Shown: one piece after another, positions 1 to 64,000 of the stretch | Layout of the letters: every line of letters begins with the position of its first letter | Numbering within the stretch: position 1 is the first letter of the stretch | Origin: an uncultured Flavobacteriales bacterium | GTDB taxonomy: Bacteria > Bacteroidota > Bacteroidia > Flavobacteriales > BACL11 | Assembly: GCA_905478765.1 (NCBI GenBank) | Contig: CAJQJY010000004.1 | Coordinates: 123,172-187,171 of the forward strand | Length of the DNA: 64,000 nt | Direction: 5' to 3' | Position numbers and translations under genes: made by a program | Notes under the pieces: model-generated | Told to the model about the DNA's origin: nothing | The model's database searches: none | The model's input: the letters and a program-made list of their open reading frames with translations, nothing else

Positions 1-702
1 CTGATTTAACAGTTTTTTAAAGTTTTCAACATCAATCGCGTCTGATAATTGATATTCCCCAATTGATGTCCTGCAAAGTTTTGTAAGATGTCCACCGCTG
101 TTCAATGCTGCTCCAAAATCATGAGCAATTGAACGGATATAGGTTCCTTTACTACATTTAATTTCAAAGTTAACGTCTAGGTTTTCTATGTTGGTAATGG
201 TAAATTTTTTAACTGTTATTTTCCTACTTTCAATTTCGATAGCCTCTCCCCTTCTTGCTTTTTCATATAGCCTTTCTCCACCTTTTTTTAAAGCTGAAAA
301 GATGGGTGGTTTTTGGTCAATTTCCCCTATAAAATGAGTTGTAGTTTCTTTAATTAGCTCCTCAGTAATATGTGCAGTTTCGTAATTGTTATCAACTTTA
401 GTTTCTAAATCATAAGATGGAGTTGTTCCGCCTAAGGTAACTGTTCCTATGTAAGTTTTTTCTTGTCCTTGAATTTTAGAAATTAGCTTAGTAAATTTAC
501 CTGTACATACCACTAACAGTCCAGTAGCTAAAGGGTCTAGAGTACCTGCATGCCCTACTTTTATTTTTTTTAAACTATATTTAGTGCGGATTAGATTTTT
601 TATCTTTTTCACTACATCAAAAGATGTCCAGCCCAAAGGCTTCTCCATCAAAAGGATTTGTCCATCTAAAAAGTCCTCTACCGTTTCAGGGAATTTATCC
701 AT
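1..702 (-). CDS. truB: tRNA pseudouridine synthase B, 3' end truncated by window edge
   Basis: Reverse frame from ATG at 700-702 reads MDKFPETVEDFLDGQILLMEKPLGWTSFDVVKKIKN...KVGHAGTLDPLATGLLVVCTGK, the TruB GxLDPxATG motif; open to window start so absent from the ORF track. Confidence 0.95.
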   Translation of the reverse strand, partial: MDKFPETVEDFLDGQILLMEKPLGWTSFDVVKKIKNLIRTKYSLKKIKVGHAGTLDPLATGLLVVCTGKFTKLISKIQGQEKTYIGTVTLGGTTPSYDLETKVDNNYETAHITEELIKETTTHFIGEIDQKPPIFSALKKGGERLYEKARRGEAIEIESRKITVKKFTITNIENLDVNFEIKCSKGTYIRSIAHDFGAALNSGGHLTKLCRTSIGEYQLSDAIDVENFKKLLNQ

Positions 703-703
703 A

Positions 704-1495
704 TTAAAATAATGATGTCGCTATTACAATAGATCCAATAGCAAAGCAGTAGTAAGCAAAGTATTTAAGTTGACTACTTTTCACTAATTTTATCATCCAT
801 TTACAGGCAAGCATTCCTGTTAAAAAGGCAAAAATGAAGCCAATAAATAGTGCTAAAAAGTTTGTGTCTGTTGCTGAAATTTCTCCTGAAAAAAAATCTT
901 TAGCCATTTTCCCAAAGATTAAAGGAACAACCATCAAGAAGGAGAATCGTGCTGCTTTTTCTTTGTCAATTCCTAAAAGTACAGCTGTTGATATTGTTGC
1001 TCCTGATCTTGAAATTCCAGGAAGGATAGCTATGGCTTGTGAAATCCCTACAAGGATAGCATCTTTAACCCCTACCTGCTTTTCTGATGCTTTAGCTCTG
1101 TCAGCAAGGAATAATAACAAACCTGTAATTAAGAGCATGCTTCCTACTAAAGTCAATGCACCACCAAATAGCGCTTTTATTTCATCATTAAAAAACACTC
1201 CAACCAAAGTAGCTGGTGTCATGGATAAAACAATTTTTAAAGAGAATTGAAATGCTTCATTGTTTTTAAATTGAAAGAGCCCTGAGAATATTTCAATCAA
1301 ATCCTTCCTAAAAATAATAATAGTGGATAGGGCAGTTGCAAAATGGAGGACAACTGTCATCAGTAGGCTTTCTTCTCCTACTTTTCCTTCTCCTAAAATT
1401 GCTTTTGCAATTTCCAAATGCCCGCTACTGCTAACGGGTAAAAACTCAGTTAGCCCTTGAATAATTCCAAGGATAATAGCATTGATTATTTCCAT
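704..1495 (-). CDS. uppP: undecaprenyl-diphosphatase (UppP/BacA)
   Basis: GIIQGLTEFLPVSSSGHL and PGISRSGATI motifs. Confidence 0.97.
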   Translation of the reverse strand: MEIINAIILGIIQGLTEFLPVSSSGHLEIAKAILGEGKVGEESLLMTVVLHFATALSTIIIFRKDLIEIFSGLFQFKNNEAFQFSLKIVLSMTPATLVGVFFNDEIKALFGGALTLVGSMLLITGLLLFLADRAKASEKQVGVKDAILVGISQAIAILPGISRSGATISTAVLLGIDKEKAARFSFLMVVPLIFGKMAKDFFSGEISATDTNFLALFIGFIFAFLTGMLACKWMIKLVKSSQLKYFAYYCFAIGSIVIATSLF

Positions 1496-1498
1496 TTA

Positions 1499-1720
1499 TT
1501 AAGCTTCTTTGCTTTTGCTCATAATTGCAAAAATCTCAATAATGAAGCCTGTAGCTAATAAAATTGGAGCTAATGTTAACCTCTGAAAATCAAAGATTGC
1601 ATCAGAGAATTTTGTTGGGTCATCTGACCCTCCACCAATCATTAAAATTAGTCCGCTAGCCATAAAAGCTAATCCGATAAGTAAAAGCGTGTAGTTCTTT
1701 TTTTTGAATGCAAAATCCAT
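1499..1720 (-). CDS. small DUF3098-like membrane protein
   Basis: 73 aa, two hydrophobic segments, GLAFMASGLILMIGGGSDDP typical of the family next to ftsX/uppP. Confidence 0.75.
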   Translation of the reverse strand: MDFAFKKKNYTLLLIGLAFMASGLILMIGGGSDDPTKFSDAIFDFQRLTLAPILLATGFIIEIFAIMSKSKEA

Positions 1721-1730
1721 AGTTTAATGT

Positions 1731-2636
1731 TTAGTTGTAAAGTTCGTTTTCGTTAAGTTTTATAAATTTTCTTACTGCAAAGAAAGTTGAAAAAATACTG
1801 ATAACTAATCCTGATGCTAAAATCAGTAAAAAAACAATTCCAATAATTTTTAAATCATCAATATTAAGCATATTAGCTGTATCTCCTTGCACTAATTGTA
1901 TTGCGCCAATAAGCATAAAAATAGCAAAAAGTGAGCTGTATATTCCTTGATAAATTCCTTTAGATAGAAATGGTTTTTGAATGAAACTATTAGTTGAACC
2001 AACTAATCGCATTGTTCGTATTAGAAATCGTTTTGAGTAAACTGAAAGTCGGATAGTGTTGTTAATTAACGCAAAAGCGATAAAGAAAAGTAGCACACAA
2101 AAAATAAGTAAAAAGAATGACAAGCGATTTACATTTGAGTTGAGTTTGTCTATTAAATCTTTTTGATAATAGACTTCAAAAACATTAGCATTTTCGCTTA
2201 ATTCATTAGTGATTATTTGCAAACTATCAGTATTTCCATATTCAGCATTAAGTTTTACATCAATAGACGCTAAAAGAGGGCTGTAACCTAAAAACTCAAC
2301 AAAATCTTCTCCTAAATCAGTTTTTAAATCAGCAGTTGCTTGTTCTTTTGTTGTAAAGGAAGTGCTTTTTACAAAATCAGAAGCATCTAATATTTTTTGA
2401 AATTTTAATGATTCTATCTCGTTCACACCATCTTTTAACATAATTGTGAAGCCGATATTTTCTTTTACATAATCTGATAATTTTTGCGCGTTTATCAGAA
2501 CTAAACCCAATAAACCAACAACAAACAATACAAGTGAAAGGCTAATAACAACTGAAGTTGAAGAAGAGAGGATCCTTCTGTTTAGAGTTTTATTTTTGCT
2601 AGTTTTCATATAGTTCGCTAAAATATAAAAATACAA
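1731..2636 (-). CDS. ftsX: cell division protein FtsX-like permease
   Basis: N-terminal TM, extracellular domain, three C-terminal TMs; RTMRLVGSTNSFIQKPFL motif. Confidence 0.9.
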   Translation of the reverse strand: MYFYILANYMKTSKNKTLNRRILSSSTSVVISLSLVLFVVGLLGLVLINAQKLSDYVKENIGFTIMLKDGVNEIESLKFQKILDASDFVKSTSFTTKEQATADLKTDLGEDFVEFLGYSPLLASIDVKLNAEYGNTDSLQIITNELSENANVFEVYYQKDLIDKLNSNVNRLSFFLLIFCVLLFFIAFALINNTIRLSVYSKRFLIRTMRLVGSTNSFIQKPFLSKGIYQGIYSSLFAIFMLIGAIQLVQGDTANMLNIDDLKIIGIVFLLILASGLVISIFSTFFAVRKFIKLNENELYN

Positions 2637-2658
2637 TTTACTAATTGATGTTATTCCT

Positions 2659-2666
2659 TAACTTTG
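2659..2666 (+). promoter_or_regulatory. -7 box TAACTTTG upstream of leuS
   Basis: Matches Bacteroidota TAnnTTTG, 13 nt before the ORF start. Confidence 0.5.
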
Positions 2667-2679
2667 CAAACTGAATAAT

Positions 2680-5457
2680 GTGAATAAGATGGAATACGAT
2701 TTTAATAAGATAGAAAAAAAGTGGCAAGACAATTGGAGAGCAAATGAAACTTACAAGGTTTCAGAAGATGCTTCAAAAGAAAAATATTATGTATTGGATA
2801 TGTTTCCTTATCCTTCTGGGGCAGGCTTGCATGTTGGACATCCACTAGGTTATATTGCCTCTGATATTTTTGCTCGTTATAAAAGATTAAAAGGATTTAA
2901 TGTGTTGCATCCAATGGGATATGATTCTTTTGGCCTACCAACAGAACAATATGCTATTCAGACAGGAATTCACCCAGCAGAAGCGACTAAAGATAATACT
3001 GAAAGGTATAGAAAACAGTTAGATCAAATTGGTTTTTCGTTCGATTGGAGTAGAGAAATACAAACTTCCGACTCTAATTATTATAAATGGACACAATGGA
3101 TTTTTAAGCAATTGTTTAATTCTTGCTATTGTAATGAAGAAGATAAAGCCATCCCAATTGCTACTTTGTTAGCCTATTTTGAGAAAAATGGAAATGAGAA
3201 CTCAAAAGCAGTTTGTGATGATAACACACCAAGTTTCTCAGCAGAGGAGTGGAGTAATTTTTCTGAAGCAGAAAAAGAAAAAATGTTGTTGAATTATCGT
3301 TTGGCATTTTTGTCGGACACTAGGGTAAATTGGTGTGAAGGTTTAGGGACAGTTTTGGCAAATGATGAGGTAAAAGATGGGCTTTCGGAAAGAGGAGGTT
3401 TTCCTGTAGAACAAAAATTAATGAAGCAATGGTCCTTAAGGATTACAGCTTATGCTGATAGGTTAATTTCAGGATTAGATACTGTAGATTGGTCAGATTC
3501 AATAAAGGAAATCCAAAAGAATTGGATTGGGAAATCGAAAGGAGCTTCTGTAAGTTTTAAGCTTGAAAATTCGGATGATAAAATAGAAGTTTTCACTACT
3601 CGTCCGGACACCATTTTTGGTGTTAATTTTATGGTGTTAGCGCCAGAACATGAGCTAGTGTCAGAAATAACTACTAATGAGCAAAAACAGAAAGTTGAAG
3701 CCTATGTAAATACCGCAAAACTAAAATCGGAAAGAGACAGACAAGCAGACAAAAGCGTGACTGGAGTATTTACAGGTTCTTATGCAATTCATCCATTTAC
3801 AGGAGATAAAGTGCAGGTTTGGGTTGGAGATTATGTGCTAGCTTCTTATGGAACTGGTGCGGTAATGGCTGTCCCTTGTGGAGACCAAAGAGATTGGGAT
3901 TTTGCTACTCATTTTGGCTTGGAAATTATTAATATTTTTGAGGAATTTGATGCAAGTGAAGGGGCAAATGAAGACAAGAATGTAAACATTACTAACTCTG
4001 ATTTTTTAAATGGACTAGCGGCTAAAAAGGCAATTAGTTTAGCGATTTATAAAATTGAAGAAGGAGGTTTCGGAAATGGTAAAATAAATTATCGTTTGCG
4101 TGATGCAATTTTCAGCAGACAAAGATATTGGGGAGAACCATTCCCGGTATATTATAAAGGTGAAATAGCTTATGTTTTGGAAGATGACAAACAGGTTACG
4201 CTTCCTAAAGTTGATAAATATTTACCAACTGCAAGTGGAGAGCCTCCATTAGCTAGAGCCAAAAAAGAGGATTGGGATGTGTTTGAAGGAGATAGAATGG
4301 AATGTAATATTATGCCAGGTTGGGCAGGAAGCTCATGGTATTTTTTACGATACATGGATCCAAATAATGGTGCTGAATTTTGTTCAAAAGAAAAATCAGA
4401 TTATTGGGGACAAGTAGATTTATATATTGGAGGAGCAGAACATGCAGTTGGGCATTTATTGTATTCTCGTTTCTGGACTAAATTCCTGTACGATAGAGGG
4501 TTTATTGGTTTTGATGAGCCATTCAAAAAAATGATAAACCAAGGAATGATTTTGGGGAGATCAAGCTTTATATATAGAATAAAAGATACGAATACTTTTG
4601 TAAGTTTTGATAAAAGAAAAGAGCACAAAACTACTCGTTTGCATGTGGATATTAGTTTTGTAGATAATGATGCGTTGGATATTGATGCGTTCAAAAATTG
4701 GAGAGCAGAATATGCTGATTCTGAGTTTATTTTGAATGATGAAGGAAAATATTTGTGCGGACATGAAGTAGAGAAAATGTCAAAATCCAAGTATAATGTA
4801 CAAGTTCCAGATGAGTTAGTTCAGAAATTTGGAGCCGATACTTTAAGACTTTATGAGATGTTTTTAGGTCCGTTAGAACAGTTTAAACCATGGGATACAA
4901 AAGGAATAAATGGAGTACATAATTTTTTAAGGAAGTTCTGGCGTTTGGCTCATAATTCTGAGAATAATTTTAATGTTCAAGATGAAAAGCCAACAAAAGA
5001 AAATTGCAAAACCCTCCACAAAACCATTAAAAAAGTAGCTGAGGATATTGAAAGACATTCTTTCAATACTGTTGTAAGTACTTTTATGATTTGCATAAAT
5101 GAGCTAACAGAACAAAAATGTAATAGTAGAGAAATCATCTCTGATTTTACAATTCTACTTTCTGCTTATGCACCTCACATATCCGAAGAAATTTGGAGTA
5201 AATTAGGAAATAAATCTTCCATAACAATTGCAGATTTCCCTAGATTTAATGCAAGTTTTTTAGTGGAATCTGAAATAAATTATCCAGTTTCGTTTAATGG
5301 TAAAATGCGGTTTAAAATTACTTTACCTGCCGAAATGACAAAAGAACAGGTAGAAGTTGAGGTGTTAAAGCACGAGAGAACAGCTCATTATTTAGAAGGA
5401 AAGTCTCCTAAAAAAGTAATTGTCGTACCAAAACGAATTATAAATATCGTCATTTAG
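2680..5457 (+). CDS. leuS: leucyl-tRNA synthetase
   Basis: HIGH motif (HVGHPLGY), KMSKS, FGLPTEQYAIQTG. Confidence 0.98.
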   Translation: MNKMEYDFNKIEKKWQDNWRANETYKVSEDASKEKYYVLDMFPYPSGAGLHVGHPLGYIASDIFARYKRLKGFNVLHPMGYDSFGLPTEQYAIQTGIHPAEATKDNTERYRKQLDQIGFSFDWSREIQTSDSNYYKWTQWIFKQLFNSCYCNEEDKAIPIATLLAYFEKNGNENSKAVCDDNTPSFSAEEWSNFSEAEKEKMLLNYRLAFLSDTRVNWCEGLGTVLANDEVKDGLSERGGFPVEQKLMKQWSLRITAYADRLISGLDTVDWSDSIKEIQKNWIGKSKGASVSFKLENSDDKIEVFTTRPDTIFGVNFMVLAPEHELVSEITTNEQKQKVEAYVNTAKLKSERDRQADKSVTGVFTGSYAIHPFTGDKVQVWVGDYVLASYGTGAVMAVPCGDQRDWDFATHFGLEIINIFEEFDASEGANEDKNVNITNSDFLNGLAAKKAISLAIYKIEEGGFGNGKINYRLRDAIFSRQRYWGEPFPVYYKGEIAYVLEDDKQVTLPKVDKYLPTASGEPPLARAKKEDWDVFEGDRMECNIMPGWAGSSWYFLRYMDPNNGAEFCSKEKSDYWGQVDLYIGGAEHAVGHLLYSRFWTKFLYDRGFIGFDEPFKKMINQGMILGRSSFIYRIKDTNTFVSFDKRKEHKTTRLHVDISFVDNDALDIDAFKNWRAEYADSEFILNDEGKYLCGHEVEKMSKSKYNVQVPDELVQKFGADTLRLYEMFLGPLEQFKPWDTKGINGVHNFLRKFWRLAHNSENNFNVQDEKPTKENCKTLHKTIKKVAEDIERHSFNTVVSTFMICINELTEQKCNSREIISDFTILLSAYAPHISEEIWSKLGNKSSITIADFPRFNASFLVESEINYPVSFNGKMRFKITLPAEMTKEQVEVEVLKHERTAHYLEGKSPKKVIVVPKRIINIVI

Positions 5458-5460
5458 ATT

Positions 5461-6288
5461 TTGTATTTTAGCAAAGTGAAATCATTCATTCGCTTTTTGG
5501 TTTTTAGTAATATTTGGGTTGCATTCTGTGTGCTTGCTTTGGCTTTGAGCTCTGAATTATTTCTTGAAACGACAAATTATCAGGTCAGTAAATTTATTTT
5601 TTTTGCTACAATATTTACCTATAATTTCCAGAGAGTTGTAAGAGTTAAAATAGGTTCAATCCATGTTAGAAAACAGTGGTTAGTAGAAAATAAGAGAGTT
5701 ATTTATTCGCTTATTTTATCATGCGGGATAATGAGTGGGTATTACTTTTTTCAATTTCAAGCTCCTACTCAAATTGCAATTGCATTTTCAGGATTTCTCT
5801 CATTACTTTATCCTTTTGGCTTAAGAAAAGTTCCGTTTAGCAAAATATTTGTAATATCTTTGATATGGACTATTAGCACTATGTTATTGTTGGTATTTGA
5901 AAATAACATCCCAATTACACAAAATATTGTTTTGCACTTAATATCACGATTTTTGTTTGTTTTTGCCATAACTATTCCTTTTGATATTAGAGATTTGAAG
6001 TGTGATGCTCAAAATTTAGAAACAATTCCTTTGTTTTTTGGAGTTCAAAAATCAAAAGTTATTGGAGTTTCGGCTTTATTTATTTGTGTATTAATTGCTA
6101 TTTTTCAATCATTTGAAAACAACTTAAATTCTTCAAATTCACTAGCATTAATTTTGTTGTATTTTGTGGCTTCAATTTTCATTAGAAAATCAGATGAAAG
6201 TAAGGGAGAAATGTATTTCTCTTTTTGGATAGAATCATTATGCATTTTGGTTTATTTTTTTTTAATAATTTCAGTTTTGATTTTTTAA
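5461..6288 (+). CDS. polytopic membrane protein, UbiA prenyltransferase-like
   Basis: Hydrophobic; FDIRDLKCDAQNLETIPLFFG resembles the second Asp-rich UbiA motif; GTG at 5476 is an alternative start. Confidence 0.5.
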   Translation: MYFSKVKSFIRFLVFSNIWVAFCVLALALSSELFLETTNYQVSKFIFFATIFTYNFQRVVRVKIGSIHVRKQWLVENKRVIYSLILSCGIMSGYYFFQFQAPTQIAIAFSGFLSLLYPFGLRKVPFSKIFVISLIWTISTMLLLVFENNIPITQNIVLHLISRFLFVFAITIPFDIRDLKCDAQNLETIPLFFGVQKSKVIGVSALFICVLIAIFQSFENNLNSSNSLALILLYFVASIFIRKSDESKGEMYFSFWIESLCILVYFFLIISVLIF

Positions 6289-6307
6289 ATCAGATTGCTT
6301 ACTTTAG
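6277..6307 (+). promoter_or_regulatory. possible promoter of the kynurenine operon
   Basis: TTG (6277-6279), 20-nt spacer, TACTTTAG (6300-6307), one mismatch to TAnnTTTG. Confidence 0.3.
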
Positions 6308-6328
6308 CTGCATTATAAATTTCAAATA

Positions 6329-7417
6329 ATGTCAGAAGAAACAACATCAGTACACTATATAAATTACTTGGCGCTCGATAAAGTATTGGATGCTCAACAC
6401 CCTTTAAGTGGGGAAGGTAAAAAAGCGGCACATGAGGAAATGCTTTTTATTATCATCCACCAAACATATGAATTATGGTTCAAACAGATTTTACATGAAA
6501 TTGAATCGGCAATGGATTTGTTTAAGGCTGATAAAATTAATGAAAGTAATGTTGGGGTAATTGTAAGGAGAATGGATAGGGTGAACAAAATTATGACTAC
6601 CCTTGTTGGACAGTTGGATATCTTAGAAACAATGACTTCTCTGGATTTCTTAGATTTTAGAGATCATTTATCTCCAGCATCAGGATTTCAATCTCATCAA
6701 TTCAGAAAGTTAGAAGTAATGTTGGGGCTTAAAATTAAGAAAAGACATCAATTTGGAGGCTGTCCTTATCACGCACAATTTGAAGGAGAAAAGAAAGAAG
6801 AAATTCTAAATTTAGAAGATGATGCGTCTCTCTTTAATCTAGTTGAAAAATGGTTGGAGCGTATTCCGTTTTTAAATATGGAGGGGTTTGATTTTACAGC
6901 AAAATATGAGGGAGCTGTTAATGCAATGTTGGACAAAGAAATTGCAGGAATTAAAGCAGCAAACTTAACGGATAGTGATAGAGAAATTAGAATCCGTATG
7001 ATTGAAGAAAACAAAAAATATTTTGAAAGAGTACTTTCGGAACAAGAGCATAATAAAGCAATGGAAGAAGGGGAAACAACACTTTCATACAAAGCAACTA
7101 TGTCTGCATTACTTATCAATTTATACCGTGATCAACCAATTTTACATTTACCGTATCAGTTTTTGAGAAGTATTGTGGAGCTAGACCATAAAATTGCAAC
7201 TTGGAGATTCCGACATGTGCAAATGGTAGAAAAAATGTTAGGACAAAAAATTGGAACTGGAGGAAGTTCAGGCCAAGGATATTTGAAAAAAACTGTTGAC
7301 AAGCACAAACTATTTACTGATATTGCTAACATTTCTACACTTATGATTTCCCGTTCGTACTTACCAGAATTACCCCAAAAGATAAAACAAACTTTAGGCT
7401 TTAATTATATAAAATAG
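6329..7417 (+). CDS. kynA: tryptophan 2,3-dioxygenase
   Basis: HEEMLFIIIHQTYELWFKQILHE, SGFQSHQFRKLE, WRFRHVQMVEKMLGQKIGTGGSSG. Confidence 0.96.
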   Translation: MSEETTSVHYINYLALDKVLDAQHPLSGEGKKAAHEEMLFIIIHQTYELWFKQILHEIESAMDLFKADKINESNVGVIVRRMDRVNKIMTTLVGQLDILETMTSLDFLDFRDHLSPASGFQSHQFRKLEVMLGLKIKKRHQFGGCPYHAQFEGEKKEEILNLEDDASLFNLVEKWLERIPFLNMEGFDFTAKYEGAVNAMLDKEIAGIKAANLTDSDREIRIRMIEENKKYFERVLSEQEHNKAMEEGETTLSYKATMSALLINLYRDQPILHLPYQFLRSIVELDHKIATWRFRHVQMVEKMLGQKIGTGGSSGQGYLKKTVDKHKLFTDIANISTLMISRSYLPELPQKIKQTLGFNYIK

Positions 7418-7421
7418 AATA

Positions 7422-8477
7422 ATGAAAAAAGGACTACTTATATTATTTATTCTATCTTCTTTTAATTCAAAAGGGACTATACATCAAATACAAGTGTGGA
7501 GCGGGTATATGCAGTTTCTCCCACCAAATAACATTATAGTTCAATTAGGAGACACTATACAGTGGACTCCTCTTGATCCTCCAACAATGTCTCATACCAT
7601 AACATCTAACAATATTCCTGCCGGAGCAGTTTCTTTTGATCAGGTATGGCAAATGCCTGCTGATACCTTTTTCCAATATATACCTCAAGTTGTAGGGCTA
7701 TATCAATATGTTTGCACTCCTCATATTAATTTTAATATGATTGGAGAGTTCACGGTTGTTAATGGATCTACCACACTAACTTATGTGCCTGATGATAGTT
7801 TTGAAACTTATTTAGAATCAAATGGACTAGGCAATGGAATTTCTAATGATGATAATGTTTATACCTCAGCTATAGATACTGTATCAGAATTACATATAAG
7901 CAGTCTTAATATTAATGACTTAACAGGAATAGAAGATTTTACTAGTTTAACTTCTTTAGATTGTGATGATAATAATTTAACAAATCTTAATATTAGTACT
8001 AATACTTCTTTATTTAATTTGGATTGTTCTAGTAATAATCTAACAAGTCTAAATGTAAGTGGAGCTTCTGTTTTAAATAATTTGTATTGCTCAAACAACA
8101 ACCTTATATCACTTGATGTAAGTGGAGCAACTGCAGTACGTTCTTTTGACTGTATGAATAATCAACTTACAATCCTAGATGTAAGAAATGGAAATAATAT
8201 AAATTTTTATAATTTTTACACAACAGGAAACCCAAATCTTACTTGTATTAATGTTGATGATGATTCTTATTCAAACGCTAATTGGACAAATATTGATTCT
8301 CAACATTATTTTAGCACAAATTGCAGTGGTTCAACATCAATAGAAGAACAGGTTACAAATAAAGAACTCCTCAAAATAACAGATATTTTAGGAAGAGAAA
8401 CAAAAGATAAAAGAAATACTCCACTGTTTTACATCTTTGAAAATGGAACGGTAGAGAAAAAAATAATTATAGATTAA
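7422..8477 (+). CDS. secreted cupredoxin-like domain plus leucine-rich repeats, short T9SS-like tail
   Basis: N-terminal SHTIT...YVCTPHINFNMIG (type-1 Cu ligands H, C, H, M); repeated LxCxxNNLTxLxVS LRRs; C-term LLKITDILGRE...PLFYIFENGTVEKKIIID. Confidence 0.8.
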   Translation: MKKGLLILFILSSFNSKGTIHQIQVWSGYMQFLPPNNIIVQLGDTIQWTPLDPPTMSHTITSNNIPAGAVSFDQVWQMPADTFFQYIPQVVGLYQYVCTPHINFNMIGEFTVVNGSTTLTYVPDDSFETYLESNGLGNGISNDDNVYTSAIDTVSELHISSLNINDLTGIEDFTSLTSLDCDDNNLTNLNISTNTSLFNLDCSSNNLTSLNVSGASVLNNLYCSNNNLISLDVSGATAVRSFDCMNNQLTILDVRNGNNINFYNFYTTGNPNLTCINVDDDSYSNANWTNIDSQHYFSTNCSGSTSIEEQVTNKELLKITDILGRETKDKRNTPLFYIFENGTVEKKIIID

Positions 8478-9257
8478 ATGAACTTAGATTTAAAAAATAA
8501 AAATGCAATTGTGTGTGGAAGTACCCAAGGAATTGGAGAAGCCTCTGCTATTGAGTTGGCAAAATTAGGAGCAAACATCACGCTAATTGCCCGAAACGAA
8601 AGTAAACTTTTAAATGTGTTAAACGATTTGGATAAATCCCAAGGGCAAATACATTCTTTTGTTTGTATTGATTTTTCGGACACTGAAAAACTAAAAGAAG
8701 AAGTGAATCTTTTAAAAGGAACTTATCATATTTTGATAAACAATACAGGAGGACCAGCAGGTGGACCAATTACTGATGCAAAAACAGATTCTTTTGAGGA
8801 CGCATTCAGAATGCATTTGGTAAACAATCAGATTTTGGTTCAGAAAGTTATTGAAGGAATGAAAAAAGAAGGTTTTGGAAGAATTATAAATATTATTTCT
8901 ACTTCAGTAAAAGCCCCAATTCCGGGGTTGGGAGTTTCTAATACCATCCGTGCGGCAGTTGCTAACTGGGCAAAAACACTTTCTATTGAAGTAGGAGCTT
9001 ACGGAATTACGGTAAACAATGTATTGCCAGGATTTACGGATACTAACCGATTGAAAACTTTAATTACAAAAAAAGCATCTGTACAAGCAAAAACAGAAGA
9101 AGAAATTACAAATACAATGAAATCATCTGTGCCAGCTAATAGATTTGGACAGGCATGTGAAACTGCAAATGCTGTAGCCTTTTTATGTAGCCCAGCAGCA
9201 AGTTATATTAACGGAATTAACCTCCCAGTTGATGGTGGTAGAACAGCTAGCTTGTAA
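8478..9257 (+). CDS. short-chain dehydrogenase/reductase (SDR)
   Basis: STQGIGEASA, NNTGGPAG, C-terminal YINGINLPVDGG. Confidence 0.93.
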   Translation: MNLDLKNKNAIVCGSTQGIGEASAIELAKLGANITLIARNESKLLNVLNDLDKSQGQIHSFVCIDFSDTEKLKEEVNLLKGTYHILINNTGGPAGGPITDAKTDSFEDAFRMHLVNNQILVQKVIEGMKKEGFGRIINIISTSVKAPIPGLGVSNTIRAAVANWAKTLSIEVGAYGITVNNVLPGFTDTNRLKTLITKKASVQAKTEEEITNTMKSSVPANRFGQACETANAVAFLCSPAASYINGINLPVDGGRTASL

Positions 9258-10699
9258 TGGAAAAGATTTTAAATTATATAAATGGAGAGTTAGTAGCACC
9301 AACAAACGGAAATTATTTAGATAACTACAATCCATCTAACGGGGAGGTATATTCTTTAATTCCAGACTCTGAAAATCAGGATATTGACAATGCAGTAGCG
9401 GCTGCCAAAGAAGCGTTTAAAGGTTGGAGTAAAACTCCAAAACAAAAGCGTTCTGATATACTAATGAAGTTAGCTGATACGATTGAAAAGTATTCAGATG
9501 AATTGATAAAAGCTGAAAGCAAAGACAATGGGAAACCAGAATCTTTAGCCGCTCATGTGGATATCCCAAGAGCACCTGCTAATATCAGATTTTTTGCAGG
9601 AGCAATCCTTCATGATAGTTCTGAAATGCATGAAATGGACGGTATGGCAATCAACTATACTTTGCGTCAACCAGTAGGAGTAGCAGCTTGTATTTCTCCA
9701 TGGAATTTACCCCTTTATTTATTGACTTGGAAAATTGCACCAGCACTTGCTGCAGGAAATACAGTAGTCGCAAAACCTTCTGAAGTTACACCAATGACCG
9801 CTTACATCTTAAGTAAAATTTGTATTGAAGCAGGATTGCCAAAAGGAGTTTTAAATATTGTTCACGGATTAGGAAGTAAAACAGGAGACCCTCTTACCAC
9901 TCACCCAGACACACCAATTGTTTCCTTTACTGGAGGTACTGTTACTGGAAAACATATTGCAACTGTAACAGCACCAATGTTCAAAAAACTCTCTTTGGAA
10001 TTAGGAGGTAAAAATCCAAACATCATTTTTACAGATGCTGATTTTGATAAGGCAGTAAGTATGTCCGCTCGTGCAGCATTTACCAATCAAGGACAAATTT
10101 GTTTGTGTGGTTCTCGTCTTTTTGTACAAGAAGAAATTTACGATAAATTTAGAGATGCTTTAGTTACTAAAACATCAAAATTAAAAGTAGGTGATCCAAA
10201 AGACACTACATCTAATTTAGGTGCAGTAGTTTCCAAGGATCATATGGAAAAAATCCTAGCAAAAATTGAGTTAGCAAAAACTTTAGGAGGAAAGATTTTA
10301 ATTGGAGGAGAAAGAGAAATACTAGAAGGAGAGCTGAAAAATGGGTACTATGTTCAGCCAACAATTATTGAGGGACTTTCTTCTGATTGTGATATAAATC
10401 AAGAGGAGATTTTCGGACCTGTTGTTTCCTTAATTCCTTTTAAAACAGAAGAAGAAGTAGTGGAAATGGCCAATTCAACTAAGTATGGATTATCAGCATC
10501 TATCTTTACCGAAAATATAAGTAAAGCCCACAGAGTTGCTGCAAATATTGACTCTGGAATTGTGTGGATTAACACATGGCTTTTACGAGATTTACGAATC
10601 CCTTTTGGAGGAATGAAACACTCGGGTGTAGGTAGAGAAGGAGGATTTAAATCCCTGCAATTTTTTACAGAACCTAAAAATGTTTGTGTTAAAATTTAA
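9257..10699 (+). CDS. aldehyde dehydrogenase, probable 2-aminomuconate 6-semialdehyde dehydrogenase
   Basis: SPWNLPLYLLTWKIAPALAAGNTVVAKPSE, LELGGKNPN, QGQICLCGSR; operon context. Confidence 0.85.
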   Translation: MEKILNYINGELVAPTNGNYLDNYNPSNGEVYSLIPDSENQDIDNAVAAAKEAFKGWSKTPKQKRSDILMKLADTIEKYSDELIKAESKDNGKPESLAAHVDIPRAPANIRFFAGAILHDSSEMHEMDGMAINYTLRQPVGVAACISPWNLPLYLLTWKIAPALAAGNTVVAKPSEVTPMTAYILSKICIEAGLPKGVLNIVHGLGSKTGDPLTTHPDTPIVSFTGGTVTGKHIATVTAPMFKKLSLELGGKNPNIIFTDADFDKAVSMSARAAFTNQGQICLCGSRLFVQEEIYDKFRDALVTKTSKLKVGDPKDTTSNLGAVVSKDHMEKILAKIELAKTLGGKILIGGEREILEGELKNGYYVQPTIIEGLSSDCDINQEEIFGPVVSLIPFKTEEEVVEMANSTKYGLSASIFTENISKAHRVAANIDSGIVWINTWLLRDLRIPFGGMKHSGVGREGGFKSLQFFTEPKNVCVKI

Positions 10700-10700
10700 A

Positions 10701-11153
10701 ATGGAATACCAAGTTGCACATATTAAATTAGTTGATGCTGAAGCAATTCGTCCTTTAAGGTATAAAATGCTACGTCAAGGCAAAAATTATTCAACTACTT
10801 CATACAAAAGAGATAATGAAAAAAACACTTTTCATTTAGGAGTTACTGTAGAAGACAAGATTGTGAGTTGTGCTACTTTCTACCGTCAAGAAACAAATAA
10901 AAATCGATATAAAAATGCGTACAGATTAAGAGGAATGGCTACAGATTCTAGTTACCTCCGAAAAGGATATGGCAGACAGATCATGCATGAAGCTTTTCAG
11001 ATTCTAAAATCAAAAGAGTGTGATTTACTTTGGTGTAATGCACGTCTTAAAGCGGTTCCTTTTTACCAATCAGTAGGATTTCAAGAAGTTGGGGAGTTGT
11101 TTGACATCTCTGATATAGGACCGCATTATTATATGCATAAAAGAATAAAATAA
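10701..11153 (+). CDS. GNAT family N-acetyltransferase
   Basis: LRGMATDSSYLRKGYGRQIMHEA acetyl-CoA loop, PFYQSVGFQEVGE; ATG at 10701 preferred over the track start at 10680. Confidence 0.88.
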   Translation: MEYQVAHIKLVDAEAIRPLRYKMLRQGKNYSTTSYKRDNEKNTFHLGVTVEDKIVSCATFYRQETNKNRYKNAYRLRGMATDSSYLRKGYGRQIMHEAFQILKSKECDLLWCNARLKAVPFYQSVGFQEVGELFDISDIGPHYYMHKRIK

Positions 11154-11570
11154 ATGAACGGAGAGAAATTTAATTCAGATAGAGCGCCTGGCGCGGTAGG
11201 ATTATATCCTCATGCTCGAAAAGTAGGTAATATTTTATATTTATCAGGAGTAGGCCCAAGAAAGGCAGGACAAACAGATATTCCAGGAGTAACATTTAAT
11301 GAAAGTGGAGGGATTGAAAGTTATGATATTGAAACGCAATGTCATTCTGTTTTTGACAACATTCGTTTTATTTTAGAAGATGCTGGTTCATCTTGGGATA
11401 ACATTGTAGATGTTCAAGTTTTCCTTACCAACATGAAGGATGATTTTAAGACTTACAATAAAATTTACGCAGAGTATTTTAAGCATAATCAACCCTGCAG
11501 AACAACAATAGAGATAAAGAGTTTACCAACTCCTATAGCAATAGAATTAAAAGTAATAGCAACTATTTAA
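11154..11570 (+). CDS. RidA family protein, probable 2-aminomuconate deaminase
   Basis: RidA fold motifs NILYLSGVGP, CRTTIEIKSLPTPIAIELKVIA; operon context. Confidence 0.82.
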   Translation: MNGEKFNSDRAPGAVGLYPHARKVGNILYLSGVGPRKAGQTDIPGVTFNESGGIESYDIETQCHSVFDNIRFILEDAGSSWDNIVDVQVFLTNMKDDFKTYNKIYAEYFKHNQPCRTTIEIKSLPTPIAIELKVIATI

Positions 11571-11580
11571 AACAAATATT

Positions 11581-12111
11581 ATGGAAATAAAAAAACCGTT
11601 TAACTTACAAAAATGGATTGATGAAAACAGACATCTGTTAAAGCCACCTGTAGGCAATAAAAATCTTTATATTGAATCTGAAGATTATATAGTAATGATA
11701 GTCGCAGGACCAAATGCAAGAAAAGATTATCATTATAATGAGACAGAAGAGCTTTTTTACCAAATTGAAGGGGATATTATTGTAAAAACACAGCAAGGCG
11801 GAAAATTGGTTGAGCATGAAATTAAAGAAGGAGAAATGTTTTTGTTACCACCAAAGATACCACATTCACCGGTTAGATCAGAAGGTTCTATTGGATTGGT
11901 AATTGAAAGAAAAAGAACGACAAAACACAAAGACGGATTAATGTGGTTTTCTGATACTGCTAACGAACTACTTTATGAAGAATATTTTCATCTAACAAAC
12001 GTAGAAAAGGATTTTTTGCCTGTTTTCAAGAGGTTTTATTCTAATGAAAAGTTAAGAACTTGTCCTAAAACAGGAGAAATTATGGAAAGTGATAAAAAAT
12101 ATATAGATTAA
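11581..12111 (+). CDS. nbaC: 3-hydroxyanthranilate 3,4-dioxygenase
   Basis: Cupin ligands DYHYNETEELFYQ and PPKIPHSPVR, WFSDTANELLYEEYF. Confidence 0.94.
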   Translation: MEIKKPFNLQKWIDENRHLLKPPVGNKNLYIESEDYIVMIVAGPNARKDYHYNETEELFYQIEGDIIVKTQQGGKLVEHEIKEGEMFLLPPKIPHSPVRSEGSIGLVIERKRTTKHKDGLMWFSDTANELLYEEYFHLTNVEKDFLPVFKRFYSNEKLRTCPKTGEIMESDKKYID

Positions 12112-12208
12112 TAGTTGTGGGCTTTAATTTATTATGTTTAAAATATGCAGTTATTAGAAAAGCAATCTAAAATATAATGAAATTATTGAAGAAAATTAAA
12201 ATGATATT

Positions 12209-13246
12209 ATGCGAATAAATGGACATGGACATATACTGCCAGAGCCTTCTCAGATTCCCGCTTTCATGAAGAAGAAGAAACTTTTTTGGATTGATGAAGA
12301 CAAAAAGTTTATGAGGCAAGGAGATTGGTCCAGACCAATTAATGGCACTGGCTTTTTCGTTAAAGAAAAAATAGAATGGATGAATCAATATAATATCGAT
12401 CACGGTGTTATGTTATGTCTTTCACAGTTATACTGTAATGGATGGGAAAAGCAAGATTGTGCTGATGGAATTCGTTTTCAAAATGATTTCAACGCTTCTA
12501 TTCAAAGTGATTATCCTGAAAAGTTTACTTGTGGGTTTGTGGTCCAACCATTATATGTAGAACAGGCTCTTAAGGAAATAGATAGATGTGTTAATATACT
12601 TGGCTTAAAATTGCTTTGTCTGCCTACACATTTTTTAAATGCAAATCAAGAATGGCTGTCTGTTGCTGAAGCAGATGTTGATCCGATATTTGAATTAGCT
12701 AATGAATATGGATTAGCTATTCAAATTCATCCTTACGATGGAGAGAAAATGGTTGCTTTAAAAAACCAATATTGGAGATTTCATTTAGTTTGGATGATGG
12801 CACAATGTGCTGACACATTGCATCTCTTTACTCTTAGAGATTTACCAAACATATATCCAAATCTAAGAACTAGTTTTGCACATGGAGGTATGCTAGGAAT
12901 AGCTAATTATGGAAGAAGAATACAAGGTTTTGATGGTCGCCCAGATCTTTTTGAAAAATTGCAAGACCCTAGAAAAACTTTAGGACACAAAAATTTATAT
13001 TTCGACACATTAGTACATGATACTCACACTTTAGAGCTGCTAAAAAAGCGAGTTGGGGCTAGCCAAATAATACTGGGGTTAGATGATCCTTTTCCTTTAG
13101 GAGAGATGGAGGGTATAGGCACTTCATATCCAGGAAGAGTTTTAGACTATGCTGTAGAAATAGGAGTTTTAACAGAACAAGAAGGAAGTGATATAAGCAA
13201 TAAAAATGTATTAGATTGGCTAGGCAAAAAAGAAGATTTTATATAA
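12209..13246 (+). CDS. nbaD: amidohydrolase, 2-amino-3-carboxymuconate-6-semialdehyde decarboxylase (ACMSD)
   Basis: HGHILPEPS metal motif, QIHPYDGEKM, FAHGG, LGLDDPFPLGE. Confidence 0.92.
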   Translation: MRINGHGHILPEPSQIPAFMKKKKLFWIDEDKKFMRQGDWSRPINGTGFFVKEKIEWMNQYNIDHGVMLCLSQLYCNGWEKQDCADGIRFQNDFNASIQSDYPEKFTCGFVVQPLYVEQALKEIDRCVNILGLKLLCLPTHFLNANQEWLSVAEADVDPIFELANEYGLAIQIHPYDGEKMVALKNQYWRFHLVWMMAQCADTLHLFTLRDLPNIYPNLRTSFAHGGMLGIANYGRRIQGFDGRPDLFEKLQDPRKTLGHKNLYFDTLVHDTHTLELLKKRVGASQIILGLDDPFPLGEMEGIGTSYPGRVLDYAVEIGVLTEQEGSDISNKNVLDWLGKKEDFI

Positions 13247-14047
13247 ATGAAAGCACTTATATACACAGGAGGGGAGAAAATAGAAGTAGACTTTTCTAGA
13301 GGAATGGATATTTCTATTCCACTTTATTTTAATGGAGAACAACCAAACACTTATGGAGTAGATAAAGCTACTTCCTCTGCATATCAAGACGGGCAATTTA
13401 TTGGAGATACTCGCAAAGGAGGCCCTTGCAATTTTGAAACTTATAGTTTTACTACACATTGTAACGGAACACATACTGAGTGCATTGGTCATATTACTAA
13501 TGAAAGAATTTCAATTTTATCTTCTTTAAAAGAAGAAATGATTCCTTCAACTTTGGTTTCAGTAACTCCAAAAAGTACCAATGAAAATTATACTCCTGCA
13601 TTAAATAAAGAAGATTTAGTAATTACAAAACAAGATTTGGAAATTCAACTCAAAGGAGTCAATATTGAGTTGTTAAAAGGAATTATTATACGCACACTAC
13701 CTAATTCTGAAGAAAAGTTAAGTAGAGACTATATGAAAGAAACACCTGCTTTTTTTAGTATAGATGCAATGGAGTATTTAGTGAGTTTAGGAGTGCAACA
13801 TTTGCTAGTAGATATTCCATCAGTAGATAGATTGTTTGATGATGGACACTTATCGACTCATAATATATTTTGGGAAACAAAAGATAAAGAGTTTAACCTG
13901 GACGCCCAAACCAAAACCATAACAGAAATGATTTTTGTTCCTTCTTCTGTGGAAGATGGAGCCTATCTATTAAATCTGCAAATTCCTGCATTTTTTTCTG
14001 ATGCAGCGCCAAGCAGGCCCATAATTTACAAGATATATGAATTATAA
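13247..14047 (+). CDS. cyclase-family protein, probable kynurenine formamidase
   Basis: KynB-like HCNGTHTECIGH metal motif and operon position. Confidence 0.75.
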   Translation: MKALIYTGGEKIEVDFSRGMDISIPLYFNGEQPNTYGVDKATSSAYQDGQFIGDTRKGGPCNFETYSFTTHCNGTHTECIGHITNERISILSSLKEEMIPSTLVSVTPKSTNENYTPALNKEDLVITKQDLEIQLKGVNIELLKGIIIRTLPNSEEKLSRDYMKETPAFFSIDAMEYLVSLGVQHLLVDIPSVDRLFDDGHLSTHNIFWETKDKEFNLDAQTKTITEMIFVPSSVEDGAYLLNLQIPAFFSDAAPSRPIIYKIYEL

Positions 14048-15287
14048 AAATACAGCAGAATTTGCTTTAGAGTTAGACGCAAAAGATGCATTGAAGAATT
14101 ACAGAAATGAATTTCATATACCATTACAGAAAAATGGAGATGAGCATATTTATATGTGTGGAAACTCACTCGGATTGCAGCCTAAACGAACAAAGGAATA
14201 TTTAAATCAGGAGTTGGAAGATTGGGCTACTTTTGGAGTGGAAGGACATTTTCACGCTAAAAATCCTTGGATGCCTTATCACGAGTTTTTAACCGAGAGT
14301 TATGCTAAAATTGTAGGTGCAAAACCAGCTGAGGTAGTCGCTATGAATACGCTTACGGTTAACCTGCATTTACTGATGGTTTCTTTTTACAGACCAAGTG
14401 AAAAACGATATAAAATTATCATTGAAGGAGATGCTTTTCCATCGGATATTTATGCAGTAGAATCTCAGCTAAAACATCATGGATTTTCTCCAGCAAATAC
14501 TTTAATAAAATTAAGACCAAGAGATGGAGAGTTTGCAATTAGAACAGAAGATATTCAAACAATAATTGAGCGTGAAGGAGATGAAATTTCACTTATTATG
14601 TTGGGAGGAGTAAACTACTATACGGGTCAGGTTTTTGACTTTGAAAACATTACAAAATTAGCACATGCAAAAGGAATAAATGTTGGTTTTGATTTGGCTC
14701 ATGCAGCTGGAAATATTAAATTAGAACTGCATAAATGGGGAGTTGATTTTGCTGTTTGGTGTTCTTATAAATACTTGAATTCGGGTCCTGGATCTGTAGC
14801 AGCAGCTTTTGTACATGAAAAACATCATGCTACAAATCTTAACCGTTTTGCAGGTTGGTGGGGGCACAACAAAGAGGATAGATTTAAAATGCCAGATAGT
14901 TTTAGTCCTATACAAACAGCTGAGGGATGGCAATTGAGTAACCCTCCAATTTTATCATTAGCAGCAATTCGCGCTTCTTTATCTATTTTTGATGAGGTGG
15001 GAATGGATAAGTTAGTTGCAAAATCTAAGGAATTAACAAATTACTTATTGTATTTATTGAACACAATCGATACAGATACAATAGAAATTATTACACCAGA
15101 AGAAAAAGGTTGTCAGCTTTCTATTCGAGTTAAAAATGGAAATAAACCTTTGTTTGATTCCATTACAGAAAAAGGAGTTGTTGCGGATTGGAGAGAGCCG
15201 GATGTAATTCGTGTGGCCCCTATTCCACTTTACAATAGTTTTCAGGATGTGTTTAATTTTTATAATATCCTAAAAGAAGAATTATAA
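14037..15287 (+). CDS. kynU: kynureninase
   Basis: YMCGNSLGLQPK, GFDLAHAAGNIKLELHKWGVDFAVWCSYKYLNSGPG PLP-lysine motif. Confidence 0.97.
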   Translation: MNYKNTAEFALELDAKDALKNYRNEFHIPLQKNGDEHIYMCGNSLGLQPKRTKEYLNQELEDWATFGVEGHFHAKNPWMPYHEFLTESYAKIVGAKPAEVVAMNTLTVNLHLLMVSFYRPSEKRYKIIIEGDAFPSDIYAVESQLKHHGFSPANTLIKLRPRDGEFAIRTEDIQTIIEREGDEISLIMLGGVNYYTGQVFDFENITKLAHAKGINVGFDLAHAAGNIKLELHKWGVDFAVWCSYKYLNSGPGSVAAAFVHEKHHATNLNRFAGWWGHNKEDRFKMPDSFSPIQTAEGWQLSNPPILSLAAIRASLSIFDEVGMDKLVAKSKELTNYLLYLLNTIDTDTIEIITPEEKGCQLSIRVKNGNKPLFDSITEKGVVADWREPDVIRVAPIPLYNSFQDVFNFYNILKEEL

Positions 15288-16621
15288 TGCAAAAGAATAT
15301 TACAATTGTAGGAGCTGGATTAGCAGGTTCATTATGTGCTTTATATTTAACCAAAAGAGGGCATCATGTTTCTATTTTTGAAAGAAGAAATGACTTACGT
15401 TCAGAGATTATTACTGCTGGGAAGTCTATCAATTTAGCACTTTCAAAAAGGGGTTTGACTGCATTAAAAAAGGTTGGTGTTGATTCTGAGGTAATGAAAA
15501 TTGCTACACCTATGTATAAACGAATAATGCATGATGATAAAGGTAATTTAACAGAGCAACTTTACGGAAATGATGGTCAGGCAATTTATTCTGTATCAAG
15601 GGCACAATTAAATGTACTAATGATGAAATTGGCTGCAAAAAATGGAGCGAATCTTTATTTTAATGAGAAATGCGTAGCAGCTAACCTTGAGCAGTCAAGT
15701 GTAGTTTTTGAAAACACTAATACAAATCAAAAGCAAACTGTCACATCTGATTTGATAATTGGAGCTGATGGGGCTTTTTCATCCGTTAGGAAGCAAATGG
15801 TAGTGCAACATGATCATGACTATAGTTATAATAAAATCGAACATGACTATAAAGAGTTACATATTCCTCCAGATAAAAACGGAACTTTTTTATTAGATAA
15901 GAATGCTTTACATATTTGGCCAAGAGGAGAGTTTATGCTTATTGCATTAGCTAATTTGGATGGCAGTTTTACTTGCACTTTATTTGCGCCTAAAAAAGGA
16001 GAGAAATCTTTTGAAGGTCTAAATTCAAAATTAGAGGTAGAACATTATTTCAGAACGATTTTTCCTGATTTTTTAGATTTAGTCCCTGATTTATATGAAC
16101 AGTGGATTGCTAATCCTACTTCTGGCTTAGGAATTATAAAAACTTATCCCTGGCATATAAAAGATACTGTAGTGTTAATTGGGGATGCTGCTCATGCAAC
16201 GGTGCCGTTTTACGGACAAGGCATGAATGCAAGTCTTGAGGATTGTAGAATATTAGATGAATTACTAGATAAGCATGGAGATGATTTAAAGTCTTGCTTT
16301 GAAGAATATTCTAAAAGTAGGAAGCCTAACGGTGATGGATTACAGGATCTGTCTATGCAGAATTTTATTGTAATGCGTGATAATACAGCTGATCCTAAAT
16401 TTTTACTACAGAAAGAAATAGAAAAGAAATTTTCTAATTTATATCCTGATAAATGGATTCCACTTTATTCTATGGTTAGTTTTACTAATATTCCTTATGC
16501 TGATGCTTGGCAAATTGGAATGAAACAAGAAAAAATGATGGAAGAAATTATGAAAATACCAAATATTGAAAAAAAGTGGGAAAATGATGAAATAATGTTA
16601 GAAATGTTAAGTTTGGTGTAA
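15287..16621 (+). CDS. kmo: kynurenine 3-monooxygenase
   Basis: GAGLAGSLCALYL FAD motif, GRSINLALSxRG-like segment, GDAAHATVPFYGQGMNASLEDC. Confidence 0.97.
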   Translation: MQKNITIVGAGLAGSLCALYLTKRGHHVSIFERRNDLRSEIITAGKSINLALSKRGLTALKKVGVDSEVMKIATPMYKRIMHDDKGNLTEQLYGNDGQAIYSVSRAQLNVLMMKLAAKNGANLYFNEKCVAANLEQSSVVFENTNTNQKQTVTSDLIIGADGAFSSVRKQMVVQHDHDYSYNKIEHDYKELHIPPDKNGTFLLDKNALHIWPRGEFMLIALANLDGSFTCTLFAPKKGEKSFEGLNSKLEVEHYFRTIFPDFLDLVPDLYEQWIANPTSGLGIIKTYPWHIKDTVVLIGDAAHATVPFYGQGMNASLEDCRILDELLDKHGDDLKSCFEEYSKSRKPNGDGLQDLSMQNFIVMRDNTADPKFLLQKEIEKKFSNLYPDKWIPLYSMVSFTNIPYADAWQIGMKQEKMMEEIMKIPNIEKKWENDEIMLEMLSLV

Positions 16622-16739
16622 ATTATTGCATTTTTGTGTAAAAATATAGTATTTTGATTGGTTTTCATTTTGCTAAACATTTGTATTTAAATTTAAAATT
16701 GATAAAAAATGTACAAGAATGACTAAAAATCGCACAATA

Positions 16740-17465
16740 ATGACTAAAAACACTCTATTTATACTAATAATTACTATTTTCAGCTCTTGTCAAAAAAGAG
16801 AGTTAAAAACAATTATTCTATCTAAAGCATCTGAAAACTATGTAAAATGGATGGAAAATGACAACACGATTATTCTAGACGCTTACACCATAAAAAATAC
16901 AGATTCTATATTGGCATTGGCTGATGGAATCATTTTAACGGGAGGAGAAGACATCAATCCTTTACAATATAATGATACCGTAAATTTGACAGTTTGTGGA
17001 GATTTTGATTTAAGTAGAGATACGCTTGAACGCAAATTATTTGACTTTGCATTTAAAAATAAAGTGCCATTAATTGGTGTTTGTAGAGGAATGCAAATGA
17101 TGAATGTAGCTAGTGGAGGAACGCTATATGGTGATATTCCAGCTGAAATTGGCACAGAAGTTATTCATAGAAACAATGGAGAAGTAGATCATAAAATAGT
17201 TTTGACTGATACGTGTTCTTTAATTTTTCCACATAATACAGATACAATTATGGTCAACTCTTTGCATCATCAGGGGCTTAAAATTATGCCCAATCATTTA
17301 CGCGTTATTGCTCGTGCTTTTGACGGAATTCCTGAAGCAGTAGTAATGAAAAAATCTTTTCACCCTTTTATGATTGCAGTTCAGTTTCATCCTGAAAGAC
17401 TTGGAAAAGAAAATGTAATACATCAGACTATGAAAAATAGTTTTTACAATGAAATCGGAAAATAA
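16740..17465 (+). CDS. class-I glutamine amidotransferase/gamma-glutamyl hydrolase-like (peptidase C26) lipoprotein
   Basis: Lipobox FSSC near N-terminus, nucleophile GVCRGMQMMN, QFHPE; second ATG (16740) preferred. Confidence 0.85.
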   Translation: MTKNTLFILIITIFSSCQKRELKTIILSKASENYVKWMENDNTIILDAYTIKNTDSILALADGIILTGGEDINPLQYNDTVNLTVCGDFDLSRDTLERKLFDFAFKNKVPLIGVCRGMQMMNVASGGTLYGDIPAEIGTEVIHRNNGEVDHKIVLTDTCSLIFPHNTDTIMVNSLHHQGLKIMPNHLRVIARAFDGIPEAVVMKKSFHPFMIAVQFHPERLGKENVIHQTMKNSFYNEIGK

Positions 17466-17542
17466 AAGATACTTTTTTTAATAGTTTAAATGAGAGGAAA
17501 TTAGAAGCAAATCCCTTACATTCGCCACCTTAAATTTCAGCA

Positions 17543-18001
17543 ATGCTTAAAGATATTATATTTACTTTCTTAATCAGCTTTTCTCCTTTTGGTGAGGCTC
17601 GTGTAGGTATTCCATATGGTATTGAGCATACAGATTTAACTCTTATTTGGGTTTTTATAATTGCATTATCTGCAAACCTATTAGTGTTTCCGCTTTTTTA
17701 TCGGGTAATAGAGTTTTTTAACAATCATTTTTTGAAGAGTAAATGGTATAGAAAGGCTGCAATTTATTTGTCGTTACGCGCTAGAAGAAAAACAGGAGCA
17801 GTAGTTCAAAAATATGGAGCTATTGGGCTATTAATTTTTGTAATGATTCCTTTACCATTTACAGGAGCTTATATTGGAACCATTGCCGCTTATATTTTTA
17901 AAATAGAATATAAAAAAGCGTTACTTGCTATCAACATAGGAGTGTTTTTTGCCTTAACTTTCATAATATTAGTTTGGCCTTTAATATCTTCATTTTTTTG
18001 A
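17543..18001 (+). CDS. small multi-drug export/COG2426-like membrane protein
   Basis: SPFGEARVGIPYGI, KYGAIGLLIFVMIPLPFTGAYIGTIAAY. Confidence 0.85.
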   Translation: MLKDIIFTFLISFSPFGEARVGIPYGIEHTDLTLIWVFIIALSANLLVFPLFYRVIEFFNNHFLKSKWYRKAAIYLSLRARRKTGAVVQKYGAIGLLIFVMIPLPFTGAYIGTIAAYIFKIEYKKALLAINIGVFFALTFIILVWPLISSFF

Positions 18002-18033
18002 TTTTTTTATACATTAAATGATTTCCTAAACCT

Positions 18034-18041
18034 TATCTTTG
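18034..18041 (+). promoter_or_regulatory. -7 box TATCTTTG before gpmI
   Basis: TAnnTTTG match 9 nt before ATG 18051. Confidence 0.55.
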
Positions 18042-18050
18042 CTTGTGAGT

Positions 18051-19568
18051 ATGAATGGCAAAAAAATGGCACTTATTATTTTGGATGGTTGGGGACATGG
18101 TGACAAAACTAAGTCTGACGCTATACACCATGCAAATACTCCTTTTGTTGATGTTCTTTATGCTGATTATCCTAATTGTGAACTCAAAACCTTTGGAGAA
18201 TATGTAGGCTTGCCAAAAGGTCAAATGGGAAATTCTGAAGTGGGACATTTAAATATTGGTGCAGGCAGAATTGTGTATCAGGATTTAGCAAAAATTAATA
18301 TTGCCTGTGAAGATAATTCCATTGCAGAAATGGAAAGCTTAAAAGCCTCTTTTACTTATGCAAAACAACATAATAAACCTTTACACTTAATAGGTTTAGT
18401 TTCTGATGGAGGAATTCATTCACATAAAAATCACTTGTATAAATTATGCAAATTAGCAAATGAATCTGAAGTTAAAAATGTATTTGTTCATGCTTTTACG
18501 GATGGTAGAGATTGCGATCCAAAAAGTGGAAAAGGATTTATTCAAGAATTAGAGCAGAATTTATGTGGCGCAAAAATTGCTTCCGTTTGTGGAAGGTATT
18601 ATGCTATGGATAGAGACAAAAGATGGGAGAGGATAAGATTAGTTTATGATTTAATGGTAAATGGTAAAGGTGAAAAGTCACAAAATTTATCAGAAAGCAT
18701 TAGGCAATCTTACGAAAATGGAATAACGGATGAGTTCATCAAGCCAATTGTTAGTATAGATAAATATGGGAATCCTATTTCCAAAATACAAGAAGGTGAT
18801 GCGGTAATTTGTTTTAATTTTAGGACGGATAGATGTAGAGAAATTACGATTGCTTTAACACAAACTAATATCCCAGAATTTGGGATGAACACTTTGAATC
18901 TGCATTATACAACAATGACTAATTATGACGCTACTTACCAAAAAGTAAATGTAATTTACAATAAGTACAACATAAAAAACACTTTAGGTGAGGTATTGGA
19001 ACGCAATAATAAATCACAATTAAGAATTGCAGAAACTGAAAAATATCCTCATGTTACTTTCTTCTTTTCAGGAGGTAGAGAAGCAGAATTTATTCGAGAA
19101 AAACGATTAATGGTTAACTCTCCAAAAGTAGCAACTTACGATTTACAACCTTCAATGAGTGCTCCTAAAGTAACTTCAACTATTGTTGCAGAATTAGAAA
19201 AAGGAGAAACTGATTTTGTTTGTTTGAATTTTGCAAACCCAGATATGGTTGGGCATACTGGCGATTTTTTAGCAATTACAAAAGCAGTAGAAATAGTAGA
19301 TAATTGCACGCAAAAAGTGGTAGAGGCAGGCTTAAAAAATGACTATGCTTTTATCATAATTGCCGACCATGGAAATGCTGATTTTGCCATAAACCCTGAC
19401 GGAAGTCCTAATACAGCACACAGTACTAACTTGGTTCCGTGCTTTGCACTTAATACAGGTTTTGAAAAAATAGAAAACGGAAAATTAGGAGATATTGCTC
19501 CTACTATTTTAAAGATAATGGGCATTGAAATCCCAACAGAAATGACTGGAAATATTTTAATAAAATAA
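18051..19568 (+). CDS. gpmI: 2,3-bisphosphoglycerate-independent phosphoglycerate mutase
   Basis: LIILDGWG, GNSEVGHLNIGAGR, GRYYAMDRDKRWER, IADHGNAD; ATG 18051 preferred over track TTG 18039. Confidence 0.97.
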   Translation: MNGKKMALIILDGWGHGDKTKSDAIHHANTPFVDVLYADYPNCELKTFGEYVGLPKGQMGNSEVGHLNIGAGRIVYQDLAKINIACEDNSIAEMESLKASFTYAKQHNKPLHLIGLVSDGGIHSHKNHLYKLCKLANESEVKNVFVHAFTDGRDCDPKSGKGFIQELEQNLCGAKIASVCGRYYAMDRDKRWERIRLVYDLMVNGKGEKSQNLSESIRQSYENGITDEFIKPIVSIDKYGNPISKIQEGDAVICFNFRTDRCREITIALTQTNIPEFGMNTLNLHYTTMTNYDATYQKVNVIYNKYNIKNTLGEVLERNNKSQLRIAETEKYPHVTFFFSGGREAEFIREKRLMVNSPKVATYDLQPSMSAPKVTSTIVAELEKGETDFVCLNFANPDMVGHTGDFLAITKAVEIVDNCTQKVVEAGLKNDYAFIIIADHGNADFAINPDGSPNTAHSTNLVPCFALNTGFEKIENGKLGDIAPTILKIMGIEIPTEMTGNILIK

Positions 19569-19572
19569 GAAA

Positions 19573-20958
19573 ATGGAACACATAAATAATTACATAAACG
19601 AAAACAAGGACAGGTTCATTAATGAATTAATTGAACTTTTAAAAATACCATCTATCTCAGCTGATCCTGCTTATAAAGTGGATGTGCTAAACTGTGCGGA
19701 TGCAGTAGCAAAAGCAATGAAGGATGCAGGGGCTGATAATATTGAAATCTGTAAAACGGAAGGCTATCCTATCGTTTATGGAGAGAAAATTATTGACACC
19801 AATTTACCAACGGTTTTGGTGTACGGACATTATGATGTGCAACCTGCTGACCCATTAGAATTATGGACAAGCGGACCATTTGAGCCAGTAATTAAAAAAA
19901 CAGATATTCACCCAGAAGGAGCAATTTTTGCAAGAGGGGCTTGTGATGATAAGGGACAATTTTACATGCATGTAAAAGCCTTTGAATTGATGATGAATAC
20001 TAATACTTTACCATGTAATGTAAAGTTCATGATTGAGGGAGAGGAAGAAGTAGGCTCTGAAAATTTAGGTGTTTTTGTAAAATCAAATAAGGAAAGGTTA
20101 AATTGTGATGCCATCTTAATTTCAGATACAGGAATTATTGCAAACGATACACCATCCATCACAACTGGACTGAAAGGTCTGAGCTATTTGGAGGTAGAAG
20201 TTACAGGTCCAAATAGAGATTTACATTCAGGACTATATGGAGGAGCAGTTGCGAATCCTATCAATATTTTATGTGAAATGATTTCAAAAATGAAAGATGA
20301 AAATAATCATATTGCAATTCCAAAATTTTATGATAATGTAGTGGAGCTTTCAGCAGAGGAAAGAGAAGATATTGCACGAGCCCCTTTCTCATTAGATAAA
20401 TACAAAAAAGCATTGGATTTATCGGATGTTCATGGGGAAGAAGGATACACAACAATGGAGCGTACTGGAATTCGCCCTACTTTAGATGTAAACGGAATGT
20501 GGGGAGGATATACTGGCGAAGGTGCAAAAACAGTAATCGCTTCAAAAGCCTATGCAAAAATTTCCATGCGTTTGGTTCCTAATCAATCTGATGAAGAAAT
20601 TACTACATTATTTTCTGATTACTTTAAAAGTATCGCACCCAAAAGTGTAAATGTAAAAGTCACTCCACATCATGGTGGAGAACCTTATGTTTCTCCTACT
20701 GATATTCCTGCTTATGTTGCGGCAAGCACGGCCATGGAAACGACATACGGTAAGAAACCTGTCCCCGTTAAAAGCGGGGGATCTATTCCTATTGTTGCTT
20801 TGTTTGAAGCAGAATTAGGTGTTAAATCAATTTTGCTTGGTTTTGGTTTGGATTCGGACGCTATCCACTCGCCAAATGAGCATTATGGGATTTTTAATTA
20901 CCTGAAAGGCATAGAAACAATTCCTCATTTCTTTGCAAATTACGCAAAGGCACATTAA
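19573..20958 (+). CDS. M20 family dipeptidase
   Basis: VYGHYDVQPAD, GACDDKGQ, EGEEEVGS, HSPNE. Confidence 0.95.
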   Translation: MEHINNYINENKDRFINELIELLKIPSISADPAYKVDVLNCADAVAKAMKDAGADNIEICKTEGYPIVYGEKIIDTNLPTVLVYGHYDVQPADPLELWTSGPFEPVIKKTDIHPEGAIFARGACDDKGQFYMHVKAFELMMNTNTLPCNVKFMIEGEEEVGSENLGVFVKSNKERLNCDAILISDTGIIANDTPSITTGLKGLSYLEVEVTGPNRDLHSGLYGGAVANPINILCEMISKMKDENNHIAIPKFYDNVVELSAEEREDIARAPFSLDKYKKALDLSDVHGEEGYTTMERTGIRPTLDVNGMWGGYTGEGAKTVIASKAYAKISMRLVPNQSDEEITTLFSDYFKSIAPKSVNVKVTPHHGGEPYVSPTDIPAYVAASTAMETTYGKKPVPVKSGGSIPIVALFEAELGVKSILLGFGLDSDAIHSPNEHYGIFNYLKGIETIPHFFANYAKAH

Positions 20959-21083
20959 ACTACACCGCAAATAAGTTACTCTAAAATCTGTTATTTGTTG
21001 AATTGGTTATTTTTCGCTACATTTATCGCATACAACACATTTAATAAAGTGACTACTTCTTAAATAACCATTTAGCAATAATA

Positions 21084-21161
21084 ATGAAGTACACTCATTT
21101 AGTAGCAATATGTTAATTTCTTTCATTAAGTTGCAATAGCCAACAACAAGAAACTAAAACT
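21084..21161 (+). pseudogene. interrupted lipoprotein signal peptide in frame with the downstream DUF255 gene
   Basis: ATG 21084 reads [25 protein letters not shown] directly into V-E-K-T-H at 21162; only TAA 21114-21116 interrupts. Confidence 0.7.
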
Positions 21162-23186
21162 GTGGAAAAAACACACGAATATACAAATGCCTTATTAAAT
21201 GAAACAAGTCCTTATTTATTACAACATGCTCATAATCCTGTGGATTGGCATCCTTGGAATGAGCTCACTTTGGATAAAGCAAAATCAGAGGGAAAGTTAC
21301 TATTGATTAGTATTGGATATTCTGCTTGCCATTGGTGTCATGTAATGGAACATGAAAGTTTTGAGGATGCTGAGGTAGCAAAAATTATGAATGATAATTT
21401 TATTTGCATTAAAGTAGACAGGGAGGAGAGGCCTGATATTGATCAGATATATATGACAGCAGTACAGCTCATGAACCAAAGAGGGGGTTGGCCACTTAAT
21501 TGTGTGGCCTTAACAAATGGAAAACCATTTTGGGGAGGCACTTATTTCAAAAAAGAAGATTGGAAAAAGCAAATTCTAGGATTAGCAAATACCTATAAAA
21601 AGGAACCCAATAGAGTTATTGAATTTGCAGATAGGCTTACAAAAGGAATACAAGAAGTTGAAAATATTGGCCTGAATACTGAAGAGGTTAATTTTACTTG
21701 GAAGGATTTGAATAATATGGTTAGCCATTGCTATGAACGCTTTGATAATAGAGATGGAGGAAGCAATGGTGCTCCAAAATTTCCTATGCCAAACGCTTAT
21801 CATTTTTTACTAAAATATGCTCATCTTTCCAATAACAAAGAGGTATTAGACCATGTTGAACTTACTATGGAAAAGATGGCTTTTGGTGGAATTTATGACC
21901 AGATTGGAGGAGGGTTCGCACGCTATTCGGTTGACAAATTATGGAAAGCTCCCCATTTTGAAAAGATGCTTTATGATAATGGGCAGCTTGTAAGCTTGTA
22001 TGCGGATGGGTATCTGAAATTTAAAAAGCCATTATATAAAGAGGTGGTTTTTGAAACGCTTGATTTTATTGAACGAGAATTATTGGCAGAAAATGGAGCA
22101 TTTTATTCTGCCCTTGATGCCGATAGCGAGGGAGAGGAGGGGAAATTTTATGTATGGAATGAAACAGAATTAAAACTCTTTATCCGTGAGGATTTTGAAA
22201 TTTTTAAGGACTATTACAATATAAACTCTAAAGGACTTTGGGAACATGGAAATTACATTTTATTAAGGAATAAAACCAAAGTGCAAATTGCTAAAAAGCA
22301 TAAAATTTTAGTTTCAGAACTAGAGGCTAAAATAGTAAATTGGAAAACTGTTTTGATGGCAGAAAGAGCTAAACGCATTCGCCCAGGGCTGGATGATAAG
22401 TCCTTAACTTCTTGGAATGGATTAATGCTAAAAGGATATGTGGATGCCTACATGACCTTTGGCGAAAACCAACATTTGGAAGTGGCTTTAAAGAATGCAA
22501 ATTTCATAGCCAATACTCAATTGCAAAAGAATGGGAAACTGTGGCATTCTTACAAAGATGGACGCTCAACAATTAATGCTTATTTGGAAGATTATGCTAT
22601 TGTAAGCTCGGCATTTATTCGCCTATACGAAGCTACTTTTGATGAAGTTTGGTTAAGCAGAGCTAATCAATTAGTAGCTTATGCTTTGGAAAATTTTTAC
22701 GATAAAAATTCTGGGATGTTCTATTTTACTTCCAAGTTGGATCCTGAATTAGTTGCCAGAAAAATGGAAATTAACGACAATGTAATTCCTGCTTCTAATT
22801 CGATAATGGCAAATGTTTTGTACGATATAGGTACGCTTTTGGATAACAGGATTTATAAACAAAAGGCAATCATTATGGCCAATAATGTAAAACCTGATAT
22901 GGAAAAATATGCAACTGGATATGCCAACTATGCTACTCTTATGTTAAAAGAGATTGTCCCTTTTTATGAATTAGCAATTGTAGGGAAAGATGCGCATGCT
23001 AAGGCATTAGAGTTGAATAAAAAATATGTGCCAAATAAGTTATTTTTGGGTAGTTTTGATCGCAGTGAAATGGAATTATTGCAAGAAAAATTTGTTCAAG
23101 GTGCAACTATGATTTATGTGTGTGAGAATAAGACTTGTCAATTGCCAACTCCTAATGTTATGAAGTCTCAAAAATTAATGAAATAA
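21162..23186 (+). CDS. DUF255/YyaL-type thioredoxin-domain protein
   Basis: [45 protein letters not shown]. Confidence 0.95.
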
Positions 23187-23638
23187 TGAAATACCTATTT
23201 GAAGAAAACCAAAAATTTACTCAATGGTGGTTGTGGGTTATTTTATTATCGTTCCCAATTATGTCTTTTGGTCCTTTTGATGAAAATGAAATTAATTTAA
23301 ACTATGTGTTAATTGGATTTATCCTGCCCTTGATTTTTTATTTATTTGAGTTAAGAATTAAAGTCAGTAATAAAGGATTGTACTACCAATTTTTCCCATT
23401 TCATTTTAAATCTTACACTATTGATATAGAAGATATTGAAAGCATAAAGGCTATGGAATACTCTCCCCTAAAAGAATATGGTGGTTGGGGAATTAAATAC
23501 GGATTTCAAGGAAAGGCCTATAGTGTGAGCGGAAACAAAGGAGTAAAAATTTTTCTGAAAAATGGACTTAATATTATGTTCGGCAGCCAAAAACACAATG
23601 AGTTAGCAAAGGCTTTGAAAAGTGTTAGGAGACAATAA
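23186..23638 (+). CDS. small membrane protein with PH-like C-terminal domain, unknown function
   Basis: Start overlaps upstream stop; two hydrophobic segments then a soluble domain. Confidence 0.6.
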
Positions 23639-24893
23639 TCAAAAAGTAATTCTTCTTTCCCTTTTGTGCTAGAATGTATTTCCCGTTTAACAAGTCATTT
23701 TCTGTAAGTTGAACATCTTCAGTAATTTTCTCTTTGTTAATACTTACTGCATTTGATTTTATCATTCTTCTTGACTCTCCTTTACTTGCAAAAATTTTAG
23801 TTTTCTCTGCTAATATATCTAAGATTCCTAATCCTAAATCGGCTTTATTCATTTCAAACTGTGGTACACCTTCAAAAACTGAAAGTAAAGTTTCTTCATC
23901 CAAACTTTTTAAGTCTTCAGCAGTTGATTTCCCAAATAAAATATTGGATGCTTTTATAGCCATTTCCAAATCTTCTTTACTATGTACTCTTGTAGTTACT
24001 TCCTCAGCAATTACTTTTTGTAAAAGCCTCAAATGAGGGGCCTCTTCATGTTCTGTTGTTAGTTTAGCAATCTCTTCTTGCGACAATAAGGTCAAAATTT
24101 TAATGTAATTTTTAGCGTCATCATCAGTAGAATTTAACCAAAATTGGTAGAATTTGTAAGAAGATGTTTTTGTTTTGTCCAACCAAACATTACCACTTTC
24201 AGTTTTCCCGAACTTACCTCCGTCTGCTTTTTTAATAAGAGGAGTAGTTACAGCAAATGCTTTCCCTCCTCCTTTTCTTCTTACTAATTCTGTTCCTGTT
24301 ACGATGTTACCCCATTGGTCAGACCCGCCTAATTGTACTTTACAATTTTTATTTTTCCAAAGCCAGTAAAAATCATAACCTTGCACTAATTGGTATGAAA
24401 ATTCGGTAAAACTCATTCCTGTTTCCAGCCTACTTTTTACAGAATCCTTTGCCATCATATAGTTTACTGACATATGTTTCCCAACATCACGCATAAAATC
24501 CAAGAAATTAAACTCCTTAAACCAATCGTAATTATTTACTACTTCAGCGGAGTTTGCTCCACAATCAAAATCCAAAAATTGTTCCAATTGTTTTTGTACA
24601 GATGTTAAATTACGGATTAGAGTTTTTTCGTCCAACAAATTGCGCTCCTTACTTTTTCCTGAAGGATCACCTACCATTCCAGTAGCACCCCCAACTAAAG
24701 CAAAAGGTTTATGTCCGCATTTTTGTAAGTGAACTAAAATCATAATCTGAACTAAACTTCCAATGTGTAGGGAATCAGCAGTAGGATCAAAACCAATATA
24801 GGCAGAAGTCATTTCTTTTTCAAATTGATCTTCCGTTCCCGGCATGATATCGTGTATCATTCCTCTCCATTTTAATTCTTCTACAAAATTCAT
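23625..24893 (-). CDS. tyrS: tyrosyl-tRNA synthetase
   Basis: [32 protein letters not shown] (KMSKS-like). Confidence 0.97.
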
Positions 24894-24909
24894 TTCTTAT
24901 AATTTTTGT

Positions 24910-24917
24910 CAAAAATA
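24910..24917 (-). promoter_or_regulatory. -7 box TATTTTTG for tyrS
   Basis: Reverse-strand TAnnTTTG, 16 nt upstream of tyrS ATG. Confidence 0.45.
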
Positions 24918-24970
24918 GACAATTATTCTAAATCTGATGTCTAATATCTAATATCTAAAATCTATTCCCC

Positions 24971-24978
24971 TATCTTTG
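24971..24978 (+). promoter_or_regulatory. -7 box TATCTTTG, start codon 4 nt downstream
   Basis: TAnnTTTG match immediately before ATG 24983. Confidence 0.55.
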
Positions 24979-24982
24979 CCTT

Positions 24983-25987
24983 ATGATATTTGTTACTGGA
25001 GGAACTGGACTTGTTGGTTCGCATATTTTACTTGAATTATCTCAAAAGGGAGAGCAATTCAAAGCGCTTAAAAGAAATTCTTCTTCTTTAATTATTTGCA
25101 AAAATATTTTTAAACATTACAATGCTGAGGATTTATTTGAGAAGATAAATTGGGTTGTAGGTGATATTAATGATATTCCATCTTTAGAAAATGGAATGCA
25201 AAATTGTGAGCAAGTTTTACACTGTGCTGCTGTCGTTTCTTTTCAACCTACTGATGCTGAACTTTTGAAAAAAGTAAATATTGAAGGGACTGCAAATGTG
25301 ATGAATGTGGCTTTGACTTCAGGAGTTAAAAAAGTAGGATTTATAAGTTCTATTGCAGCTTTGGGGCGTAATTCTACTGAAGGTATTATTGATGAAGAAT
25401 GTTATTTTAAAGCAACAAAATTGGATAGTAATTATGCGCTTAGTAAATATTATGCTGAGCAAGAAGTTTGGCGCGCAACTCAGGAGGGTTTGAATGTTGT
25501 TATTGTAAATCCATCAGTAATCCTTGGCCCTGGAGATTGGAAAAAAGGAAGTTCACAAATTTTCCAAAAGATACATTCAGGCTTGAAATTTTATACTGCA
25601 GGTAGTACGGGTTATGTAGATGTTGTAGATGTTGCTAATTCTTTAGTTGCTCTTTTATTTTCTGATGTAAAGAATGAACGCTTTATTGTAAATGGTGCTA
25701 ACTTAAAATATCGCGATTGTTTTGATAGGATTGCAGTTACTTTTAATAAACCCAAAGCGACTATAAAAGTAACTCAATTTTTAAAAGAAATTGCTTGGAG
25801 AATGGAATCTATGCGTTCATATATTTTGGGAAATAAAGCATTAATAACTAGAGAAACAGCTAATAGTGCAATGACAAATAGTTCTTTTTCAACTGCTAAA
25901 ATTAAAGAGTTTATCAACTTTAATTTCACGGACATTGATGCTACAATAAAAAAGTATGCTGATTGGTATATTAAGGATTTAAAGTAG
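24983..25987 (+). CDS. NAD-dependent epimerase/dehydratase
   Basis: FVTGGTGLVGSHI, YALSKYYAEQEVWRA, NPSVILGPGDW. Confidence 0.93.
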   Translation: MIFVTGGTGLVGSHILLELSQKGEQFKALKRNSSSLIICKNIFKHYNAEDLFEKINWVVGDINDIPSLENGMQNCEQVLHCAAVVSFQPTDAELLKKVNIEGTANVMNVALTSGVKKVGFISSIAALGRNSTEGIIDEECYFKATKLDSNYALSKYYAEQEVWRATQEGLNVVIVNPSVILGPGDWKKGSSQIFQKIHSGLKFYTAGSTGYVDVVDVANSLVALLFSDVKNERFIVNGANLKYRDCFDRIAVTFNKPKATIKVTQFLKEIAWRMESMRSYILGNKALITRETANSAMTNSSFSTAKIKEFINFNFTDIDATIKKYADWYIKDLK

Positions 25988-26315
25988 TCCTTTCCTTTAT
26001 CAACTCTTCTAAAACTTTGTCATAAATTTTTTCTAACTTTTCAGGGTGATTTGAATAATACTCTAAAGTTAACTTAAATTCTTCTTCTGAAATAGTATAT
26101 TCTGAGTAGATATTTTGATAATAATTTGCTAATTCATTTTTTGCTTTACCCATTCCTTTTGTTTTATGTAATTCAAAAGTTGCTTCTGCCAAATGAATTT
26201 CTTTTAAGATACTTTCAAAGGTATTTTTCGATAAGACATTCTCAGGTATTTTTTTTTCATCAGAATTGCTACAAGAAAATAATAAGCAAATAAGTATAAA
26301 CAAATAATTTTTCAC
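25971..26315 (-). CDS. DUF4296-like lipoprotein
   Basis: Lipobox LLFSC; KEIHLAEATFELHK. Confidence 0.75.
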   Translation of the reverse strand: MKNYLFILICLLFSCSNSDEKKIPENVLSKNTFESILKEIHLAEATFELHKTKGMGKAKNELANYYQNIYSEYTISEEEFKLTLEYYSNHPEKLEKIYDKVLEELIKERTTLNP

Positions 26316-26388
26316 AATACAAAGGTATTGTATTTACTGCACTGATTTGTGTATATTTGCCCTAATTATTAATCAAACAAAATTTAAG

Positions 26389-26580
26389 ATGAAAAAATTA
26401 ATGTATTTATTTTTTGCAGGAACAATGTTCGCATTCACAGCATGTGGAGGTGGAGAAACAGCAACTGAAGCAACTGTTGTTGAGGAAGTTGTTGTTGAGG
26501 AGGTAGCTGCTGAAGAAGTTGTTGAAGACACTACTGCTGTTGCTGAAGAAGCGGAATTTACAGAAGAAGTTGCTGAGTAA
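26389..26580 (+). CDS. small Glu/Val-rich lipoprotein (copy A of pair)
   Basis: MKKLMYLFFAGTMFAFTACGGG lipobox then acidic low-complexity tail; ATG 26389 after TATATTTG promoter and conserved leader. Confidence 0.7.
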   Translation: MKKLMYLFFAGTMFAFTACGGGETATEATVVEEVVVEEVAAEEVVEDTTAVAEEAEFTEEVAE

Positions 26581-26641
26581 GTTCTAGTACAGATTAAAGA
26601 TGTACCTTTGTCGTAATTATTAATCAAATAAAATATTTAAG

Positions 26642-26938
26642 ATGAAAAAGTTAATGTATTTATTAGTTGCAGGTTCACTTTCTGCATTTGCAGCTTGTGG
26701 TGGCGCTTCAACAACTGAAGGAGCAGCTACTGATGTAGCTGTTGAAGAGGTATCTGAAGCTGTTGGATGTCATGTAGAAGGAGGTGCTTGTTTGGCAGAT
26801 CACTCTTGTTGTGCGCCTAAAGCTGCTTCTGAAGCTCATGTAGATCACGATCATTCAGGAGACGATCATGATCATTCAGGAGACGATCATGATCATTCAG
26901 GAGACGATCACGATCATTCAGGAGACGATCAAGAATAA
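26642..26938 (+). CDS. small lipoprotein with Cys cluster and DHDHSGD repeats (copy B of pair)
   Basis: MKKLMYLLVAGSLSAFAACGG lipobox; GCHVEGGACLADHSCCAPK; four DHDHSGD repeats. Confidence 0.8.
   Translation: MKKLMYLLVAGSLSAFAACGGASTTEGAATDVAVEEVSEAVGCHVEGGACLADHSCCAPKAASEAHVDHDHSGDDHDHSGDDHDHSGDDHDHSGDDQE
26843..26926 (+). repeat. 4 x 21-bp tandem repeat gatcaYgatcattcaggagac
   Basis: Units at 26843, 26864, 26885, 26906, differing only at one C/T. Confidence 0.97.
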
Positions 26939-26959
26939 GAATTTTTATTCTGAGAAATT

Positions 26960-26989
26960 AAAAAAAGGCATCCATTTGGGTGCCTTTTT
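26960..26989. terminator. bidirectional Rho-independent terminator
   Basis: AAAAAAGGCATCC-ATTT-GGGTGCCTTTTTT between convergent genes. Confidence 0.88.
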
Positions 26990-26995
26990 TAGTTT

Positions 26996-28327
26996 TTATC
27001 TATCAAAAGTGAGACGCATTCCTCTGCTGGCTTCATCAAATCTTCCATACTCATAGGCAATATGTCCGTTCACAAAAGTATGTGTAATTTGTGCATTAAA
27101 GGTTTCGCCTTCAAAAGGTGACCAACCACATTTATATAAAATATTGTCTTTATTTACCTCCCAAGGTTTTTCCAAATCTACCAAAACTAAATCCGCAAAA
27201 TAACCCTCGCGAATAAAGCCTCTATTTTCTACTTTAAAGCAAACTGCAGGATTATGACACATTTTTTCTACTACTTTTTCAAGGCTTATTTTTTCTTGCT
27301 TAACAAAAGCTAGCATTGCAGGCAAAGCGTGTTGTACAATTGGGCCTCCTGATGGTGCGTTAAAGTATGTGTTTGATTTTTCTTCCAAAGTATGTGGGGC
27401 ATGATCGGTTGCAATTACATCCAATTTATCATCTAGTAATGCCTGGAATAACGCATTTCTATCACTTTCTTTTTTTACAGCAGGATTCCATTTTATAAGT
27501 GTTCCCTTTTTAGCATATTGACTCTTATCAAACCAAAGGTGATGTATGCAAACCTCAGCTGTAATGTTTTTATCTTTTAGCGGAATAGAATTATCAAAAA
27601 GGTCTATTTCTTTTTCTGTTGAAAGATGAAAAACATGAAGCCTAGTATTGTACTTTTTTGCAAGCTCTACAGCCATTGAAGAAGATTTAAAACATGCTTC
27701 AGCACTTCTTATATTTGGGTGTTCGCTAATGGGTACTTCTTCTCCAAACTTCTTTTTTGCGGCAATTGTATTTTTTTGTATTGTCTTCTCATCTTCACAA
27801 TGCACTGCAATTAACATTGATGATTTAGAAAAAATTTTTTCTAGAACATTTTTGTTGTCCACTAACATATTTCCAGTTGAAGAACCCATAAATATTTTAA
27901 TTGCCGCAACTTTTTTGGGATCAGTTTTGAGTACTTCGTCTAAATTGTCATTACTGGCACCCATAAAAAAACTGTAATTAGCAATTGAAGTTTCAGCTGC
28001 AATTTGGTATTTATCTTCTAACAATTCTTGTGTTAAGGTTTGAGGATTTGTGTTTGGCATTTCCATAAATGAAGTGATTCCACCAGCAATTGCCGCTTTG
28101 CTTTCAGTGTAAATATTTGCTTTGTGTGTTAATCCTGGCTCTCTGAAATGTACTTGGTCATCAATTACGCCAGGAATTAAATGCAAACCTTCAGCATCAA
28201 TAATGTGCTCAACTTCAATGTTAATTTCAGTAGCAATTTGTTTGATTATCTTATCTTCAATCAATACATCTGCTTTGTAAATCCTTCCTTCATTTACAAG
28301 TTGTGCGTTTTTAATAAGTTTTAACAT
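26996..28327 (-). CDS. pyrC: dihydroorotase
   Basis: DDQVHFREPGLTHKA, MEMPNTNP, ATDHAPHT. Confidence 0.93.
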   Translation of the reverse strand: MLKLIKNAQLVNEGRIYKADVLIEDKIIKQIATEINIEVEHIIDAEGLHLIPGVIDDQVHFREPGLTHKANIYTESKAAIAGGITSFMEMPNTNPQTLTQELLEDKYQIAAETSIANYSFFMGASNDNLDEVLKTDPKKVAAIKIFMGSSTGNMLVDNKNVLEKIFSKSSMLIAVHCEDEKTIQKNTIAAKKKFGEEVPISEHPNIRSAEACFKSSSMAVELAKKYNTRLHVFHLSTEKEIDLFDNSIPLKDKNITAEVCIHHLWFDKSQYAKKGTLIKWNPAVKKESDRNALFQALLDDKLDVIATDHAPHTLEEKSNTYFNAPSGGPIVQHALPAMLAFVKQEKISLEKVVEKMCHNPAVCFKVENRGFIREGYFADLVLVDLEKPWEVNKDNILYKCGWSPFEGETFNAQITHTFVNGHIAYEYGRFDEASRGMRLTFDR

Positions 28328-28330
28328 TGT

Positions 28331-29062
28331 TTATCTTTTCCAGTTTCTAAAAAAACTTTTGAGTTTCATTTGGATTACCCCAATTACAGCTTCCATAAAT
28401 ATACCTCCACTCATTTTTGATGTTCCTTCAGTTCTGTCAGTAAATATTACAGGAACTTCAACAACATTAAATCCATATTTCCAGGCTTTGAATTTCATCT
28501 CAATTTGAAAGGCGTAACCTACAAAAAGGATTTTGTCAAAATTGAAGGTTTCTAAAACTTTTCGTTTATAACATTTAAATCCTGCAGTTGAATCATGTAT
28601 TGGCATTCCTGTAACAAATTTCACATATTTTGACGCAAAAAATGACATGAGTAAACGAGTCATTGGCCAATTTACAATATTTACCCCTTTTACATATCGT
28701 GAGCCAATAGATAAATCTCCACCCTCATTTGCATTTGCATTGTATAGGCGAATTAAATCATCAGGATTGTGTGAAAAATCAGCATCCATCTCAAAAATAA
28801 ATTGGTAATCTTTTTGCAATGCCCATTTGAATCCATGAATATAAGCAGTTCCTAAACCAAGTTTCCCAGTCCTCTCTTTAATGTGTAATTTCTTAGAATA
28901 ATCCTTTTGTAAAATTTTAACAATATTTGCCGTTCCATCAGGAGAACCATCATCAACAATTAAAATATGGAAAGATTTCTCTAAAGAAAAAATCTTATGA
29001 ATTATCTTTTCTATATTCTCTTTTTCGTTATATGTTGGGATGATTATTAAACTATCGGACAT
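28331..29062 (-). CDS. polyprenol monophosphomannose synthase-like GT2
   Basis: IIPTYNEKENIEKII, VDDGSPDGTA, EMDADFSHNPDDL. Confidence 0.93.
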   Translation of the reverse strand: MSDSLIIIPTYNEKENIEKIIHKIFSLEKSFHILIVDDGSPDGTANIVKILQKDYSKKLHIKERTGKLGLGTAYIHGFKWALQKDYQFIFEMDADFSHNPDDLIRLYNANANEGGDLSIGSRYVKGVNIVNWPMTRLLMSFFASKYVKFVTGMPIHDSTAGFKCYKRKVLETFNFDKILFVGYAFQIEMKFKAWKYGFNVVEVPVIFTDRTEGTSKMSGGIFMEAVIGVIQMKLKSFFRNWKR

Positions 29063-29097
29063 AGGTGCAAAAATAAGTAAACTGATTTATAAAATAG

Positions 29098-30993
29098 TTA
29101 TTGTACTGAATTTTTGATTTTATCTACAACTAATGGATCTAATAGCGTGCTTGTATCTCCCAAATTTTGAGTGTCTCCTTCAGCAATTTTTCTTAAAATT
29201 CTTCTCATAATTTTTCCTGATCGAGTTTTTGGCAATCCACTTACAAACTGAATTTTATCTGCTTTAGCAATAGGCCCTACATTTTTAGTTACCAAATCAT
29301 TTATTTCTTTTTTAATATCATCTTCATTTTGCAGTTTATTATGGCAAATCACATAGGCATAAACGCCATTTCCTTTAATAGGATGAGGGAAGCCAACAAC
29401 AGCTGTTTCACAAACATTGTCGTGTTCATTCATTGCACTTTCAATTTCTGCAGTTCCTAAATTATGCCCTGAAACAATTATTACATCATCTACTCTTCCC
29501 GTAATCCGATACATTCCATTTTCATCCCTTAACGCTCCATCTCCAGTAAAATATTTTTTAGGAAAAGTGGAAAAATAAGTTTCTTTAAATCTTTTATGAT
29601 CACCATAAATTGTCCGAGCTATTGAAGGCCAAGGAAATTTTATACATAATTTACCTTCATCAGAATTCCTTTCAATTTCTTCCCCTTTTTCATCTAATAA
29701 ACAAGGTTGAATTCCAGGAAGTGGAAGTGTAGCAAAAGTAGGTTTGGCTGAAGTAACTCCTGCTAAATTTGAAATCATAATTCCTCCTGTTTCTGTTTGC
29801 CACCAAGTATCTACAACAGGAGCGTTCCCTTTTCCAATTTCTTTGTCATACCAATGCCAGGCATCTTCATTTATAGGCTCTCCAACTGTACCTAGAACTT
29901 TTAATGATGACAAATCATAAGGCTTTACAAAATCCAATCCTTTCGCTTCCAAAGCTCGAATAGCAGTAGGTGCAGTATAAAAAATATTGACTTTGTTTTC
30001 CTCAATAATTTGCCAAAATCTTCCTGCATCAGGGTAAGAAGGGACTCCTTCAAACATCATTGTTGTTGCACCTGCTAAAAGCGGACCGTAGACTATATAT
30101 GAGTGCCCAGTAATCCAACCAATATCGGCAGTACACCAGTAAATATCACCTTCATTGTATTGAAAAACATTTCTAAAACTGTATTCAGTATAAATCATAT
30201 ATCCCGCCGTTGAATGCTGAATCCCTTTAGGTTTGCCTGTTGAGCCAGAAGTATATAAAATAAAGAGTGGGGATTCTGCATCCATTATTTCAATTGGACA
30301 GTTAGAAGTAACTTTTTTCATTTCATCATGCCACCAAACATCTCTACCATTTTTTATAGAAACTGTATTTTTTGTACGTTCTAAAACTATGCATTTTTTT
30401 ATTGAAGGTGTGGTTTGCATTGCCTCATCTGAAATATCTTTTAAAGGAGTGATTTTTGCACCTCTAAATCCGCCATCTGCAGTAATCAGGATATTGCAAT
30501 CTGCATCATTAATTCTGTCGGATAATGATTTTGAAGAAAATCCAGCAAATACTACTGAATGAATAGCTCCAATTCTTGCACAAGCCAAAACGGCTATTGC
30601 TAATTCAGGAACCATTGGCATATATAGGCAGATTCTATCTCCTTTTTTTCCGCCATTATTTTTTAAAACATTAGCGAATTTGCACACTTCAGCATGCAAC
30701 TCTTTGTATGAAATATTTTTATTTGCTTCTTTTGGGTTGTTTGCAACCCATTTAATTGCAGTTTGATTGCCTCTTTTTTCTAAGTGCCTATCCAGACAAT
30801 TTTCAGTAATATTTAATTTCCCTTCTAAAAACCATTTTATTTCTGGTGTTGTAAAATCCCATTGTAAGACAGTATCCCATTTTTTTTGCCATGTAAAGTT
30901 GTTTGCTTTTTCCTCCCAAAATGCCTCTGGTTTATTAATACTTTTTGCATATTCGATTTTATAATGTTCTAAAGAAGTTATTTTTTTATTCAT
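29098..30993 (-). CDS. acs: acetate-CoA ligase
   Basis: LYTSGSTGKPKGIQHSTAGY, DTWWQTETGG, GRVDDVIIVSGHNLGTAEIE, KTRSGKIMRR. Confidence 0.96.
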   Translation of the reverse strand: MNKKITSLEHYKIEYAKSINKPEAFWEEKANNFTWQKKWDTVLQWDFTTPEIKWFLEGKLNITENCLDRHLEKRGNQTAIKWVANNPKEANKNISYKELHAEVCKFANVLKNNGGKKGDRICLYMPMVPELAIAVLACARIGAIHSVVFAGFSSKSLSDRINDADCNILITADGGFRGAKITPLKDISDEAMQTTPSIKKCIVLERTKNTVSIKNGRDVWWHDEMKKVTSNCPIEIMDAESPLFILYTSGSTGKPKGIQHSTAGYMIYTEYSFRNVFQYNEGDIYWCTADIGWITGHSYIVYGPLLAGATTMMFEGVPSYPDAGRFWQIIEENKVNIFYTAPTAIRALEAKGLDFVKPYDLSSLKVLGTVGEPINEDAWHWYDKEIGKGNAPVVDTWWQTETGGIMISNLAGVTSAKPTFATLPLPGIQPCLLDEKGEEIERNSDEGKLCIKFPWPSIARTIYGDHKRFKETYFSTFPKKYFTGDGALRDENGMYRITGRVDDVIIVSGHNLGTAEIESAMNEHDNVCETAVVGFPHPIKGNGVYAYVICHNKLQNEDDIKKEINDLVTKNVGPIAKADKIQFVSGLPKTRSGKIMRRILRKIAEGDTQNLGDTSTLLDPLVVDKIKNSVQ

Positions 30994-31012
30994 GATAGGT
31001 TTTTTAATTTAC

Positions 31013-31020
31013 CAAAGATA
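31013..31020 (-). promoter_or_regulatory. -7 box TATCTTTG for acs
   Basis: Reverse TAnnTTTG 19 nt upstream of acs ATG. Confidence 0.5.
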
Positions 31021-31094
31021 GCAAAACAAATTACTTTTAAAAATCAATTTTTTAAATTGAATGTGTAAATTAGCACCCTAATAAAACCAAAAAT

Positions 31095-32003
31095 ATGAAA
31101 AAAATATTACTACCAATTGCTGTCATAATATCAGCAACATTAAACGCTCAAGTATGTTCAGATTTATTTATATCTGAATATGTTGAAGGTCCAGCTCAAA
31201 ATAACGGAATTGAGGTATACAATCCCACAAATGCAACAATTGATTTAGCTGGATATAGTATTAATAGGTATTCAAATGGAAACAGCTCTGGGCCTGAAGT
31301 TTGGTCTTTGACTGGCTCAATTGCAGCTGGAGATGTAATTGTAGTTGGAAATGGGCAACTTGATTCTATCGACTTAGGAACATACTGGTCTGTTCCTGTA
31401 GATCCCAATTTTTATACAATGTTAGATGCTCATTGTTCTGGTAATTATGATGATAATAATACATTTTATTTTAATGGAGATGACGCAATGACATTAGAGT
31501 ATCAAGGAAATACAGTTGATGTTTTTGGTAAAGTTGGTGAAGATCCTGGCGGCGCATGGACTGATGATGTAACTGCTGGTTACACAGATGCAAATGGAGG
31601 AACATGGTGGACTAAAAGACAAACATTAATAAGAAAACCTACTGTAAAGCAGGGAGTAACACAAAACCCTATTCTTTTCAATCCAACTCTTGAGTATGAT
31701 TCTCTTCCTGATGCAACTTATTCTAATTTAGGATCGCATGTTTGTGATTGCTCGGTAGCCACTTCAATGAATGATATAAATGATGTGTCATATGTTATGT
31801 ATCCCAATCCTACTTTAAAAGGAAATTCTGTAGCAATTAACTCAAAGAATCCGGTTAAATTAATAAAAGTTACTAATATGTTAGGCGAAACTGTGGTTTT
31901 TGACAGATTAATAAATACAACTAATTTATCCAAGGGAACTTATATAGTTAATATAAGTTTTGATAATGGCATTTTAAAAGAAAATAAATTAATAATAAAT
32001 TAA
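31095..32003 (+). CDS. lamin-tail-domain-like secreted protein with T9SS tail
   Basis: DLFISEYVEGPAQNNGIEVYNPTNATIDLAGYSINRYSNG; C-term MYPNPTLKG...LSKGTYIVNISFDNG. Confidence 0.88.
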   Translation: MKKILLPIAVIISATLNAQVCSDLFISEYVEGPAQNNGIEVYNPTNATIDLAGYSINRYSNGNSSGPEVWSLTGSIAAGDVIVVGNGQLDSIDLGTYWSVPVDPNFYTMLDAHCSGNYDDNNTFYFNGDDAMTLEYQGNTVDVFGKVGEDPGGAWTDDVTAGYTDANGGTWWTKRQTLIRKPTVKQGVTQNPILFNPTLEYDSLPDATYSNLGSHVCDCSVATSMNDINDVSYVMYPNPTLKGNSVAINSKNPVKLIKVTNMLGETVVFDRLINTTNLSKGTYIVNISFDNGILKENKLIIN

Positions 32004-32021
32004 TAATTTTAACATTAAATT

Positions 32022-32053
32022 AAAAATGCTGATGGAAACATCAGCATTTTTTT
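32022..32053 (+). terminator. intrinsic terminator hairpin with GAAA tetraloop
   Basis: Perfect 13-bp stem AAAAATGCTGATG/CATCAGCATTTTT, loop GAAA, seven-T run. Confidence 0.88.
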
Positions 32054-32063
32054 ACTCGTTAAT

Positions 32064-34880
32064 ATGAAAAAGATATATTTATTAAGTGTTTTAATAAGTC
32101 TTACTTTTAGTGTTATAGCACAAACCAACATAAGTGGAAAAGTTATTGATGCAAACACAGGGGAGGCGCTAATTGGCGCAACTATCATGTTCGGCAAGGG
32201 GCAAGGAACAGCAACAGATTTTGATGGAAACTATAGCTTCTCAATACCTACTGGAGAAAGAAGTATTAAGGTATCATATGTCGGTTATAAAGAGATTAAT
32301 AAAATTGTTACAGTTGGTATTAAATCGCCGATATCACAGACTCTAAATTTCAAGCTTAAAACTGTATTATTAAATGAAGTTCAAGTTGTTGCCGACGTTG
32401 CTAGAGATCGAGAGACACCTGTAGCGTTTTCTACTATACCAATGAAGCAGATTAATGAGGAATTAGCTTCACAAGACATCCCAATGGTACTAAATTCAAC
32501 TCCTGGCGTATATGCAACACAAAGCGGAGGAGGGGATGGAGATGCAAGAATAACTATTCGTGGTTTTAACCAGAGAAATGTGGCAGTAATGATTGATGGA
32601 GTTCCTGTAAATGATATGGAAAATGGTTGGGTGTATTGGTCTAATTGGTTTGGTTTAGATGCTGTAACATCAAATATACAGATTCAAAGAGGTTTAGGCG
32701 CTTCTAAAATTGCAATACCATCTGTCGGAGGAACAATGAATATTCTTACAAAAGGTACTGGTAATAAAGCTGGGGGCGTTGTTAAACAGTCTATCGGTAG
32801 TTTTGGAAAACTTAGAACATCAGTGGGTTATAACTCAGGTAGAATGGAAAATGGCTGGGGATTTACCTTAGCAGGTTCATATAAAACAGGAAATGGTTTT
32901 GTTGATGAGACTTGGAGTGAAGGATTTTTCTATTATGCGAAAGTTCAGAAAGAAATAGGAAATCATATAATTAGTTTTTCTGCAATGGGAGCTCCACAGA
33001 AACATGGCCAGAGATCATATAAAAGCGATATAGCCACTTATGATACTACATTTGCACGTTCACTTGGAGACACTTCTGATTTCACTGGACGTATAGTAAA
33101 TAAAGGTATTAATTACAATAAACATTGGGGATTTTTAGACAGATGGACAATTAATTCAAATGGCGATACTTTGCATAATAGAGAGACATTAAATACTAAA
33201 CAGAATTATTATCATAAGCCACAATTTTCGTTAAGAGATTTTTGGACTGTTAATGATAAATTTTATATATCAAATATATTATATGCTTCTATTGGTAATG
33301 GTGGAGGTACAGGATTAAGTGGAAATACAAATAATTACGATGCAATTGGACAATATAATCTTCAAGAAGCATACAACTCTAATTTAAATAGTATTGATGC
33401 CTTGTATTCTGCTTCAGAAAATAAAGCAGGAACTTATTTAAGAAGTTCAATTAATAACCATTATTGGTATGGAGGACTTTCTAAGTTAAATTATCAACTT
33501 ACGGACAAGACATCTTTATCTTCTGGATTAGATATGCGATATTATAAAGGGGAACACTATAGAGAGGTGTATGATTTGCTAGGGGCAGATTATGCTATCG
33601 ACGCTTCAAATAAGTTACAAAGTTCTGAGTTAAAAAGAGTTGGAGATAAGGTAGGATATAACAATGATGGAATTGTTAAGTGGAGCGGTGTTTTCTCACA
33701 GATGGAATATAGTAACGGAATGCTAAGTGCTTTTTTTAATATATCTGCCTCAAATTCAGCTTATAAAAGAATTGATTATTTTCGCAAAAAGGATTTAGTT
33801 TTAGCTGATACTACTTATTTTGAGGCATTAGGAACATCAGTTGCTACTGAGTTAGAATTAGATGAAAATGGCAACTTAATTGGAGCAAATAAAACTATGG
33901 TACTTGATACTGTTTATTATAATGGAGTGGCATATACAATGAATTCTCCAGAAGCTAAATTCGCAGAGACTAATTGGAAATGGATAAGAGGATACACTAT
34001 AAAATCTGGGGCAAATTTTAATTTAGATGAATATAATAATGTCTTTATTAACTTAGGTTATATCTCAAAAGCTCCACGATTTAATAATGTTTATTATTAT
34101 GACAATAGCTTATTTAGAGATATTAAAAATGAGATTGTTCAAGCTTTAGAAGGGGGCTACTCATATAGATCGACTAAATTTTCAGCTAACTTAAATGGAT
34201 ATTTTACATTATGGCAAAATAAACCCTCAAATGGCGGAGTTACAGTTTTAGTAGATGATGTATCATACAGAGCAAATATAAATGGAATGGATGCTTTGCA
34301 CAAGGGAATCGAGATGGATTTTTCATATAAGATTTTATCTAATCTGGGATTTGAAGGACTTGTTTCACTAGGAGATTGGAAGTGGATGTCATCTGATACA
34401 GTACGATTTTTAGATGATAATAATAACCCAATTACTGATGATTTTGGTAAAGAAATCATTGCAAGTTTTGATGCTGAAGGTGTCCACGTTGGTGATGCTG
34501 CTCAAACACAGTTTGGTTTTAGTTTTAGATACGAACCCTCATATAATTCGTATATAAAATTTAGATCAACTTATTTTGATAATTATTATGCAGACTTTGA
34601 TCCTTTATCATTAAATGGTGAAAATGCAGCAAGAGAAAGTTGGAAAATCCCATCATATAATTTAATTGATTTACATGCCGGATACAAATTCAAGATTTCA
34701 GAAAAAACTAAAATGGATATTAAATTAAGTATTTTAAATCTGTTTGATGAGATTTATATATCAGATGCACAAAATAATGACCCATATAATGCCAGCTATC
34801 AAGATTTTGATGCCAAATCGGCCGGAGTTTTTTTTGGCTTAGGCAGAAGGTTTAGTTTATCCGCAAGATTCAATTTTTAA
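32064..34880 (+). CDS. TonB-dependent receptor with carboxypeptidase-regulatory-like N-terminal domain
   Basis: NISGKVIDANTGEALIGATI, plug IRGFNQRNVAVMIDGVPVND, C-terminal aromatic FNF. Confidence 0.96.
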   Translation: MKKIYLLSVLISLTFSVIAQTNISGKVIDANTGEALIGATIMFGKGQGTATDFDGNYSFSIPTGERSIKVSYVGYKEINKIVTVGIKSPISQTLNFKLKTVLLNEVQVVADVARDRETPVAFSTIPMKQINEELASQDIPMVLNSTPGVYATQSGGGDGDARITIRGFNQRNVAVMIDGVPVNDMENGWVYWSNWFGLDAVTSNIQIQRGLGASKIAIPSVGGTMNILTKGTGNKAGGVVKQSIGSFGKLRTSVGYNSGRMENGWGFTLAGSYKTGNGFVDETWSEGFFYYAKVQKEIGNHIISFSAMGAPQKHGQRSYKSDIATYDTTFARSLGDTSDFTGRIVNKGINYNKHWGFLDRWTINSNGDTLHNRETLNTKQNYYHKPQFSLRDFWTVNDKFYISNILYASIGNGGGTGLSGNTNNYDAIGQYNLQEAYNSNLNSIDALYSASENKAGTYLRSSINNHYWYGGLSKLNYQLTDKTSLSSGLDMRYYKGEHYREVYDLLGADYAIDASNKLQSSELKRVGDKVGYNNDGIVKWSGVFSQMEYSNGMLSAFFNISASNSAYKRIDYFRKKDLVLADTTYFEALGTSVATELELDENGNLIGANKTMVLDTVYYNGVAYTMNSPEAKFAETNWKWIRGYTIKSGANFNLDEYNNVFINLGYISKAPRFNNVYYYDNSLFRDIKNEIVQALEGGYSYRSTKFSANLNGYFTLWQNKPSNGGVTVLVDDVSYRANINGMDALHKGIEMDFSYKILSNLGFEGLVSLGDWKWMSSDTVRFLDDNNNPITDDFGKEIIASFDAEGVHVGDAAQTQFGFSFRYEPSYNSYIKFRSTYFDNYYADFDPLSLNGENAARESWKIPSYNLIDLHAGYKFKISEKTKMDIKLSILNLFDEIYISDAQNNDPYNASYQDFDAKSAGVFFGLGRRFSLSARFNF

Positions 34881-34900
34881 CTAATTAAAATATCAATAAA

Positions 34901-37024
34901 ATGAAAAAGACAACAACATTTATTTTTGCATCTTTACTAAGTATAATAGGATTTGCACAAGATATTGCGACTGCAAGAGCTCAAGGTGTTGGTGCAACTG
35001 TAACTATTACAGGAACAGCAACTAATGGAGATGAACTAGGCCCAATTAGATATATTGAAGATGCTACTGCTGGTATGGCAATTTATGATCCTGGAGTAAT
35101 GGGAGCTGTTTTAAGAGGCGATGAGGTCACTGTAACTGGTGTTTTAGTTGATTATAATGGTTTGATGGAAATGCAGCCTGTTAATTCAAATTCAGTTAAT
35201 TCATCATCAAACTCTGTTTTACCTCAATTGATAACACCTTTGCAAATAGGAGAAGATACAGAGTCAGAATTAATACAGATAGATAATGTTATTTTTAATA
35301 GTGGAGGATCTTTATTTATTGTTGGAACTCATGATTTTGAATCAAATGGAGAAACAGGTAAAATTTACATTAAAGCTGGTAGTCCATTGGAGAATTCAAT
35401 GATTCCTATGGGAGCAGTTACGCTGATTGGCATATGTTCACAATATACATTTATGGTACCGGCAAATGATGGGTATCAGATTTTACCAAGAGACAGTGCC
35501 GATATTATTCCAACAGGAGCATTATTATTTACTTCTGCTGTTACTCAATCAAATATTACTACTACAAGCTTTGATTTAAATTGGACAGTTTCTGATTCTG
35601 CTTCAACAAATTGTAATTTTGGGATAACTCCAGCTTTTACAAACGTTATTAACGGCAGTGGCAATACAACTACACATACTATTACTATTACAGGACTCAC
35701 TCCTGCAACTTTTTATTATGTTGAGTGCTATTCGGTAAGTGGTAGTGATACAGCCTTTTCAACAGTTGGCTTATATTCAACCGCTTCTAATTCTAGTGGA
35801 ATTATACGGCCTTATTTTAATCATTCAGTTGATAATTCTTTTTCAAATGGAGTTGATGCGCAAAATATTATGACTTCTTTTAATGACACGATTAAAGCAT
35901 ATATGGATCTTGCACAGAGTACTTTAGATATTTGCGTTTATAATGCCTCTGATGCGACTATTGCTACTGCTATAAATGATGCGTACAATAGAGGTGTTTC
36001 TGTCAGATATATAGCTGATGATGATGTAGTGAACTCAATGCTTTCTTCATTAGATCCTAATATCCCTATTCTATATCGAGACCCTAGTCCTGCAGGTATT
36101 ATGCATAATAAGTTTATTATTATTGATGCAAATACAACTAATAATTCCTGGATTATGGGGGGGTCTACAAACTGGACAAATCCTTCTAATTTATTTAATG
36201 ATTATAATAATTTGATCTTTGTACAGGATGAGGCTGTAGCAAAAGCATATACTTTAGAATTTGAAGAGATGTGGGGAGGTGTTTTCGGACATAATAAGTC
36301 TGATAATACGCCACATAATTTTATTGTCGGAGGATCTGAAGTAGAGGTATATTTTTCACCTTCAGATCAAACAACCACTCAAATAAATAATTTAATTGAG
36401 AATGTTGATTATTCTTTAGAATTTGGACTGCTAAGTTTTACTCGAGATGATTTAGCCCAAACAATAATTGAGAAAAATGCAGAATTTGGTGTTACTGCTA
36501 GAGGGATTATTGAAGATCAAAACTCTACAGGAGGGGAATTTGCGAACCTCCAGTCTAATGGAGTTAATATGCGATCACATATGGGAATTTCTCATTCATT
36601 TCATCATAAGTATGCAATTGCTGATGCTGATATTTTGGGATCAGACCCTACAGTTCTTACTGGATCTCATAATTGGAGCAGTAATGCTGAAAATAATTCT
36701 GATGAAAATACATTGATAATTCATGATGCAACAATTGCAAATATCTATTTGCAGGAATTTGAAAAAAGATGGGGTGAATTAGGAACTCCAACTGCTATTG
36801 ATGAGTTGATAGATATTGAACTTTCAGTTTTTCCTAATCCAACTGCAGGTAAAGTCACTGTTAAAAGTGATTTAGAGATTTCTCAAATTTACTTATATGC
36901 TATTGACGGGAAATTAATCTCTGTAAATAAAAAATCAGAAATTGAAATATATACAAAAGGAACTTACTTTTTAAAGATTTTCACAGTAAAAGGTAGTACT
37001 GTAAGAAAGATAGTTGTAGAGTAA
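34901..37024 (+). CDS. secreted protein: OB-fold-like domain, FN3-like domain, two PLD/HKD motifs, T9SS tail
   Basis: HNKFIIIDANTTNNSWIMGGSTNWT and HHKYAIADADILGSDPTVLTGSHNWSSNA; FPNPTAGKV...KIVVE tail. Confidence 0.9.
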   Translation: MKKTTTFIFASLLSIIGFAQDIATARAQGVGATVTITGTATNGDELGPIRYIEDATAGMAIYDPGVMGAVLRGDEVTVTGVLVDYNGLMEMQPVNSNSVNSSSNSVLPQLITPLQIGEDTESELIQIDNVIFNSGGSLFIVGTHDFESNGETGKIYIKAGSPLENSMIPMGAVTLIGICSQYTFMVPANDGYQILPRDSADIIPTGALLFTSAVTQSNITTTSFDLNWTVSDSASTNCNFGITPAFTNVINGSGNTTTHTITITGLTPATFYYVECYSVSGSDTAFSTVGLYSTASNSSGIIRPYFNHSVDNSFSNGVDAQNIMTSFNDTIKAYMDLAQSTLDICVYNASDATIATAINDAYNRGVSVRYIADDDVVNSMLSSLDPNIPILYRDPSPAGIMHNKFIIIDANTTNNSWIMGGSTNWTNPSNLFNDYNNLIFVQDEAVAKAYTLEFEEMWGGVFGHNKSDNTPHNFIVGGSEVEVYFSPSDQTTTQINNLIENVDYSLEFGLLSFTRDDLAQTIIEKNAEFGVTARGIIEDQNSTGGEFANLQSNGVNMRSHMGISHSFHHKYAIADADILGSDPTVLTGSHNWSSNAENNSDENTLIIHDATIANIYLQEFEKRWGELGTPTAIDELIDIELSVFPNPTAGKVTVKSDLEISQIYLYAIDGKLISVNKKSEIEIYTKGTYFLKIFTVKGSTVRKIVVE

Positions 37025-37029
37025 ATTAC

Positions 37030-37179
37030 TTAAAACCAAAAACCAGTTTTTTCTAATAATGTTGCAATATCTTATCTTGATGGACTCATCACACCAAACA
37101 ATAAATTAGTGCAGAGTTCAATTCTGGCTGCTCCACCTAATTCTTCTTGATTGTCGATTGAATGGAGTGTTAAAATATT
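37030..37179 (-). pseudogene. probable cutC relic
   Basis: Reverse frame ILTLHSIDNQEELGGAARIELCTNLLFGVMSPSR*DIATLLEKTGFWF*; GA-RIELC-NL--G--SPS resembles CutC N-terminus; no start codon, stops on both sides. Confidence 0.5.
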
Positions 37180-37226
37180 CTACTATATAATTATTAATTC
37201 GCTAAATGTGTGAAAATTAAAGTAAT

Positions 37227-37256
37227 AAAAAGCCCACTTAATTAAGTGGGCTTTTT
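37227..37256. terminator. bidirectional terminator palindrome
   Basis: AAAAAGCCCACTTAATTAAGTGGGCTTTTT perfect 30-nt palindrome. Confidence 0.88.
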
Positions 37257-37272
37257 ACATTATTGTTTAAGA

Positions 37273-38607
37273 TTACATTTTAAATGTTTCCATAAATTTT
37301 GTAGTATAATTTCCAGTAATAAAATCTTTATCTTTCATTAATTTTTGATGAAAAGGAATGGTAGTTTTAATTCCTTCAATAATGAATTCATCTAAAGCTC
37401 TAACCATTTTTGCAATTGCTTCTTCTCTTGTTTGTGCTACAGTTATTACCTTAGCTATCATAGAATCATAAAATGGTGGAATCATATAATTTGCATATAC
37501 ATGAGTATCAATTCTAATTCCATGTCCACCAGGAGCATGAAAATTAGTAATCATTCCGGGGCAAGGTCTGAAATCATTTTCAGGGTCTTCAGCATTTATC
37601 CTACACTCAATTGCATGCAATTGAGGGTCATAATTTTCTCCTGAAATTTTAATCCCAGCTGCTACTTTAATTTGCTCACGAATTAAATCATAATCAACAA
37701 CTTCTTCAGTAATCGGATGTTCTACTTGAATACGAGTATTCATTTCCATAAAGAAGAATTTTCTGTGTTTATCTACAAGAAATTCTACTGTTCCTACTCC
37801 CTCATATTTTACAGCTTCAGCAGCTTTAATAGCAGCAACACCCATTTCTTTTCTTAACTTATTAGTCATGAATGGAGAAGGTGTTTCTTCAGCTAATTTT
37901 TGATGTCTTCTTTGAATAGAACAATCTCTTTCTGATAAGTGAGCAGCTTTACCAGTGTGATCTCCAATAATTTGAATTTCAATATGCCTTGGGTCCTCAA
38001 TGAATTTTTCCATATACATGCCATCATTTCCAAATGCAGCTTTTGACTCTTGTCTTGCACTACTCCAAGCATCTTCCAAACTTTCTGCTTCCCAAACTAA
38101 TCTCATTCCTTTTCCACCACCACCAGCTGTTGCTTTTAGCATTACAGGGTATCCTACCTCAACAGCTAGTTTTTTACAAGCGTTAAAATCGGCAATAATA
38201 CCTACTGAACCAGGAATTGTAGGTACTCCTGCTTTTTTCATTGTTTCCTTTGCATTAGCTTTATCTCCCATTCCGTCAATCATGTCAGGCGAAGCGCCAA
38301 TAAACTTAATATCGTTTTCGTTACAGATTTTTGAGAAATTTGAGTTTTCAGCTAAAAACCCATAACCAGGATGGATAGCATCAGCATTTGTAATTTCAGC
38401 AGCAGCTATAATATTAGGAATCTTTAGGTAAGATTCTGAACTTGCAGCAGGACCAATACAAACAGCTTCATCAGCAAAACGAACATGTAAACTGTCTTTA
38501 TCAGCAGTTGAGTATACGGCAACTGTTTTTATCCCCATCTCTTTACAAGTACGGATAATTCTAAGTGCAATTTCACCTCTATTTGCTATTAGGATTTTCT
38601 TAAACAT
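37273..38607 (-). CDS. accC: acetyl-CoA carboxylase biotin carboxylase subunit
   Basis: [56 protein letters not shown]. Confidence 0.98.
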
Positions 38608-38627
38608 AAAAAATTATTTTAAGGTAA

Positions 38628-39122
38628 TTATGAGGGGTCAACCAAGAATAATGGTTGATCAAATTCAATTGGAGTAGCATCATCAACTAATACTTTTACA
38701 ATAGAACCGGATACTTCAGATTCAATTTCATTGAAAAGTTTCATTGCTTCAATAATACAGATAGTATCTCCTTCTTTAATAGTGTCACCAACTCCTGCAA
38801 ATGGAGGATTCTCTGGTGAAGCTGAACGATAAAAAGTTCCAATCATAGAAGCTTTTACTGTAATGTAGTTGGACTCATCATCAGGTGATGGAGCTGCAGT
38901 TTTTGCAACTGAAGCTGCATCAGGTGAAGCGGCTACTAAAGGAGCTGCTACTACTTGTGCAGGTGCTTGTTGGATAATAGTAGTAATTTCATCAACTTCA
39001 CCTCTTTTCTTTTTTGGGGGTGATTTAATTAAAATTTTTATATTATCAATTTCTAAATCTACTTCAGTTGCTCCTGATTTCGCAACAAATTTTATTAATT
39101 CTTGAATGTCTTTTAAATCCAT
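38628..39122 (-). CDS. accB: acetyl-CoA carboxylase biotin carboxyl carrier protein
   Basis: EAMKLFNEIESE biotinylation motif. Confidence 0.97.
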   Translation of the reverse strand: MDLKDIQELIKFVAKSGATEVDLEIDNIKILIKSPPKKKRGEVDEITTIIQQAPAQVVAAPLVAASPDAASVAKTAAPSPDDESNYITVKASMIGTFYRSASPENPPFAGVGDTIKEGDTICIIEAMKLFNEIESEVSGSIVKVLVDDATPIEFDQPLFLVDPS

Positions 39123-39145
39123 TTTTTTTAATTTTATTTATAGTA

Positions 39146-39153
39146 CAAAAGTA
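39146..39153 (-). promoter_or_regulatory. -7 box TACTTTTG upstream of accB
   Basis: Reverse TAnnTTTG 23 nt upstream of ATG. Confidence 0.4.
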
Positions 39154-39154
39154 A

Positions 39155-40156
39155 TTATTTCTTTGAGTCGTAAGCCCATTTAATGTAAATTGAGCCCCAA
39201 GTGAACCCTCCACCAAAGGCTGCAAGGATTATATTATCTCCTTTCTTTAATTGATTTTCCCATTCCCATAAGCATAATGGAATAGTTCCATTGGTAGTGT
39301 TGCCATACTTTTCAATATTCAGCATTACTTTTTCGTTTCCAACACCCATTCGTCTTGCGGTAGCGTCAATTATTCTTTTATTTGCCTGATGAGGAACTAA
39401 CCATGCAACATCATCAGCTGCTAAATTATTTCTTTGCATGATTTCTTCAGAAACATCAGCCATTGATTTTACAGCTGCTTTAAATACAGGCTGTCCATCT
39501 TGAAATACGAAATGTTCTCTTGCATCAACAGTAGCATGTGAGGCTGGTTTTGCTGAACCTCCAGCTTTCATGTGTAAAAATTCGCCTCCTGAACCATCAG
39601 TTCTTAATATTGCATCTTGAATCCCTAATCCATCTTCTGTAGGCTCTAAAAGTACAGCCCCAGCCCCATCACCAAAAATAATACATGTTGCTCTATCGGA
39701 ATAATCAACAATAGATGACATTTTATCTGCTCCAACTACAATTACTTTTTTGTAAGTACCTGTTTCAATAAATTTTGATGCAGTACTTAAGGAAAATAAG
39801 AAGCCAGAACATGCTGCCATTAAATCATATGCAAATGCGTTTTGAGCTCCAACTTTATTAGCAATAATACAAGCAGTAGCAGGGAAAACCATATCAGGAG
39901 TTGCAGTTGCACAGATAATTAAATCAATTTCTTCTGCTGAAGTATTTGTTTTTTCTAAAAGTTTTTGTACAGCTTTTGCTCCAAGTTCAGAACTTCCTTT
40001 TCCTTCCCCTTTTAATATTCTTCTCTCTTTAATGCCTGTTCTTGATGTTATCCACTCATCATTTGTCTCAACATAAGTCTCAAGTTCCTTGTTTGTTAAA
40101 ATATATTCAGGTACATAGCCCTGAATACCTGTTATTGCGGCATTAATTTTTCCCAT
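39155..40156 (-). CDS. fabH: 3-oxoacyl-ACP synthase III
   Basis: [38 protein letters not shown]. Confidence 0.98.
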
Positions 40157-41094
40157 TAGTTAAGGTTGTTTTTTATTTTACTTGCCAAATCTGCCTCTAC
40201 AACATCTTTGGTAAGCGTAATCATATTTTTTATTGCAATCTCATTAGAAATTCCATGTCCAATAATTACCGTTTTATTCAGTCCTAGGACAGGGGTCCCT
40301 CCATAGTTTTCATAATTGAAACGCTTAAAGTAATCGTCAAGTAACCCTCTTTTTGCCATGATTGAAAAGATTCCTTCAGCCTCTTTAAGGACTATATTTC
40401 CAGTAAAACCATCACAAACAATTACATCCGAATCTGAATCAAAAATATCTCTACCCTCAATATTACCTGTAAAATGGTAATCTGTATTATCTTCCATCAT
40501 GCTGTAAGTGGCTTGAGTAAGCATGTTCCCTTTTGTTTTTTCCTCTCCTAGATTTAAAAGATTAACATTTGGTCTTTTAATTCCACAAACATGTTCTGAA
40601 AATAAAGACCCTAAGATACCAAATTGATACAATACATCAGGTTTACAATCTGCATTAGCACCAACATCAAGCAAAACTGTTACTCCCCCATCACTTCTAG
40701 GAATTAAAGTAGATATTGCTGGGCGTAAAATCCCCTCAATTGCTTTCACAGAATAAAATCCTCCAACAAACATTGCTCCTGTATTTCCTGCTGATGCAAA
40801 GCCATCAATTTTACCTAAAGCTAAATATTGGAAGCCTTTTGCTATTGAAGAATTGGGTTTTGACTTAAATGCTTTTGTAGGATGTTCTCCCATGTCAATT
40901 ACCTCAGAACAATCAATTATTTCAAATTTATCTGCACTAGCGCTATGTTTTTTTAACTCAGCAAGAATCTGAGATTCTCTACCAAATAGAACTACAGTGG
41001 TGTCTTTTGGAAGTTCATTTAGAGCAAGTATTGCCCCATGGACAGTTTTTTGAGGAGCATAATCTCCTCCCATAATATCTATACCGATTCTCAT
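40156..41094 (-). CDS. plsX: phosphate acyltransferase PlsX
   Basis: [37 protein letters not shown]. Confidence 0.98.
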
Positions 41095-41147
41095 AAATAG
41101 ATTGTAGTTTTTAAAAAACGATAAAACTACAAAATTCTATTAAAGAA

Positions 41148-41333
41148 TTATAAAGATACTTGTTTTTCTATTGCTTGTTTCCCTCTATATGTACCGCACT
41201 CTTCACAAACTCTATGATATTGTACTGGAGTACTACAGTTAGGACATGAATACATTGTTGTAGCAGATGCTTTATAATGCGTTCTTCTTTTATCTCTTCT
41301 AGTCTTAGAAATTTTTCTTTTAGGATGTGCCAT
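41148..41333 (-). CDS. rpmF: 50S ribosomal protein L32
   Basis: MAHPKRKISKTRRDKRRTH, CPNCSTPVQYHRVCEECG. Confidence 0.98.
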   Translation of the reverse strand: MAHPKRKISKTRRDKRRTHYKASATTMYSCPNCSTPVQYHRVCEECGTYRGKQAIEKQVSL

Positions 41334-41346
41334 TTTCTTTCTTTTA

Positions 41347-41865
41347 CTATTTTATTTTTAAATCTTTTAATGCGTCCCATCTAGGATCTGACGACTTTTC
41401 TTCTACTTCTGTATATTTATTTACTAAATCTACCATTTCCTCATTGCATGTACTTTTTCCCTCTTCATCAAAAGGATGTTGTCGTTTGTTGGGTAAATTT
41501 AAAATGATAATTTCAAAAATTAATTGCTTTAAATTAAGACAGTTTTCACTCTTTTTAATGTAAAAAATTTCATCAGTTGAGTGTAAATCTTCATCTGTAA
41601 TTTTTAAAATAATATCAGTTTCAGCAGTAATCTCTATGGAAATTTCTTCTGTGCAAATATCGCAAAGCTGATTGTTTATTTTTCCATCAATAATAAGTTT
41701 TAATCCAAGTTTATCGCCATTTTTATCTAGTAAAGCTGTAGCAATAATATCTGTATGTTCAACATCTGACAATGTAAATGCTTCAAAGAACTGGTCTTTA
41801 ATTTCAAAAGAAAAAGAGTTTACACCATTTGTAAGAGCTCCTAATTTTATTGTAAAATCATTCAT
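41347..41865 (-). CDS. DUF177/YceD family protein
   Basis: CDICTEEISIEI, upstream of rpmF; ATG 41865 preferred because the track start lies in the promoter. Confidence 0.88.
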   Translation of the reverse strand: MNDFTIKLGALTNGVNSFSFEIKDQFFEAFTLSDVEHTDIIATALLDKNGDKLGLKLIIDGKINNQLCDICTEEISIEITAETDIILKITDEDLHSTDEIFYIKKSENCLNLKQLIFEIIILNLPNKRQHPFDEEGKSTCNEEMVDLVNKYTEVEEKSSDPRWDALKDLKIK

Positions 41866-41887
41866 TCTTCTGAATTTTAAAGGGCCG

Positions 41888-41895
41888 CAAAGATA
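41888..41895 (-). promoter_or_regulatory. -7 box TATCTTTG for DUF177-rpmF-plsX-fabH operon
   Basis: Reverse TAnnTTTG 22 nt upstream of MNDFTIKLG start. Confidence 0.6.
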
Positions 41896-41924
41896 CAAAT
41901 TTATTCTTACATGGCGTAGTAAGT

Positions 41925-42962
41925 TTATTTTTTGCTTTTAAACTCTAAGGGATTCTCATTTAAGAGTTTAAATTCAGCTCTTTTTTTATGAATTTCGCAG
42001 GCTAAAAATACAGCTTCACGCAATGATTTTTCATTAGCATTTCCTTTGCCAGCAACATCATATGCTGTTCCATGTACTGGTGATGTTCGTACAACATTTA
42101 ATCCGGCAGTAAAGTTAACTCCCTCTTCAAATGAAAGTGTTTTAAATGCTGTTAATCCTTGGTCATGATACATGGATAAAATCCCATCAAATTTTTTTAA
42201 GTTGTTATTAGAAAAAAAACTATCAGATGGATAGGGCCCAAAAGCCATTATACCTTCATTTTTTAATTTTTTTACTGTTGGCGTGATAGTATCGTTTTCT
42301 TCAGATCCTAACAACCCCTCTTCTCCAGCATGAGGGTTTAATCCTAGTATTGCAATTTTAGGTTTTCTAACCCCAAAATCTTTAATTAAGGAAGTATTTA
42401 ATAATTTTGTTTTTTTAATAATATTATCAGCAGTAATGTGTTTTTTTACATCTGTTAATGGCACATGTCCTGTTACAAATGCTATGCGCATAAGTTCGCT
42501 AACCATTAGCATCAAAGATTCGCCTTCAAAGTTGCCTTGTAAAAACTCAGTATGCCCAATAAAACTGCTTACTTTCTCTTGTATAGAAGCTTTATTTATT
42601 GGAGCAGTTACTAACACATCAACCTTGCCTTCTTTTAATGCTTCTGCTGCTTTTTTAATTGATTCAAAGGACTTTTCACCACTAACATTAGTTGCTTCTC
42701 CAAACTTAACTTCCACATCATCATTCCAAATATTTAAAAGATTTGCTTTATGTGGTTTTGCATCTTCAATTTTATTAATGATATTAAAATTAAAATTTTT
42801 TATTTCAATTGCCTTTTTATGTTTTGCTACAACTTTTGATGATCCAAATACGATAGGAATGCAATAATCTAACATCCTTTTATCTTTAAAAGTTTTGATT
42901 ATTGTTTCTAAACCAATTCCATTTAAATCACCTATTGAAATTCCAACCTTAATTTTTGACAT
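41925..42962 (-). CDS. pdxA: 4-hydroxythreonine-4-phosphate dehydrogenase
   Basis: ISIGDLNGIGLE, GHTEFL, LNPHAGEEGLLG, MYHDQGL. Confidence 0.97.
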   Translation of the reverse strand: MSKIKVGISIGDLNGIGLETIIKTFKDKRMLDYCIPIVFGSSKVVAKHKKAIEIKNFNFNIINKIEDAKPHKANLLNIWNDDVEVKFGEATNVSGEKSFESIKKAAEALKEGKVDVLVTAPINKASIQEKVSSFIGHTEFLQGNFEGESLMLMVSELMRIAFVTGHVPLTDVKKHITADNIIKKTKLLNTSLIKDFGVRKPKIAILGLNPHAGEEGLLGSEENDTITPTVKKLKNEGIMAFGPYPSDSFFSNNNLKKFDGILSMYHDQGLTAFKTLSFEEGVNFTAGLNVVRTSPVHGTAYDVAGKGNANEKSLREAVFLACEIHKKRAEFKLLNENPLEFKSKK

Positions 42963-44398
42963 TATGCTCTGTTTTTAATGAATTTGTACAATAATCTCAC
43001 TCCCATTCCTGTCGCTCCTTTTCCTCTGTAGCCATATTTAGCCTTTACAAAAGTAGGCCCTGCAATATCCAAATGAATCCAAGGATATTCAATAAAATGA
43101 GCTAGAAATTTTCCTGCTGTAATAGCGCCACCAGCTGGCCCTCCTAAGTTTTTAATATCTGCAACATCTGATTTTATAAGCTCATCATAATCCGACCAAA
43201 ATGGCATTTCTGCTAAACGCTCGTGAGTTTCGCCTCCAATCTTTTTTAAATTTTTGTGTTCCTTTTCAGCTCCTTGTTGCATGCTTACAATTCCGTAATG
43301 CCCAATTGCTGCTGCTGCTGCACCTGTTAAGGTTGCTAAATCAATAACTAGTTCAGGCTTATATTTTTTTGCAAAACTAAGTGCATCAGCAAGCACTAAT
43401 CTCCCTTCAGCATCTGTATTTAGTACCTCTACAGTTGTGCCGTCATGCATAGTAATTACATCACCAGGCGCATAAGCATTTCCTGAAGGTCGGTTGTCAG
43501 TTGCAGGAACTAAAGCAACAACATATTTGTCTAATTTATTGGCAGCAATTGCATTCATGGCTCCAATTATGGTACCAGCTCCACCCATGTCAACCTTCAT
43601 CATGTCCATGGAATTTGCTGTTGGCTTTAAGCTCAATCCTCCAGTATCATATACAATTCCTTTTCCTACTAAAATAATAGGTTGCTTGTTGGTTGCATTT
43701 TTTGGTTTCCATTCCATAATTGTGAATGTTGGCTCATCAATACTTCCTTTGTTTACTGCCAAAAGCCCTCCCATTTTTAAAGATTCTATCTTCTTTTTAT
43801 TGAAAACAGTAACTTTCATGCCATGTTCTACTCCTGATTTAACAGCAGACTCAGCTAGTTCTTTTGCGGTAAGGTGTGAGAATGGTTCATTAATTAAATC
43901 TTTTGTAAGGTAAACTGAATCAATAGTGTTTTCTAGTTCTGCAGCAGCCTCCTTAATCTCATCATGATTTGATAGGTAGATATTTTCTAGTTTATTTGGT
44001 TTTGGATCCGTTTTGTGCTTTGTAAAAGTATAATTAGCTAATGCTAATCCTTCAGTAAGTAACAATGCTTTTTCTTTATCTTCAATATTAAAAAGAACAT
44101 GAACAGTAGTTTCGTCCTTTACTAATGCTTGTAATTTATCCCCAACCAATCTTATATCTTCAGCAGCTTTGTTTTTATTTTTTTCATCCTTAATATTAAC
44201 TATATGAACAAAACGCACTAATTGATTAATACTTACAATTGTTTTGTCATCTTTAATTTGTTTTTGAACATATTCTTTTTCATCCTCATTAAGAAATAAG
44301 TCGCTAGAAGAAGATTTAGAAGCATGAAAAATAATTATATTTTCAGTGAAAATACCTTCTTCATTTTTTGTTGGATTAATTTTAATTGTAGTCTTCAT
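42962..44398 (-). CDS. leucyl aminopeptidase family protein (M17)
   Basis: VGKGIVYDTGGLSLKP, MKVDMGGAG, NTDAEGRLVLAD; ATG 44398 (MKTTIKINPT) preferred. Confidence 0.95.
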   Translation of the reverse strand: MKTTIKINPTKNEEGIFTENIIIFHASKSSSSDLFLNEDEKEYVQKQIKDDKTIVSINQLVRFVHIVNIKDEKNKNKAAEDIRLVGDKLQALVKDETTVHVLFNIEDKEKALLLTEGLALANYTFTKHKTDPKPNKLENIYLSNHDEIKEAAAELENTIDSVYLTKDLINEPFSHLTAKELAESAVKSGVEHGMKVTVFNKKKIESLKMGGLLAVNKGSIDEPTFTIMEWKPKNATNKQPIILVGKGIVYDTGGLSLKPTANSMDMMKVDMGGAGTIIGAMNAIAANKLDKYVVALVPATDNRPSGNAYAPGDVITMHDGTTVEVLNTDAEGRLVLADALSFAKKYKPELVIDLATLTGAAAAAIGHYGIVSMQQGAEKEHKNLKKIGGETHERLAEMPFWSDYDELIKSDVADIKNLGGPAGGAITAGKFLAHFIEYPWIHLDIAGPTFVKAKYGYRGKGATGMGVRLLYKFIKNRA

Positions 44399-44407
44399 AA
44401 TATTGTG

Positions 44408-44415
44408 TAATTTTG
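44408..44415 (+). promoter_or_regulatory. -7 box TAATTTTG for mqnC
   Basis: TAnnTTTG 23 nt before ATG 44439. Confidence 0.45.
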
Positions 44416-44421
44416 AACTCA

Positions 44422-44429
44422 CAAAACTA
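44422..44429 (-). promoter_or_regulatory. -7 box TAGTTTTG for leucyl aminopeptidase gene
   Basis: Reverse TAnnTTTG 23 nt before ATG 44398. Confidence 0.45.
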
Positions 44430-44438
44430 AGTAATTTT

Positions 44439-45560
44439 ATGAATAGTAAGCTATTGCTTGAAAGGGCATTAAAAAAAGAATTTTTATCAGCAGAACAGGG
44501 GCAGTTTTTATTTGAAAATGTACCTACTGCCGACTTGATGTGGGTCGCAAATGAACTAAGACAAATGCACGTCCCGGGTAATGTAGTTACTTGGCAAATT
44601 GACAGAAATGTAAATACCACTAATGCTTGTACTGCAAATTGTAAATTCTGTAATTTTTTCCGTCATCCTAAGCATGAAGAAGTGTACGTAACGGACATGG
44701 AAACTTATAAGGAGAAAATTGAAGAAACTATAAAATATGGTGGCGATCAATTGCTGTTGCAAGGAGGGCATCACCCTGATTTAGGATTGGATTATTATAC
44801 AAAACTATTCCGTGATTTAAAAGTACTTTATCCAAGCATAAAACTACACGCACTTGGTCCACCCGAAGTAGCGCACATTTGTAAAATTGGCGGACACACA
44901 CATTTGCATGCGTTAACTGAGTTAAAAGCAGCAGGAATGGACAGTATGCCAGGAGCAGGGGCAGAAATTTTGAGCGATAGAGTAAGGCGTTTAATTTCCA
45001 AAGGAAAATGTACTGGGCAAGAGTGGTTAAATGTAATGAAAGTGGCACATAAAGTAGGGCTTACCACATCAGCAACTATGATGTTTGGCCATATTGAAAC
45101 GATAGAAGAACGCTTTGATCATTTAGTGAGAATAAGAGAAGTGCAAGCTCAAAAACCTGAAGGAGAAAATGGATTTTTATCCTTTATTCCTTGGCCATTT
45201 ATGGATGATGGAACGCTTTTGCAAAGGGTTAAGGGAATCAATAATGAAACTTCAGCAGATGAATATATGCGCATGATTGCTATTTGTAGAATTATGTTGC
45301 CGAATATTAAAAATATTCAAACTTCATGGCTTACTGTTGGGGCAGATACTGCGCAACTTACTTTGCACGGAGGGGCAAACGATATGGGTTCAATCATGAT
45401 TGAAGAAAATGTAGTTTCGGCTGCAGGAGCACCACATAGGTTTACAGCCAATAGTATACAAGAATGTATAACGGAAGCAGGCTTTGAACCACAACTAAGA
45501 ACTCAACTTTATGTTGAAAGAGAAATGCCAGAAATGGAACAGCAGGTAATAGAATATTAA
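44439..45560 (+). CDS. mqnC: cyclic dehypoxanthine futalosine synthase
   Basis: Radical SAM CTANCKFCNF, LLLQGGHHPDLGLDYY; ATG 44439 preferred. Confidence 0.95.
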   Translation: MNSKLLLERALKKEFLSAEQGQFLFENVPTADLMWVANELRQMHVPGNVVTWQIDRNVNTTNACTANCKFCNFFRHPKHEEVYVTDMETYKEKIEETIKYGGDQLLLQGGHHPDLGLDYYTKLFRDLKVLYPSIKLHALGPPEVAHICKIGGHTHLHALTELKAAGMDSMPGAGAEILSDRVRRLISKGKCTGQEWLNVMKVAHKVGLTTSATMMFGHIETIEERFDHLVRIREVQAQKPEGENGFLSFIPWPFMDDGTLLQRVKGINNETSADEYMRMIAICRIMLPNIKNIQTSWLTVGADTAQLTLHGGANDMGSIMIEENVVSAAGAPHRFTANSIQECITEAGFEPQLRTQLYVEREMPEMEQQVIEY

Positions 45561-45561
45561 T

Positions 45562-46149
45562 ATGTTTACAGGAATTATAGAGCAATTAGCTGAGGTAGTA
45601 AAAGTAGAAAGTGAAGGCAGTAATGTTCATATTACTTTAAAATCGACAATTACTGCTGAGCTAAAGATTGACCAAAGTGTGGCGCATAATGGCGTATGCT
45701 TAACGGTGGTTGCTATTAATGGTGATGAATATACGGTTACTGCAATTAAGGAAACCTTGGACAAATCCAATATTGGCTTGCTAGCAGTTGGCAGTAAAGT
45801 AAACATGGAAAGATGCCTAAAAGTAGGAGGTAGGTTAGACGGACACATGGTACAAGGTCATGTTGACCAAACGGCAAAGTGTGTAAAAGTTAAAGAAGAA
45901 AAAGGTTCGTTCGTGTATACTTTTAAACACAAGCAAACGCAGGCAATGACAGTAGAAAAAGGATCAGTTTGTGTGAATGGAGTGAGTCTTACGGTTGTCA
46001 ACTCAAAGGGCACTTCTTTTTCGGTAGCCATTATTCCTTATACGCATGAGCATACAAACTTTCATGAGTTTAAAGAAGGCACAATAGTAAATATAGAATA
46101 TGATATACTAGGAAAGTATATTTCAAAAATGTTTTTAAATAATATATAA
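45562..46149 (+). CDS. ribE: riboflavin synthase alpha chain
   Basis: MFTGIIEQLAEV, duplicated lumazine-binding halves, GHVDQTA. Confidence 0.97.
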   Translation: MFTGIIEQLAEVVKVESEGSNVHITLKSTITAELKIDQSVAHNGVCLTVVAINGDEYTVTAIKETLDKSNIGLLAVGSKVNMERCLKVGGRLDGHMVQGHVDQTAKCVKVKEEKGSFVYTFKHKQTQAMTVEKGSVCVNGVSLTVVNSKGTSFSVAIIPYTHEHTNFHEFKEGTIVNIEYDILGKYISKMFLNNI

Positions 46150-46157
46150 AGAAAAAA

Positions 46158-47057
46158 ATGAAGCCAACATTATTAATTTTAGCAGCAGGAATGGGAAGCC
46201 GATACGGTGGATTGAAACAAATAGATGGGATTGGCCCAAATGAAGAGCCAATTATCGAGTATTCAATTTATGATGCCATCAATTCAGGATTTGGAAAAAT
46301 TGTATTTGTTATCAGAAGAGATTTTGATGAAGCATTTCGTGCTCGATTTAATAAGTTTTCTGATAAAATAGCTATCGAATATGTGTATCAGCCTGTAAAT
46401 GTAAAAGTGGAAGGAATTACTACTATTGAACGCACAAAACCTTGGGGAACATCACATGCTGTGCTAGTAGCTAAAGATGTTATAAACGAACCCTTTGCAG
46501 TAATTAATGCGGATGATTATTATGGTGCTGGTTCTTTCCAGTTGATTGCTGATTTCTTAACTAAGGATTGCTCGCCATCTTTGATGGCTATGGTCGGCTA
46601 TACTTTGCATAATACCTTATCCGAACACGGTACAGTAAATAGAGGAGTGTGCCAAGTAGATGATAAAAACAACCTTGTTGAGGTGATTGAAAGAACAAAA
46701 ATTGCTGCCCAGTATGGAGTTGTTAATTATAATGTTGGGGATGATTTACCACTTGGAATAGTAGATAAAAATGTACCCGTTTCTATGAACTATTGGGGTT
46801 TTCATCCTTCAATTTTTAATGAAATTGAAAAAGGATTGCATAATTTTATGAGGGCAAATCCTACTAACCCAACTGCTGAATATTACATCCCTAATATTAT
46901 TACGGATATGATAGTAAGTAAGCAAATGGCTGTGCGTGTTATTCCTACTGATGATAATTGGTTTGGCGTGACTTACAAAGAAGATAAACCTATGGCGGTT
47001 GCTGCAATTACTAAGTGTATTGCTGATGGAGTTTATCCAACAACTCTTTGGAGTTAA
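46158..47057 (+). CDS. sugar-1-phosphate nucleotidyltransferase-like protein
   Basis: LLILAAGMGSRYGGLKQIDGIGPNEEPIIEY, AVINADDYYG. Confidence 0.88.
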   Translation: MKPTLLILAAGMGSRYGGLKQIDGIGPNEEPIIEYSIYDAINSGFGKIVFVIRRDFDEAFRARFNKFSDKIAIEYVYQPVNVKVEGITTIERTKPWGTSHAVLVAKDVINEPFAVINADDYYGAGSFQLIADFLTKDCSPSLMAMVGYTLHNTLSEHGTVNRGVCQVDDKNNLVEVIERTKIAAQYGVVNYNVGDDLPLGIVDKNVPVSMNYWGFHPSIFNEIEKGLHNFMRANPTNPTAEYYIPNIITDMIVSKQMAVRVIPTDDNWFGVTYKEDKPMAVAAITKCIADGVYPTTLWS

Positions 47058-48067
47058 TTGAAGTAAATAATATTGTAAAGCAGTTTATTCCTAATGAGGA
47101 TGTAGTTGTTTTTAGTGCAAATGATAAGGGTCTGATTAATCGGACCTTTGTTGTTTCTGTTGGAAAAATTAATTCAAAACAATTTATTCTGCAAGCCATC
47201 AACACAGCTATCTTCCCGCTTTATGAAAAGGGCTTGGAGAATATCATTTTAGTAAAAAATGAATTGCAGAAATCTGAATTTTCTTATAATTTTCCTGCCC
47301 CAATTAATGATAAATATATTTGTATTGATGATGTGGTTTGGCGCATTTTTCCTTTTGTAGAGGATAGTGTTTGTTATGAAAAGGTAAAGGATAAAGAACA
47401 GGCCTTTGAAGCTGCAAAATGTCTTGGGAGTTTTTATACTTCTCTTGCTAATTTTGATGCAGAGCAGCTGCACATTACTTTGCCAAATTTTCATAATGCG
47501 GCTTTTCGTTTTAAGGAATTACAGGAAGCTGTAAAAACAGCAAGTACTAATCGTTTGAGTAAAGCGAAAGCTTTAATTTCTGCAATACATAAGGAACGAG
47601 ATGAATTACATAAATTTGATAAACTCAATGCCGAGTTACCCAAAAGGGTAGTTCATTTTGATGCGAAAATCAGTAATTTTTTATTTGATAACAAAACATG
47701 TAAAGCAAAAGCAATTATTGATTTAGATACTTTAATGCCAGGAACTGTGCTCTCAGATATTGGTGATATGATTAGGACTTATAGTAATGTTGCAGGAGAG
47801 GAATCCCAAGCGATAGCTTTAGTGCAAGGAGATACTGAAATTATAGAACACATAATAGATGGTTTTTTAAGTGTATCTGGTAACATGCTAAGTGCAGCAG
47901 AAAAAGATAATTTAGAATTTTCAGGAAAGGCCCTAGCCATTATTCAATGCATCCGATTTTTAACGGATTACCTGAATAATGATAACTATTATAAAGTGTC
48001 CTATTCTAGTCAAAACTGGGTGCGTACTCAAAATCAATGGGCTTTGTATTGCTCACTTAAAGGCTAA
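47048..48067 (+). CDS. aminoglycoside phosphotransferase-fold kinase, NahK-like
   Basis: INRTFVV, FILQAINTAIFP, VVHFDAKISNFLFD, AIIDLDTLMPGTVLSDIGDMIR; TTG start overlaps previous stop. Confidence 0.82.
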   Translation: MELIEVNNIVKQFIPNEDVVVFSANDKGLINRTFVVSVGKINSKQFILQAINTAIFPLYEKGLENIILVKNELQKSEFSYNFPAPINDKYICIDDVVWRIFPFVEDSVCYEKVKDKEQAFEAAKCLGSFYTSLANFDAEQLHITLPNFHNAAFRFKELQEAVKTASTNRLSKAKALISAIHKERDELHKFDKLNAELPKRVVHFDAKISNFLFDNKTCKAKAIIDLDTLMPGTVLSDIGDMIRTYSNVAGEESQAIALVQGDTEIIEHIIDGFLSVSGNMLSAAEKDNLEFSGKALAIIQCIRFLTDYLNNDNYYKVSYSSQNWVRTQNQWALYCSLKG

Positions 48068-48076
48068 TTAATTTAT

Positions 48077-48084
48077 TATGTTTG
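48077..48084 (+). promoter_or_regulatory. -7 box TATGTTTG, start codon 4 nt downstream
   Basis: TAnnTTTG immediately before ATG 48089. Confidence 0.55.
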
Positions 48085-48088
48085 CATC

Positions 48089-49249
48089 ATGAGAAATAAG
48101 ATACTATTATTAGGTTCAGGTGAGTTAGGAAAGGAGGTGGTGATTGCTATGCAAAGGTTAGGGCAATATGTTATTGCTGTGGATAATTATGAAAATGCTC
48201 CTGCAATGCAAGTGGCACATGAGTTTGAAGTCATTAATATGTTAGATGGTGATGAGTTGGACAGAATAGTTGCCAAACATAATCCTGACTTTATTGTCCC
48301 TGAAGTAGAAAGTATTCGTACTGAAAGATTTTACGATTATGAAAAGCAAGGATTTACTGTCATTCCTTCTGCTAAGGCCGCAAACTTTACTATGAACCGA
48401 AAAGCAATCCGTGATTTGGCAGCTATTGATTTAGGAGTGAAAACGGCTAAATACAAATACGCTACTTCTTACCAAGAGCTGAAAGAAGGAGTTGCTTTTA
48501 CTGGTATGCCTTGTGTGGTAAAACCCTTAATGTCAAGTTCAGGAAAAGGACAGTCTGTAATAAAAAAGGAAGAAGATATTGAGAAAGCATGGAATTATGC
48601 TGTGGAAGGTTCAAGAGGAGATTTGATGGAAGTAATAGTTGAGGCCTTTATTGATTTTGATTATGAAATCACGCTTTTAACCTTAACACAAAATAATGGA
48701 GATACGCTTTTTTGTCCGCCAATAGGGCATAGGCAAGAAAGGGGAGATTACCAAGAAAGTTGGCAGCCTATGGCAATGCAAGATGCTCACCTAAGAACGG
48801 CACAAGACATAGCTTATAAAGTAACTAAAGCTCTTAGTGGTAGCGGTATTTGGGGAGTAGAATTTTTTATAGGAAAGAATGGAGTTTATTTTTCTGAACT
48901 CTCACCAAGACCCCACGATACAGGAATGGTAACCTTAGCTGGCACACAAAATTTTACAGAATTTGAATTGCACGTTCGTGCGATATTAGGAATTCCTGTT
49001 TTAGATATTACATTGATAAGAAATGGGGCTTCAGCTGTAGTATTGGCTGATAAAGCAAATAATAACTTTCCTACTTTTACAGGATTAAATGAAGCGGCCT
49101 TATTCCCAAATACAGACTTTAAAATTTTTGGGAAACCTACAACACGCCCTTACAGAAGAATGGCAGTTGCTTTGGCACATGGTAATGAAAATACTACAGA
49201 ATTAGTAGAGAAAGCAAAAGAGGTCGCTGATAAGGTTAAGCTGAGTTAG
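48089..49249 (+). CDS. purT: formate-dependent phosphoribosylglycinamide formyltransferase
   Basis: [42 protein letters not shown]. Confidence 0.97.
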
Positions 49250-50572
49250 TTATAAACTAGATTCACCAAAGTAAAATTCCAATACTTTTAGTTTGAAGAT
49301 ATAATTATATTTTGTTTTGATCAGTTCAGATTGTGCAGCCTCATATTTTTGTCCTGCTTGTAAAAAATTAAAAGTATTCATTGCGCCATTATCAAAGCGT
49401 TCCTTAGCGTATTCATAGGTAAGTTTACGGGCTTTCAATGTTTTTTTTGCTGCCTGATAAGCTTTTAAAGAACCTTTCGCATCATTATAGGCCTGGTTAA
49501 TTGTATTTTCTAAATCTAATCTTACTTGTTCCAAAGCATAAGTTGATTTTTGTATGGCTATTTTACTTCTTCTGACGTTCGTATTGTTAGCCATTCCATT
49601 AAAAATTGGAATAGAAAGCTGCAATCCAAAATTTCGTCCAGCATTAACATCTAACTGATGTGATAATGTAGTAGGAACATCAAAAAGTACTCTTGAATTA
49701 TAGGAGTAAAACCCAGTAAGATTGGGGAAAAGACTCCCCTTTGAAATAGCTAAATTTTTCTTTGCAATCTTAAGATTTGTTTCTGCAAGTTTCACATCAC
49801 TTCTCTTGGCAACAGCTGTTTTATAAATTGCATTTACACTAGCATTTAGTATGGTTGATTCAGGAGTATTTGCTATTTCTCGTGCAATTTCAAAATTTTC
49901 AATATCGGAAATAAGTAGCAATTGAGCTAAGGCAATTTTTGAAAGCTGATAATTGTTTTCAGCTACCACTACATTTTGTTCAATAGTCGCAACATTTGCT
50001 TCAATTTCCAGCACATCTCCTTGTGGGATGATTCCTGTTTTTAAGCGTTCCTGTGCAATAATTAACTCCTTATTTGCTACATTTAATTGTGATTGTTGTA
50101 CTCCTAAACTTTCTCGGTTAAAAAGGATTTGTAAGTAAGAGTTAGCCACTAATAAGGAGATATTTTCCTTCATATCCTCCAATTGATATTGGCTCGCTAA
50201 AATACTGAGGTTTGCTAGGTATAATTGCTGTATGTTTTGCAAACCATTTAATAAATCAATACCTAAATTTGCGTTCATTGAAGCTGAACGTGTTGTCATA
50301 TTTTCTAAAATACCGGTTGTAATATTTTGGTTAAGCCCAATATTCCAAGAGTGGGAACTTCCTAAATTAAGGCTTGGCAGGAAGTTAGCCATGGCTGTAT
50401 TTTTGTTTAAGATGGTGCTTTCCAAATCTGCCTGAGATTGCTTAATAGAAATATTTTTTTCTATTGCTCTTTCAATACATTGCTTAAGGGTTAGAGTTTC
50501 TTGCGCAATTATATTAGAACTAAAAAATAATAGAAAAAAAGAGATAAAAATTTGTGATATTATTTTTCCCAT
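49250..50572 (-). CDS. TolC family outer membrane protein
   Basis: Signal peptide, TLTLKQCIERAIEKN, repeated coiled-coil halves; ATG 50572 preferred. Confidence 0.92.
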   Translation of the reverse strand: MGKIISQIFISFFLLFFSSNIIAQETLTLKQCIERAIEKNISIKQSQADLESTILNKNTAMANFLPSLNLGSSHSWNIGLNQNITTGILENMTTRSASMNANLGIDLLNGLQNIQQLYLANLSILASQYQLEDMKENISLLVANSYLQILFNRESLGVQQSQLNVANKELIIAQERLKTGIIPQGDVLEIEANVATIEQNVVVAENNYQLSKIALAQLLLISDIENFEIAREIANTPESTILNASVNAIYKTAVAKRSDVKLAETNLKIAKKNLAISKGSLFPNLTGFYSYNSRVLFDVPTTLSHQLDVNAGRNFGLQLSIPIFNGMANNTNVRRSKIAIQKSTYALEQVRLDLENTINQAYNDAKGSLKAYQAAKKTLKARKLTYEYAKERFDNGAMNTFNFLQAGQKYEAAQSELIKTKYNYIFKLKVLEFYFGESSL

Positions 50573-51675
50573 TTGTTTATTTTGTTTGGTTTTGTGATAC
50601 TCCATATTTTTACTTGATCGTTTTCAGAAATTCCAGAAACAACTTCAACATTTATTCCATCTGCTAAACCAAGCTCTACTTCTCTTATTTCAAATTCCTG
50701 ATCTCCAGTTTCTATTTCTACAAAAGGCATTTTAGTTTCTTTATTATATTGAATTACCGCTTCACTTAGAGTATTTACATTTTCTCTTTTAGCTGTAATG
50801 ATAGATGCATTTGCACTATAACCTGCTCTCACAAAAAATTCATTATCAATTATTACTTCAGCTTCTATTTTAAACTGTACGGCTCCGCCCTGCTCAATAC
50901 CTTTAGGCGCTATAAACTTTAATTTTGCTGGATATATTTTATTTTCTATAGCTGCTAAATTTACCTCGAGATCCATATCTTTTTTTAATTTACTAACTTC
51001 TCCTTCATCTACTTTTCCTTCAAAGATCATCACATTTAAATCTGCAATTGTTGCTATAGTTGTTCCAGGATTAAATGTATTTGCTTGAATAACTTGATCA
51101 CCTTTCTTTACGGGAATCTCTAAAACTGTTCCTGTTACAGTAGCCCTAACATTTGTATTTGTAACACTTGAGCCATCTGAAGATCCAAGCTTAATAATTT
51201 GCAAATCACTTTCTGCATTTTTTAAATTTTGCTGTGATTGATTGAATTGCAGTTCAATACTATTATATTCTTGCTCAGAAATAATTCCTTTAGAAAATAA
51301 TTTTTTATTTCTAGTAAATTCTGTTTCAGAATTTGCAAGTATAATCTTGGCACTTTTTACACGACCTTCGGCACTATTTAATGTTTGTTCATTAGGAACT
51401 ACTTTAATCTTAACTAATAAATCTCCCGCCTTTACTTGATCCCCCTCTTTTACTAATATTTTATCAATAATTCCAGCAATTTGTGGTTTTATCTCAACTT
51501 CATCTTCAGGAATTACTTTTCCAGTAGCTACAATTTTAGTTTGTATAGTTTCTTTTTTAAGCTGGGTAGTGTCATATATAGTTACATCTTTTTTATTTGA
51601 TTTTATAAAAAAAGTTGTTGCAAATATTACACCCAGTACTAATAATCCAATTCCTATTTTTTTCATTTTTTTCAT
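50560..51675 (-). CDS. periplasmic adaptor (HlyD/MacA family)
   Basis: ATGKVIPEDEVEIKPQIAGIIDKILVKEGDQVKAGDLLVKI. Confidence 0.94.
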   Translation of the reverse strand: MKKMKKIGIGLLVLGVIFATTFFIKSNKKDVTIYDTTQLKKETIQTKIVATGKVIPEDEVEIKPQIAGIIDKILVKEGDQVKAGDLLVKIKVVPNEQTLNSAEGRVKSAKIILANSETEFTRNKKLFSKGIISEQEYNSIELQFNQSQQNLKNAESDLQIIKLGSSDGSSVTNTNVRATVTGTVLEIPVKKGDQVIQANTFNPGTTIATIADLNVMIFEGKVDEGEVSKLKKDMDLEVNLAAIENKIYPAKLKFIAPKGIEQGGAVQFKIEAEVIIDNEFFVRAGYSANASIITAKRENVNTLSEAVIQYNKETKMPFVEIETGDQEFEIREVELGLADGINVEVVSGISENDQVKIWSITKPNKINKWEK

Positions 51676-51690
51676 TTTTTAAAGTTACTT

Positions 51691-52962
51691 TTATTCTTCT
51701 CTTAGCGCTTCTATTGGCTTAACACTAATTGCTTTTTCTGCTGGAATAAAACCAATTAATGTTCCAAGCCCAGTCATTAGTAATAATGCTCCAAATATAA
51801 ATCTAATTGGAACTGTAGCATTTGTAAATGGGACGTTTTCTAAATTTTGAGTAGCTAAATTTATTATATATAAAATAAATGCACCTAAAATAATGCCAAT
51901 TACTCCGGCAATTAATGTTAAAAATACAGATTCTAACACAATCTGTTTTCTTATGTCATTCGGAGTTGCTCCTAAAGCTCTTCGTATTCCAATTTCTTTT
52001 GTTCTCTCTTTAACTGAAATAAGCAATATATTTCCAATTCCTATCACACCAGCCAATATAGTTGCTATTCCAATTATCAAAGAAATAAAAGACATCCCAT
52101 TTGCAAAATTTTTAATCCTGGTAAATAATGCCCCAAGATTAAATCCGCCTACTGCCTGTTTATCGTCTGGGTGAATCCTATGAATTTCTTTTAATTTTGC
52201 TCTTACTTTGTTTTCAACCTTTATTATATCCACATCATCAAATCCAGCAATTAATAAGAAACCAACATCATCACCTGTATTGTATAGTCTTTTAAATGTT
52301 GAAAAAGGCACATGAATATCTCCATCATCAGCAAAACTCCCCCCGCCTTCATCAACATATTTGTGAATCCCAATTACTTTAAAATAAATACCGTTAATAC
52401 TGATATATTTTCCAATTGGGTTAATATCATCTGTGAATAATTCTTTTTTGGTTCTCTCCCCAATTACAATAACTTTTCGTTCTTCAATGATATCTAATTC
52501 ATTTATAAATCTTCCTCCATCATAAATATCTTTTTGAGATACAGTCGCAAGCACAGGATAATCTCCATATATATTATAAGTTCCTGATCGTTTCCCATTA
52601 GAAATATTTGCTCCACTTGACCCAAAATTTCCTTTTTGAATTCTTGGAGCGATGTATTCAATTTCAGCAATTTCATTCTTTAATGTTTCTACATCACTTA
52701 ATTTAATACTCCAATTTCTGTCAATTTTGAATCCTTTATATGGTATACTAGTACTTTGTGTCCAAATAAATAAGCTATTTGCTGAAATTCTTTCAAACCG
52801 TTGCTCAAACCCATTATCCACTCCTTTGGCTGCTCCTGAGAGAACAATGTATAGAAATATTCCCCAAAGGACACCAATAATTGTAATCATTGTACGCAAT
52901 TTATTTTGCCCAATTGAGCCAAAAATTTCTTGCCAAGTATCTTTATCAAAAATTGTTTTCAC
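51691..52962 (-). CDS. MacB-like ABC transporter permease
   Basis: LLISVKERTKEIGIRRALGATPNDIRKQIVLES. Confidence 0.94.
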   Translation of the reverse strand: MKTIFDKDTWQEIFGSIGQNKLRTMITIIGVLWGIFLYIVLSGAAKGVDNGFEQRFERISANSLFIWTQSTSIPYKGFKIDRNWSIKLSDVETLKNEIAEIEYIAPRIQKGNFGSSGANISNGKRSGTYNIYGDYPVLATVSQKDIYDGGRFINELDIIEERKVIVIGERTKKELFTDDINPIGKYISINGIYFKVIGIHKYVDEGGGSFADDGDIHVPFSTFKRLYNTGDDVGFLLIAGFDDVDIIKVENKVRAKLKEIHRIHPDDKQAVGGFNLGALFTRIKNFANGMSFISLIIGIATILAGVIGIGNILLISVKERTKEIGIRRALGATPNDIRKQIVLESVFLTLIAGVIGIILGAFILYIINLATQNLENVPFTNATVPIRFIFGALLLMTGLGTLIGFIPAEKAISVKPIEALREE

Positions 52963-54198
52963 TTATTTATCTCTAAGAGCAATTATTGGTTTTATTTTAG
53001 ATGCTTTTCTAGCGGGTAAATAGCCAGCAAGCGCACCAAAAAAGATTAAAATAATTGTTGCCCAAACAGCATTAGATGTTTGGATATATGGGTTTGAAAT
53101 AAAGTACTTTTCCATCAAATTATCTCCAATTCCATTTAATATAATCAATGCTACAACTAGCCCTAGATAACCAGATATCATTGTTATAAAAATTGATTCC
53201 TGAAGTACCATAGCGATAATACTATTTGGTGTGGCGCCAATAGCTTTTCTAATACCAATCTCTTTAGTTCTTTCTTTAACTACAAAAACCATAATATTAC
53301 TTATTCCTATTATTCCAGCTACAAGAGTTCCAATACCTATGAATGATATAATGATGCTTAGTACTGATGCAAATTGTCTTGAGTTTTCTTGTTCTTCTCC
53401 AGTATTACTTATGTAAACCCCTTTGTTATCATCTGGAGAAATAAATTTCTTCTCTTTGATATAGGTTTCTAAGTCATTTTCAAGTATTAAGGATTCATCA
53501 TAGCTCATATTTTTATCATATATAACTATCATTTGACTTATTTCATCATTATTCTTTTGAATCTTCTGCATAGTTGTATATGGGACATATAGATTTCTTT
53601 CTTCTCTGTCACCACCCTCATCCTGGAACACTCCAACAACCTTCCAACTATGACCACTTCCAAAGATATATTTTCCAATAGGATCTTCATCTTGAAATAA
53701 ATCCTCAGCTACTAATCGTCCAATAACAACATGTCTTTTTGTATTTCCAATATCTCCCTCATTCAAATATCTTCCTTCCATTATTATTGTTAGCTCTGCT
53801 TCCTGATGTGCTGGTGAAACCGCTCTAATTGTATAATTATTTGCTTTCTCTTTATATTTCATTTGAAAATAAAATGTATTTCTAACGACTATATCTTCAA
53901 TTCTTGAATTAAACTGTTCTTTAAAATCTACTAAGTCACTATTTGTAAATTTTATTCTTCTTTGCGATTCATAGCCTCTATATGGAATTGTTGTTGAGCT
54001 AGGATATAATCTTATGGTATTTACTTTATCATCAGTGAAAAATGTTTTAAAACTATTTTCGAGGCCATTTCCTAATCCAAATAAGATTATAAAAATCAAA
54101 ATACCTATTGCAACAGTAAATCCCGAAAGAAATGTTCTTAGTTTATTTTTTTTGATAGTATCAAAAATTTCTTTCCAACTGTCTTTTTTGAATAACAT
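52963..54198 (-). CDS. MacB-like ABC transporter permease (second copy)
   Basis: VKERTKEIGIRKAIGATPNSIIAMVLQES. Confidence 0.94.
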   Translation of the reverse strand: MLFKKDSWKEIFDTIKKNKLRTFLSGFTVAIGILIFIILFGLGNGLENSFKTFFTDDKVNTIRLYPSSTTIPYRGYESQRRIKFTNSDLVDFKEQFNSRIEDIVVRNTFYFQMKYKEKANNYTIRAVSPAHQEAELTIIMEGRYLNEGDIGNTKRHVVIGRLVAEDLFQDEDPIGKYIFGSGHSWKVVGVFQDEGGDREERNLYVPYTTMQKIQKNNDEISQMIVIYDKNMSYDESLILENDLETYIKEKKFISPDDNKGVYISNTGEEQENSRQFASVLSIIISFIGIGTLVAGIIGISNIMVFVVKERTKEIGIRKAIGATPNSIIAMVLQESIFITMISGYLGLVVALIILNGIGDNLMEKYFISNPYIQTSNAVWATIILIFFGALAGYLPARKASKIKPIIALRDK

Positions 54199-54876
54199 CT
54201 AGCTTGTTTGGATATCTGTTACAATAACTCCATCTTTAAGTGTGATAATTCTGTTACACATGTTGGCAATTTCATGTTCGTGGGTAACAACTAATATCGT
54301 CTTTCCTTCCTTATTAATTTTTTTTATTAAGGACATAACTTCTTCTGATGTTGTAGAGTCTAAAGCTCCAGTAGGCTCATCAGCAAGTAATACTTTTGGC
54401 TGAGAGGCTAATGCCCGAGCGATAGCAATTCTTTGCTTTTGACCCCCGGATAATTCACTCGGCAGGTGCTCTGACCAGGCACTAAGACCAACTTTCTCTA
54501 GATATTCAAATGCTATCTTTTGACGTTCATCCCGTGAAATACCTTGATAATACAACGGTAGCGCTATATTTTCTAATGCCGTCTTATAATTTATAAGATT
54601 AAATGATTGGAAAATAAATCCCAGAAACTGATTTCTATATTTAGCAGCCTTTGTTTCATCAAGATCTTTAATAGGGACATTATCTAAATGGTATGATCCA
54701 GAATCATAATTATCTAACATTCCTATTATATTTAAAAGTGTTGATTTTCCTGAGCCAGAAGAGCCCATAATAGCAACTAATTCACCTTTTTTAATTGACA
54801 CATCAATTCCCTTAAGAACATGTAGAGAATTCTTCCCAATTAAATATGATTTATTTAGCTTATTAATTTCAATCAT
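54199..54876 (-). CDS. MacB/LolD-type ABC ATPase
   Basis: GSSGSGKSTLLNIIG Walker A, LSGGQKQRIAIARAL, LLADEPTGALD. Confidence 0.96.
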   Translation of the reverse strand: MIEINKLNKSYLIGKNSLHVLKGIDVSIKKGELVAIMGSSGSGKSTLLNIIGMLDNYDSGSYHLDNVPIKDLDETKAAKYRNQFLGFIFQSFNLINYKTALENIALPLYYQGISRDERQKIAFEYLEKVGLSAWSEHLPSELSGGQKQRIAIARALASQPKVLLADEPTGALDSTTSEEVMSLIKKINKEGKTILVVTHEHEIANMCNRIITLKDGVIVTDIQTS

Positions 54877-54903
54877 TTTGTTTTTAAGATATGTAAAAAA
54901 ATA

Positions 54904-56817
54904 TTATTTCTTATCTACCCAATCCCCATGTTTTTTTATGAGTTCAATTAATGCAGATACTGCCTTTTCTTCAGCTATGTTTCTCTCTACTACTGTTTGC
55001 TCTTTGTAAAGCGTAATCTTACCCTTTCCAGTACCCACATATCCATAGTCAGCATCTGCCATTTCTCCAGGTCCATTTACTATACAACCCATTATTCCAA
55101 TTTTAACTCCTTTCAGATGGTCAGTTTCTTTTCTGATTTTTGCTGTTGTTTCTTGTAAATCAAAAAGGGTTCTACCACAGCTAGGGCAAGAAATATATTC
55201 TGTTTTGGAAATTCTTGTTCTACTAGCTTGTAGTATGCCGAATGCTAATGAATTTACCGACTGATAGGAGCCGCAATTTTCTGCAGCAATAAATATTCCA
55301 TCTCCCAATCCATCTAAAAGTAAAGCTCCTAAATCAGAACTTGCTGACAGTTGCAATTGCTCTTCAGATAAATCGCCATAAGCTCTACCGATAATCACTG
55401 GCGTTTTAATTCCGTTATTCATTAGTTCAGTAAAGAGTTTCCTTTGCTCTGCAAGCCCATTTTTATTATAAGTATCTATCATTAAAACAGCTGTCGTATC
55501 TGTTTTTAATTTAGCAAAGAGCTCTTCACATAAATCCGAAAGACAAATATAAACGATATTCATTTTTTCAGAGATTTTCTCCTCATCCAAATAGTCATTT
55601 ATTGTTAAAAATGGATATCCTTTTTTATGCTCTATCCATTTTTTATAATTGTAAATAACCCCTAAAGTACCTGGGACTTCAAAATCCAAATCATGGTTGC
55701 CTACAAAAACATAATCGGCTGCCATATCAGATAGGTTCCATTTATCTAGAGGGACGGAATAGTTAGACCCAAAAGCAAAAAAGGATGCTGCAGTAATTTT
55801 TTCTTTCAAGCAAAAATCTGCCATTATAATAGGGACATTCCCTCCACCAATATTTAGTACCTCATTTGTTTTTCTTCTTTTATAATCAAAAGAATGGAGT
55901 GGGTTTTTTGTTATTTTCTCAATAGAATCATGCCCCTCTATTGCTTCAAAATGTTTCAGTAAATTTTGTGCAACTGGAATTTCAAACTCAGGAGCTTCCG
56001 TTAATGAAACTCTAATTGTATCTCCAATTCCATCTGCTAAAAGTGTACCTATTCCCACTGCCGATTTTATCCTACCATCTTCTCCTTCACCTGCTTCAGT
56101 TACTCCTAAATGTAGAGGGTAATCCATTCCTTCTTTTATCATTTCAGCAACTAATAAACGGTAGGCCTGTACCATTACTCTAGTGTTGGATGCTTTCATG
56201 GAAAGGATAATTTCATGGTAATCTTCATCACGGCAGATACGCAAAAACTCCATTGCTGATTCTACCATTCCTTTTGGAGTATCTCCATATCTCGAAAGAA
56301 TTCTATCAGAAAGTGAGCCATGATTTGTTCCTATTCGCATAGCGGTTCCGTTCTCTTTACAAATACGGACAAGTGGAGTGAACTTTTCTGTTATTCTTTC
56401 AATTTCAGCATTATAAGTATCTTCAGTATAATCTATGTTTTCAAACTTCTTTTTATCAGCATAGTTGCCAGGATTTACTCTTACCTTTTCTATAATTGTA
56501 GCTGCAATTTCTGCTGCATTAGGTGTATAGTGTATGTCTGCAATTATTGGAGTAAAATACCCTCTCTTTGCAAGTCCCTCTTTTATGTTTTTTAGGTTGA
56601 GAGCTTCTCTTTTAGAGGGAGCAGTAATACGCACTAACTCACATCCTGCATCTATCATTCTTATAGACTCCTCCACAGTTGCAAAGGTATCCATAGTATC
56701 GGTAGTAGTCATAGATTGAATTCGAATAGGATTACTGCCACCAATTCCGATATTTCCTACTTTTACTTCTCTTGTTTTAAACCTACTATAATTGGCTAAC
56801 GAATTGCAATATTTCAT
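54904..56817 (-). CDS. ispG: 4-hydroxy-3-methylbut-2-enyl diphosphate synthase, long form
   Basis: RIQSMTTTDTMD, ADIHYTPNAA, ISCPSCGRTLFD, GIMGCIVNGPGEMADADYGYVG. Confidence 0.97.
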   Translation of the reverse strand: MKYCNSLANYSRFKTREVKVGNIGIGGSNPIRIQSMTTTDTMDTFATVEESIRMIDAGCELVRITAPSKREALNLKNIKEGLAKRGYFTPIIADIHYTPNAAEIAATIIEKVRVNPGNYADKKKFENIDYTEDTYNAEIERITEKFTPLVRICKENGTAMRIGTNHGSLSDRILSRYGDTPKGMVESAMEFLRICRDEDYHEIILSMKASNTRVMVQAYRLLVAEMIKEGMDYPLHLGVTEAGEGEDGRIKSAVGIGTLLADGIGDTIRVSLTEAPEFEIPVAQNLLKHFEAIEGHDSIEKITKNPLHSFDYKRRKTNEVLNIGGGNVPIIMADFCLKEKITAASFFAFGSNYSVPLDKWNLSDMAADYVFVGNHDLDFEVPGTLGVIYNYKKWIEHKKGYPFLTINDYLDEEKISEKMNIVYICLSDLCEELFAKLKTDTTAVLMIDTYNKNGLAEQRKLFTELMNNGIKTPVIIGRAYGDLSEEQLQLSASSDLGALLLDGLGDGIFIAAENCGSYQSVNSLAFGILQASRTRISKTEYISCPSCGRTLFDLQETTAKIRKETDHLKGVKIGIMGCIVNGPGEMADADYGYVGTGKGKITLYKEQTVVERNIAEEKAVSALIELIKKHGDWVDKK

Positions 56818-59031
56818 TTATTGTTTTACTACTTTTTTAATTGATGTCGTTTTATTATTGCTGATTTCTACAAAGTAAATTCCTTTGCTTAATCTACTTA
56901 AATCAATATTTTTTGAAATAAATCCTGCTTGAATATTCTCAGTTTTTATAACTCTTTCTCCAAGATTATTTAAAACAAAAATTTGTGTTTTTTCATCAGA
57001 AAAACCTTCAATTAGGATTTTGTCTTTGGTAGGATTTGGAAAAATTTCCCATTTAATAGGATGGGTGTTTGAGCTTGTACTTTGTGCAGATCCAACAGTA
57101 AATTGATGTACAATATTTGTTCCAAAATCAGCATTAAATGACTTTAACCAAGTTGCACCAATTTCTCTAAATCTAACCATTCCACTACCATCATTATTTG
57201 CCCAAAAGTCAAGACCATCCTCATCAGTATCACTAACAACAAAAGTATAACAGCCAGCTGAAAAGGTTAAAGTGTCTCTAAATTGTGTGTTAGAAATTAA
57301 ATCGCCGCTTGAATGTACTGATACTCCATTTTCATCAAAAAACTCCCATGATGATTCTGAAACCTGTGTAAATGTATTTACAACACCACCATTTGTTTGA
57401 AACCAAAGCGCAAATGATTGAGGATATTCTGCTACCAGTTCAAACTCTGACTGCATGCTATTATTCTCATCATAATCATCAGCCTGCCCATTAGGATTTT
57501 TAAGTGTTACTTCAAAAACATTAGCCTCTCCTGACCAATTTGCAAGGTTAGGGAGCTCTACTTCTTCCGTTTCGTTAAAGGCTAAATTTCCTACCCAGTT
57601 AAAAGTATTTATAGTACCACCAGCTACTTTGTACTCAATATCCAAAGTTGTTAATGGAGCGCTTCCATAATTTCTTATTTCAATTAATGGTCTACCACAA
57701 ATAGGATTTTTTCGGCTATGCTCATCTTTTAAAGATGGTTTTATAATATCAGTAATTTCAGCTGAGTTGCTAAAATTAGCATCACTATATTGGAATAATT
57801 GACATTCAATAATGTAAGATGGCGTTTGTGTTCCGCTCCAAGAATAAGATTGAAAATCGATATTGACTTCTACAGAATCCCCAGCAATAATAAAAGGTGT
57901 TATTTCATGATCAAAAGCTTGTGCTCTTTTACCAGGACACCAATTTGCTCTATCATAAATCCAAGTTCCACCTTGTGGGTAAATTGGGTTTTCACCACAA
58001 TCTGCATCCCAATTGTATTGCGTATGTGTTTGTGTCCCGTCAATTTTTAAAAAATAGTCAATAGGCTTAAATTCTGCTGCCGATTGGTTGTTGTCAAATC
58101 CATGTCCAGTTGACGCCATTTTTACCATAGCATTTGTGCTGTTAGCTTCAATTAAAAATTTCTTTGGAATGAGTTTAGTGTTTTCAAAATCAGTAGAAGA
58201 ATTATAACTAAATCCTCCTGAATAAATATTCTCCACTTTTACTACATCTCTAGGAGGAGTCCCTTCAATAAACTCAAAATCCAAAGTAGCACTAAATCCT
58301 GAAGACCAACCACTATAATGACATCTTATTTCTACTGAATCTCTTAAAATCTGAATGAAATCTGTTACATCAAAAGTAGTTGTGAACTCCCAATTATTAG
58401 CCAACATACTACCATAAGGAGTAATCACACGTGCCAATTCATAGTTTTCAATTACATCAAATACTTGGTACCAGTTATGATAATTAATCAAAAATGTATA
58501 TGATGGAACTACATAAAAAGAATCAATAATATTTCCTAAACTATCAAATTCCATATTGTAGAAGCCTGATTCAAATCCATATAGAGTATCGGTAGGATTT
58601 GTAGGATTTGTTGCGTCATTATATTCTATAATTTCTAATAATGTTGTAAGGTTAGAATCTAATGCATTGCTTGTTGTATTCCAAAAATGCACATAAGCTG
58701 TATCCGAAAATAGTACTGAATCTAACACAATACCATTAACCGTAAACATTGGAGAGTTTTGTAAAGTTGAATCAATTGCTCCGGTTCTGTGGCGCACAAT
58801 TATTTGAGAAGTATAATCCCAGTCAGAACATCCTCCAGTAGCACAGCCCATAGTATAATGTAAATAAACTTTTCTATAATCATTAGTTGCATCAGGGAGC
58901 TCTCCCCATTCATCATAATTTCCATACCAAGTCATATCGGTATGGTCATGTATACGAACAGTTGTTGTATCTCCTGCAAAAATAGTGCTGGAAATAGTTA
59001 CGCTTAAAAATAGTAAATAGATGTTTTTCAT
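56818..59031 (-). CDS. PNGase F-like secreted protein with T9SS tail
   Basis: MGCATGGCSDWDY, ASTGHGFDNNQSAAEFK, WIYDRANWCPG resemble PNGase F; FPNPTKDKILIEG...KKVVKQ tail. Confidence 0.82.
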   Translation of the reverse strand: MKNIYLLFLSVTISSTIFAGDTTTVRIHDHTDMTWYGNYDEWGELPDATNDYRKVYLHYTMGCATGGCSDWDYTSQIIVRHRTGAIDSTLQNSPMFTVNGIVLDSVLFSDTAYVHFWNTTSNALDSNLTTLLEIIEYNDATNPTNPTDTLYGFESGFYNMEFDSLGNIIDSFYVVPSYTFLINYHNWYQVFDVIENYELARVITPYGSMLANNWEFTTTFDVTDFIQILRDSVEIRCHYSGWSSGFSATLDFEFIEGTPPRDVVKVENIYSGGFSYNSSTDFENTKLIPKKFLIEANSTNAMVKMASTGHGFDNNQSAAEFKPIDYFLKIDGTQTHTQYNWDADCGENPIYPQGGTWIYDRANWCPGKRAQAFDHEITPFIIAGDSVEVNIDFQSYSWSGTQTPSYIIECQLFQYSDANFSNSAEITDIIKPSLKDEHSRKNPICGRPLIEIRNYGSAPLTTLDIEYKVAGGTINTFNWVGNLAFNETEEVELPNLANWSGEANVFEVTLKNPNGQADDYDENNSMQSEFELVAEYPQSFALWFQTNGGVVNTFTQVSESSWEFFDENGVSVHSSGDLISNTQFRDTLTFSAGCYTFVVSDTDEDGLDFWANNDGSGMVRFREIGATWLKSFNADFGTNIVHQFTVGSAQSTSSNTHPIKWEIFPNPTKDKILIEGFSDEKTQIFVLNNLGERVIKTENIQAGFISKNIDLSRLSKGIYFVEISNNKTTSIKKVVKQ

Positions 59032-59040
59032 GTTATGTTT

Positions 59041-59592
59041 TTAATTATTAATCTCAGTTACTCCACCAGAAACTATGAGTTTCATAATCTCTGCGGAGGA
59101 TTTATCAATAGGGGATACATTCTTTTTTTCTACCACAAATAATTGTCCTGAAATTGCATAAGAGTGTGGCATATAAACGAGTACCTTTCCTTTTGCAATA
59201 TTAAGTGATTCTACATCTTCATTAGTGATAAATCCTATTCTTTCAATAGTTGAGTTTTCATATACTTTAACTAATACGGGCTCAGAAAACCCTTTTTTAT
59301 TACCAACAAAAGTGTTCATCAGATCTTTTACTGATGAATAAATAGTTTTAAGTAATGGCGCTCTTTTTAATAAATTTTGAAAAAAAGCATTTATAGGGCT
59401 AGTAATAACTGCTGATCCTAGAAATCCAATAATTGTGATTAATGAAATAATGATAATTAAACCCAGTCCAGGAAATTCAAATGGCAGAATCCCATCAATT
59501 TTCTGAAAAGCCCATACTACAACATATAAAGTTACCGTTATAGGTACAATGTATAATAATCCTTGCAAAAAGTAATTTATAAATTTTTTCAT
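59041..59592 (-). CDS. DUF502 family membrane protein
   Basis: GLLYIVPITVTLYVV, PLLKTIYSSVKDL, VYMPHSYAISGQLFVV. Confidence 0.9.
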   Translation of the reverse strand: MKKFINYFLQGLLYIVPITVTLYVVVWAFQKIDGILPFEFPGLGLIIIISLITIIGFLGSAVITSPINAFFQNLLKRAPLLKTIYSSVKDLMNTFVGNKKGFSEPVLVKVYENSTIERIGFITNEDVESLNIAKGKVLVYMPHSYAISGQLFVVEKKNVSPIDKSSAEIMKLIVSGGVTEINN

Positions 59593-59652
59593 ATCTTTAA
59601 ACTTTCATTCAATTTTAAAGTCATAAAAATACTAATCTTAAAAACAATAGCC

Positions 59653-60084
59653 ATGAAAAAGACAATTTTTAGCAAACTACTATTTATAGCTCTCTTTTTA
59701 GTAGGAGTATCAGCAAGTGCACAAGTAAGAGTAAAAGCAAATAAAGTAAGGACAAATAAGAAGGTTGTTGTAAAAAACAATCGAGGAAATCATTCTAATC
59801 ATAATTATAACAGACAAAATGTTAGAGTTAAAACGAACAGAAATAGAGTTGTTGTTAGTAAGCCAAACAGACCAAGAGTAATTGTAAAACAACCAACTTA
59901 CAATCGTTCAGGTTATGTTTGGGTAGAGGGTTACTGGAAATGGAATGCATATTATGGAGAATATATTTGGCAAAAAGCAAGATGGAAAAGAGTTAAGCGA
60001 AATCATATGTGGGTACCTGGATTTTGGGAAATAAGCTCTGGAGGGTTCTTTTGGGTAGAAGGGTATTGGGCATTAGACTACTAA
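59653..60084 (+). CDS. YXWGXW-type repeat secreted basic protein
   Basis: Signal peptide, Arg/Asn/Lys-rich middle, YVWVEGYW...MWVPGFW...FWVEGYW; ATG 59653 preferred. Confidence 0.82.
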   Translation: MKKTIFSKLLFIALFLVGVSASAQVRVKANKVRTNKKVVVKNNRGNHSNHNYNRQNVRVKTNRNRVVVSKPNRPRVIVKQPTYNRSGYVWVEGYWKWNAYYGEYIWQKARWKRVKRNHMWVPGFWEISSGGFFWVEGYWALDY

Positions 60085-60185
60085 GATACATGAAGCACAC
60101 ATTTTAGTGTACTTTTTTGTTTAGTAGTTAAAGTGTTGCTGTTGAAAAGTAAAAATAAGAACAAAATACTAAGCTCCCTTTTTTG

Positions 60186-60193
60186 TAATTTTG
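60186..60193 (+). promoter_or_regulatory. -7 box TAATTTTG for OmpA-family gene
   Basis: TAnnTTTG 25 nt before ATG 60219. Confidence 0.4.
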
Positions 60194-60218
60194 ATATCAG
60201 ATTAAAAATCATTAAATT

Positions 60219-61217
60219 ATGCAAAAGACAATTTTACTTTTTTGTACCTTTTTATTATCACTTACTTCCTGTGTAACTCCCAAAATACATAATGCTTTAG
60301 TTGATGAGCATGACGCTACTAAATCAGCTTTAACTACAGAAGAGAAAAAAGTGTTACAACTTATGGGGAATATTGAGGAGCAAGAAGGGACTATTATTTC
60401 CTTAAAATCTCAAATTTCTGAAATGAGAAACGACTCTGTTCAGAATGGAATTGCACTTACTACTTTACAAAGCAAATATAGCGAGCTAAGTGATGCATAT
60501 GATTTATTGACTTCCAAGAATAGTAGGTATATGGCTGATAAAGCCAAAGAAACTAAGAAATTGCTGGAGCAATTAGAACAAGCACAAACTGAACTTTTTG
60601 CAAAAGAAGATGAGCTTAACCAACTTTCCGCATCATTGGATGCTAAGGAAGATGAATTGAAATTGGCTCAGGAAGAATTAAATGTGCGATCAATACGAGT
60701 AATAGAATTAGAAACAATTATCAATAAGAAAGATAGTATGGTTTCTGCTTTAAAAAAATCAATTTCTAAAGCATTAATTGGTTTGGAAGGTGAAGGACTT
60801 ACAGTAGTTCAGAAAAATGGTAAAGTATATATTTCATTAGAAGAAGATTTACTTTTTGCTAGTGGAAAATATGAAGTGAATAACGGAGGAATGGCTGCAT
60901 TAAGTAAATTAGCTACTGCACTTGCTAGCCAAAAGGATTTGGAAATTTTAGTTGAAGGACATACCGATAGCATTCCATTAAGCGGTAGAGGTTTGGTAAA
61001 AGACAATTGGGATTTGAGTGTGATGCGTGCAACCAATGTTGTAAAAGTACTTTTGAAAACCCCAAGTTTAGATCCTTTGCAATTAACTGCTGCTGGTAGA
61101 GCAGAATTTGTTCCTATTGCAACTAATAAAACTAAAGAGGGAAGAAGCGCTAACAGAAGAATTGAAATGATACTATCTCCAAACTTAGATGATTTGTTTG
61201 AATTGCTTGACGACTAG
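60219..61217 (+). CDS. OmpA-family lipoprotein with coiled coil
   Basis: Lipobox LTSC, long heptad region, ILVEGHTDSIPL...SVMRATNVVKVL...RRIEMIL. Confidence 0.94.
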   Translation: MQKTILLFCTFLLSLTSCVTPKIHNALVDEHDATKSALTTEEKKVLQLMGNIEEQEGTIISLKSQISEMRNDSVQNGIALTTLQSKYSELSDAYDLLTSKNSRYMADKAKETKKLLEQLEQAQTELFAKEDELNQLSASLDAKEDELKLAQEELNVRSIRVIELETIINKKDSMVSALKKSISKALIGLEGEGLTVVQKNGKVYISLEEDLLFASGKYEVNNGGMAALSKLATALASQKDLEILVEGHTDSIPLSGRGLVKDNWDLSVMRATNVVKVLLKTPSLDPLQLTAAGRAEFVPIATNKTKEGRSANRRIEMILSPNLDDLFELLDD

Positions 61218-61259
61218 ATTGAATCAAAATAATTGTATTTATGTAGATAATCTTCCTCC

Positions 61260-61267
61260 TATATTTG
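61260..61267 (+). promoter_or_regulatory. -7 box TATATTTG
   Basis: TAnnTTTG with upstream TTG at 61233-61235. Confidence 0.45.
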
Positions 61268-61338
61268 ACAGTGATGTATACATATATTATAACCCAGCTT
61301 TCTGTTTATAGGAGTTATGGCTTTTTAACTATTTAACA

Positions 61339-61674
61339 ATGAAAAAACTACTGCTTATATTACTTTGTTTATTTTCTTTAAATACGATTACTTATGCATC
61401 TTTTCCTACAAATGATACGTTAATTATAAAACAAGATAGCCTCCAATCTGAAACAACAGTACAGTATCATCAAAGAATGGAAAGTATGGGTTTTGATATT
61501 AATTTATGTCAATGTATAGATTGTAACAAATTTAAGGGAAGTAAAACATCCAATCAAACATCAAAAACTGTTACAAGGACTCTACTAAATGTAGGTTTAT
61601 TTCTGTTAATTGGTATTCTTATTATTGGGTTATACCTTTTTTACTTAATATTGTCTTGGATTGGTGATCTTTAA
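61339..61674 (+). CDS. small membrane protein, unknown function
   Basis: Signal peptide, CQCIDC motif, one C-terminal TM; in-frame open stretch continues after the stop. Confidence 0.65.
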   Translation: MKKLLLILLCLFSLNTITYASFPTNDTLIIKQDSLQSETTVQYHQRMESMGFDINLCQCIDCNKFKGSKTSNQTSKTVTRTLLNVGLFLLIGILIIGLYLFYLILSWIGDL

Positions 61675-61950
61675 ATAACCATTGGAAAGGTAAAACCTTA
61701 TGAAGAAGTAGAGCATTTTGACCCTCCTGTAATTAATATCCATTTTCTTGATACTGAAAAAAAGGAAGAAGATTAGTCTTCCTACCCTATTTTATTTGCA
61801 AAAAAGAGCAATTAAAGAGCAGCCATTTTGATGACAAGTCAAAATAGTTATTAACTATGTAGGATATTAGAAGTGTAATTTTGTCCTACCACTTGTCCTG
61901 CGGAACTCAATAAATCAGAATGTTACTAGATATAACTACTCTAATAGTTG

Positions 61951-62037
61951 CGGTGAGGAAGGGATTCGAACCCCCGAAACAGTTTCCCGTTTACACGCTT
62001 TCCAAGCGTGCGCCTTAAGCCACTCGGCCACCTCACC
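61951..62037 (-). tRNA. tRNA-Ser(GGA)
   Basis: Reverse strand GGTGAGGTGGCCGAGTGGCTTAAGGCGCACGCTTGGAAAGCGTG...GGTTCGAATCCCTTCCTCACCG; acceptor GGTGAGG/CCTCACC, anticodon loop TTGGAAA, long variable arm. Confidence 0.96.
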
Positions 62038-62060
62038 AAATTTTTGGCAAATCTAAAAAA

Positions 62061-63062
62061 TTAGATGGTAATCTCGCCACTTATATTTTTTTGTAATTCT
62101 TCTTTTATTTCTGCACTACTCATATCTTGACCTAATAAAAACATCAGCTTTATAATAGCTGCCTCAGTTGTCATATCTTTACCAGAAATAACACCAGCTT
62201 TTCCAAATGGTTCGCTTGTTTCGTATTGTCCATCAACAGCACTTCCATGCAAGCATTGGGTAATATTAATCATAATTTTCCCTTCTTTATTTGCAGTATT
62301 AAGCAAATCACTTAACTCAGTTGAGGTAGGAGCATTCCCTGCTCCAAAACTTTCAATTACAATTCCTTTTGCGCTATCAATTATGGCTTTAATAGTTGCA
62401 ATTGTAATTCCTGGAAAAAACTTTAAAATTGCCACATCATTGGATAATGATTTATGAACTACAAGTTTCTTATCTTCCTTTTTTTGTAGTGTTTTTTTGT
62501 ATTTTATTCTTACTCCTGCTTCTGCTAATATTGGATAATTTGGAGATTCAAATGCCTCAAACTGTTCCGTATTAACTTTTACTGTTCGGCTCCCTTTGTA
62601 AAGTTGATCTTCAAAATAAATACAGACTTCATGTACTTTTCCGCTAGTTGCAATTTCAACAGCAGTTATTAAGTTTTCCTTGGCATCACTCCTCCTAACA
62701 CCAATTGGTATTTGCGAGCCTGTAAGGATTACGGCTTTATTCAAACTTTCCAACATAAAACTCAGTGCTGATGCCGTATATGCCATAGTATCTGAGCCGT
62801 GTAGAATTACAAAACCATCATAATTTGTATAATTATCCTCAATAAGTGTTGCAATTTCTACCCAAACTTCAGCATTCATGTTGCTAGAATCTATAGGATT
62901 TTTTATGCTTACATTTTCTAAATCCACTTCCTCACTTTTTAGCGAAGGAATTGCTTTTAAAAGCTCATCAAAATTAAAAGGAACTAAAGTATTTTTCACT
63001 TTATCCTTTATCATACCGATAGTGCCACCTGTATAAATAAGTAATATTCTTTTATTTATCAT
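62061..63062 (-). CDS. ansA: type I asparaginase
   Basis: LLIYTGGTIGMIKD, VILHGSDTMAYTASAL, LTGSQIPIG. Confidence 0.95.
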   Translation of the reverse strand: MINKRILLIYTGGTIGMIKDKVKNTLVPFNFDELLKAIPSLKSEEVDLENVSIKNPIDSSNMNAEVWVEIATLIEDNYTNYDGFVILHGSDTMAYTASALSFMLESLNKAVILTGSQIPIGVRRSDAKENLITAVEIATSGKVHEVCIYFEDQLYKGSRTVKVNTEQFEAFESPNYPILAEAGVRIKYKKTLQKKEDKKLVVHKSLSNDVAILKFFPGITIATIKAIIDSAKGIVIESFGAGNAPTSTELSDLLNTANKEGKIMINITQCLHGSAVDGQYETSEPFGKAGVISGKDMTTEAAIIKLMFLLGQDMSSAEIKEELQKNISGEITI

Positions 63063-63832
63063 AATTCGAATAATTTTTTTGCATTTTCAGTCGTGATTTC
63101 AGCCACTTTTTCAATGCTAATTTTATGTGCCTCTGCTAATTTTTCAGCAATATTAACAATATATTTGCTTTCATTCCTTTTCCCTCTGAAAGGAGTTGGC
63201 GCAAGGTAAGGCCCATCTGTTTCTAAAATTAAATGTTGTAAATCAATTTTAGAAATCGTTTTATCTAATCCAGAGTTTTTAAAAGTAAGTACTCCACCAA
63301 TTCCTAAATAAAAACCCCCTAAGTTGATTACTCTTTGAGCATCATCAATATTTCCAGTAAAGCAGTGAAAAACACCTCTTAAATTTTCATCATTTAGTTT
63401 TTCAATGAGCTCAATTGCCTCGGCAAAAGATTCTCTTACATGTATTGCTATGGGAAGTTTGTGTTTTTTGGCTAATTTAACTTGGTGAATAAAAGCCTTT
63501 TTCTGAATTTCTAAAGTGCTTTTATCCCAATGTAAGTCCAAACCAATCTCTCCAACTGCAATGTATTTTCTTTTTTCTAGCTCTTCCTCAACATGAGCAA
63601 TTTCATGCATATAGTTTTCTTCTGACACATCACAAGGATGTAAGCCCATCATAGGGTAGCAATTATTAGGAAATTCAGCACATAAGGCCAACATTCCTTT
63701 TGTGTATTTGCTAGAAATATTTGGAAGTAGAATTGTACTTACTCCATTAGCAATAGCATTATTAACAACTTGTGTTCTATCAGCATCAAATTGATTGCTG
63801 TATAAATGGCTGTGAGTATCTATAAATTTCAT
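63059..63832 (-). CDS. TatD family hydrolase
   Basis: FIDTHSHLYSNQF, AVGEIGLDLHWD, HCFTGN, LETDGPYLAP. Confidence 0.96.
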   Translation of the reverse strand: MKFIDTHSHLYSNQFDADRTQVVNNAIANGVSTILLPNISSKYTKGMLALCAEFPNNCYPMMGLHPCDVSEENYMHEIAHVEEELEKRKYIAVGEIGLDLHWDKSTLEIQKKAFIHQVKLAKKHKLPIAIHVRESFAEAIELIEKLNDENLRGVFHCFTGNIDDAQRVINLGGFYLGIGGVLTFKNSGLDKTISKIDLQHLILETDGPYLAPTPFRGKRNESKYIVNIAEKLAEAHKISIEKVAEITTENAKKLFEL

Positions 63833-63871
63833 GGGTACGAAATTAGGTTTTTTTATATAATTTTACGCCTG

Positions 63872-64000
63872 TGTCCAAAACTCTTAAAATATTAGTTGTT
63901 CGTTTTTCTTCAATTGGTGATATTGTACTAACAACACCTGTAGTAAGAATGCTTAAAACTCAATTAAATACTGAGGTGCATTTTCTTACTAAAGCCCCTT
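63872..64000 (+). CDS. glycosyltransferase family 9 (heptosyltransferase-like), 5' fragment
   Basis: GTG start; SKTLKILVVRFSSIGDIVLTTPVVRMLKTQLNTEVHFLTKAP, open to window end. Confidence 0.88.

Follow-up and report, generated by a model that had tools for sequence, protein, structure and literature searches.

A candidate Bacteroidota cassette for the use of extracellular nucleic acid, combining a lamin-tail protein and a TonB-dependent receptor with either of two predicted nucleases

The window analysed here, a stretch of 64,000 nucleotides from a small marine bacterium, an uncultured member of Flavobacteriales, contains a block of three genes which we interpret as a cell-surface system that would allow use of nucleic acid from outside the cell, a reading to which, on sequence evidence, we give a probability of about 0.74. 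The predicted products are a protein with a lamin-tail domain (LTD), a TonB-dependent receptor (TBDT) and a putative nuclease carrying two HKD motifs. As judged by comparing related genomes, the conserved unit is an LTD gene, a receptor gene and a nuclease gene from either of two unrelated families, and it extends widely across the phylum Bacteroidota.

The three-gene block and its products

Open reading frames were found exactly where a previous sequence-only reading had placed its three co-directional genes (31095-37024, forward strand; Table 1). The block is set between conserved housekeeping genes, with intergenic gaps of 60 bp between the LTD and receptor genes and 20 bp between the receptor and HKD genes. 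The promoter-like element in front of the LTD gene resembles the Bacteroidota -7 box, TAnnTTTG, and in most relatives of the family close variants of GTAAATTAGC lie about as far from the LTD start. The count of sigma-70 promoters equalled the shuffled background, and an Rfam scan found only tRNA. The source genome measures 1.61 Mb and is 98.6% complete. In Flavobacteriales the cassette is adjoined by a GT2-dihydroorotase (pyrC) pair, which remains close to it in several families and also lies beside it in several Bacteroidales loci (L066, L072, L075 and L078); this proximity may reflect either an ancient gene order or a functional connection with the supply of pyrimidines.

Table 1. Coordinates of the cassette, its parts and its neighbours in the window
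Feature	Position	Strand	Remarks
GT2-pyrC pair	26996..29062		adjoins the cassette
Acetyl-CoA synthetase gene	29098..30993	-	divergent upstream neighbour
Promoter-like element GTGTAAATTAGC	31063..31074	+	immediately 5' of the LTD gene; putative
LTD gene	31095..32003	+	302 aa; ORF coordinates confirmed
LTD protein domains			signal peptide; lamin-tail Ig-like, residues 19-146; T9SS sorting tail, residues 235-301
TonB-dependent receptor gene	32064..34880	+	938 aa; ORF coordinates confirmed
OB/DUF5689-FN3-HKD-HKD-T9SS tail gene	34901..37024	+	707 aa; predicted secreted or surface nuclease
N-terminal OB-like (DUF5689-type) domain	34964..35512	+	41% identity, E 4e-38, to the N-terminus of an Endonuclease I protein
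First HKD motif, HxKx4D...GSTNW	36104..36172	+	residues 402-424; HNKFIIID...GSTNW
Second HKD motif, HxKx4D...GSHNW	36602..36676	+	residues 568-592; HHKYAIAD...GSHNW
T9SS sorting domain of the HKD protein	36827..37018	+	residues 643-706; Pfam
Two-way terminator-like hairpin	37225..37258	.	between operon end and convergent accC
accC	37273..38607	-	convergent downstream neighbour

In the LTD protein, Pfam recognised the LTD domain (PF00932, 7e-15) and the Por_Secre_tail (PF18962), and the member alignment carried both in 45 of 45 homologues. A fold search with its model (pLDDT 90.0) returned mainly lamin-tail and T9SS-tail folds, with weak E-values, and no likeness to SusD. The receptor has the architecture of its class, with a CarboxypepD_reg-like N domain (CarbopepD_reg_2, PF13715, 2.7e-19), a TonB plug (PF07715, 4.8e-14) and a beta-barrel. 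No SusD-family match was detected among the genes neighbouring the receptor, where the LTD protein is found instead; the pair is not of the SusCD type, and the description of the receptor as SusD-less was correct. Since solved structures include no close relative of this receptor, the distant ones covering its N-terminal part only, structural comparison does not disclose what it carries. Two of the aligned receptor genes contain in-frame stops (G007:C4:325560-328220 and G042:C16:31628-34426), and are either broken genes or assembly errors.

The type IX secretion (T9SS) tails that had been proposed for the outer two proteins both score above the cut-off for the sorting domain (PF18962/TIGR04183), and the genome encodes the translocon protein SprA (2e-176). 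The product of the third gene contains PLDc_2 in two copies (2.9e-35), together with fn3 and Por_Secre_tail, and PLDc_2 is present in 50 of its 50 homologues by Pfam on the member alignment. The two HxKx4D motifs, forming one pseudo-dimer, place it in the HKD (phospholipase D-like) superfamily. Both motifs are complete, as the sequence-only reading had it, and across the 50 homologues H402, K404 and D409 of the first motif and H568, K570, D575, N591 and W592 of the second are invariant. An OB-like domain had also been suspected at the N-terminus. The window's own protein gave no match to such families; DUF5689 was matched in 25 of the 50 homologues and the OB-fold family PF01336 in 5, and the same module also fronts a second nuclease family, as described below.

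Co-conservation of the block and exchange of the nuclease gene

A lack of co-conservation of the three genes was one of the conditions named as refuting the sequence-only reading. In a first survey of 60 relatives, most of the family was found to carry the block, and the loci that were read out had it at the same site; it also occurred in a further two families of the order (f9 and f14), with different downstream genes. In a wider survey, GTDB genomes were scanned with the receptor alignment and the 80 best-scoring loci were retained, from Flavobacteriales, Bacteroidales, Saprospiraceae, Chitinophaga-labelled metagenome assemblies and others; as these are the best-scoring loci, the survey describes the receptor clade rather than all Bacteroidota. 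Neighbouring genes were classed by locally built profiles, and their domains were confirmed with Pfam on member alignments.

In 62 of the loci there is enough sequence on each side of the receptor to judge its neighbours; among these, an LTD gene lies upstream of the receptor in 60 and a T9SS nuclease gene belongs to the block in 61, so that the linkage was borne out. The nuclease slot holds an HKD gene only in 31 loci, an Endonuclease I gene only in 28, both in two and neither in one (L062). The LTD-receptor-nuclease unit is kept, but the HKD type as such occurs in only about half of the loci. In L062 (8889-9779), the gene after the clade receptor encodes an OB-T9SS protein that has no catalytic domain, and the LTD gene is absent. 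In L069, L116 and L077, both nuclease types, or up to three consecutive Endonuclease I genes, stand behind one receptor.

As a control, we inspected 12 receptors from outside the clade, eleven at about 34-49% identity and one from a phylum-wide search; none of them had an LTD or nuclease neighbour, two of the 12 having little flanking sequence. The difference in linkage between clade and out-of-clade receptors corresponds to a Fisher p of 6e-13, relatedness being ignored. The block is far beyond chance, because it recurs across many families and is absent around the out-of-clade receptors. The phylum-wide search, in which the best four candidates per genome were scored, found it in at least 3 of 197 genomes besides that of the window, a lower bound that is not a prevalence figure. 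A more distant receptor, excluded from the control count, adjoins a 1168-aa LTD-LTD-OB-OB T9SS protein without a recognised nuclease domain (L045:6614-13097), possibly another version of the LTD-receptor pairing.

No Endonuclease I gene was found in the window's genome. In seven genomes, one of them from the window's genus (G001, and G014, G028, G018, G042, G055 and G048), the LTD and receptor genes are kept and the HKD gene is absent. The next gene encodes a T9SS Endonuclease I (PF04231, 3.7e-26 to 9.2e-42) in all six of these that were run through Pfam; in G028 (L033), a 713-aa gene in the nuclease slot falls in the Endonuclease I class by a local profile made from such proteins. The Endonuclease_1 domain was found in 38 of 38 homologues by Pfam on the member alignment, with R466-E467-H468 and N501 invariant in all of them. 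Endonuclease I and HKD proteins are non-homologous, and both come from families that contain nucleases. Aligned over 204 aa, the OB domain of the window's protein and the N-terminal part of the Brumimicrobium oceani Endonuclease I protein (L094) share 41% of their residues; on this identity, one OB module carries two unrelated catalytic heads.

Comparison of congeners shows, at the level of sequence, that the exchange takes place in situ. Between the window and G001 the flanks are 87-97% identical, whereas the LTD proteins share 48% and the receptors 75%, and the third genes are unrelated. Between L105 and L131 the flanks are 81-96% identical and LTD, receptor and nuclease only 42-45%. On the receptor tree (FastTree, 103 rows), the nuclease type changes at least 12 times, an approximate number, as the method is a quick one and some forks are weak. 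One LTD-receptor lineage carries an HKD gene in L044 and an Endonuclease I gene in L032 and L034, the LTD proteins being 66-68% and the receptors 78% identical. Among the sequences compared, the LTD protein of G013 (L044) is closest to those of Endonuclease-type cassettes from other genera, and its receptor is as close to Endonuclease-type receptors as to any HKD-type receptor, but the enzyme is of the HKD type. The idea that nuclease type dictates receptor type was discarded, since a single LTD-receptor lineage carries either nuclease. From these comparisons, either enzyme appears able to serve the receptor, in keeping with a product common to both, namely nucleic-acid fragments.

Within one genus, LTD and receptor diverge far faster than the flanks (window versus L035 and L044; L105 versus L131), as if the surface module were replaced or under diversifying pressure; the receptors are possible phage or toxin targets. 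L105 (CP034120.1:2706849-2721575) is labelled as part of the complete genome of 'Glaciecola amylolytica', and the region is Crocinitomicaceae-like, with T9SS proteins and with flanking genes 80-96% identical to those of the Flavobacteriales assembly UBA5869 (L131). This could be read as horizontal transfer into Gammaproteobacteria, a reading that we rejected because the genome is probably one of Bacteroidota under a wrong label.

Predicted mechanism, partner genes and alternative explanations

In ten loci (L093, L094, L100, L102, L105, L108, L113, L118, L126 and L131), two further genes continue the operon, one for a lipoprotein that carries the C-domain of 5'-nucleotidases (PF02872), the other for a metallophosphoesterase whose leader is twin-arginine-like; the pair was identified with Pfam in L094, and BLAST grouped the other nine loci with it. 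L094 comes from a cultured strain, Brumimicrobium oceani C305, and has the arrangement LTD-TBDT-Endonuclease I-nucleotidase. In the window's genome, a similarly composed pair lies on a different contig, C6, apart from the operon (L132:1294-2019 and 2009-2947); this genome also encodes a NupC-type nucleoside carrier. The C-domain lipoprotein is supporting rather than diagnostic, because it is common in the order and occurs also in some genomes without the cassette.

According to the mechanism that we propose, the HKD protein would be exported by the type IX system and kept on or near the surface, where its OB/DUF5689 domain would bind polynucleotide and the paired HKD active site would cut it. 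The receptor would take the cleavage products, as oligonucleotides or nucleotides, through to the periplasm, and import of nucleic-acid products is indeed its probable function. The LTD protein, as a T9SS surface protein, would be the dedicated partner of the receptor and may capture substrate at the position of the SusD lid of Sus systems, a role to which we give even odds. In the periplasm, the split 5'-nucleotidase, formed by the lipoprotein C-domain and the Tat-type metallophosphoesterase, would free phosphate and nucleosides, and the NupC-type carrier could import the latter. The substrate may be DNA or RNA, and phosphate may be the main benefit. The sequence-only reading had already coupled extracellular polynucleotide cleavage to TonB import, and this coupling gains strong support from the co-conservation, from the exchange with Endonuclease I in the slot and from the 5'-nucleotidase joined in relatives.

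One alternative concerns the enzyme, which could be a secreted phospholipase D, the receptor importing head groups or lipid fragments. Phospholipases are among the HKD families, and in the model of the HKD protein (pLDDT 86.9) the best fold match of the two-HKD region is a phospholipase D (7e0m, 8e-18). This match is only slightly ahead of the 5' exonuclease PLD3 (9e-17), so that the fold alone does not decide the substrate, and we discarded the fold search as a discriminator because the two are about equal. The single HKD domains match Zucchini, NucT and Nuc in fold, and the sequence matches in NCBIfam and PDB are the same three, against the phospholipase explanation. Moreover, about half of the relatives have Endonuclease I in the same slot, beside the same LTD and receptor, and the OB/DUF5689 domain is common to both enzymes. 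We regard a phospholipase as very unlikely; given the co-conservation, the Endonuclease I exchange and the 5'-nucleotidase linkage in relatives, the product of the third gene is very probably a nuclease.

A nuclease may nonetheless serve other ends. It could clear extracellular DNA of biofilm, phage or competitor origin, next to a receptor whose own cargo would be something else, for instance a vitamin or a metal complex; Bacteroidota secreted DNases can act on biofilm and trap DNA, as do NucA and NucD of Prevotella intermedia (PMC12568770). Receptor, LTD and nuclease, however, are kept as a unit in 60 of 62 loci, in more than one order, the three genes diverge jointly in place while the flanks stay similar (L105 versus L131), and the joined 5'-nucleotidase points to nutrition, so that mere clearing is improbable, if somewhat less so than a phospholipase. 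Still less credible is an uptake of DNA as genetic material, in natural transformation, rather than as food. It is suggested by Riemerella anatipestifer, in which, according to the accessible part of the report (PMC8459023), an outer-membrane barrel protein and a DUF5689 protein, the domain type found in the family of our HKD protein, are both essential for transformation. That part of the report describes no nuclease partner for the pair, and the likeness is one of description alone; a near-constant secreted nuclease would destroy transforming DNA, and in relatives the cassette is joined by a 5'-nucleotidase. Nutritional use of extracellular nucleic acid is the explanation that we retain.

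Relation to known systems and significance

The cassette resembles SusCD-type polysaccharide utilisation loci in that one operon joins a TonB receptor, bearing a CarboxypepD_reg-like N domain, to a secreted depolymerase and to a partner protein for surface binding. It differs from them in lacking SusD, in placing an LTD protein with a T9SS tail in the partner position, and in its depolymerase, a T9SS-exported predicted nuclease whose substrate would be polynucleotide. Extracellular nucleases of the ExeM/NucH type likewise associate LTD and OB-like domains with a secreted nuclease, in one chain (LTD + OB + nuclease), and the LTD protein matches the N-terminus of ExeM. In the cassette, by contrast, LTD and nuclease are encoded by separate genes with a TonB receptor between them and the exo/endo-phosphatase domain is absent; scores for the full families were far below cut-off (ExeM, 72.9 bits against 1300; ExeM_NucH, 14.8 against 300). 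The catalytic domains are those of Endonuclease I (PF04231) and of the HKD nucleases Nuc, NucT, Zucchini and PLD3, with the motif residues conserved; what sets the cassette enzymes apart is that they are cargo of the T9SS, that they often have an OB/DUF5689 module and that they are exchangeable in one operon slot.

Loci for DNA degradation in Candidatus Izemoplasma (Wasmund 2021, PMC8289736) also set nuclease, LTD and nucleic-acid-binding domains beside probable nucleoside transporters, but they belong to Firmicutes/Tenericutes, and TonB is unmentioned in the main text of that paper. In the Riemerella pair (RA0C_RS04915/RA0C_RS04920), DNA uptake depends on two proteins, an outer-membrane barrel that has a carboxypeptidase-regulatory-like domain and a protein of the DUF5689 type; the pair differs in serving transformation and, in the accessible part of the report, in having no nuclease or LTD partner (PMC8459023). 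Bacteroidota are included among the major degraders of sediment DNA (PMC8289736), and Endonuclease-type secreted nucleases have been noted in Bacteroidota of sludge (PMC11495043).

A search of open-licence papers returned no description of this gene combination, and no paper in that literature was found to bring together lamin tail domain and TonB-dependent. We judge the cassette to be undescribed, and its kind, a TonB nutrient-uptake locus, to be already known. In its broadest form, our proposal is of a polynucleotide utilisation found throughout Bacteroidota, with an oligonucleotide-importing TBDT clade, a SusD-like LTD partner, interchangeable secreted nucleases and a split periplasmic 5'-nucleotidase; this wider picture we favour by a small measure.

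Large amounts of phosphorus, nitrogen and carbon reside in extracellular DNA and RNA, and the open-licence literature searched gives no explanation of how nucleic-acid pieces pass the outer membrane of Bacteroidota. The cassette provides a marker gene and a transporter that can be put to the test, and also a natural experiment in which one receptor lineage is combined with two unrelated nucleases, and it suggests LTD proteins as receptor partners. If the proposal is true, this would be, as far as the literature searched shows, the first family of TonB-dependent receptors assigned to nucleic-acid fragments.
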